DNA of 36,007 bases, from the NCBI GenBank assembly GCA_016867835.1, contig VGIQ01000013.1, positions 1 to 36,007 on the forward strand, given 5' to 3'. Under the pieces are notes generated by a model. It did no database searches, was not told the DNA's origin, and was given only the letters and a program-made list of their open reading frames with translations. The stretch comes from Calditrichota bacterium. Lineage in GTDB: Bacteria; Electryoneota; AABM5-125-24; Hatepunaeales; Hatepunaeaceae. The position numbers and the translations under genes were made by a program. Of this stretch, positions 1 through 36,007 are shown piece by piece (position 1 is the first letter of the stretch; every line of letters starts with the position of its first letter).

Positions 1-1
1 C

Positions 2-550
2 AACCTTGAGCGCTACCTGATGACGCCGATGCCACGCGCAGCACTGCTGTTGGGAATGGCGCTCGGCGGAATCTATATGACCGGGACCCGGGCGCTGCTG
101 ATCTATTTGGCGAGCAAGTTGTGGTTCAAGGTCTCCTTCCCGGTGGCAGATCCGTGGCTCGCGCTGGCGGTCTTTGCAGCGACCATGGCCGCGCTCTACG
201 GGCTCGGAATGGCGATAAGTTCGCTCTTTTTTATGGCCGGTCGAGGCGTCTTCAATGCCCTCGGCCTGATGATGGAACCGATTTTCTTTCTCGGCGGGTT
301 CTACTTCCCGGTGAAGTATCTCGGCCTATTTGCCTGGGCGGCGGCATCACTCATCCCGACCACGCTTGGCCTCGATGCCTTGCGTCAAACGATGACCGGC
401 GCTTATCGGACTGGTTTGTTGGCTCCGGAGATCGAACTTGCAATCTTGAGCGGGATGGCGGTCGTCTTCATCACGCTATCAATCTGGGCGGTGGCAAGAT
501 TAGAGGAGATGGGTCGTCGGGAGGGAAAGTTAATCTTGAAAAATCAATAA
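2..550 (+). CDS. ABC-2 type transporter permease, C-terminal part (5' end outside window)
   Basis: This reading frame is open to the left edge (NLERYLMTPMPRAALLLG...), so the gene starts before the window and the ATG at 20 is internal. About 180 residues are visible. They hold several hydrophobic segments and the pattern of an ABC-2 membrane subunit: a long segment near residues 45-75, then GLMMEPIFFLGGFYFPVKYL, where these permeases keep a conserved loop before the last helices, and a charged cytoplasmic tail ending KLILKNQ. Such permeases pair with an ATP-binding protein to export drugs, polysaccharides or lipids. The partner gene must lie upstream, so the substrate cannot be inferred. The stop codon is only 8 bases from the stop of the convergent gene at 559-1341. 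The family call is good; the function is open. Confidence 0.8.
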   Translation, partial: NLERYLMTPMPRAALLLGMALGGIYMTGTRALLIYLASKLWFKVSFPVADPWLALAVFAATMAALYGLGMAISSLFFMAGRGVFNALGLMMEPIFFLGGFYFPVKYLGLFAWAAASLIPTTLGLDALRQTMTGAYRTGLLAPEIELAILSGMAVVFITLSIWAVARLEEMGRREGKLILKNQ

Positions 551-558
551 CGACCTGG

Positions 559-1341
559 TCACCTGCCACTCCAGAGGCGCGCCGCAAGACGCGGAAACTC
601 CCCCGCGTCGATAGCCAACCTAAGTCCATCCACCTCCAGTTGCGCCAGCCCCATTCGGATAAGGACGTCAACCGCACTGCCAAGTCGCTCAGGCTCCATC
701 GGCAGGTGCCGATGCTCGGGCCTTACTCCGGCGAGAAAGGTTACGATGTCCGGCGGCAATCGCCCCTGATGATTAAGACGAGTCTCCAACGCCACAGCCC
801 ATACCAGTTCCCGTGACGCATAGACGCGTCCGCCATCGGACAGGTAGCCCACCCCCATCGTTCCCGCCCAGTGCCAACGTTCGATGATGGGACATTCCCT
901 ACAGTCAAGGTTGAGCCGTCTTAGCAGGGCAAGCGCAGATTTTGATAGCATTCCCGGTCGTAGGTCGGCAGGACAGGCAATTCCAGCCCAGGCAAGGCTG
1001 TTGCGAAGCAACTCTGTTTCCAGCGACGACAGGGTTCCTTGCGCCAGGCAGTTCAGCAAATGTCGTGTCGTTTCACGGATTGCGTCGTCGGCAAAGGTGA
1101 GCGCCGCCAGCCGCAGCGATGATGTTGTAACGACCGGCCCATACCAACCGTAGCGCTGTGCTCCGGACCAGACCTTGTTCCAGGTGCGATCAGCGGGATG
1201 CGCATCCCGCATAAGGCGATAGGTGTTGATGCCATCGCTTGTGACGATAGCCTCTCGAATCCGTTCGACCTTGACCGACGATAGCAAACCTCCAGACAAC
1301 GACCGCTCAAGTATCTGCCGGGCGAGCGCCTGCCATTTCAT
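559..1341 (-). CDS. Hypothetical protein, last gene of the argF-acpS run
   Basis: I do not recognise this 260-residue protein. It has no signal peptide or clear membrane helix and looks soluble and helix-rich. A CRECP motif near residue 155, followed by IIERWHW, could bind a metal or an iron-sulfur centre, with a further Cys in the AGIACPADLRPGM stretch. This is only a suggestion. The ATG overlaps the stop of acpS by 4 bases (1338-1341), so it is almost certainly translated with acpS as the last gene of a leftward operon. Codon use and base composition match the neighbours. That it is a real gene is well supported by length, coupling and absence of a better frame; its role is unknown. Confidence 0.7.
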   Translation of the reverse strand: MKWQALARQILERSLSGGLLSSVKVERIREAIVTSDGINTYRLMRDAHPADRTWNKVWSGAQRYGWYGPVVTTSSLRLAALTFADDAIRETTRHLLNCLAQGTLSSLETELLRNSLAWAGIACPADLRPGMLSKSALALLRRLNLDCRECPIIERWHWAGTMGVGYLSDGGRVYASRELVWAVALETRLNHQGRLPPDIVTFLAGVRPEHRHLPMEPERLGSAVDVLIRMGLAQLEVDGLRLAIDAGEFPRLAARLWSGR

Positions 1342-1748
1342 CCCGGCCCCGCTTCACGGCTCTGCAGCGCGACGACCACTGCGACCGCTGCGCCGCCATC
1401 GTGAGTCAGGCTGACCGAGGTTGAAGCCCAGCCGAGCCGACGACTGATGCGGAGCGCACGACCATGAAGGACGAGCACCGGCTTGCCGTTTGATTCGTGC
1501 AAGACCTCCATTTCCCGCCAGCCGACGCCCCTAAGGCCCGTCCCGAGTGCCTTGGAACATGCTTCCTTGGCCGCGATCAACGCTGCCATGCGCTCGACGC
1601 GCCCGCGGCACTGGGCGTTTTCGTGGACCGTGAAGAATCTCCGAACGAACCGTCCGTTCCAGCGTTCGTAGAGCCGTTCGACGCGGGCGATCTCAACGAT
1701 GTCGATCCCGGTCGTGACGGTGAATGGCGGCGGAGGTGTGCGGGTCAT
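1338..1748 (-). CDS. acpS: Holo-[acyl-carrier-protein] synthase (AcpS)
   Basis: AcpS transfers 4'-phosphopantetheine from coenzyme A to a serine of acyl carrier protein, which activates it for fatty acid synthesis. The 136-residue protein has the two family signatures: GIDIVEIARVERL at residues 14-26, with the metal-binding Asp16, and AAKEACSKALGTG at 59-71, with the catalytic and metal-binding Glu62. The end VSLTHDGGAAVAVVVAL matches the last conserved strand (SxSH/THD). The frame is open further upstream, but the ATG at 1748 gives the normal AcpS length and overlaps the stop of the upstream lipoprotein gene in an ATGA arrangement, so I chose it. Cytoplasmic, housekeeping. Confidence 0.93.
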   Translation of the reverse strand: MTRTPPPPFTVTTGIDIVEIARVERLYERWNGRFVRRFFTVHENAQCRGRVERMAALIAAKEACSKALGTGLRGVGWREMEVLHESNGKPVLVLHGRALRISRRLGWASTSVSLTHDGGAAVAVVVALQSREAGPG

Positions 1749-2509
1749 TTGATCCCGATTCGCGTGCCGGCCGGAACGCCTGACGCGGTGATGGCTCGCG
1801 CTTCGGCGATGACAAACATCCGTCCTGATGAACTCCGCTCCAGGCAAAAGAGCCAGCCTTTGCGGTCGGTATGCGGCGTCAAGTCGGGACGTTGAATGAG
1901 TAAGTCCATCATGTTGCCGGGTGCAGATGCGTTTCCATCCTGCAGTCGGTCGTATCCTTCTTGCAGACGCTGGACGACACTGCGAATGGCCTGCAGTTCC
2001 TCCAGGCGCCGTGCCAATGCGACGTCAAATCCCTGCAAACGGCCCGCAACCAACGGGTCCAAGCGAATTGCCGCTTCAAAGAGGTTCAACCCGCCGTCGC
2101 CGGTCATCTTCAGATATTCGACGCCCCGATTCCAAAGCAGCGCGGCTACCTCGCTTCTAAGGACCGGATCGTTGACGAGCGCGCTGTCGAGCAGCTGAAT
2201 GGCCTCTTGCGTCCGGCGCTTCTCCCGGATAACCTGCGACGCGGCAGCAAAAAGCAACCTCCCGGCGTCGGCCGAGTCGAGGCTGGCGCGATGCAGCGCG
2301 TCAAATCCTTCATCCGTCGCACCCTCTACCAGCAGTGCTGTTGCTCGCAAGCGATCTGCTTCCGGACTATTCCCCAGCGACGACAATCGCTCGAGTGCTC
2401 CGACGTAGTCTCCCGACGCAATCAGACCGCGCGCCACGAATAGCCCGTTCTCATTGCAGGACGTTAGCAATCCTGCAGTGAACAGTGCGACCACGGCGCT
2501 ACGGTTCAT
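1745..2509 (-). CDS. Lipoprotein with TPR-like helical repeats
   Basis: The ATG at 2509 gives the N-terminus MNRSAVVALFTAGLLTSCNENG, a lipoprotein signal peptide whose lipobox LTSC puts the lipidated Cys at residue 18. The remaining ~235 residues are helical and rich in Ala and Leu. Stretches such as GDYVGALERLSSLGNSPEADRLRATALL and AIQLLDSALVNDPVLRSEVAALLWNRG look like tetratricopeptide-type repeats, though I see no strict consensus. Such proteins often act as envelope scaffolds; no precise role can be given. The gene starts 5 bases after the argF stop and overlaps acpS by 4 bases, so it belongs to the same transcript. A GGAAGGG stretch inside the end of argF can serve as ribosome-binding site. 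Confidence 0.75.
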   Translation of the reverse strand: MNRSAVVALFTAGLLTSCNENGLFVARGLIASGDYVGALERLSSLGNSPEADRLRATALLVEGATDEGFDALHRASLDSADAGRLLFAAASQVIREKRRTQEAIQLLDSALVNDPVLRSEVAALLWNRGVEYLKMTGDGGLNLFEAAIRLDPLVAGRLQGFDVALARRLEELQAIRSVVQRLQEGYDRLQDGNASAPGNMMDLLIQRPDLTPHTDRKGWLFCLERSSSGRMFVIAEARAITASGVPAGTRIGIK

Positions 2510-2514
2510 CCGGC

Positions 2515-3441
2515 CTACGCCCTTCCAAGGCACCATAGTATCAGCGATTTCTGCCCGTGCAAACGGTTTTCGGCCTGATCGAAGACGACCGAATGGGGGC
2601 CTTCGATCACTCCGTCGGTAATCTCGCGCCCCCGCTCGGCGGGAAGGCAGTGCATCACAAGGCAGTGTGGCGAAGCGGCTTCAAGTAGTCGCTCGTCGAG
2701 TCGATATGGCTCGAGCAGAGACGCCCGTTCGCCAACTTTCTCCTTCTCTCCCATCGAAGCCCAGACGTCGGTGTATAGGACATCGGCACCCCGGGCGGCC
2801 GCGAGCGGGTCGTCGGTTATGGTGATCCGGCCACGGGCGCCGTCGGTCATCGCTTCGACAAAATCGCTGCCGGGATCGGTTTCGGGACGGGTGCCGACCC
2901 AGAGATCGATATCGAGCCGGTTGGCAGCGCCGATCCAGGAACGGGCAACGTTGTTGCCATCGCCGAGGTAGGCGATCTTGAGGCCTTCGACGGTCTGCAA
3001 CTTCTCAAAGATCGTCAGCAGGTCGCAGAAGATTTGGCAGGGATGCTCGAGGTCGGTCAGAGCGTTGATGACCGGCACCGGTGCATAGTGAGCAAGTTCG
3101 ACGACGTCCGACTGTTTGAAAGTGCGGATGACGATCAGTTGAGCGAACCGGCTTAAGACGCGCGCAACATCAGCGGTCGTTTCCCGTTTACCCAACTCGA
3201 TCTCGCGGTCGGTAATGAACATCGCATTTCCGCCCAATTGCCGGATGCCGACCTCGAAGGATAACCGCGTCCGGAGACTTGGCTTGTGGAAGATGAGCGC
3301 GGCCTCTTCCCCACTGAGCGGCGTTGGACATTCGCCGGAACGGGTGCGGTCCTTGAGGTGGACAGCGTGATGGAGGAGATGGAGCAGATCGGCTCGCGTG
3401 AGGTCGGTCAGATTGAGAAAGTCTCGGGGCTGATTTGACAT
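2515..3441 (-). CDS. argF: Ornithine carbamoyltransferase
   Basis: This enzyme joins carbamoyl phosphate and ornithine to make citrulline in arginine biosynthesis. The 308-residue product has the carbamoyl-phosphate loop SLRTR (55-59), the HPCQ motif (133-136), GDGNNVARSW (160-169) at the start of the second domain, DVWASMGEK (225-233), and the ornithine-binding HCLPAERG (264-271), followed by the conserved VVFDQAENRLHGQK. HCLPA together with SMGE separates ornithine from aspartate or acetylornithine transferases with good confidence. The frame is open upstream to 3588, but ATG 3441 gives the standard N-terminus. It is the first gene of a leftward operon with the lipoprotein, acpS and the hypothetical gene; no other arginine gene is in the window. 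Confidence 0.95.
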   Translation of the reverse strand: MSNQPRDFLNLTDLTRADLLHLLHHAVHLKDRTRSGECPTPLSGEEAALIFHKPSLRTRLSFEVGIRQLGGNAMFITDREIELGKRETTADVARVLSRFAQLIVIRTFKQSDVVELAHYAPVPVINALTDLEHPCQIFCDLLTIFEKLQTVEGLKIAYLGDGNNVARSWIGAANRLDIDLWVGTRPETDPGSDFVEAMTDGARGRITITDDPLAAARGADVLYTDVWASMGEKEKVGERASLLEPYRLDERLLEAASPHCLVMHCLPAERGREITDGVIEGPHSVVFDQAENRLHGQKSLILWCLGRA

Positions 3442-3462
3442 AGGTGGTAATGTGTGATATGG

Positions 3463-3468
3463 ATTATA
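3463..3468 (-). promoter_or_regulatory. Possible -10 box for the argF operon
   Basis: A perfect TATAAT on the minus strand lies 21 bases upstream of the argF start. The expected -35 position 17 bases further up holds only a poor match, so this is a partial promoter that may need an activator, or chance. Confidence 0.35.
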
Positions 3469-3565
3469 GTTACTACTTGGTGCTGTTAGTTCTTGTCTTC
3501 TCCCACCTGCTTCGCGGGGGGGTGTATAGACCGGACTGATGGGTAACAAACTGCACCAAGTCGTG

Positions 3566-6361
3566 CTAACGGAATGGAAGGAATCCACCTCCCGGCCCCT
3601 CGCGCTTCTCCACTTTCACATCCCGCAACTGCTGCGCTTTGACCGAGATGTTCAGATAATAACCCTGTCCAACGCCGGTCGGATTCCAGGTAAAACTGCC
3701 CTGCCAGCAATGAAGATCGCGCTGGATACTGATGCTGACTGCAGAGATTTGTTGGTTGACAAAATCGTAGGTGAACGAGTTGCCGACCTTCCAATTTTTC
3801 GTCGCCTGCAGATCTAAGTTGAACGACCCCCAGACATCGCGGGTGATGTCGTTCGGATTCGATCGCCGCTCTCCGTAGCGAAGCGAAACACCGGACTGCC
3901 ACGGCATCGGAGAAGGCTTCCAGTCTGGCGGTGTTGCAATCCGCCGGGCCGTGTCGGAGAGCGCCGTTCGTGAAGTGTCGCGCGGTGTCGGCTTAGCCGC
4001 TCCGCCGCTGAACTTGAGCGACGTCGTCAGATTGAAGGATAGAAGCCGCAGTCCGTTCGGCGCCGGCTTTTCGACCGCATAGTAATCGGCACCGCCATCA
4101 GGTCTCGGTATAGCCTCAAGGCCGTAGAAACTGTGGCTCGCGGTCAAATCGAAACCGAGCCCCGATACACCGGGCAGGACGCCCTCTCCCATCGGACGAA
4201 TGCGCAGTGAGGTCGCCAGATCCGACCATTTCATCGAGTCGGCAGCGAAGTTATGCGACGTCCCCATCCCGACGCTGAAGAGTTCCCCCTTGACCTCTTT
4301 CTCCTTCACCAGCCGCTTGTATTCGAAGAGGTTCTCCATACCGATGGAGAGCGCTTCATGCTTGCCACGCGGCGTCGCGCCGTAGAGGTTTCCGCCAAAG
4401 CGGTCGTAGTAGAGCCTTCGCCCCGACGTGCCCTCGAAGCGGTCGTAATAACCCCACTCCGGGTCCGAAAAGTCGGGTATCCAGGTGAAACCGAGCGACG
4501 GCGACAAGGTATGCCGGATCGCCTGCACACCGAATATGCGCGGCCGAAAGATGCCGTAGAGCCGGGTCGATAGACCGATCCCGGTGCTAAAGGTTCTACG
4601 AGTCCGAAACTCTTTATGTTTCGTCGTATCGACCCGCCCGGCGCTGTCCCGCTCGAAGGTGAACCATTCATCCTGCCAGGTCTCGGTATAGGAAATACGC
4701 GGTGTCAGAGCCAGAACGCCGAACGGCTTGAACGATCCGGTGAAGCCAAGGTCATGCCGGATGCCGCCTTGGGCTCGTGAGATTTTCGATTCGTCAAGGA
4801 GCCGGATCAGCGAGTCGCCCGATTCTACAAACCGGGTCGTCTTCACCGGCGTAACGGTCGATCGGTTTTGCCCCTGGCCGCGATAATTCCAGAAGATACC
4901 GTGCCACCACGCCTGCTCGTCGGGCTTGGAGCCTTCCGGCGGTGGAATGAGCGGCGACTGGCTGCGGCTGAATGAGGCTTGCGGTAGAACGATCGTTTCC
5001 CTGCCGGTGGCGAGATTCCGGTCGTGATGGAGGTTGAGCGAGCCGCTGTAGGGTGTCCCGGCCCAGCGCTTATTGAACGTCGCGTCGGAGCGGACCTCCT
5101 GCCGCAGGCGGTCGTCAAGGTTGTGGTAGTAGTCCTTATAGACCGTCGCATCGGAGACGAAAGTCGCCGCGATAATCAGGTTGGCGGTCGGCGAGAGTTC
5201 GTGCGAATGGTTGAGCGTCAAGTCCCACTGCCGCTTGCGGACGGCGCCCTCCTGGCGGTTGATGTAGGAGCCGGCGAGGCTGCCGCGCAGGAGATAGCGC
5301 AGCGCATAGGAGAGGTTTGCGCCGGTCAGAATGCCATAACGCTCGTAGTAATCTATCCGCGCCTGGGCATCCCAATAGTCGTTAGGGGCGTAGTAGTAGC
5401 CGAGACCGGTGAAATACCTCCCCTGCGAGGACGATTCGCCATAGGTTGGCACAATAAGCCCCGACCTCCGTCCACCGCGCGCGGGGAAAACCCCGAACGG
5501 CACTATTGCCACCGGAACCGGCCCAAACATCAGCACTACCGGTCGAGCGATCACCTTGTCCTTGACCACGAGTTTCATATCGCGGCTCCAGAACGAATAG
5601 TGCGGATCCGAGAGGTCGCAGGTGGTGTAGTATCCCGTCCGGATGTTGTAGATCTCCGGATCGACCCGCTTGATCGTCCCGCCCCGATAGCGCCCTTGCT
5701 GGTAGTCGGTTTCGCCGGCCTTTACGACGCCCTGCCGGGTCTTTAGGTCATAGGTGAGTTCGCGGCCGGTCACGACCTGTTCGCCATCGATCATTTTCAC
5801 CGGGCGGGGTCGTTTCGGAAGCGGGCGCGTGGTGCGATCTTCCGCCTCAACACTGGAACTATCCCCCGTTTCGGTCGTATCTTCAAGGACGGCGGGAAGT
5901 TCAATTTCTAACCGATCGTCCTGTGCGAGCGCCGAGTCGCTCCGGGCGGTCAAATGGTCGTCCTGCCAGCGGACGTCGATCCGGGCGGCTTCGAGTTCCA
6001 TCGACTTGTAATGAATCCGGGCGTTCCCGTCGAAGCGGGTGAATCTCGGATCGAAAGTAAAGAGGATGCGGTCGGCGGAGTAGATCAGGACGCTGTCAAT
6101 TCCAGCCGCAGGAGGTTTCAACGACGGGACAAGGGTATCGCCGGCGGTTGTATCGGGCATTTCCGGTAGGACCGAAGCGTCCGGAATCTCACCTTGAGCA
6201 CCGGCAACTGGAGCGCAAATTGCAACTAAAGTGAGGCCGATAATGAGGATGACGATTTGGAGTCCCAACGAATATGAAGTACGGCGTGTAGTATCTAATA
6301 GGTTGACGATCGAACAGTCCCCAACTCTGTAATCGGCTCTCAAAGCGAATAAACGATTCAA
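3566..6361 (-). CDS. lptD: LptD/OstA-family LPS assembly outer membrane protein
   Basis: LptD is the outer-membrane beta-barrel that, with LptE, inserts lipopolysaccharide into the outer leaflet. The 931-residue protein has a hydrophobic signal segment (about residues 33-55, ending AGAQG), then an OstA/LptA-like jellyroll (about 85-260: SADRILFTFDPRFTRFDG..., QVVTGRELTYDLKTRQGV). It then has the characteristic GYYTTCDLSDPHYSFWSRD segment and a FGPVPVAIVPFGVFP stretch, followed by a long run of alternating strands rich in Tyr, Arg and Gly, as in a 26-strand barrel. The first possible start is TTG at 6361. A second in-frame TTG at 6268 would place the signal peptide right at the N-terminus; neither has a clear ribosome-binding site. 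It is divergent from the efflux operon, only 42 bases away. Confidence 0.85.
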   Translation of the reverse strand: MNRLFALRADYRVGDCSIVNLLDTTRRTSYSLGLQIVILIIGLTLVAICAPVAGAQGEIPDASVLPEMPDTTAGDTLVPSLKPPAAGIDSVLIYSADRILFTFDPRFTRFDGNARIHYKSMELEAARIDVRWQDDHLTARSDSALAQDDRLEIELPAVLEDTTETGDSSSVEAEDRTTRPLPKRPRPVKMIDGEQVVTGRELTYDLKTRQGVVKAGETDYQQGRYRGGTIKRVDPEIYNIRTGYYTTCDLSDPHYSFWSRDMKLVVKDKVIARPVVLMFGPVPVAIVPFGVFPARGGRRSGLIVPTYGESSSQGRYFTGLGYYYAPNDYWDAQARIDYYERYGILTGANLSYALRYLLRGSLAGSYINRQEGAVRKRQWDLTLNHSHELSPTANLIIAATFVSDATVYKDYYHNLDDRLRQEVRSDATFNKRWAGTPYSGSLNLHHDRNLATGRETIVLPQASFSRSQSPLIPPPEGSKPDEQAWWHGIFWNYRGQGQNRSTVTPVKTTRFVESGDSLIRLLDESKISRAQGGIRHDLGFTGSFKPFGVLALTPRISYTETWQDEWFTFERDSAGRVDTTKHKEFRTRRTFSTGIGLSTRLYGIFRPRIFGVQAIRHTLSPSLGFTWIPDFSDPEWGYYDRFEGTSGRRLYYDRFGGNLYGATPRGKHEALSIGMENLFEYKRLVKEKEVKGELFSVGMGTSHNFAADSMKWSDLATSLRIRPMGEGVLPGVSGLGFDLTASHSFYGLEAIPRPDGGADYYAVEKPAPNGLRLLSFNLTTSLKFSGGAAKPTPRDTSRTALSDTARRIATPPDWKPSPMPWQSGVSLRYGERRSNPNDITRDVWGSFNLDLQATKNWKVGNSFTYDFVNQQISAVSISIQRDLHCWQGSFTWNPTGVGQGYYLNISVKAQQLRDVKVEKREGPGGGFLPFR

Positions 6362-6403
6362 TTTACACTTGAATACCGTTCCAGTCCAATCTTCCGGCGG
6401 GCA

Positions 6404-7825
6404 GTGAAGCCCCGGAAACCTTTCCTTACCAGGTCCTATACTGCAGCAGCCGTAGCCTCAACACTTGCGCTACTGGCACTGCCGCACTTCCTCATTGCGC
6501 TCGATCAGGTCCCGCCCGAAGCCGATCCCGCCCGTGCCGACAGCATTCTCCTTAGATTCATTCAGAAGTCGTGGTATGCGCACCCCGACCTCGATGCTAT
6601 GAACCGGATGACCGACGCCGTCCGGGCTCGGGGCCGAATGACCTACTCGTGGATGAATCCGGAGTTTCGGGTCGGGGTGATGGGGCTGCCAGTCAGTTTC
6701 GACTTTCACGAAGACGAAGCTACTGCCGTAACCTTCGGCGTCGGGCAGAAGATTCCCTTTCCGGGCAAGAATCCCGCCGCTCGCCGCGCCTCTGATGCCG
6801 CCACTGCCGAATCGCGCCACGAACTCCTCCAGGCCCGCAGCGAAATGGCCGCGATGACGGCGATGGCTTATTACGATCTGGCCGGCGCTATCGAACAGCG
6901 AACCATCCTCGAGCAAGGCCGGCTCCTGATCGAGGAGATGATCGCCGCGGCGCAAATCATGACCGCTTCGGGGATGAGCGGCCAATCCGACATCCAGCGC
7001 GCGCGCCTCGAACTACAGGAGTGGCAGATTCGAATCTTCGCCGCCGAGGGACTGATCGGCAGCAAGCGCGCCGAACTGGCTTATGCCGTCGGCGCCGAAG
7101 ACCTGACCGAAGATGAGTTGGAGCAGGTGCACCTCCCGTCCGACTTCCCCCGCATTCTACCGGTTGACTCGCTGCTTGAGAGGGACGTCATCGACCGGAC
7201 ACCTGTCGTTCGGAATGCCCTTGCCACTGCTAAAGTCTCCGAACTGGCTCTAAAGCGCGCGCAACTCGAGTATTATCCCGACGTCGAACTGATGCTCAAC
7301 TATGACCTGAGAAGTTACGTCAACACCCCCGGCGGCATCGATGAGCATGGTGAGCCCGTGATGCCAGGCCGGATGGATATGGATGATATGATCTCGGTCG
7401 AACTTTCGTTCCCACTGCCGCTATGGCGCAAGGGGAACCAGGACGCGCAAGTAGAGGAGATGCGCGCGATGCACCGGAGGTCGCTGGCAACCGTCGCCGA
7501 CGCTCGTCTCGCCGAAATCAAGCGCATCCGGGAACTGCACGTACGGTGGAAGGAGCAGGCCGACTGCTGTGAGTTCGTCCGGACCGATCTCCTCGTCTCG
7601 TCGGAGGCTCTATATAAGGCGGCGCTTGCGGACTACCGATCCGGCAAAGCCGACCTGATGGCCCTGACCGAGGCGCGAATGAAGAAGATCATGGCTGAAA
7701 TGGAGTGGACGATGTCCCTGGCTGAAGTTTGGGCGCTGCGCGGGCAAATCATGGCCCGCCTCGGGAGCGGAGGGTTTGCTCCCGACAGCCCCGAGTTATC
7801 AAGAGCGGAGGAACCGTCGCAATGA
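6404..7825 (+). CDS. TolC-family outer membrane efflux protein (CusC/CzcC-like)
   Basis: This is the outer membrane channel of the RND efflux system encoded just downstream. The 473-residue protein begins with a GTG (no better start nearby) and a signal peptide (about residues 1-33). It carries the two long heptad-rich halves typical of the OEP/TolC fold: about 115-225 (SEMAAMTAMAYYDLAGAIEQRTILEQG...QRARLELQEWQIRIFAAEG) and 335-455 (QVEEMRAMHRR...YKAALADYRSGKADLMALTEARM). The phrases GQKIPFPGK (about 123) and VELSFPLPLWRKGNQ are the conserved entry-strand motifs of the metal-efflux branch. It shares a 4-base ATGA overlap with the adaptor gene, a clear sign of one operon. The substrate is inferred from the partners. 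Confidence 0.88.
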   Translation: MKPRKPFLTRSYTAAAVASTLALLALPHFLIALDQVPPEADPARADSILLRFIQKSWYAHPDLDAMNRMTDAVRARGRMTYSWMNPEFRVGVMGLPVSFDFHEDEATAVTFGVGQKIPFPGKNPAARRASDAATAESRHELLQARSEMAAMTAMAYYDLAGAIEQRTILEQGRLLIEEMIAAAQIMTASGMSGQSDIQRARLELQEWQIRIFAAEGLIGSKRAELAYAVGAEDLTEDELEQVHLPSDFPRILPVDSLLERDVIDRTPVVRNALATAKVSELALKRAQLEYYPDVELMLNYDLRSYVNTPGGIDEHGEPVMPGRMDMDDMISVELSFPLPLWRKGNQDAQVEEMRAMHRRSLATVADARLAEIKRIRELHVRWKEQADCCEFVRTDLLVSSEALYKAALADYRSGKADLMALTEARMKKIMAEMEWTMSLAEVWALRGQIMARLGSGGFAPDSPELSRAEEPSQ

Positions 7826-9282
7826 GCGAACCGCGCAAGATACCATCCTGGCTGGTGATCCTCATCGCGGCCAGTCTCGTGCTGAACGGCATCTTGATCG
7901 CCGGCCGGTTCATGAGCCGGTCTGGAGGCGCATCCGATGGCGCCGCAAATTCCGGCGATCTCTACGTCTGCCCGATGCACCCGCAGGTAACCTCCAACCG
8001 CCCGGCCGATTGTCCCATCTGCGGAATGAAACTGGTAAAGCGGCAGGCTTCCGGCGGCGGCAGCGAAGTTGCTGCGCTTGCCGGGACGGTCTCGCTCGAC
8101 CCGACCCAGCGCGTCCTCGCCAACGTGAAGACCGGCCGCCCGGAGCGATTGACGTTCAAGCCGGGACTTGAAGTGCCGGGGGTGATCGCGGCGCGCGATG
8201 AAGGCCGCTGGCGCGTCTCAACTCGCGCCATGGGCCGCGTCGAACGGCTCTATGTCTCAACACCGGGAATGGAGGTCCGGGCCGGTGATCCGCTTTACGA
8301 CCTCTACAGTCCCGATCTTGCCTCGGCGGCACGGGAATATCAAGTCGCCGGCTGGTATCCCGACACGTCCGTCCGGCAGGAGTTTCTTGCCGCCGCCCGA
8401 GCCAAACTGCTCGGGCTCGGCCTCGAACCGGGTCATATCGAAAGCGTCTCCCGCGGCGTAGAGACGGCTGAAACCTTCACCTTTCACGCCGCATCGAACG
8501 GCACGCTCATCGAACGGCTCGCGGCCGAGGGCGACTGGCTGATGTCGGGGATGGGGCTGCTGGAGTTCGCCGACCTGTCCGAAGTATGGGTCGAAGCGGC
8601 GGTGTCGGAGCAGGACATCCCTGCTGTCCGGGTGGGAATGGAGGTCGAAATCATGGCCGGCAAATCCGGAACAGACCTGTTGAACGCAACAGGCCGAATC
8701 GTCAGCCTCTCGCCGTCGCTCGATACCGGGCTGCGAAGGCTGAACTTCCGCGCCCTCCTCTCGAATCGCAGCGGTCGATGGCAGGTCGGGCAGTTCGTAA
8801 AGGTCCGTATTGCCACACATAAGGCATCCGAAGCGCTGGCTCTGCCCGAAGACGCCCTCCTCGTCTCGGGACGGGGGACCGCGGTCTGGGTCGAAGTCGA
8901 ACCGGGGCATTACGAGCCGCGCCACGTAACGACCGGCTCCCGTCAGGACGGTATGGTCGCGGTCCTGGACGGGATTACGATAGACGATGTCGTCGTCTTC
9001 TCAGGCGGCTATCTGATCGACAGCGATGCGCAGATTAAACGGCTCGGCTCGGGGCACAATCACGGTGCGAAAGTGAGTCCTGGTGAAGAGCAAATGAGCG
9101 GAGCGTCGGACAATTCAGGGAAGGTGGAGAGCCATCAAGACCACTCCGGACACGGCGAAGCAAAGCCTGCCAAGAAGTCTGAAGGGGCTTATTACTGCCC
9201 CATGGACCCGGAGGTATCCTCGGACCAGCCGGGCGAACGGTGCCCCAAGTGCGGGATGTTTCTGGTGAAACGGGAGGGATAG
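7822..9282 (+). CDS. cusB: CusB-type RND adaptor with a heavy-metal-binding domain at each end
   Basis: This periplasmic adaptor links the CusA-like pump to the TolC-like channel. The ATG at 7822 overlaps the upstream stop and follows a GGAGGAA ribosome-binding site; the product is 486 residues. It has an N-terminal membrane anchor (10-30), then a short heavy-metal-binding domain (about 47-74, YVCPMHPQVTS...CPICGMKLVK; Cys50, Cys64, Cys67). The HlyD/CusB core follows: barrel, lipoyl and helical hairpin parts, including GRVERLYVSTPGMEVRAGDPLYDLYSPDL. A His-rich linker (GHNHG, SHQDHSGHG) leads to a second metal-binding domain at the C-terminus (about 454-486, YYCPMDPEVSS...CPKCGMFLVK). The domain pair suggests Cu(I), Ag(I) or a similar soft metal. 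The exact metal is not proven. Confidence 0.92.
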   Translation: MSEPRKIPSWLVILIAASLVLNGILIAGRFMSRSGGASDGAANSGDLYVCPMHPQVTSNRPADCPICGMKLVKRQASGGGSEVAALAGTVSLDPTQRVLANVKTGRPERLTFKPGLEVPGVIAARDEGRWRVSTRAMGRVERLYVSTPGMEVRAGDPLYDLYSPDLASAAREYQVAGWYPDTSVRQEFLAAARAKLLGLGLEPGHIESVSRGVETAETFTFHAASNGTLIERLAAEGDWLMSGMGLLEFADLSEVWVEAAVSEQDIPAVRVGMEVEIMAGKSGTDLLNATGRIVSLSPSLDTGLRRLNFRALLSNRSGRWQVGQFVKVRIATHKASEALALPEDALLVSGRGTAVWVEVEPGHYEPRHVTTGSRQDGMVAVLDGITIDDVVVFSGGYLIDSDAQIKRLGSGHNHGAKVSPGEEQMSGASDNSGKVESHQDHSGHGEAKPAKKSEGAYYCPMDPEVSSDQPGERCPKCGMFLVKREG

Positions 9283-9320
9283 TTCCAAGGCATGGTCCAT
9301 AACCCAAAGCCTGACGTTCT

Positions 9321-12300
9321 ATGATTGAACGGCTGATCGAATGGAGCCTCCGCAATCGGGCGATTGTCCTTATGACGACGCTCTTCCTGGTGCTCTGGGG
9401 CGTTTGGGCGCTCTACCGGACGCCGGTTGATGCGATTCCCGATCTATCGGACAATCAGGTCATTGTGATGACCGACTGGATGGGGCGCGCGCCGCGGCTG
9501 GTCGAGGATCAGGTAACCTATCCGCTCCAGACGGTGATGCAGGGTATGCCGCGGGTCAAAGCGGTGCGCGGACAGTCGATGTTCGGTCTTTCGATGGTCT
9601 ATGTGATTTTCGACGACGACGTCGATATCTACTGGGCGCGGTCGCGGGTGCTCGAGAAGTTGAGCGAAATCCAGGGCCAATTGCCGCCTGGCGCCATGAT
9701 GATGCTTGGCCCCGACGGCACCGGTGTCGGACATGTCTATTGGTATACTGTCGAGGGTAAAGACTACGATCTGGCGCAACTTCGCTCGATCCAGGACTGG
9801 TATCTAAGGCTCGGCCTTTCGTCGGTCGAAGGCGTTGCCGAGGTTGCATCCATCGGGGGCTTCGTCAAGGAGTATCAGGTCGAACTCGACCCCGCCAAAC
9901 TGATCTCCTACGGCGTTTCAACGATGGAGGTGATGGATGCCGTCCGTAACTCCAATATCGACGTCGGCGGCGGTCTGGTCGAACGTTCCTCGATGGAATA
10001 CCTGATCCGCAGTCTCGGCTATGTCCAGCGGAAGCAGGACCTTGAGCAAATCGTCATTCGTGCCGGCGCAGGCGGTGTGCCGATCACCGTCGGCGATGTG
10101 GCCACGGTGCAGATGGGCGGGCGCATCCGGAGAGGGCTGCTCGACAAAGACGGCGAAGGCGAGGTCGCCGGAGGCATCATCGTAATGCGCTATGGCGAGA
10201 ACGCCAGCGATGTGATCGACCGCGTCAAGGTGCGCCTGGACGAACTGCGACGCGGCCTGCCGCCCGGCGTCGAAGTTAAGATGGCCTACGACCGCTCGGA
10301 TTTGATCGTCCGTGCCGTCAACACTCTCCGCAATACGCTGATCGAGGAAATCCTGATCGTCTGCGCGGTGATCATGATCTTCCTCCTGCACTTCCGCTCG
10401 GCGCTGGTGGTGATCATCGCGCTCCCGATTGCGGTCGTCGCGTCGTTCATCGCAATGTATTACCTGAAGGTTTCGTCGAACCTGATGTCGCTCTCGGGAA
10501 TCGCCATTGCTATCGGAGTGATGGTCGACGCCGGGATCATCGTTATGGAGAATGCCTACCGACACCTCTCTGAGGGCGGTGAAGCCGCCCGGCGCGACAT
10601 TATCGGAACGGTGGCGGCGTCGTGCCGGACGGTCGGGCGGCCGATCTTCTTTTCGATGGCGATCATCGTGCTCTCGTTCGTGCCGGTCTTCCTCCTTGAA
10701 GGGCAGGAAGGGAAACTCTTTTTCCCCCTGGCTATGACCAAGACCGCGGCAATGGCTTTCTCGGCATTTCTTGCAGTTACCTTGGTGCCGGTGCTCTGCA
10801 CGTTCTTCCTGCGCGGCAAACTCCGCCCCGAAGATGCCAACCCGCTCAATCGCTACCTCAACTCCCTCTACCGGCCGGTTCTGGCTTGGGCGCTGAAGTT
10901 CAAGTGGACGACTATCGCCATCAACGCGGGGGTGCTGGTCTTCACCGCCTGGCTGGCATTCAGGATCGGGAGCGAGTTCATGCCGGCGCTCGACGAGGGC
11001 AGTCTCCTATTTATGCCGACGACGCTCCCCAACGTCTCAATCACCGAGGCAAAGCGGATCCTTCAGGTCCAGGACAAGATCATTAGGTCGATTCCGGAGG
11101 TCGATCTGGTGCTCGGCAAGGTCGGCCGGGCCGAAACGGCGACCGATCCGGCGCCGGTCTCGATGATTGAGACGATTATCCTCCTGAAGCCGCATCACGA
11201 GTGGCGCAAAGGCCTCACCCGCGACGACCTGATCGCCGAAATGGATGCCAAACTGCAGATTCCCGGCGTCGCCAACGGCTGGACGCAGCCGATCATCAAC
11301 CGGATCAACATGCTGGCGACCGGCGTTCGGACCGACCTCGGGATCAAGATCTTCGGGCCCGATCTGGTGGAACTGGAGAGGCTCGCCATCGAAGCCGAGA
11401 ACATCGTCAAGAAAGTGCCCGGCGCAGCGGACGTTTTTGCCGAGCGGACCATCGGCGGCAACTATATCGACATCATCCCCGACCGGGCGGCTCTGGCGCG
11501 CTATGGCCTTACGGTCGGCGAGGTCCAGTCGGTGATCGAAGCCGCAGCCGGGGGGATGATTGCCACCACCACCGTCGAAGGCCGCGATCGCTATCCGGTG
11601 CGGATTCGCTATGCGCGTGACTTTCGCGACTCGCCGGAGGAACTTGGAAAGATCCTGCTGTCGGTCCGCATCGCCGGCTCAAGCGGTGTATCACCGGGAG
11701 CGATGAGCGGAATGGGAGGAGGTGCCTCATCTTCGTTTGCGACCGCCTCGAGCGGACGTCCCCTCGCCGTCTCGGCGGTCGGAGCCGCCTTCATACCGCT
11801 CTCGGCAGTAGCCGCAATCCGCGTCGCCGACGGCCCGCCGATGATCAGTTCCGAGAACTCGCTGCCGCGCTCGGTCGTTTTTCTCAACGTGCGGGGGCGC
11901 GATCTGGGTGGATTCGTTTCCGAAGCAATGGCGACCCTAAAGGCGGAGTTACAACTTCCGCCCGGCTACTTCGTCCAATGGTCGGGACAGTGGGAGCATC
12001 AGGTGCGAGCCCGGCAGCGGCTAATGATCATCGCGCCGCTGGGGTTGGTTCTTATCTTGATCCTGCTATACTTTGTCTTCCGCTCCTGGACCGAAGCCGG
12101 CCTGGTGATGCTCTCGGTGCCATTTTCGCTGACCGGCGGTGCGATCCTGATTGCGGCTCTCGGCTTCAACTGGAGCGTAGCCGTATGGGTGGGATTCATC
12201 GCTCTCTACGGGGTCGCCGTCGAGACTGGTGTGGTGATGGTCGTCTATCTGCACGAAGCGCTTAATCATGCCCTTCATAGGCAAGCGGGTAAGGACCTTG

Positions 12301-12596
12301 CGGTCGGGGAACGGGTGATGATCGGCCGGGATGACCTCTACGGGGCGATTATGACCGGCTCGGTCGCGCGGCTTAGGCCCAAATTGATGACTGTAGGCAC
12401 CTCTATGATTGGCCTGTTGCCGATTTTATGGTCGCACGGCACCGGCGCCGACCTTATGCAGCCTATAGCCGCTCCGATGATCGGCGGGCTGCTCACATCG
12501 GCGGTGCACGTCTTGATCGTAACACCGGTCATCTTTGCCCTAATGAAGGAACGTGAACTCCGGCAGGGTGGAATCAAGTATGCGGAAATGGGATGA
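9321..12596 (+). CDS. cusA: Heavy-metal efflux RND pump (CusA/CzcA family)
   Basis: This is the proton-driven inner membrane pump of the operon, 1091 residues. The N-terminal helix and RTPVDAIPDLSDNQVIV match the family start. The TM4 proton-relay segment is present as GIAIAIGVMVDAGIIVMENAYRHL (about 392-415), with the Asp and Glu found in this class. Two phrases line up with the methionines that bind Cu(I)/Ag(I) in E. coli CusA: RINMLATGV (CusA RIDMLSTGI) and DGPPMISSEN (CusA DGPPMLKTEN). The C-terminal half ends with RPKLMTVGTSMIGLLPILWSHGTGADLMQPIAAPMIGG. This favours a monovalent copper or silver pump over a Co/Zn/Cd pump. About 35 extra Gly/Ser/Ala-rich residues lie just before DGPPM (see findings). 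No metal-responsive regulator is in the window. Confidence 0.93.
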   Translation: MIERLIEWSLRNRAIVLMTTLFLVLWGVWALYRTPVDAIPDLSDNQVIVMTDWMGRAPRLVEDQVTYPLQTVMQGMPRVKAVRGQSMFGLSMVYVIFDDDVDIYWARSRVLEKLSEIQGQLPPGAMMMLGPDGTGVGHVYWYTVEGKDYDLAQLRSIQDWYLRLGLSSVEGVAEVASIGGFVKEYQVELDPAKLISYGVSTMEVMDAVRNSNIDVGGGLVERSSMEYLIRSLGYVQRKQDLEQIVIRAGAGGVPITVGDVATVQMGGRIRRGLLDKDGEGEVAGGIIVMRYGENASDVIDRVKVRLDELRRGLPPGVEVKMAYDRSDLIVRAVNTLRNTLIEEILIVCAVIMIFLLHFRSALVVIIALPIAVVASFIAMYYLKVSSNLMSLSGIAIAIGVMVDAGIIVMENAYRHLSEGGEAARRDIIGTVAASCRTVGRPIFFSMAIIVLSFVPVFLLEGQEGKLFFPLAMTKTAAMAFSAFLAVTLVPVLCTFFLRGKLRPEDANPLNRYLNSLYRPVLAWALKFKWTTIAINAGVLVFTAWLAFRIGSEFMPALDEGSLLFMPTTLPNVSITEAKRILQVQDKIIRSIPEVDLVLGKVGRAETATDPAPVSMIETIILLKPHHEWRKGLTRDDLIAEMDAKLQIPGVANGWTQPIINRINMLATGVRTDLGIKIFGPDLVELERLAIEAENIVKKVPGAADVFAERTIGGNYIDIIPDRAALARYGLTVGEVQSVIEAAAGGMIATTTVEGRDRYPVRIRYARDFRDSPEELGKILLSVRIAGSSGVSPGAMSGMGGGASSSFATASSGRPLAVSAVGAAFIPLSAVAAIRVADGPPMISSENSLPRSVVFLNVRGRDLGGFVSEAMATLKAELQLPPGYFVQWSGQWEHQVRARQRLMIIAPLGLVLILILLYFVFRSWTEAGLVMLSVPFSLTGGAILIAALGFNWSVAVWVGFIALYGVAVETGVVMVVYLHEALNHALHRQAGKDLAVGERVMIGRDDLYGAIMTGSVARLRPKLMTVGTSMIGLLPILWSHGTGADLMQPIAAPMIGGLLTSAVHVLIVTPVIFALMKERELRQGGIKYAEMG

Positions 12597-12603
12597 GGGA
12601 GGA

Positions 12604-12637
12604 TCAAGGCTCAAGGCTCAAGGCTTAAGGCTTAAGG
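12604..12637 (+). repeat. Heptamer array, TCAAGGC x3 then TTAAGGC x2
   Basis: Five consecutive 7-base units follow the cusA stop: TCAAGGC at 12604, 12611 and 12618, then TTAAGGC at 12625 and 12632 (last base changed). Inverted units of the same type lie at 12875-12895, and a sister array lies at 21425-21466. Confidence 0.85.
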
Positions 12638-12702
12638 TTTTGACTTTGAACGCCGTGGCGAGTAATCAGCATAAATGATCGTGCAGAAAAGAGTTGACTT
12701 AG

Positions 12703-12726
12703 AGGGCGGACATTCTTGTCCGCCCT
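12703..12726. repeat. Palindrome AGGGCGGACA / TGTCCGCCCT
   Basis: A perfect 10-base inverted repeat with a 4-base loop (TTCT). A near-identical copy lies 21 bases downstream. There is no following T-tract, so it reads as a REP-like mobile palindrome rather than an intrinsic terminator. Confidence 0.75.
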
Positions 12727-12747
12727 GCCTAATAGGAACTTCTCATC

Positions 12748-12771
12748 AGGGCGGACAGGAACGTCCGCCCT
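12748..12771. repeat. Second palindrome AGGGCGGAC / GTCCGCCCT
   Basis: A 9-base perfect stem with a 6-base loop (AGGAAC). The stem sequence is the same as in the copy at 12703-12726 but the loop differs, as expected for members of a palindromic repeat family. Confidence 0.75.
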
Positions 12772-12874
12772 CCAGGAACGGCAACAATAGACTGCACCAC
12801 TTGATATTGGCAGAACCCATCCATTATTCTCTCTCATACGAGACGCAAGAGAACACAGCGTCCAGCTACAGGAC

Positions 12875-12895
12875 ATAAGCCTTGAGCCATAAGCC
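12875..12895 (-). repeat. Inverted heptamers ending 3 bases before murI
   Basis: Three units, ATAAGCC, TTGAGCC and ATAAGCC, are the reverse complement of the GGCTCAA/GGCTTAT type found in the array at 12604-12637. They fill the place where the murI ribosome-binding site would be expected, and no AGGAGG-like sequence is visible there. Confidence 0.75.
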
Positions 12896-12898
12896 CCG

Positions 12899-13684
12899 AT
12901 GATTGGCATCTTCGATTCCGGTATCGGCGGACTCACCGTCGCTGCGGCAATCCGGCAACTACTGCCGGCCGAGCGTTTGCTCTACCTCGGCGACACCGCC
13001 CGCGTTCCTTACGGGACGAAATCACCGACGGTGATCCGGCGCTATGCGCTCGAGTGCACCATGTATCTCTTGGAGCAAGGCGTCAAAGCCGTCGTGGTGG
13101 CATGCAACACCGTCTCTGCGGTGGCTTTGCCGCGCCTTCGCGAGATGCTGAGCGTTCCGCTGATCGGCGTGATCGAACCGGGCGTGGAAGCGGGATTAAA
13201 GACGACCGTCAAGGGCCGGATAGGGATCCTCGGGACGCCCTCAACAATTGCGTCGCAGGCCTATCAATCCCGCCTCAAGGCGCTCCGTCCCGACGTCGTC
13301 CTGCGCAGCATTGCCTGTCCGCTCTTTGTGCCGCTGGCTGAGGAGGGACTGGGCGACTCGGAACTGGCACGACAAGCCGCCCGGTACTACCTATCGCCCT
13401 TGAAGCGAAACAAGATTGACACGCTGATCCTCGGCTGCACCCACTATCCGCTTCTGAAAAGCGCGATCCAGTCGGCGGTCGGAGATGACGTCCGACTGGT
13501 CGATTCAGCCGGGACGACCGCCGGAGTCGTCCGCGAAATCCTCCTGCGCGAAGGCCTCTTGCGCACTCACGGCAACGGCGGGATCGAATGCCTCTTCACC
13601 GACCTGGCGCCCCGATCGGAGGCCCGGCTGAACAGGTTCTTCGGTGGTCAGGTTGAGAAGATCCGCAAGGTTACGTTGGAATAA
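12899..13684 (+). CDS. murI: Glutamate racemase
   Basis: MurI converts L-glutamate to D-glutamate for peptidoglycan synthesis. The 261-residue protein starts MIGIFDSGIGGLTV, with the conserved Asp6. It has the substrate loop LGDTARVPYGTKS (30-42) and both catalytic cysteines, in ACNT (Cys69) and LGCTHYPLL (Cys180). Length and motif spacing are those of a complete enzyme. It stands alone: the previous gene ends 302 bases before, across a repeat-rich spacer, and the next gene has its own promoter. Its translation start lies directly behind inverted heptamer repeats with no visible ribosome-binding site, which may lower or alter its expression. Confidence 0.96.
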   Translation: MIGIFDSGIGGLTVAAAIRQLLPAERLLYLGDTARVPYGTKSPTVIRRYALECTMYLLEQGVKAVVVACNTVSAVALPRLREMLSVPLIGVIEPGVEAGLKTTVKGRIGILGTPSTIASQAYQSRLKALRPDVVLRSIACPLFVPLAEEGLGDSELARQAARYYLSPLKRNKIDTLILGCTHYPLLKSAIQSAVGDDVRLVDSAGTTAGVVREILLREGLLRTHGNGGIECLFTDLAPRSEARLNRFFGGQVEKIRKVTLE

Positions 13685-13705
13685 CGACCGACCGCACCAC
13701 CCTGT

Positions 13706-13734
13706 TTGACAACTGACCCTCCATGCCCTATCTT
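13706..13734 (+). promoter_or_regulatory. Sigma-70 type promoter for the beta-helix protein gene
   Basis: A perfect -35 TTGACA (13706-13711) is followed after 17 bases by TATCTT (13729-13734). The predicted transcript would start near 13741, about 48 bases before the ATG, and a CAGGAG ribosome-binding site sits just before that ATG. Confidence 0.65.
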
Positions 13735-13788
13735 ATAAGGATGGAAGCTTCCCCTTACCATCCATCCCGGAGCATCAGGAGAATCAAG

Positions 13789-16700
13789 ATGTTCAGACTT
13801 AGCCCCACGCTGGTTGCGCTCTCTTTGCTGGCTGCCGCCTCTAACATTCATGCGCGCATTATCAACCTGCCCGACGACGCCGGGACGCTCCGCGCTGCCG
13901 TCGAAGCCGCCGATGCGGGTGACACGATCCTCGTCGCGCCGGGGGAATATCGGGGGGATGGCAACGTCAACGTCGGCATTGCGGAAGCGTTGACGCTCCT
14001 CTCGACGGATGGTCCACTCGAGACGATCTTCGACGGCGAAGGCGCCGATGCGCTGCGCGGCTTGACGGTGCAAGACGTCCCGATCCATATCGTTGGCTTG
14101 ACCTTCACCCGGTTCACCGATGGAGCGGTGCAACTGAGCGGCAGCGAAGGTTTCTCGATCTCCGATTGCATCTTTACCCGGAATCAAAGATCCGCCGGTG
14201 GAACGCAGGGCGCGGCACTACTGCTTCTTGCGACATCGCGGGGGACGGTTGGGAGTTCGCTATTTGAGGAAAATGTGGCCGCCGGGTCGGGTGCGGCAAT
14301 CTATGCCACTGTAAACTCCGCAGTCGGAGCAGCGGACTGCCAATTCCTCGGCAACCGGGCAGTGCGGTTCGGCGGCGCGGTCATCACCAACTCCGATGCC
14401 GCAGGTCGGTTCCAAAGATGTCTTTTTCAAGGCAACAGCGCGGGGATCGACGGCGGCGCGGTGACGTCGTCGGTGCGCGGTATATCGACCTTCGATTTCT
14501 GCACCTTTGTCGAAAACCGCGCCACCGGTCTGGGAGGCGCCATCTATGCCGGGTCGAATGCCAACCCGCAAATTTCCGACTGCATTTTTCAGGGCAACAG
14601 CGCCGAGCAGGGCGGCAACCACGTCTTCGGCCAGGAAGACCGGTCGGGGTTGATCACGATCGCCTTCAGTAACGTCGAGGGCGGCCTCGACGATGCCGGC
14701 AATGTCGAAGCCGGCGAAGGAATCATCGATGTCGAACCGCAGTTCGTCGAAGGCCGGCCGCCACTCTGGGGAAGCGGAGACTATTACCTCGATCCCGAAA
14801 GCGGCTGCATCGACGCCGGGTCGGGTGGGGCAGATGGCCTCGGGGTTGCCAATTTCACCACCCGCACTGACCTCGCCGGCGACGACGGCACCGCTGACCT
14901 CGGCTTCCACTACGATCCGGCCGCCATCCCCATCTACGGGCACCTCGTCGGTCGGGTTACCGACCTCCTGACCGGCGATCCGGTCGCTGGAGTTCGGATA
15001 ATTTCAACCCTGCGCCAAAGTGCCGTAACCGACGACGACGGACGATTCGTCATCGCTCCCGCCCGCATCGGACGCTTCAGATTGACTGCCACGAAGGAGT
15101 GGTTCGCCGAAGCGGTCATTGAGGGCCTTGAACTGGCTGAAGACGAGACGCTCGCGGTCGATGTCGAACTTCGCCGCTCGATCTTCACGGCGCCCGACCG
15201 AATGCTCTCCGCGGCTGCCAACAGCGGCGATACGACCTTTGTAGCATTTAGTATATCGAATCCCGGCAACCATCCGGTCGAGTGGCGGGGCGAAACCCGC
15301 CTGCGTGAGGAGTTTAACGTCGCGCCTTGGGAGCGTCGCGAAACGCTGCCGGCCGGTGAATTGACGCGCGATTCCCGCCTGCAGGGCGTGGCGTTCGACG
15401 GCGAATTCTATTATGTCTCCGGATCCGCCGATGCCAACACTAATATCATCTATGTGTTTAACCGGCAGCGTGAACTGGTGCGGCAATTCAATCAGCCCGG
15501 CTTGACCGCAACCGGTATGCGGGATCTTGAATGGGACGGAGAACGGCTCTGGGGAGGCGACGAACGGGTTGTCTTTGGCATGACGCCCGACGGCGAAATC
15601 GAAGTGCGCTTCAATACGCCGATCAACCCCATCTCGGCGGTCGCCTGGGACGAGGAGCGAGGCTTGATCTGGGTCGCCGGGCTGACCCAGGATATGATTG
15701 GCTATGACCGCGAAGGCAACCGCCGCGCCGATCTAAGGCGTAACGGCTTGCGACTATATGGCATCAGTTACTGGCGCGGCGACCCCGACGGATTTCCGCT
15801 CTATGTGATGAACACCCCCGACGGCAATCATCCGGCGGTCCTTTTCAAGATGAATCCGGCGAACGCCGAGACCTTGCGGGTGGTCGATATTGCTGAGCGA
15901 GCCGTCGGATCCGCGGGAGGCATACAATTCAGCCTCGACTACGACGCCTATTCGGTCGTCCTGCTGCACCTCGCCAATGACGGCGCCAACGACCGGATCG
16001 ACGTCTGGCAGGTAGATGCGAGGCGCGACTGGGCGTGGATCGAACCGGGAGGAGGCGTCATTGAAGGCGGTGAAGAAGCGGAAGTCATCCTCACTTTCGA
16101 TGCCCGAAACCTGTCGAACGGCGTCTATGAAGGTGAGATATTTATTACCCATAATGCCTTTCCGGGCGAGACGACTGTTCCCTACGAGTTGGAAGTTACC
16201 GAGGGCCCGGTCCGTGCCGAACGGCGAGTCGATCTCCGTTTCGGATGGAACCTCGTTTCGGTCAACCTGACACCCGACGAGGATGATATCCGGGCTATCT
16301 TCGCGCCTTTGGTAGAAGCCGGGACACTCGCACTGGTGAAGGATGGCGCCGGCCGGTTCTATTCGCCAGGTCGCGACTTCAACAATATCCCCGGTTGGAA
16401 CGGGTCCGAAGGCTACCGGGTGCGGATGCTCCGGCCAGGAAGGGTTAGTCTGACCGGGGTGACGATTCCTTCCGGCGAGCCGATTCCCCTTGCCCAAGGC
16501 TGGCAACTGGTCAGTTACTACCCACGCCGTGCCCTAGACCCGATGCGGGCCCTCGGCGGGCTTGGCGAAGCGCTTATCATCGCCAAAGACGGCGACGGCA
16601 ATTTCTATGCGCCGGCTTGGAACTTCAGTTCGATGGGCAACCTGCGCGAAGGTCAGGGGTATGCTCTGAAGGTGTCCGAGGATGCCGAACTGGTTTGGGG

Positions 16701-17346
16701 AGGCGGGAATCAGGCGCAAGCCGGAGGGTTGGAAATCGTCCGCATCGAGGCGGCACCCTGCCTCTTTGAGCGTCCTTCTGCCACCGGCCATGACATGAGC
16801 CTGTTACTCCTGACCGATCCAGCCATAGTTGGCGAGGCGGCAGTTCAGACTCGTGACGGCCGTCTCGTAGGTGCGGCAGTAATGCGTAACGGCAGATGCG
16901 GCATCGCTGTCCGGGGCGACGACCCGGCTACGGCGGAAGTCGATGGAGCGCGGGAGGGGGAGCCTCTGGAGGTCGTGATAATGACCGCATCCGGGAACAA
17001 TCACCGCATCGAGACGGATGTCGTCTATGTTTCAGATGGCTTTACGGTAATCGAGGCAGCCAGTTCTGAAGCAAATCTTCCCGAGACGTTGGAATTGCTG
17101 AGGATCCACCCCAATCCCTTCAATGCTGCACTAACAATCGAATTTGGACACCCGTTGGAGGGGAGGTATTCCCTTGCGGTCTATGACCTAAGTGGACGCA
17201 GGATAAAGGTATTGGAGGAAGGCGCGGGCGGACCCGGGTTGGGGCGGGCGATGTGGAAGGCTGGGGATGCACCGGCAGGGCTTTATCTGGTGCAACTGGT
17301 GACCCCCTCCCGACGCCTCGTCCGTAAGGCGACACTGCTGAAGTAG
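13789..17346 (+). CDS. Large secreted beta-helix protein with FCB-type C-terminal sorting/FlgD-like domain
   Basis: ATG 13789 follows a CAGGAG site and gives a signal peptide ending near NIHARII; the product is 1185 residues. Visible parts, in order: a right-handed parallel beta-helix (about 25-330), with repeated G-A-A/F...C-x-F-x-x-N turns (DCIFTRNQ, CLFQGNSA, DCIFQGNSA); a carboxypeptidase-regulatory-like domain (about 384-460, GRVTDLLTGDPVAGV...TDDDGRFVI); a propeller-like region (about 520-740) with repeated WDGERLWGG-type blades; two copies of a GWNLVS/GWQLVS module (about 816-970) sharing KDGxGxFYxP; and a C-terminal domain (about 1106-1185) with HPNPFN, YDLSGRRI and GLYLVQL. This C-terminus is the kind used for type IX-like secretion in the FCB group or a FlgD-type Ig fold. 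It is probably an extracellular or surface protein; the ligand is unknown. Confidence 0.82.
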   Translation: MFRLSPTLVALSLLAAASNIHARIINLPDDAGTLRAAVEAADAGDTILVAPGEYRGDGNVNVGIAEALTLLSTDGPLETIFDGEGADALRGLTVQDVPIHIVGLTFTRFTDGAVQLSGSEGFSISDCIFTRNQRSAGGTQGAALLLLATSRGTVGSSLFEENVAAGSGAAIYATVNSAVGAADCQFLGNRAVRFGGAVITNSDAAGRFQRCLFQGNSAGIDGGAVTSSVRGISTFDFCTFVENRATGLGGAIYAGSNANPQISDCIFQGNSAEQGGNHVFGQEDRSGLITIAFSNVEGGLDDAGNVEAGEGIIDVEPQFVEGRPPLWGSGDYYLDPESGCIDAGSGGADGLGVANFTTRTDLAGDDGTADLGFHYDPAAIPIYGHLVGRVTDLLTGDPVAGVRIISTLRQSAVTDDDGRFVIAPARIGRFRLTATKEWFAEAVIEGLELAEDETLAVDVELRRSIFTAPDRMLSAAANSGDTTFVAFSISNPGNHPVEWRGETRLREEFNVAPWERRETLPAGELTRDSRLQGVAFDGEFYYVSGSADANTNIIYVFNRQRELVRQFNQPGLTATGMRDLEWDGERLWGGDERVVFGMTPDGEIEVRFNTPINPISAVAWDEERGLIWVAGLTQDMIGYDREGNRRADLRRNGLRLYGISYWRGDPDGFPLYVMNTPDGNHPAVLFKMNPANAETLRVVDIAERAVGSAGGIQFSLDYDAYSVVLLHLANDGANDRIDVWQVDARRDWAWIEPGGGVIEGGEEAEVILTFDARNLSNGVYEGEIFITHNAFPGETTVPYELEVTEGPVRAERRVDLRFGWNLVSVNLTPDEDDIRAIFAPLVEAGTLALVKDGAGRFYSPGRDFNNIPGWNGSEGYRVRMLRPGRVSLTGVTIPSGEPIPLAQGWQLVSYYPRRALDPMRALGGLGEALIIAKDGDGNFYAPAWNFSSMGNLREGQGYALKVSEDAELVWGGGNQAQAGGLEIVRIEAAPCLFERPSATGHDMSLLLLTDPAIVGEAAVQTRDGRLVGAAVMRNGRCGIAVRGDDPATAEVDGAREGEPLEVVIMTASGNNHRIETDVVYVSDGFTVIEAASSEANLPETLELLRIHPNPFNAALTIEFGHPLEGRYSLAVYDLSGRRIKVLEEGAGGPGLGRAMWKAGDAPAGLYLVQLVTPSRRLVRKATLLK

Positions 17347-17363
17347 CAAAACAGGTTAGACCC

Positions 17364-17404
17364 AAACGAAACGCGACGCCTTCACGAGGCGTCGCGTTTC
17401 GTTT
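17364..17404 (+). terminator. Strong hairpin after the beta-helix gene
   Basis: A perfect 18-base inverted repeat (17364-17381 with 17387-17404) with a 5-base loop lies 17 bases after the stop. The stem carries AAACGAAACG on one side and CGTTTCGTTT on the other, so it can stop transcription in either direction between the convergent gene sets. Confidence 0.85.
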
Positions 17405-17691
17405 AGACCAGTCTTTCCGGCTCGCTTCGCGGCGGTGCGACCAGATGCGCGCCTGCCGAGCGTTCTATCAAACGCAGCCGGATCAAGACCTGCAGCACAG
17501 CAATGCGCACTCGCATCAGACCGATCCGGGTTCTCCACCCCCATAGCCAGATCATTTCTATCCCCATTTCAATGTTTCAATCGTTCGATGAGCCCCGCCG
17601 CTGGAGGCCGGTTCAATCCGCCTTCAGGAAACGACTATTTCAAAAATCAATATAGTCCACACTGTTAAAGTCAAGTGTGACGGCGGGCAAT
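17405..17691. other. Intergenic region between convergent genes
   Basis: About 290 bases between the hairpin and the end of the flagellar run. Short open frames here have no ribosome-binding site or coding character. On the minus strand a CACACT/AGTGTG stem (17658-17663 with 17674-17679), followed about a dozen bases later by a T5 run (17642-17646), may be a weak terminator for the leftward transcript. I see nothing else. Confidence 0.4.
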
Positions 17692-18144
17692 TTAGGCCTC
17701 GCGCTCAAATTTTCCCGCATTCTCGATCAGACCTTTGGCGATCTGCTCGCGGACTTCAGGTTGGTCATAGTAACCGGAAGCCAAGCGCTGGCGCAGTCCG
17801 GCAACTTCTTCCGTGGTGAGCGGCGGTATTGGATGACTCTCGGGATCCTGCGCCAGACGTCGCGCGGTTTCGGCTCGGACCTCAGATTGGTCGTAAAATC
17901 CACTCTTAAGTCGTGCTCGAGCGGCGTCAACTTTGTCCCGGCGAACATCGGGCAGGGCTTCATAGATCAGTTTGGTGCCGTTAAGGGCGCGGGCATCGGC
18001 TTCTGCCTGACGATTGATCTCAGCGCGATCGAAGGCTTCCTGAGAGGCAAGCGGAAAGCGCTCTTTGGGTGCTGCTTTCTCAACCGGGCGTGCCGGTGCA
18101 GCCGGTGCGACGCCGCGAAGGGGATGTTGGGGATCGATTTTCAT
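17692..18144 (-). CDS. Small protein with two FlgM-like repeats, candidate anti-sigma-28 factor
   Basis: The 150-residue protein has a disordered N-terminal half (Pro/Ala-rich, about 1-35) and two similar segments: RDKVDAARARLKSGFYDQ and following at about 69-97, and TEEVAGLRQRLASGYYDQ and following at about 111-140. Each matches the helix-G-Y-helix pattern of the FlgM C-terminal region (VxxLxxxIxxGxYxxxxxxIAxxLi). FlgM holds sigma-28 (FliA) inactive until the hook is finished and is then exported. The gene follows fliS by 9 bases with a good AGGAGA ribosome-binding site, and is the last gene of the flagellin transcript, which itself carries a sigma-28 type promoter. FlgM proteins usually have one such region, so the duplication is odd. 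The function is inferred from pattern and place. Confidence 0.6.
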   Translation of the reverse strand: MKIDPQHPLRGVAPAAPARPVEKAAPKERFPLASQEAFDRAEINRQAEADARALNGTKLIYEALPDVRRDKVDAARARLKSGFYDQSEVRAETARRLAQDPESHPIPPLTTEEVAGLRQRLASGYYDQPEVREQIAKGLIENAGKFEREA

Positions 18145-18153
18145 CAGCGTCTC

Positions 18154-18564
18154 CTATGAAACTAAGGCCGCTGCAGGAGTAGCCTGCTGGCGGTTCTGAC
18201 GGACCACCTCCCGCCAGGTCTCGCGCAAGTCTTCGAGCAGTTTGATTGCCATGTCGAGCGGCTCACTGGTGTTGCCGACATTTGCTAGCGTGATCTGACG
18301 TTCAATATAGGCATAGGCTTCACCCAGAGCCGCCGCCACTTCGCCACCGGCGTCGGGTCGCAGCGACGAGCGAAGCTCGCCGACGATGTCGAAGGCTCGT
18401 GCGAGCCATTTACCCCGCGCGACCTTGTCGCCTTTGGCTATGCACTCAGCAGCCGCCCGACAGAACCGGATCGCGGCGTCATACGAAGCCAGAATGAGAG
18501 CGCCCTGGTCGGCAGTGTCGTAGCGCACCTGATTGTAGCGCTGATAGGGATTGTAGGTAGTCAT
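18154..18564 (-). CDS. fliS: Flagellin export chaperone FliS
   Basis: FliS binds the C-terminus of newly made flagellin, prevents early polymerisation and guides it to export. The 136-residue protein begins MTTYNPYQRYNQVRYDTADQ, the typical N-terminus with the Y-x-x-Y and QG-type motif, followed by ALILASYDAAIRFCRAAAECI (the LI.mLYdgai.. helix) and the KLLEDLRETWREV C-terminal helix. ATG 18564 is preferred over the TTG one codon upstream. It lies 32 bases after fliD and is followed closely by the FlgM-like gene. Confidence 0.92.
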   Translation of the reverse strand: MTTYNPYQRYNQVRYDTADQGALILASYDAAIRFCRAAAECIAKGDKVARGKWLARAFDIVGELRSSLRPDAGGEVAAALGEAYAYIERQITLANVGNTSEPLDMAIKLLEDLRETWREVVRQNRQQATPAAALVS

Positions 18565-18596
18565 CAATATACGACAAATTAAGGCATTGAGCCGTT

Positions 18597-20276
18597 TTAG
18601 CCGCTCAGTGCGGCGTTAAGATAGTTACTTTGAGACCGCAACTGCCCCACCAACGACTCCATCACTTGAAACCGGCGGTTGTAGTTTTCTTCAATCCGTT
18701 TCAGGCGCGCCTCCCAACTTTCGATGCGGGAGTCGAGGCTCTTGATTGTGTCGTTGATTCGGTCGCGGTTATACTTAAGTCTTCCGTCGAGGTCGTCGGT
18801 AAGGCCTTCGATCTTCTCCGCAAGAAGCGATGACAGTCCCTTATAGACCCGCACCGTCCCGCTAATGCTGGAAGGTCCGTCTCCCGGATTGGTCAGAAGA
18901 AGGAGCAAGCCTTCGACGGCACTCCCAGTCTTACCCGCCAGGAGGCTGTTGCCGTGGATATTTCCATCCTCGCCGCCGATGGCGTTGGTCCCGCCGGAGT
19001 CGATCTTACCATCGGCGTCGTAAGAGATGGTAAAAGCATACTCTCCCCCTTGGGTCGCGTAATTGTTACCTGCGACACTGACGAAGCCGCTCGATGAGGT
19101 GGCGTCGAAAGCCAAAAGCCGGGCGACGGCGGTCGCATCAGCATCGAGGGCGGCTTCAAACTTCTTTGCATCAAGCGCTAACCTTCCGCCCGTTCCAATC
19201 GAAATCCCGATCTGTCCCAAACTCCGGTAGGTATCGTCTTCCGTCGTCCCGGGGATATTGGCCGCGACAAGCGCGGTTAGTTGCTGCTTTAGACTTCGAG
19301 CGAGCGAATCGCCGGCCAGCGGGCCGGCAACCTTGGTCTCGGCATTGTAAGCGGTCAGATTGGTGACCGTCGTGATCACATCGTTGAAGTCGCGGATCAG
19401 GTTGTTCACCTTATCCTTGACCGATGCCTTGTCGAGAGCGATCACAAGGGCGATGGCTTCTCCCGCCGAATCGCTCTTCAGATTCAAAGTTACACCCGGC
19501 AGGATGTTTTCAACCGTATTCGATGCCGATTCTATCCACGGGACCGGCCAGCCCCAGCCGGGATCGGGAAAGCCATCTACCCGAAGGCGGGCGTTTTGAG
19601 CGGTCTGGGTGGAATCCCATTCGGACGCATCGAAGTCGTCGCCGTCGCCGAGGTCGGTCGGATTGCCGCCGGTGTCAAGGATCGAAATGGTGTTATCTTC
19701 GCCGGTATCTTCACCGGTAAGAACCAGGTGATAGGCCGTCGCCCCACCGCTGCCGTCATTCAGTATCGAAGCGCGCACCCCGGGATTATCGGGGTCGTTG
19801 TTGATCAGGTTCACCAGTTGTGTCAGCGTCGTACCGTCGGGCACAGAAACCGACACCGCAGTGGCGCCAAATTGATAAGAAAAGGTCTGGTCGTCGCCGC
19901 TGTCGTTGACGGGGGTGCTATTGGCATCAGCCCAGCCGGTCGAGTGAACGAGGATATGACTGGTGGCGACCTGGTCGATCAGGACGGAATGGGTGCCGGC
20001 AATGGCTGAGGCTGAAGCGGTGGCGGTCAGTATGGTGTTGTCGGAACTCGAAGCCGACTTGATGAGCAGTTCGTTCGGGGTGTCGATGCCTTCCGCCGTC
20101 GCGCGCAGGGTCTTCAGTTTCGACTCGATGGAGTTCCAATTGGTTAACTGGTTGCTGTAAGTGGAGCGGCGTTCCTGGAGGGTTTCCAGGGGGCGTCGCT
20201 CGACCTGCATCAGCAGTTTGACCGTTTCAGCCCATTCGATACCGGACGAGAGTCCGGTGATATTGCCTACCGGCAT
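18597..20276 (-). CDS. fliD: Flagellar filament cap protein FliD
   Basis: FliD forms the cap at the filament tip and inserts flagellin monomers. The ATG at 20276 gives MPVGNITGLSSGIEWAETVKLLMQVERRPLETLQ, the classic FliD N-terminus. The frame is open further upstream, but those residues are low-complexity leader sequence. The 559-residue product has the N-terminal FliD domain (about 1-110), a middle D2/D3 region rich in Asp/Gly/Thr (about 110-300), the conserved SVKDKVNNLIRDFNDVITTV and LGQIGISIGTGGRLALDAKKFEAAL region (about 300-400), and a C-terminal coiled coil ending RRFQVMESLVGQLRSQSNYL. It is downstream of fliC across a structured 200-base spacer. Confidence 0.95.
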   Translation of the reverse strand: MPVGNITGLSSGIEWAETVKLLMQVERRPLETLQERRSTYSNQLTNWNSIESKLKTLRATAEGIDTPNELLIKSASSSDNTILTATASASAIAGTHSVLIDQVATSHILVHSTGWADANSTPVNDSGDDQTFSYQFGATAVSVSVPDGTTLTQLVNLINNDPDNPGVRASILNDGSGGATAYHLVLTGEDTGEDNTISILDTGGNPTDLGDGDDFDASEWDSTQTAQNARLRVDGFPDPGWGWPVPWIESASNTVENILPGVTLNLKSDSAGEAIALVIALDKASVKDKVNNLIRDFNDVITTVTNLTAYNAETKVAGPLAGDSLARSLKQQLTALVAANIPGTTEDDTYRSLGQIGISIGTGGRLALDAKKFEAALDADATAVARLLAFDATSSSGFVSVAGNNYATQGGEYAFTISYDADGKIDSGGTNAIGGEDGNIHGNSLLAGKTGSAVEGLLLLLTNPGDGPSSISGTVRVYKGLSSLLAEKIEGLTDDLDGRLKYNRDRINDTIKSLDSRIESWEARLKRIEENYNRRFQVMESLVGQLRSQSNYLNAALSG

Positions 20277-20357
20277 ACCGGGTCCCTGACTAACGTGCTT
20301 CCGCAGACCGGATACGGATGCTCTTGGCGGCACAGTGGGGCTTCCGGAATCCCCTTC

Positions 20358-20376
20358 AGGCTTGGCGTTCAAGCCT
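20358..20376 (-). other. Small hairpin in the fliC-fliD spacer
   Basis: AGGCTTG and CAAGCCT form a perfect 7-base stem with a 5-base loop in the transcribed spacer, next to the longer hairpin at 20390-20423. It may affect fliD mRNA stability or read-through. Confidence 0.4.
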
Positions 20377-20389
20377 TGTCGAGCGTTAA

Positions 20390-20423
20390 GGTGCGGGGGG
20401 AAGCGTAGCGTTCCCCCCGCACC
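20390..20423 (-). terminator. GC-rich hairpin downstream of fliC
   Basis: A perfect 13-base stem (GGTGCGGGGGGAA with its complement) and an 8-base loop lies 55 bases after the fliC stop on the transcribed strand. There is no T-tract, so it more likely weakens read-through or blocks 3' decay than acts as a full terminator. This fits high fliC and lower fliD expression. Confidence 0.5.
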
Positions 20424-20444
20424 GATCCTCATCCGCCGCCGTGA

Positions 20445-20462
20445 CCCCGGCTGCTACCGGGG
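20445..20462 (-). other. CCCCGG/CCGGGG hairpin just after fliC
   Basis: A 6-base perfect GC stem with a 6-base loop, 15 bases after the fliC stop. Likely part of the same 3' structure as the hairpin at 20390-20423. Confidence 0.4.
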
Positions 20463-20477
20463 TGAACTGACCGGTGG

Positions 20478-21311
20478 TTAGCCGATCAACTGGGCGACCG
20501 TCCGCGGGACCATATTGGCCTGCGACAGCATCGCCACGCCCGACTGCATCAGGATTTGCGCCCGGACGAAGTTGGACATTTCGGCAGCGACATCGGCATC
20601 CCGAATGGTCGATTCCGACTTGACGACGTTCTCGTTCGTCACTTGCAGATTCAGAATCGTATTCTGAAGCCGCTCGACGTAGGAACCGAGACGGGTCCGC
20701 TCGGTGTCCTTCGAGTTGATCGCCGTGTCGAGGGTATCGATGGCCGATTGGGCACTCGCGGTGTCGGTCAGAACCAGCGATCCGATGCCGAGGGACGAGG
20801 CGTCCATCGCATTCAGGTTGATCGTGTAGTAGTCCTGATTCGACACGTTGTTAGTGCCGATGTGGAACTTCAGATCTGCCGTCGCGTAGGTGCCGTCGAG
20901 CAGATTGAGTCCGTTGTAGTTCGTGACGTTCGCGATCCGGGTCACCTCGCTCTTCAGAGCCTGGAATTCCGTGTCGAGGATTTCCCGGTCTCCATCGAGG
21001 AGGGCTCCGTTCGACGCCTGCACCGCAAGCGCCCGCATCCGCACCAGTTTCTCGTCGATGACGCCCAGCGCCCCTTCGGCCGTCTCCAGCAGGTTGATGT
21101 TGTAGTTGGCATTACGCTCGGCTTCCTGCAGAGAAGCGATTTGGGCGCGGAAACGTTCCGATATCGCCAGACCGGCCGGGTCTTCCCAGGCATTGTTGAT
21201 ACGCAGACCCGACGAAAGGCGGTTGACCGCCTGGTCGAGTTGCGTCTGCGTAACCTGAAGATTCCGCTGCGCCGTAAGCGACAGAACGTTGTGATTGATC
21301 CGCGTGCTCAT
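20478..21311 (-). CDS. fliC: Flagellin
   Basis: This is the filament subunit, a short 277-residue flagellin. The N-terminal D0/D1 part is typical: MSTRINHNVLSLTAQRNL, then VNRLSSGLRINNAWEDPAGLAISERFRAQI, and INLLETAEGALGVIDEKLVRMRALAVQASNG. The C-terminal D1/D0 part is LGSYVERLQNTILNLQVTNENVVKSESTIRDADVAAEMSNFVRAQILMQSGVAMLSQANMVPRTVAQLIG. Only about 80 residues lie between, so the exposed D2/D3 domains are essentially missing. The last residues (QLIG) differ from the usual LLR/LLQ ending. A GGAGG ribosome-binding site lies 11 bases upstream and a near-perfect sigma-28 promoter about 45 bases upstream. Neighbouring glycosyltransferases suggest it is glycosylated. Confidence 0.97.
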   Translation of the reverse strand: MSTRINHNVLSLTAQRNLQVTQTQLDQAVNRLSSGLRINNAWEDPAGLAISERFRAQIASLQEAERNANYNINLLETAEGALGVIDEKLVRMRALAVQASNGALLDGDREILDTEFQALKSEVTRIANVTNYNGLNLLDGTYATADLKFHIGTNNVSNQDYYTINLNAMDASSLGIGSLVLTDTASAQSAIDTLDTAINSKDTERTRLGSYVERLQNTILNLQVTNENVVKSESTIRDADVAAEMSNFVRAQILMQSGVAMLSQANMVPRTVAQLIG

Positions 21312-21354
21312 TCTTCGGTTGCCTCCATTGTGTTCCGAACCCCTTGCACTCTAC

Positions 21355-21382
21355 TTATCGGCGAAAGGGGTCCAAAACTTTA
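21355..21382 (-). promoter_or_regulatory. Sigma-28 (FliA) promoter for fliC
   Basis: On the minus strand, TAAAGTTT (21382-21375) and GCCGATAA (21362-21355) match the enterobacterial FliA boxes at every base. The spacer is 12 bases, one more than the usual 11. The transcript would start near 21348, giving a short leader before the fliC ATG at 21311. Confidence 0.88.
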
Positions 21383-21424
21383 GAGGTCAGCCGGTCATCA
21401 GTCGTCAGTTGTCCGCCAACATCA

Positions 21425-21466
21425 GGGCTAAAGGCTCAAGGCTAAAGGCTCAAGGCTAAAGGCTCA
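21425..21466 (+). repeat. Heptamer array, alternating AGGCTAA and AGGCTCA (6 units)
   Basis: Six consecutive 7-base units, GGGCTAA then AGGCTCA/AGGCTAA alternating. It is a sister of the array at 12604-12637 and is followed after 18 bases by three inverted units. Confidence 0.85.
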
Positions 21467-21484
21467 GGGTATGATAGCGAATTC

Positions 21485-21505
21485 TTGAGCCCTGAGCCGT
21501 GAGCC
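21485..21505 (-). repeat. Three inverted heptamers TTGAGCC, CTGAGCC, GTGAGCC
   Basis: These units are the reverse complement of the GGCTCAA type. GGCTCAGGG (21461-21469) pairs perfectly with CCCTGAGCC (21490-21498), so the two arrays can form one stem just downstream of the stop at 21510. Confidence 0.8.
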
Positions 21506-21509
21506 ACTC

Positions 21510-21914
21510 TTACCCCACCATTTCAACGCGCCGCTCGCCGGCCTTTCCCGACTTGTAGCGGCCGAGGGCTTCACCGCTGCGCCGCAGTTCGGCCATCACT
21601 TCAAGTGCGCGGCTTCTCGACCGTATGAGGCAGGCTTCAGCCTCTCCGGTGAGGGCTCGCATTTCGTCGGCTAGAGACAGGATGTCCTGCGTTTCGGGCA
21701 GGCGGTCACCGTCACGACTGCGAGCCGACCGGATGATATGCCCGAGCGACGCGAGCCCGGCTTGAAACTGCCCCTGCAGAACCTGCGCCCGACCGAGGTC
21801 TTCGCGTTCCAGGGCTTCCATCTGAAGTCCGAGAATGTCTCGTTGACGCCGGACAAATGCGAGTGCGCCGGACTCAGTTGAGGGCGCCACCAGCCGCTCC
21901 CGACTGCCATTCAT
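21510..21914 (-). CDS. Hypothetical helical protein upstream of fliC
   Basis: I do not recognise this 134-residue protein. It looks fully helical, with long heptad-like stretches (RRQRDILGLQMEALEREDLGRAQVLQGQFQAGLASLGHII; SLADEMRALTGEAEACLIRSRSRALEVMAELRRSGEALGRYKSG), the size and style of small flagellar export chaperones such as FliT or FlgN. No specific signature was found. The ATG at 21914 is used; an upstream TTG (21938) is possible. It overlaps the previous gene by about 41 bases, so the two are probably co-translated. It is the last gene before the fliC promoter region. A chaperone role is inference only. Confidence 0.6.
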   Translation of the reverse strand: MNGSRERLVAPSTESGALAFVRRQRDILGLQMEALEREDLGRAQVLQGQFQAGLASLGHIIRSARSRDGDRLPETQDILSLADEMRALTGEAEACLIRSRSRALEVMAELRRSGEALGRYKSGKAGERRVEMVG

Positions 21915-22494
21915 GGAACAGCCGTTGATGATCCTCAAAGAGCGGTATCAGTTCATATTCAATAAGGTCAGCAAGCAGCACCCAGTCGGCTCCCTCCTGA
22001 ACGGCGATCAATTCGTCGAGCAGACCCGGAAGGCGGTCGAACAAGTGGTGATGACTGCCATTGCCATTCACCGGGCCAACCGGCTTCAGATGGCGAAAGG
22101 TCATCTCGGCAGTATGGCGCAGCAGCGTCATTCCGTCTATGGCGCGGGCATAGAGCGTCGCGGCGCGCTCTTCATTGCCGCTGCGCAGCAGTTCCGCGGT
22201 CTGCCCCAACTCGGTGATCAGCCGGCCGGAAAAATCTTCCAGTGAGGTGAGCATGTCGCGGGCGATATTGGCGACGTCGCCGGTGCCGATCTCGAGCGAT
22301 TCGATGCGGTCGGCGGGAAGCCCTACGAAATCGCGCCAGTCGCGCCCGGTGATGTCGGTGCCATTCAGTCTGACCCGGGTGATACCGATCCCGGGATCGC
22401 GCCGGACGTCGGCCAGCGCTTTCATGATGTCCCCAAAGGTAGCCGCAGATGCTTCTAACGTCCCGGTCGGCTGCCCGTCGATAATAATGTTCAT
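21874..22494 (-). CDS. Hypothetical protein of the flagellar/glycosylation region
   Basis: A 206-residue protein of unknown function. The ATG at 22494 starts MNIIIDGQPTGTLEASAATFGDIMKALADV; the frame is open upstream but those residues look non-coding. The first ~75 residues seem to form a small beta/alpha domain (TRVRLNGTDITGRDWRDFVGLPADRIESLEIGTGD). The rest is helical and ends GADWVLLADLIEYELIPLFEDHQRLFHEWQ, with a His cluster (NGNGSHHHLFDRLPGL) between. It lies between the GT9 gene and the helical protein before fliC, so a part in flagellin handling or modification is plausible but unproven. Confidence 0.65.
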   Translation of the reverse strand: MNIIIDGQPTGTLEASAATFGDIMKALADVRRDPGIGITRVRLNGTDITGRDWRDFVGLPADRIESLEIGTGDVANIARDMLTSLEDFSGRLITELGQTAELLRSGNEERAATLYARAIDGMTLLRHTAEMTFRHLKPVGPVNGNGSHHHLFDRLPGLLDELIAVQEGADWVLLADLIEYELIPLFEDHQRLFHEWQSGAAGGALN

Positions 22495-22546
22495 CCGCCC
22501 TTCACTCTCCAGGAATTGTCCAGGCCGGCAATAACTTCCGCCCGCA

Positions 22547-24184
22547 TCAGTAACTCGCAAATCCCCTGCCAACCAGTGGCAGCATCGGCAACGGCACCCC
22601 CTTTTCCCCACCGGAAACAAGGTCGGACGCCATTCGACACCATCCGAGCAGACTTCTATAGAGCCGGGCAGTGCTGGCTGCAAGTCTCTCCAAGTCTTCA
22701 CCTTCCAGACCGTCTTTAGCCACGGTGAACTGACCGGCGAACGGCAGGAGATGGGGATGCTGCATCCCGAGACGGATTACCGCATCATCGATGAACTTCA
22801 GTTCGCCGGCTATATGCTCCAACCGGTTCAGGCTGCCGTTTCGACGCTGAATGTCAGGCAATTTGGCAACAAGTTCACTCCCCCGCACCGCCAGTTGTGC
22901 GAGGTCCATTAGTCCGGGAATGGTCGTCAGGGCAAAGGGAATCGCTGCACCGGGAGGCTCTTGATAAGTTGGGGGCTTTCCCAGGAAGTGCTTCCAGACC
23001 TGGCGAAGGATATCCGGCCACTCCGGTTCATGGTCGGATGATGACCCTAACAATTCAAGAACCAGGAAGCCCTCTTCATCAAGCCTTGTCCGACGCACCC
23101 GAAAGCCGGACGATGGAAGCATTGGAAACGTCCCATCCGTGAGCATTCCGGCGGCAAGCGAAGCGATCGCCGCCGGTGCAATATAACCGTGGCAGGCGAG
23201 ATGCCCGCAACGTTGCTTCGGCAGACAGGGATGACAGGCGATGACCGGCTCGACGACGACATGACCTTTGCCGTAAGGCGCCGTCTCCATCGCCATGGCG
23301 CTCCCGAGCACAACGCAAAGGACCTGGGTTCCGACAGCCGCGGCGATGTGCATCGTCCCGGTGTCGTTGGAGATAAGCAAGTCGCAACTCTCCAGCAGCG
23401 CCGCAAGTGTGGCAAGGTCGGTCTTTCCACCCTGGTCGCAGGCATTGGGAAGTGCACCGGCTATCGCGGCGGTCAAGTCGCGCTCGCTCTCCGAACCGAA
23501 GATCAGGAGACCGGTTCCGGTCGAGCGTTCAAGATCGCGAAGCGCTGCGACAAAGCCGTCTGCCGGATAGCGTTTTTCCGGCGTCGAAGCGCCGGGCACG
23601 AGGCCGACCAGACGGCGTCCGCTTAGTCCCAGACTGTTCAGCATTTCGGAGGCTCGCCGGCGAGCATCGTCAGGAACGGTCAATTCGGGAGGTCGGCTTT
23701 CGGTAACATCCCCGATCAGACGATGGATATCGACGATGTGGAACCGGTTCAACTGCCGGGAGAGGGTGCTGTTCAAGTAGTAAGCCGTCCAGTCGCCTTT
23801 GACGAGCCGCTCGCCCTGCCGGTCAAGCGTGACTCCGCTCGTCTCACGGCCACCGATCAACCTGCAAAGCGCAGCGCTGTAGGTGGTATGGGTGACGTTG
23901 ACCACCAAATCGAACCGCTCACGCCGGAGACTGTCGAGCATTTGACGCAGCGGGAGGTAGCAATCGGCAAGCCGTCCGCCCGGCTTGATGAGTGGGGCTA
24001 CGATCCGGCCCAATGGAAAGGGTATCCGTCGGGTCAAACCGGGCATCATTTCCGCGACGGCGCCGAAGGCGTCGGAATGAAAGAGCGCCACTTCGAAGCC
24101 CTTCTCCGCCAGACCCGCAATCAACGGACCGGACTGGATCAGGTCGCCCATCCGGGCGATGTTGACGACGAGCGCGCGCTTCAC
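22547..24184 (-). CDS. GT9-family glycosyltransferase (heptosyltransferase-like) with C-terminal extension
   Basis: GT9 enzymes transfer heptose or related sugars from nucleotide donors. The start is GTG at 24184, overlapping the CgeB-like gene in a GTGA junction. The N-terminus ALVVNIARMGDLIQSGPLI (4-22) is the family's acceptor-side Rossmann motif. LVPGAS (195-200) with EKRYP, and SNDTGTMHIAAAVGT (272-286), are the donor-side motifs. A four-Cys cluster (ACHPCLPKQRCGHLAC; Cys317, 320, 326, 331) follows, as in some family members. About 185 residues beyond the GT9 core (about 360-545) form a helical extension unlike typical LPS heptosyltransferases. Its place between flgL and fliC suggests flagellin or filament modification rather than LPS core synthesis, though both remain possible. 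Confidence 0.88.
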   Translation of the reverse strand: MKRALVVNIARMGDLIQSGPLIAGLAEKGFEVALFHSDAFGAVAEMMPGLTRRIPFPLGRIVAPLIKPGGRLADCYLPLRQMLDSLRRERFDLVVNVTHTTYSAALCRLIGGRETSGVTLDRQGERLVKGDWTAYYLNSTLSRQLNRFHIVDIHRLIGDVTESRPPELTVPDDARRRASEMLNSLGLSGRRLVGLVPGASTPEKRYPADGFVAALRDLERSTGTGLLIFGSESERDLTAAIAGALPNACDQGGKTDLATLAALLESCDLLISNDTGTMHIAAAVGTQVLCVVLGSAMAMETAPYGKGHVVVEPVIACHPCLPKQRCGHLACHGYIAPAAIASLAAGMLTDGTFPMLPSSGFRVRRTRLDEEGFLVLELLGSSSDHEPEWPDILRQVWKHFLGKPPTYQEPPGAAIPFALTTIPGLMDLAQLAVRGSELVAKLPDIQRRNGSLNRLEHIAGELKFIDDAVIRLGMQHPHLLPFAGQFTVAKDGLEGEDLERLAASTARLYRSLLGWCRMASDLVSGGEKGVPLPMLPLVGRGFASY

Positions 24185-25941
24185 GCCAGGTCCTTATCTC
24201 GCGCCCAATGACGAAACTCGTTCATTAACAGAAAGGTTGTCTCAGCCCGGGAAAGGCGGTGGGCGCACTGAGACAGAATGCGACCGGCGACATCCTCGAG
24301 GGTAACGGCTCCCGCATCACGGTGCGGCTCGAGGAGAGCGCGCAGTTCATCGTCGTCGCCGGCGACCTTCAAAAACGAGGCGACCGAGTCGGGATGGCGA
24401 TGCGATGCCGGGCCGTCCTCATAGGAAAAAATGAACTCGAGCGCGGCGGCCATACGCAACTCGTAGGTATGCTCGGCCAGTACCCTCTGTCGACCGGCCT
24501 CGGCTATTGCTTTACGTCGGTCGGGATCGTTTAGAAGCGCCTTTACTTCAGATACCATTTCGTCGCCATTGCCGAAAAGGACCAGTTCCCTGCCGGGTTG
24601 GAAGTGGTCAGGTAAAAGTTGCCGCTGGTCGATCAGTTGCGCTCCTCCGCAGGCAGCGATCTCAAAGGTGCGGGGATTGAGAAAGTCGCCCTCCGGATTA
24701 ACGCCGTCGTGAAAGGCCGAAGAGTGGAGGTTGACATTGACGCGGGTGGCGTTAAAAACTTTCACCGTATCGGAGGTAGTGAGCCGTTCACCTCCGCGCT
24801 GCAGAAAGGGAGTTACGGCGCCGGCGCCGTCCCAGTCGTTGCCCCAGAGTTTGAAGTCGAGTCCCGTAAAGCGGCTGAACAGCATACGCCGATTGCGGTA
24901 GCCGGCTCCAACATGGGAGAGGTCGCTACCGAAGATGGCACGGTCATCTTCAGAAAGTTCAAGCGGCCGATGGATGGTCGGATCGGCAGCCAAAGGCAGG
25001 TAGTTCGATCGCCGAACACCCCGGGTGGCAAGGGCTTCTTGCAGGCGGCCCCGTTGAATGGTGAAGAAGTAGGAGAATAGCGGCGCCCATTCCTGCCAGT
25101 AGGTGAAGAGTTGCCAGTCCTCGACGAACCAGAAGGCGGTTGGAATGCCGAGTCGTTTCAGTTCTGCGAGCGCGGCAGGCGTCACAGGCGATTGCGCCAC
25201 GAACCAAACCAAATCGACAGCCCGCTCGTAGGCAAGCGTGAGCATCTCGTCCGCGACGAGGGAGGTCATGAGACCGGTCAGATGCTTGCGGCGGGACTTG
25301 TCGCGCACCAGAGCCTCGTGCCGCCGCCGGAGCGGATCGAACAGTTCGTTGTCGCTGGTGATGACGTTGTGCCCGAGCCGCTCGAACGCCGCGGCACAGT
25401 AACGGGCAATCGGCAGCGAGCCGCCATAGAGCGGCGTAACGACAAGAATGTTAAGCCGGGCCGGAACCGAGCGCCGCGAAGCCGTCAGGAGCCGTTCCAA
25501 TTCGCCAAACCAGACCTGATGGAGATGAACTGAAGGCGGATGTCGGACAATGTGGAGGGTTTCATTGGGGTCGGCACCGAGTAGGTGTCGCGCCTTTTCC
25601 AAAGTCTCGGCCGGGGTAAGCCCGGGGATGACGAGGAGGCCGTCGAGTGCGTCGGGCCGACGCTCGCGAACAATCGGAACGAGTTGGTCGTCCGGCTCGA
25701 CTACGACCAGTCTGCCAGAGTGGATCTTCCGGACGGCTACGGCAAGATAGCCGAGGCCCAACCCGAAGATCAGCACCGGCGCTTCTTCAGGCACGTCCTT
25801 CAGAGCGTTCCGGGCGGCCTGTTCAGCCTCCCGAAACGGATCGTAGGCGCTATGCATCTGCAGGTCGCCGATGCGCAGCGTCGGGACGCCGCTCCGGGCA
25901 GGGATAATTTCGTAGCGATTGCTCAGAGATCGCTCAGGCAT
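24181..25941 (-). CDS. CgeB-like glycosyltransferase with Maf-like N-terminal domain
   Basis: The 586-residue protein appears to join two parts. The N-terminal ~165 residues (IGDLQMHSAYDPFREAEQAAR, then APVLIFGLGLGYLAVAV and VVVEP) resemble the HS-YDP-EA and GLGLGY motifs of Maf motility-associated factors, which glycosylate flagellin. From about 165 on it is a GT4-like CgeB/DUF3880 type enzyme: ILVVTPLYGGSLPIARYCAAAFERLGH, then the sugar-nucleotide half with SDLSHVGAGYRNRRML and NPRTFEIAACGGAQLIDQRQLLPDHF, ending near HTYELRMAAALEFIF. It overlaps the upstream GT9 gene by 8 bases and the downstream one by 4. A flagellin glycosyltransferase role is an inference from the Maf-like part and location. 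Confidence 0.82.
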   Translation of the reverse strand: MPERSLSNRYEIIPARSGVPTLRIGDLQMHSAYDPFREAEQAARNALKDVPEEAPVLIFGLGLGYLAVAVRKIHSGRLVVVEPDDQLVPIVRERRPDALDGLLVIPGLTPAETLEKARHLLGADPNETLHIVRHPPSVHLHQVWFGELERLLTASRRSVPARLNILVVTPLYGGSLPIARYCAAAFERLGHNVITSDNELFDPLRRRHEALVRDKSRRKHLTGLMTSLVADEMLTLAYERAVDLVWFVAQSPVTPAALAELKRLGIPTAFWFVEDWQLFTYWQEWAPLFSYFFTIQRGRLQEALATRGVRRSNYLPLAADPTIHRPLELSEDDRAIFGSDLSHVGAGYRNRRMLFSRFTGLDFKLWGNDWDGAGAVTPFLQRGGERLTTSDTVKVFNATRVNVNLHSSAFHDGVNPEGDFLNPRTFEIAACGGAQLIDQRQLLPDHFQPGRELVLFGNGDEMVSEVKALLNDPDRRKAIAEAGRQRVLAEHTYELRMAAALEFIFSYEDGPASHRHPDSVASFLKVAGDDDELRALLEPHRDAGAVTLEDVAGRILSQCAHRLSRAETTFLLMNEFRHWARDKDLA

Positions 25942-27076
25942 AAGCGCTTATTCCAAGGGAGACGGGGAACGCTATCCGGGGGCTTGTAATATCTATCCAA
26001 TCAAGTCCTTCAAATGAAAGGTGCGATTCCAGGAGACGAACCCGGTCGGACAGTGCCGGAAATCGTCCCGACAGAAAAGCGTATGCCGCAGCGGCTACAT
26101 CGTCCGGTCGCAATTGTCTCCGATAGAGTTCGGGATGACGCTCCAACTCGCACTCGGAGACCGGATAGGTGACGTTCACTGGCGTTAGAACCCAGTGCCC
26201 GTTGCCATAGGGTCCGGTCTGGCGGTGGAACATCGAGCCGTAGTAAAGGCCTAATACCGGTGTCCCAACCATCGCTGCAATGTGGAGTGGCCCGGTGTCG
26301 GTGCCGATCACGAGGCGGGCGCGTTTAAGAATTGCTGCCAGTAGCCCAATATCTGTCCGACCGCAGAGGTCGATCACCCGTCGTCTGGTCGTTTGGATCT
26401 GGGTTACGATCTTCCGGGTGGTATCGATCTCCCGCTCCGATCCGACAAGCACGACGTCCCGGTCAACTGCGAGGCTGTCGATGACGGAAGCCCACGATTC
26501 GACCGGCCAGTGCCGGGCAGGGAGACCGGCTCCGGGCAGGATGACGATGAACTCGTTCGATTCATCGAGGCTCTCGCTTGCAAGCCAGCCGTTGCAACTG
26601 AGGATTAGTTCTTCCGGCAGTTCGAGCGGTCGGAATCGACTCCGGTCGTAGTCTCCGGCAGCATAGTCGAGCCAGAGATCGCTCAGGTGGCAGGCATCGG
26701 ACCGGCTTCGTGTCGCCGGGTCAAAGAGCGGCGCCAGCACCGCGTCGGGCAATTCGCTCTTTAGCACTGAACCGATCCGGGGGCCAAACTTATGACCGGC
26801 ATCGATTGCCTCCAGGAGAAGCGCTGCAAGCGGGTGGTAGTTGAGATTGATGGCACTTCCCGCTGAGCAACCCGCAGCAAGCGCGATAGTCGCCGTTGCT
26901 GCAGCCCGCAATTCAACGTGGGATGAGGACGACGCCACCAGGCGCTGCAGTTCCTCAATAGGTATCGCTGTTGTCCGCTCCGGGCCTGCCATCAGGATGG
27001 CGAGTGCGGCCGTCCGCCGATCGACGATCAGGCTGACGGCATCCCGGCCAAAATGCTGCTGAAGGCAGTCCACCAA
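25934..27076 (-). CDS. GT9-family glycosyltransferase with unclear or damaged start
   Basis: The 380 residues from TTG 27076 have the GT9 donor motifs (VILPGAGLPARHWP; GTDTGPLHIAAMVGTPVLGLYYGS) and a C-terminal region with YPVSECELE. The conserved N-terminal phrase is missing from this start but is encoded just upstream in the same frame: ILQIARPGDLAQTWPLVDCL, directly comparable to VVNIARMGDLIQSGPLI in the neighbouring GT9. That frame stays open to 27148, yet has no ATG, GTG or TTG before the motif. The place where the Met should be is filled by four AGAATGC-type heptamers. Either a rare start (ATT or CTG) is used, or the start was lost. It is in the same leftward run as flgL and the other two glycosyltransferases. 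Confidence 0.8.
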   Translation of the reverse strand: MVDCLQQHFGRDAVSLIVDRRTAALAILMAGPERTTAIPIEELQRLVASSSSHVELRAAATATIALAAGCSAGSAINLNYHPLAALLLEAIDAGHKFGPRIGSVLKSELPDAVLAPLFDPATRSRSDACHLSDLWLDYAAGDYDRSRFRPLELPEELILSCNGWLASESLDESNEFIVILPGAGLPARHWPVESWASVIDSLAVDRDVVLVGSEREIDTTRKIVTQIQTTRRRVIDLCGRTDIGLLAAILKRARLVIGTDTGPLHIAAMVGTPVLGLYYGSMFHRQTGPYGNGHWVLTPVNVTYPVSECELERHPELYRRQLRPDDVAAAAYAFLSGRFPALSDRVRLLESHLSFEGLDWIDITSPRIAFPVSLGISAYA

Positions 27077-27116
27077 TGGCCAAGTCTGAGCCAGATCACC
27101 CGGTCGGGCGATCTGG

Positions 27117-27144
27117 AGAATGCAGAATGAAGAATGCAGAATGC
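27117..27144 (+). repeat. Heptamer array AGAATGC-type, four units
   Basis: AGAATGC, AGAATGA, AGAATGC, AGAATGC in tandem, all inside the open reading frame of the GT9 gene and covering its expected start codon. It is a different heptamer core from the other two arrays but has the same unit length. Confidence 0.85.
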
Positions 27145-27204
27145 GGGGTTACCTGGCGGTCTCTCGACCTTGCGAGATATCTAATTTTGCTGACGAAGGC
27201 GACG

Positions 27205-28119
27205 TTAGGTCAGGAATGCGAGCAACGTCGGCTGAACGACCCGCGAGGCCGCTCGAAGCGCCAGTTCATAAGCCGATTGTTCGACGGAGAAGCGAGTGAT
27301 GGCTTCGACGGCATCGACATCGGTCAACTGGGAAAGGCGGTCGGCGGCGCGAAGATTCTCGTCGGAGTAACGTTCCGCCAGTTGCTGAGCCCGACTGATG
27401 CGTGAACCGACGAGCGCGGTCAGATCCGAAGCCTGGTCGAGTGCGGTTCGAATCCGGGGCAGAGCGTTGCGGACTGTGTCACCATCGTTGGTCTGAAGGG
27501 CATCGCGCAGGGCGATCAACATCTGAAACTGATCGCCCTCATCGTCGAGGTCGAAGGCGGCGGCGGCAGATAGTCCGGTGGTTACCCGCTCTCCTTCGCC
27601 GACGCGCAACTCGGTCGGCGGCAACGGGTTCTCGCCCGCCGGTGAAACGGCGGTGATGCGCCCGCCTTCATCGCGTTCGATCCGGTAGGGTGCCGTGCTT
27701 GATGCGCTGTTGCCAAACCGGTAACGGGTGCCGCTGCGCTCGTTGGCGAGAATCGCCAGGGTCTCGAGTTCGGTATCGATCTGCTGCGCGAGCGCGCGGC
27801 GGCCGTTTTCTCCGGTCGCATCGTTGGCGCCTTGTTGAGCAGCGGACTGCACCCGGGTCAGGAGGTCGCGCAGTTGTTGGACGGCTTGCTCACCCTCTTG
27901 CAGATCGGCGACGGCGGCCTGAGCATTGGCACGAAAGCGGCCAATGGCGGCCAGGCGGCTCTGCAGCGACAGGACTTCAGGGATGCTCGCCGGGGCATCG
28001 GAAGGGCGATCGACGGCACGCCCGGTGGTCATCTGCTGCTGGGCTTCGGACATTGCCGCGAACCGCCGTTGAGCCTGCTCAACGACGCCGCGGATGACCC
28101 CCTGTTGCGTTATGCGCAT
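27205..28119 (-). CDS. flgL: Hook-filament junction protein FlgL (HAP3)
   Basis: FlgL is the second junction protein between hook and filament. The 304-residue product begins MRITQQGVIRGVVEQAQRRFAAMSEAQQQMTTGRAVDRPSDAPASIPEVLSLQSRL, the flagellin-like N-terminal helix with the tG...ts...P.sDP pattern. The C-terminal helix is AVEAITRFSVEQSAYELALRAASRVVQPTLLAFL. A CAGGAGA ribosome-binding site is 5 bases before the ATG. It lies 71 bases after flgK and shares that gene's transcript. Length and ends are complete. Confidence 0.92.
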   Translation of the reverse strand: MRITQQGVIRGVVEQAQRRFAAMSEAQQQMTTGRAVDRPSDAPASIPEVLSLQSRLAAIGRFRANAQAAVADLQEGEQAVQQLRDLLTRVQSAAQQGANDATGENGRRALAQQIDTELETLAILANERSGTRYRFGNSASSTAPYRIERDEGGRITAVSPAGENPLPPTELRVGEGERVTTGLSAAAAFDLDDEGDQFQMLIALRDALQTNDGDTVRNALPRIRTALDQASDLTALVGSRISRAQQLAERYSDENLRAADRLSQLTDVDAVEAITRFSVEQSAYELALRAASRVVQPTLLAFLT

Positions 28120-28190
28120 GATTTCTCCTGAAAAACAGGCGTCCCGTCAGAGAGCCTTGGGAGGATGGGATCATTTCCACCCATCAAGAC

Positions 28191-29555
28191 TTAGCCTGCC
28201 ATACCCAAGATCGTGTCGAGCATCTTTTCGACGGTGCTCACCAACTTCGCTGCGGCGCGGAAGCCGTTCTCGTAACGTATCAGATTGGTCATTTCCTCAT
28301 CGACCGAGACGCCGCTGACCGAATCGCGCCAACCTTCGGCCTGGGTGAGCGCCCCTTCGGCGGCAGCGTTGAAGATCTCATTATCGTTGATCCGGGCGCC
28401 GAGTGCGGCGAGTGTCTCGCGAATGCCTTCTCCGAGCGTTGCGCGGCTATTATCCCAAATGGGTGAGGTTTCGAGGTCGGCAATGGCCAGGGCGAGCCGG
28501 TTGTCACCGGGATCGCCTTCAAGCGAAGCGGCAATGACGCGATGGTCGGCCAGGACCGCGGCAGAAAGACGGATGTCGCCGGCTCCGGTCGCTGAGGGAT
28601 CGAAAAACGCTACGCCGGTCGAGTCGCGCAGTCCGTAGCCGGCGAAGTGCAGGTCATTGAGAGCCGTGACGAGCGACGACGCGATGCTGTCGAGCCGTTC
28701 GCGTAACTGGACGATGTCATCCTCGCGCACGGTGAAGAGTCCGGCGATTTCACCGGTGGTGAACTGCACGGCATTACCACTGGCAGTCAAGCCTTCCGAT
28801 GCCCGGCCTTCGGTGCTGAAGTTCTGCTCAAGTCGCCGCACCGACTCCCCCTGAACCAGGATTGCGTTGCCGATGCGCACGGTGATGCTTCCGCCCTCCT
28901 CGAGACGATAGGTAGCGCCCGACAAGGCGGCGATCTCGTCGAGCAGCCGGACCCGGTCGTCGTCGAGTTGATCTCCGGTTCCAGCCTGAATTGCCGTGAC
29001 ATTGGCGCGAGCCAGTTGTTCGGCGAGGATGTTCAGGCGCTCGATTCTGGCGGCAGTCTCGCGGTCGAGCAACAGCGATTGCTCCTCCAGGCGGCGGTCG
29101 AGCGCGTTGAAGGTGTCGGTGAGACTTCGTCCAGCCTCACGAACGATCGTTCGAGGCGCGCTCGAAGCAGGGTCCCGTGCGAGGTCGTTCCAGGCGCTGA
29201 AGAAGCGGTCGAGTGCGCCCATCAGTCCGGCTTCCCCGAGGTCTCCGACAGCGGCCTCTATCACCCGTAACTGCTGACCGGCCGCAGCGAATCGTCCCGC
29301 GTCGCCGCGGGCGCGCTGCACTTGCTGTTCGATGAAGAGGTCGCGCAGCGGCCTAACAGCAGCGATATCGACGCCGGATCCGAAACCGATACCGGGCTGG
29401 TCCATAATGACCAGCGACTCGCGCAGTTCAGCCCGGCGGCGGGCATAGCCCGAAGTCGCCGCATTGGCGATGTTATCGCCGGTAACTTGAATGGCAGCCT
29501 GTTGGGCGAGCAACGCCCGTCGTGCCATCGCCAAAGTGGCATTGACCGAAGGCAT
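28191..29555 (-). CDS. flgK: Hook-filament junction protein FlgK (HAP1)
   Basis: FlgK joins hook to filament and is the first junction protein. The 454-residue protein has the flagellar rod/hook N-terminal motif ARRALLAQQAAIQVTGDNIANAATSGYARRRAEL. A central region follows (FFSAWNDLARDPASSAPRTIVREAGRSLTDTFN), then LRERLDSIASSLVTALNDLHFAGYGL, and the C-terminal VDEEMTNLIRYENGFRAAAKLVSTVEKMLDTIL (the D-E-MTNLI-YQ-A-AAARVI-T-DEMLDTLI family end). It is shorter than the enterobacterial protein (about 550), mainly in the variable middle. It starts 3 bases after the flgN stop. Confidence 0.93.
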   Translation of the reverse strand: MPSVNATLAMARRALLAQQAAIQVTGDNIANAATSGYARRRAELRESLVIMDQPGIGFGSGVDIAAVRPLRDLFIEQQVQRARGDAGRFAAAGQQLRVIEAAVGDLGEAGLMGALDRFFSAWNDLARDPASSAPRTIVREAGRSLTDTFNALDRRLEEQSLLLDRETAARIERLNILAEQLARANVTAIQAGTGDQLDDDRVRLLDEIAALSGATYRLEEGGSITVRIGNAILVQGESVRRLEQNFSTEGRASEGLTASGNAVQFTTGEIAGLFTVREDDIVQLRERLDSIASSLVTALNDLHFAGYGLRDSTGVAFFDPSATGAGDIRLSAAVLADHRVIAASLEGDPGDNRLALAIADLETSPIWDNSRATLGEGIRETLAALGARINDNEIFNAAAEGALTQAEGWRDSVSGVSVDEEMTNLIRYENGFRAAAKLVSTVEKMLDTILGMAG

Positions 29556-29558
29556 CGC

Positions 29559-30056
29559 CTATAACCTGCGGTCGAGGATCAGATGTGGTGTGCCGCGGGA
29601 GCGTCGGGCGCCGTTCGGCTGATAGACCATGGCGGTGTCGCCCTCGTCGATGAAGAGGTCGATATTGCGCTCGATGAAGGAGAGCGAACGCTTGATCAGG
29701 TATTGATTGACCCGGTTGGCCTTGCGGACCTTCTCCACTAATCGTGAGAGGACCGTTTTAAGGCTCTTCAGGTCATCCGACGACTCGCCGAGGTTCAACT
29801 CGATCAGCCGGGTGATAGTAATGTCGTCTTCGGTTCCGGCGGCAGCGGCAACCTCTTTGACCACCTTGATACGGCCATCTTCCAATTGCCGGATTCGGCC
29901 GATGAGCGATTCCTGCTCGCGAACACTGGTGTCGAAGGCGTCCATCTGGTTCTGGATGATCGCCTCGCGCTGGCGGTTCAGGCAGTCGAGGAACTCCTCG
30001 AGAACGTGCTCCTCTTCACGGATCAAGGCGATAAGTCTATCGATAAGGTCTTTCAT
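29559..30056 (-). CDS. flgN: Flagellar export chaperone FlgN
   Basis: FlgN keeps FlgK and FlgL unfolded and brings them to the export gate. The 165-residue protein has the FlgN pattern: LIALIREEEHVLEEFLDCLNRQREAIIQNQMDAFDTSVREQESLIGRIRQLED, then a second helix pair (LSRLVEKVRKANRVNQYLIKRSLSFIERNIDLF). The ATG overlaps the flgJ-like stop by 4 bases, and a GGAG lies about 10 bases upstream. Placement directly before flgK and flgL, its clients, supports the call. Confidence 0.88.
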   Translation of the reverse strand: MKDLIDRLIALIREEEHVLEEFLDCLNRQREAIIQNQMDAFDTSVREQESLIGRIRQLEDGRIKVVKEVAAAAGTEDDITITRLIELNLGESSDDLKSLKTVLSRLVEKVRKANRVNQYLIKRSLSFIERNIDLFIDEGDTAMVYQPNGARRSRGTPHLILDRRL

Positions 30057-30850
30057 TCGGTCACGCTCCGGGTGGACGATGAGGGCGTCGCGGACGGGGT
30101 GGTCCGGGTCTGACGCCAGGCGGTGAGCACTTTCTGGATATAATCTTCGGTTTCACGGTAGGGTGGCACACCCCCATGGCGATCTACCGCCCCCGGTCCG
30201 GCATTGTAAGCCGCCAGAGCCAGTCGCGGATCGCCGTCGTAGCGGTCGAGCATACGCTTCAGGTAGGCGGCTCCTCCCTCGATATTCTGGCCTGGATTCA
30301 ACGAGTCCGAGACACCTAATTCGCGAGCCGTCGTATCCATCAGTTGCATCAAGCCTTTGGCGCCCTTGGGCGAAACCGCTTTGGGATCGCCGCCAGATTC
30401 GACCGCAATGACGGCACGAACCAGCGCTGGATCGAGGTCGTGACGAATCGCGGCGCGCTCGACGAGGGCGTCGAGGTGGGGAGGCGCGAGTCGCTCTGGA
30501 CGAACTGCCGGTCGGTTCAAGACCAAAGGCAACGAGGTGTTCGCTGCCGGCTCGCTGCCAGTCTGCTGATCGTAATGCTTCATTAGGACTGCGGCCAAGC
30601 CGAGCGGGCTCTTCTCGCTCAACCGAACGGCCAACTGCCAGTCAAAGAGTTCCTGATAGGGGTTGTTCCATCCACCTGTTACGACACCTTCACCGTCGCC
30701 GGTGAGTGCCATCGCCGAGCGCTTCATCACCTGCAGCATCTGGTTAATGAAGAGGGCTTCGAAATGATGCGCTGCTTTGGCCAGGCGCTCCCGATCGAGG
30801 GGCTGCGACGAACCGGCAGGATCGGGGCGTATGTCAGTAATAGTGCTCAA
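30053..30850 (-). CDS. flgJ: FlgJ-type rod protein fused to SLT lytic transglycosylase
   Basis: FlgJ helps assemble the rod and opens the peptidoglycan for it. The 265-residue protein starts with TTG. Residues about 22-95 are the rod-binding domain (KAAHHFEALFINQMLQVMKRS...GGWNNPYQELFDWQLAVRLSEKSPLGLA). Residues about 125-245 are a soluble lytic transglycosylase domain: AVIAVESGGDPKAVSPKGAKGLMQLM with the catalytic Glu151, AYNAGPGAVDRHGGVPPYRETEDYIQKVL. In E. coli FlgJ the second domain is a GH73-type glucosaminidase instead, so this is the other known enzyme type in the same place. A Ser/Thr-rich tail follows. It lies between flgI and flgN, 16 bases after flgI. Confidence 0.92.
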   Translation of the reverse strand: MSTITDIRPDPAGSSQPLDRERLAKAAHHFEALFINQMLQVMKRSAMALTGDGEGVVTGGWNNPYQELFDWQLAVRLSEKSPLGLAAVLMKHYDQQTGSEPAANTSLPLVLNRPAVRPERLAPPHLDALVERAAIRHDLDPALVRAVIAVESGGDPKAVSPKGAKGLMQLMDTTARELGVSDSLNPGQNIEGGAAYLKRMLDRYDGDPRLALAAYNAGPGAVDRHGGVPPYRETEDYIQKVLTAWRQTRTTPSATPSSSTRSVTE

Positions 30851-30866
30851 CTGTGATCTGAAGAAC

Positions 30867-32015
30867 CTAAATGATCACCAACTCGGCCTGCAGTGCGCCG
30901 GACTGCTTCAAAGCCTGGAAGATCGCGATGATGTCGCGGGGGGTTACTCCGAGTCGGTTCAGGGCCGCAGCGATATCTCCGACCGTCGTCGAACCGGGGA
31001 TCACCACAACGCCGGTGCCACGCTGCTCGATGTTGATCTCCTGGAATTGATCGGAGCGCGTCTCGCCGCGCGAGAAGGGCTGCGGCTGGCTCACCAACGG
31101 CGTGGACTTGATGGTGATCGAAAGCGCTCCGTGCGACACGGCAACGGTCGAGAGCGAGACGTTTTCGCCGATGACGATGGTGCCGGTCCGTTCGTTGATG
31201 ATCACCCGCGCGGCTTGATCAGGCTCGAATTCGATTGACTCCAGCGCCGCGATGAAGGGGACGAGGCTGTCGGGATCGGCATAGTTTTCGGGCAGCAAAA
31301 GACGCACCGAGACGGCGTCTATGGCCCGGGCGACGTCGGCGCTGAAGAAGGTGTTGACCGCTTCGGCGAGCCGCCGGGCTGTTGAGAAGTCGCCATGCCG
31401 CAGGGTGTAAGTGAGTCCGCCTTCGGATGAGACTTTTGTGCCGAGGTCATGTTCGAGGACGCCGCCGCCCGGCACCCGTCCGACCGCAGCATAGTTCTGC
31501 CGGACGCTGACCGCTCCCGCTTCGATGTTGAAGCCGCCGATCGATAGCGGACCCGAGGCGATGGCATAGACACTGTTGCCGAGGTCGGAGAGGGTCGTCT
31601 GCAGTAGGACGCCGCCCTGGAGCGACTTGGCATCGCCGAGCGACGATACGATGACGTCGAAACGGCCTCCGGAGCGGGTAAAGGCCGGGACGTCGCCGGT
31701 TACGATGACCGCTGCGACGTTGCTGGCCCGCACTTTCGAGCCATCGACCGCAATGCCGAAGCGCTCGAGCATATTGGCGAGAGCCTGATTGGTGAAGAGG
31801 CTTTTCGGGCTGTCGCCGGTGCCCTCGAGACCGACGACGAGGCCGTAGCCGATGAGGCGGGCGCCTTCGGCTCCGGCGAATCGCCCGACATCCTTGATCC
31901 GCACTGCGCCGACGGCGCATGTCACGGCGATCAGATTCAGTATTCCGACGGCTGCAAGTGTCGTAGCGAGAATCTGGATCTTCGCACTTTCGGACTTCCG
32001 ATCTTTCACACTCAT
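30867..32015 (-). CDS. flgI: Flagellar P-ring protein FlgI
   Basis: FlgI forms the periplasmic P ring around the rod. The 382-residue protein has a signal segment (about 13-37), then VRIKDVGRFAGAEGARLIGYGLVVGLEGTGDSPKSLFTNQALANMLERFGI, the standard start of mature FlgI, and the conserved VIVTGDVPAFTRSGGRFDVIVSSLGDAKSLQGGVLLQTTL. The C-terminus has VIINERTGTIVIGENVSLSTVAVSHGALSI and GDIAAALNRLGVTPRDIIAIFQALKQSGALQAELVII. Its ATG overlaps the flgH stop by one base (TGATG). Confidence 0.96.
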   Translation of the reverse strand: MSVKDRKSESAKIQILATTLAAVGILNLIAVTCAVGAVRIKDVGRFAGAEGARLIGYGLVVGLEGTGDSPKSLFTNQALANMLERFGIAVDGSKVRASNVAAVIVTGDVPAFTRSGGRFDVIVSSLGDAKSLQGGVLLQTTLSDLGNSVYAIASGPLSIGGFNIEAGAVSVRQNYAAVGRVPGGGVLEHDLGTKVSSEGGLTYTLRHGDFSTARRLAEAVNTFFSADVARAIDAVSVRLLLPENYADPDSLVPFIAALESIEFEPDQAARVIINERTGTIVIGENVSLSTVAVSHGALSITIKSTPLVSQPQPFSRGETRSDQFQEINIEQRGTGVVVIPGSTTVGDIAAALNRLGVTPRDIIAIFQALKQSGALQAELVII

Positions 32016-32626
32016 CAGAATAACCAGTTGAAAAATCTGATGATAAGACCTGGCTTCTGGGCTTGATCGACGACCCCCCGGCCTTTATAGGAAATAGCGG
32101 CGTCGGCGATTAAGTAACTGAAGACGCTGTTATCGCTGAGGATGTCGCGCGGGCGGACAAGCCCGGTCAGGACGGTGATCTGCTCTTCGCCGTTCACTTC
32201 GACCTTGCGCTGGCCTTCGAGTTTCAGGTTGCCGTTGGGGAGCATTTCGACCACGCGGGCAGCCATCTTGCCGCGCAACTGTCCGCTGCGCGAAGTGCCG
32301 CCCTTGGCTTTGGAATCGCTGGAGAGGCTGCTCTTCAGGCCGAGCCCGGGAATCGCACTGAGGACTCCGGAGGAGGCCGAAGTCGCTTCGATCAAATGCT
32401 CAAGATCGGAATTGGTGGTCGCCTCGTTCGAGCCGGAGGTGTATTCCATAAGGAGAATTGTAACGACATCGCCGATCCGAAAGGCGCGCTGATCGGCGAA
32501 GAGCGACGCCGGCGCCGAGCGGGCAGACCGGTCCGGTGTCGAGGCGGCGGGTATTGGGGTAAGTGATTCCTGCGCGAAGGCGAGGGCCGAAGAAAATGCC
32601 ATGGCGATGATTAGCAAGGGCTTCAT
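32015..32626 (-). CDS. flgH: Flagellar L-ring protein FlgH, without lipobox
   Basis: FlgH forms the L ring in the outer membrane. The 203-residue protein has the family core LFADQRAFRIGDVVTILLMEYTSGSNEATTNS, GKMAARVVEMLPNGNLKLEGQRKVEVNGEEQITVLTGLVRPRDI, and the end VFSYLIADAAISYKGRGVVDQAQKPGLIIRFFNWLF. The signal peptide (MKPLLIIAMAFSSALAFAQES) has an AFA type site for signal peptidase I and no Cys at or after the cleavage region. In enterobacteria the protein is a lipoprotein, so the anchoring differs here. It overlaps flgA by 4 bases and flgI by 1. Confidence 0.94.
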   Translation of the reverse strand: MKPLLIIAMAFSSALAFAQESLTPIPAASTPDRSARSAPASLFADQRAFRIGDVVTILLMEYTSGSNEATTNSDLEHLIEATSASSGVLSAIPGLGLKSSLSSDSKAKGGTSRSGQLRGKMAARVVEMLPNGNLKLEGQRKVEVNGEEQITVLTGLVRPRDILSDNSVFSYLIADAAISYKGRGVVDQAQKPGLIIRFFNWLF

Positions 32627-33294
32627 TCCAGTTCCACCTCTTTTGGTCCGGTAACGCGGGCGTTCAAGCGGACGCCGCTCTCGAGGTTGCGAACCCGAAC
32701 CCGCTCGCCGATACGGCCATCCTCAAGGGCTCGTCCGGTCGTCCGCAGTTCGATGGCACCGGAGCGGAGCACGAGGCTGATCTCTTCACCGATCATCACC
32801 GCCGGGCGGGGAGCCACCTTCGACGAGGTGAGCAAACTTCCAGCGGCAATGCGGACTTTGGACCAGCCGATCGACAGGTCGTCTGCAGAGGGAATCTGAG
32901 CGGCACCGAGCGATGTCGTGGCGCGCTCTTCCCAGCGGACATGTCCAGAGCCAAGAGCGGTGCGCGGTTCTATGGGCAGCGCGGCGACCGGCACCCGTTC
33001 GACGGTCTTGACATTGAGGGTAACCGGCAGAAGGCGCTCCCGACCCGACTCCTCAACCTCGATCCAGCAAACCCGCGAGCCGCGCGGGATGGTGCCGTTC
33101 TCTTCACCGCGCACTCCGGTCATACGACTGGCGGGCTTCAACTCCGGCACCCGGCGGAGGTCTATTTCGTAGGCGACCACACGACCTTCGAGCAGTCCGG
33201 CATAGTAGTCATGGACTCGCTTTTCGATCGATGCACGGTTATCGGCGATGCTGGTTCCGACAAACAGGATAGCTGCCCCAAGCGCAGACCGCAG
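32623..33294 (-). CDS. flgA: Flagellar basal body P-ring assembly chaperone FlgA, probable CTG start
   Basis: FlgA is a periplasmic chaperone for P-ring assembly. The C-terminal half has the SAF/FlgA pattern: SADDLSIGWSKVRIAAGSLLTSSKV, then RPAVMIGEEISLVLRSGAIELRTTGRALEDGRIGERVRVRNLESGVRLNARVTGPKEVELE. No ATG lies at the proper place. A perfect AGGAGG (33306-33301) is followed after 6 bases by an in-frame CTG at 33294. Starting there gives 223 residues and a clean signal peptide (RSALGAAILFVGTSIA). In-frame TTG codons at 33360 and 33390 exist; the latter lies inside the end of flgG and would add about 30 odd residues before the signal peptide. The product is clear, the start only probable. 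Confidence 0.85.
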   Translation of the reverse strand: MRSALGAAILFVGTSIADNRASIEKRVHDYYAGLLEGRVVAYEIDLRRVPELKPASRMTGVRGEENGTIPRGSRVCWIEVEESGRERLLPVTLNVKTVERVPVAALPIEPRTALGSGHVRWEERATTSLGAAQIPSADDLSIGWSKVRIAAGSLLTSSKVAPRPAVMIGEEISLVLRSGAIELRTTGRALEDGRIGERVRVRNLESGVRLNARVTGPKEVELE

Positions 33295-33367
33295 GACAAG
33301 CCTCCTGTCGAAATGGGCGGGATGATACCCACCTTTTAGGTGCTGTGACGATCTCGACAATGAAGTG

Positions 33368-34156
33368 CTACCGCTTGAGGTTGTTGGCAATGGTGAGCAT
33401 CTCTTCGGCAGTGCGAATGGCTTTGGATGCGACTTCGTAGGCGCGCTGGGCGACGATCATCGCCACCATTTCCTCGACGATTTGGACGTTCGACGATTCG
33501 AGGAAGCCTTGCGACACCATTCCCATGCCTTCCTGACCCGGATTGCCGAGGATCGGCGGGCCGGAGGCGACGGTTTCCTTATAGAGATTCTGTCCGAGGC
33601 TGTGCAGACCGGCCGGGTTGATGAACCGCGCAAGTTCGATCTGTCCGATGGTCTGCGGCTCGGTCTCACCGATCAGGACGATGGAGACCGTCCCGTCGCG
33701 GGCGATCATGATTTGAGCCGTATCCGCGGGAATGGTGATGGTCGGTTCGATGCGGTAGCCGTCGGAGGTGACGATGCCGCCGTCGGGGGATATCTTCAGC
33801 GAGCCGTCGCGCGAATAGACCGTCGTTCCATCCGGCTTTCCAACCTGAAAGAAGCCTTCGCCGTCGATGGAGAGGTCGAGCGGGTTGCCGGTCGGCAGAA
33901 TATTCCCCTGTTCGAACGACTTCTGGATCGAGATAGGCCGGACGCCGTGTCCGATTTGTAGTTCCGTCGGCAGGACAGCGTCGAGTTCGGCCGAGTTGCC
34001 GCTGCCCTGGATCGTCTGATAGACCAGGTCCTGGAACTCCATCTTGGCTCGCTTAAATCCGGTCGTGTTGACGTTCGACAGGTTGTTGGCAATGGTGTCG
34101 ATGTAGAGTTGCTGGGCATACATGCCCGAAGCGGCAGAGCGTAGTGCACGGATCAT
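33368..34156 (-). CDS. flgG: Flagellar distal rod protein FlgG
   Basis: FlgG forms the distal rod. The 262-residue protein starts MIRALRSAASGMYAQQLYIDTIANNLSNVNTTGFKRAKMEFQDLVYQTI, the canonical FlgG N-terminus. It has the QKSFEQGNILPTGNPLDLSIDGEGFFQVGKPDGTTVYSRDG middle part, and ends LESSNVQIVEEMVAMIVAQRAYEVASKAIRTAEEMLTIANNLKR. Length matches E. coli FlgG (about 260). It follows flgF by 54 bases in the same transcript. Confidence 0.97.
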   Translation of the reverse strand: MIRALRSAASGMYAQQLYIDTIANNLSNVNTTGFKRAKMEFQDLVYQTIQGSGNSAELDAVLPTELQIGHGVRPISIQKSFEQGNILPTGNPLDLSIDGEGFFQVGKPDGTTVYSRDGSLKISPDGGIVTSDGYRIEPTITIPADTAQIMIARDGTVSIVLIGETEPQTIGQIELARFINPAGLHSLGQNLYKETVASGPPILGNPGQEGMGMVSQGFLESSNVQIVEEMVAMIVAQRAYEVASKAIRTAEEMLTIANNLKR

Positions 34157-34210
34157 AGTCTAATCCAGTGTGAAAGAGCCGCTGAAATTATGACATTGCG
34201 CCTTGCCATC

Positions 34211-34939
34211 CTACTTCGCCATCTCGTTGACAGCCAGGCGGAGGGTGTCGTCCTGTGCCTGGATGGCTTTCTGGCACGACTCATAGTTGCGGTTAAGTTC
34301 GATCATTTCGAGCATTTCGACGATGGGATCGACGTTCGAGTTCTCAAGGAAGCCCTGGCGCAGTTCGTAGCCTGCGGCGTCGGTAGGGTCCTGCGGTGTG
34401 GTCGGGACGAAATAGCCCCACCCGTTGCGGCTTAGTTCGTAGGGCTGTTCGAAGTCGGCGATCTTCAGGTTGGCGACGGTCTTCCCATCGACGACGACGG
34501 CGCCTTCGGCACGGATGACGACATTGGCGCTGCTGATGCGTATTACGCCTTCCTGACCGAGCACCCGATGGCCGCTGGTATTGACCAGTTCGCCTTCGCC
34601 GTTGACAGCGAAGTTGCCGTTGCGGGAATAACTGACGCTGTCACCGGTCTCGATGCAGAAAAAGCCCTCGCCGTTGATGGCGACGTCGAGGACGTTGCGC
34701 GTTTCGGCAAAGGTGCCCTGCGAGAAGTCGGTAACCAGACTCACTTCCTTGTCGCCGAGTTTTACCGGCTGGCCATGCTCGCCGCCCTGAAGCAGGTGGT
34801 TGTTGAGCGCGGTGCGGAAGTAGCGTTTGTCGGCTTTGAAGCCCGAAGTGTTGACATTCGCCAAATTGTTGCCGACGGTTTCCTGCTGGTTCATTCGCGG
34901 GAGCATACCGGCGGCGGCGTGGTAGATACCTTTGATCAT
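34211..34939 (-). CDS. flgF: Flagellar proximal rod protein FlgF
   Basis: FlgF is a proximal rod subunit and is the first gene of the leftward flagellar run. The 242-residue protein starts MIKGIYHAAAGMLPRMNQQETVGNNLANVNTSGFKADKRYF. It has DVAINGEGFFCIETGDSVSYSRNGNFAVNGEGELV and ends LENSNVDPIVEMLEMIELNRNYESCQKAIQAQDDTLRLAVNEMAK. The shorter middle and place before flgG favour FlgF over a second FlgG. A sigma-54 type site lies about 35-55 bases upstream. Confidence 0.9.
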   Translation of the reverse strand: MIKGIYHAAAGMLPRMNQQETVGNNLANVNTSGFKADKRYFRTALNNHLLQGGEHGQPVKLGDKEVSLVTDFSQGTFAETRNVLDVAINGEGFFCIETGDSVSYSRNGNFAVNGEGELVNTSGHRVLGQEGVIRISSANVVIRAEGAVVVDGKTVANLKIADFEQPYELSRNGWGYFVPTTPQDPTDAAGYELRQGFLENSNVDPIVEMLEMIELNRNYESCQKAIQAQDDTLRLAVNEMAK

Positions 34940-34974
34940 ACTTTTCGATCGTCCCTATTATCCACCGATTCCTT

Positions 34975-34992
34975 TGGCAAGGCGTGTGCCAA
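34975..34992 (-). promoter_or_regulatory. Sigma-54 (RpoN) type -24/-12 promoter for the flg operon
   Basis: The minus strand reads TTGGCACACGCCTTGCCA. It keeps GG and GC exactly 10 bases apart and matches the TGGCAC-N5-TTGC consensus. The transcript would start near 34965, about 26 bases before the flgF ATG. An enhancer-binding activator would be needed; none is in the window. Confidence 0.8.
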
Positions 34993-35131
34993 CCGGTAAG
35001 ATTGTATTTAATGGCGATATATCAATAACTTAACCAGAGTGAGATGGGCGGCAAATTTTGCCTGCGTAAATTGCTGCTGGAATCGAGGTGGCAGGACACC
35101 GAAAAATAGAATGGGAACTAAGGGCGAAGGC

Positions 35132-35160
35132 TTGACAACGGCGTGGGGATTGATTACAAT
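35132..35160 (+). promoter_or_regulatory. Sigma-70 promoter for the small lipoprotein gene
   Basis: Perfect TTGACA (35132-35137), a 17-base spacer, then TACAAT (35155-35160). The predicted transcript starts near 35167, about 48 bases before the ATG at 35215. Confidence 0.85.
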
Positions 35161-35214
35161 GTATCCGGACACACGTCGGGATAATGAATCACCAGCGTTT
35201 CGGGAGCAAATAGG

Positions 35215-35556
35215 ATGAACCCATTGCGCGTTTGGGCGACCCTCTCTCTGGTCGCCGGATTAGTTGCCTTCGGTGCGATCGGCTGCTCGGAGCCGCCGGA
35301 CGACGCCATTATGAAGGCCGAAGATGCGATCAAGAAAGCCGTTGAGGCAGGTGCGGAGGAGGCATCGCCGCGGTTGCTCGGCAAGGCGCGCACCGCGCTA
35401 TCGGAAGCGCGCGCCCTCGCCGATCAGGGTCACAACAGCGATGCCCGCAAGAAAGCCGAACTGGCTGTCATTCAAGCCGAACAGGCTGAACGCAATGCCA
35501 TCCGGACCGGAGGCAAGCGAATGACAAGGCCCGGTGGCGGTGGAGGAGACGAATAG
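35215..35556 (+). CDS. Small lipoprotein with charged coiled-coil, DUF4398-like
   Basis: The 113-residue protein has a lipoprotein signal peptide with the lipobox AIGC (Cys24). One long helix rich in Ala, Glu and Lys follows, with two related stretches: AIMKAEDAIKKAVEAGAEEASPRLLGKARTALSEARALADQG and NSDARKKAELAVIQAEQAERNAIRTG. This resembles the small periplasmic DUF4398-type lipoproteins, whose helices pack in the periplasm, often with OmpA partners. It has its own strong promoter and terminator, so it is a single-gene unit. No biochemical role can be stated. Confidence 0.82.
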   Translation: MNPLRVWATLSLVAGLVAFGAIGCSEPPDDAIMKAEDAIKKAVEAGAEEASPRLLGKARTALSEARALADQGHNSDARKKAELAVIQAEQAERNAIRTGGKRMTRPGGGGGDE

Positions 35557-35590
35557 ATCCGTAGGGTCGGGGGGAATCGATATGTTAACG

Positions 35591-35626
35591 TGGGGCGGCA
35601 GAAATGCCGCCCCAACGATTTTTTTT
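35591..35626 (+). terminator. Intrinsic terminator of the lipoprotein gene
   Basis: A perfect 10-base stem TGGGGCGGCA/TGCCGCCCCA with a GAAA loop (35591-35614), followed by a run of eight T (35619-35626). It lies 34 bases after the stop and only 7 bases before the convergent gene's stop codon. The stem sequence resembles the GGGCGGAC palindromes at 12703 and 12748. Confidence 0.9.
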
Positions 35627-35633
35627 GCCCTGC

Positions 35634-36007
35634 TTATGCAGACCGATGCAGTTCCCCGTCGAGAGCGGTGGAGGTTTCGCGAAGGGAGGCTTCAAGGTCC
35701 GGCGAGATCAGCCCGGAGCCCAAAGTCAGGTCGATGTCGCGACGGAGTGCTTCCCAAGCACGCTCGAGGGCATCGGATGGCTTTCCGGATGCGCTCTTGT
35801 CGCCGCTCGACGCCTGATCCGAGTCTTCGACTTGAAAGACCAGGGCAATCTGGTCTTCGTCCCCGGAGTCGCCGCGCAATCTGAAAGCGGTTATGGTCGC
35901 TGCGGCGGTTTTGTCGTGATGACTCCGGAGGACTGCTGAAAAGCGATGAACGCTGGAGTGCGTAGAGATCGCGATGCCCTTTTCAAGCGGCCCCGGATCA
36001 GTAAGAA
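35634..36007 (-). CDS. Unrecognised protein, C-terminal part (5' end outside window)
   Basis: This minus-strand frame is open from the stop at 35634 to the right edge; 124 complete codons are visible. The upstream part reads GIAISTHSSVHRFSAVLR, then TAAATITAFRLRGDSGDEDQIALVFQVEDSD, which looks like ordinary coding sequence. A Ser/Gly-rich linker and a helical end follow (DALERAWEALRRDIDLTLGSGLISPDLEASLRETSTAL). The TTG at 35879 is therefore probably internal. I do not recognise the family; a link to motility is only suggested by the neighbourhood. The plus-strand frames over the same stretch lack coding character. Confidence 0.55.
   Translation of the reverse strand, partial: LTDPGPLEKGIAISTHSSVHRFSAVLRSHHDKTAAATITAFRLRGDSGDEDQIALVFQVEDSDQASSGDKSASGKPSDALERAWEALRRDIDLTLGSGLISPDLEASLRETSTALDGELHRSA

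Follow-up and report, generated by a model that had tools for sequence, protein, structure and literature searches.

A FlgM-family protein with a duplicated sigma-28-binding unit at the end of the flagellin gene run of a Calditrichota bacterium

The window analysed here, a stretch of 36,007 nucleotides from a Calditrichota bacterium (contig VGIQ01000013.1), carries a gene for a FlgM-family protein in which the sigma-28-binding unit is present twice. We consider it fairly probable that this protein is the FlgM of the genome, with its sigma-binding unit duplicated within the gene, and that it acts as a brake on FliA with negative feedback. The open-access papers searched contained no account of a doubled FlgM. 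The gene, its parts and its surroundings are as follows.

17692..18144, minus strand: flgM with a duplicated sigma-28-binding unit (150 aa)
17848..17949, minus strand: unit 1, at the canonical FlgM position (unit profile E 5.3e-15, with the protein's own two units included among the profile rows, and a FlgM profile match)
17722..17823, minus strand: unit 2, the extra C-terminal copy (E 3.0e-15 with the same profile, its own two units likewise included; profile-profile match and alignment)
18028..18144, minus strand: disordered N-terminal segment, residues 1-39, presumed export region (pLDDT 46-56, TIGR03824 match)
18154..18567, minus strand: fliS (PF02561, 104.6 bits), 9 bases upstream of flgM
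18597..20432, minus strand: fliD (PF07195, PF02465)
20478..21311, minus strand: fliC, flagellin (PF00669, PF00700)
21382-21355, minus strand: predicted sigma-28 promoter TAAAGTTT-N12-GCCGATAA (16/16 consensus bases)
17364..17404, no strand assigned: strong hairpin, likely a bidirectional terminator (-41.2 kcal/mol, z -6.7)

The frame at 17692-18144 had been proposed in a first-pass annotation that gave no strand; it exists, lies on the minus strand, and opens with an ATG preceded by an AGGAG ribosome site. The two repeats of the 150-aa protein (LPDVRRDKVDAARARLKSGFYDQSEVRAETARRLAQD and IPPLTTEEVAGLRQRLASGYYDQPEVREQIAKGLIEN), which had been noticed beforehand, occupy residues 64-100 and 106-142; they can be aligned gap-free and share a helix-SG[FY]YD-helix pattern. 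Their local BLOSUM62 score is 77, against a best of 54 among 5000 half-shuffles, and shuffling of the whole protein (n=1000, any split) gave a best local score of 48. Profiles of unit 1 and unit 2, each built from 20 relatives, match one another with E 1.8e-16. In addition, an AlphaFold2 model based on the family alignment predicts a helix at residues 40-63 and one helix pair at each repeat (69-80/87-99 and 111-122/129-149; block-mean pLDDT about 75-97), and leaves segment 1-39 disordered, which would be compatible with flagellar type III export. The N-terminus, MKIDPQHPLRG, is FlgM-like, and the TIGR03824 match begins at residue 2.

The identification as FlgM was upheld by Pfam PF04316, which scores the whole protein at 28.7 bits in two stretches and above the cut-off of 25. 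The NCBI equivalog TIGR03824 (E 6e-7) gives 30.1 bits where 40.75 are required, which counts against the favoured explanation; however, a sister single-unit FlgM reaches only 21.6 bits, below even the Pfam cut-off, and both models therefore appear to under-score this clade. Judged by these matches, the doubled protein would count as FlgM under Pfam's broad definition of the family and not as the equivalog. Every one of the 20 family members has a FlgM match, the strongest at E 8.1e-09. When each repeat was searched separately, as had been suggested, unit 1 alone matched FlgM in 19 of these 20 members, whereas unit 2 alone was weak against Pfam (E 0.06-0.1) and matched in 5 of the 20, which also weighs against the favoured explanation and makes the FlgM assignment of unit 2 dependent on the family profile. 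Against a canonical profile comprising E. coli FlgM and seven single-unit FlgM-type proteins from other phyla, unit 1 matched with a probability of 96.6 (E 5.7e-10) and unit 2 with 94.2 (E 1.1e-7) over the same FlgM columns, each E-value referring to a single comparison and not to a database, whereas the unrelated helical protein FliS, used as a control, gave 0.3 and 0.2 and hence no match. Thus each repeat by itself resembles the sigma-28-binding part of FlgM, as the first reading had it, and the two-helix C-terminal segment, usually single in FlgM (Pfam makes no formal requirement of this), is present twice according to both profile matches and modelled helices. Alignment with canonical FlgM, including that of E. 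coli, begins at residue 1, reaches about residue 100 and does not extend into unit 2, so that unit 2 represents the added part; the FlgM-like stretch upstream of the unit is found at unit 1 only. A Foldseek search with the AlphaFold2 model returned no FlgM match in the PDB, another point against the favoured explanation, although a model of free FlgM is not expected to resemble the wrapped form. The family profile found a weak FlgM match in the PDB (9wsf_B, E 0.0016).

Compared with E. coli FlgM (L156 1336-1629), the doubled protein shows the same N-terminus, disordered first part and PDxR..RV helix-G-Y-helix unit, and it further resembles E. coli FlgM and PF04316 in its predicted sigma-28-dependent expression and flagellar neighbourhood. 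It differs in having a second C-terminal helix-G-Y-helix copy and a turn loop longer by about two residues. The genomic place is different as well, as E. coli flgM adjoins flgN, whereas the doubled gene comes after fliS; in this genome flgJ and flgN share 4 bases, which leaves no room for a gene between them. The FlgJ-like protein (window 30053-30850) combines a transglycosylase SLT domain (100.7 bits) with a weak rod-binding part.

Gene order and promoter agree with what the first-pass annotation had claimed: flgM is the last gene of a fliC-fliD-fliS-flgM run, and a perfect sigma-28 box stands at the head of this run, before fliC, whereas chance alone would give the window about 3 sites with at least 12 matches. 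The gaps within the run are short, from which transcription from the sigma-28 promoter through to flgM appears likely. Such read-through is also suggested by the lack of any recognised U-tailed terminator between the genes of the fliC-flgM run and by the position of the strong hairpin, which comes only after flgM, about 300 bases past it and before a convergent plus-strand gene. A GC-rich hairpin sequence without a U tract, CCCCGG-TAGCAG-CCGGGG, lies between fliC and fliD (window 20433-20477) and may damp transcription past flagellin or stabilise the flagellin message. Elsewhere in the window, three minus-strand genes read as sugar transferases (22547-27076) are located between the fliC run and flgL, and possibly constitute a flagellin glycosylation set.

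A PF04316 search of the 2.9 Mb assembly revealed no FlgM besides this gene, and the expectation that a separate canonical flgM would be lacking was thereby confirmed. A scan of genome contigs with a single protein gave no matches. One further candidate (G000:C64, 12.7 bits) was rejected, as it lies inside a sugar-transferase-like gene without a FlgM-sized frame. The genome encodes one cognate FliA (237 bits against a cut-off of 189.6); a second candidate (G000:C9, 127.6 bits) falls under the cut-off and has a primary-sigma-type sequence. With a single FliA, two different FliA paralogues are excluded as targets, and two copies of one FliA remain.

FlgM is known to wrap FliA and to block sigma2 and sigma4 (PMC4598750), and in Salmonella FlgM the helix-favouring stretches at residues 60-73 and 83-90 are essential for anti-sigma activity (PMC6275026). 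FlgM is secreted upon hook completion, and Salmonella FliS binds FlgM and restrains its export (PMC8527033). We propose that unit 1, which sits at the position of the canonical sole unit, most likely makes the canonical FliA contact, and that unit 2, given that its conserved residues are those of unit 1, most likely binds against the same FliA, where it would either raise the affinity or cover a second part of the surface. FliA would thus be kept inactive until the hook-basal body is complete, and FlgM would then be exported via the flagellum. The place of flgM at the end of the sigma-28-driven fliC-fliD-fliS-flgM run would mean that active FliA renews its own brake together with flagellin and the FliS chaperone.

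The doubling is no isolated oddity in the phylum. The named relatives are metagenome-assembled genomes labelled LCP-89, Calditrichaeota or unclassified bacterium, labels in line with the part of the FCB group that comprises Electryoneota/AABM5-125-24 and LCP-89. In 19 of 39 phylum genomes (families f1, f6 and f4), a single frame in the same position contains both units with significant scores. The second unit is weaker in G014 (f2) and divergent in G012 and G017 (f5 and f7), and in G032 the locus is cut by a contig end. Single-unit proteins are found in 13 genomes (families f3 and f8), and 3 of the 39 lack any unit, two of them also lacking a FliA over the cut-off. The third, G007 (G007:C315, L157), a relative in the same family, has a FliA over the cut-off and no FlgM by any profile used. 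The tandem families keep the fliC-fliD-fliS-flgM order, the placing of flgM behind fliS is shared across the phylum, and a sigma-28 box with 13-15 of 16 matches occurs in ten relatives at about the same distance upstream of fliC. The single-unit FlgM of family f3 (for example L115 1366-1674, 102 aa), which follows fliD and fliS in the genomes read, is alike in place, unit and phylum and differs in the absence of unit 2. The f3 genomes also encode a second, very short protein (65-90 aa) that carries a single GYY/GFY unit and is encoded away from the flagellar cluster (L129 4446-4706, L131 4046-4243, L132 3953-4225, L136 3800-4066), which often adjoins purA and in one scanned locus has an HD_5-domain gene nearby; a Pfam scan of one such protein gave no match. 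In family f8 (L137), a place similar to this short-protein locus is followed by motA/motB-like genes.

Both units share a conserved pattern in which R precedes a turn with G and Y, and A follows it; in unit 2, Y is found in 20/20 members and G, R and A in 18/20. Unit 2 is less conserved than unit 1, which again tells against the favoured explanation. It is conserved inside families and differs between them, to the extent that the unit 2 copies of f1, f4 and f6 are no more alike than unit 1 is to unit 2; this divergence between families also fits loosened constraint.

Tandem forms were also observed at loci labelled Gemmatimonadetes or Latescibacteria (L051, L053 and L054), with a perfect sigma-28 box directly upstream of flgM itself at L054. 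A search of 386 genomes found the unit in 44 genomes of other phyla, and among 15 loci read there a clear second unit was seen in three frames (L141, L143 and L147) and a weak one in a few. The presence of tandem forms in other phyla indicates that doubling is a recurrent variant. A single ancient duplication and several duplications are indistinguishable by phylogeny, since 33 residues carry no tree (25 of the 45 forks are open in the tree of 33-residue units). The second units of the Latescibacteria/Gemmatimonadetes-labelled proteins score higher with the phylum's unit 1 profile than with its unit 2 profile, and the sequences thus lean to separate duplications there. On one contig of a genome from another phylum (G381), two single-unit FlgM-like genes are adjacent (L149 780-1145 and 1222-1626), a pair that is possibly intermediate to the tandem protein or an alternative for it.

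Other explanations for the second unit have to be considered. One FlgM chain might hold two FliA, one per unit, so that a single export event would free two sigmas. The occurrence of the same conserved pattern in both units and their modelling as separate helix pairs with a linker would suit this arrangement, but the canonical FlgM segment that wraps one FliA is longer than one unit (PMC4598750), the upstream FlgM-like stretch accompanies unit 1 only, and unit 2 is the more divergent between families; we regard this arrangement as unlikely. We give about the same low credence to the idea that FliA is bound by unit 1 whereas unit 2 now serves a different partner, for which FliS is the most likely candidate; the supply of flagellin chaperone would then be coupled through this protein to sigma-28 activity. 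The fliS-flgM order kept across the phylum, the binding of FlgM by FliS that holds back export in Salmonella (PMC8527033), and a unit 2 conserved in families and different between them, as a changed partner might give, all point in this direction. Against it, the single-unit FlgM of f3 also follows fliS, so that adjacency to fliS needs no unit 2.

Weaker conservation of unit 2 and its divergent form in f5 and f7 could also mean that the extra copy is tolerated and does little by itself. This appears improbable, as several families of the phylum have kept two units in which Y, G, R and A are invariant or almost so, two units are met with again in other phyla, and a functionless stretch would hardly keep the pattern. 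Least credible is a chance resemblance of generic amphipathic helices to FlgM, which the profile tests already disfavour: such short units do produce spurious PDB matches (the bromodomain and Pumilio protein matches of the unit profiles were rejected as chance), but the Pfam cut-off is passed, the N-terminus is FlgM-like, the genome has no other FlgM, the run is flagellar and sigma-28-driven, and the FliS control comparison was negative.

The closest published parallel to the doubled FlgM is the twin-motif RsiG of Actinobacteria, an anti-sigma factor of WhiG, which is a FliA-family sigma, that arose by internal duplication of a single-motif protein (PMC8325347). Both are alike in opposing, or in our case probably opposing, a sigma-28-type factor and in the passage from single to twin motif by internal duplication. 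RsiG differs in its c-di-GMP-binding coiled-coil motif, E(X)3S(X)2R(X)3Q(X)3D, which is not the FlgM unit and was not seen on reading the doubled protein sequence, and no homology is claimed.

FlgM is a textbook example of how gene expression can follow the assembly of an organelle, and the sharpness with which late genes are switched on is set by its 1:1 binding. The doubled families of this phylum and their single-unit sister families offer a natural comparison of how the stoichiometry and affinity of the brake shape the switch. We tentatively suggest, as a possibility we hold to be well below even, that proteins with two working units form a distinct bivalent class of flagellar anti-sigma factors, which arose several times by internal duplication and spans this phylum, the Latescibacteria/Gemmatimonadetes-labelled genomes and other phyla. 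If so, such a class would differ from the 1:1 switch of textbook FlgM in its stoichiometry or in releasing the sigma factor more steeply.
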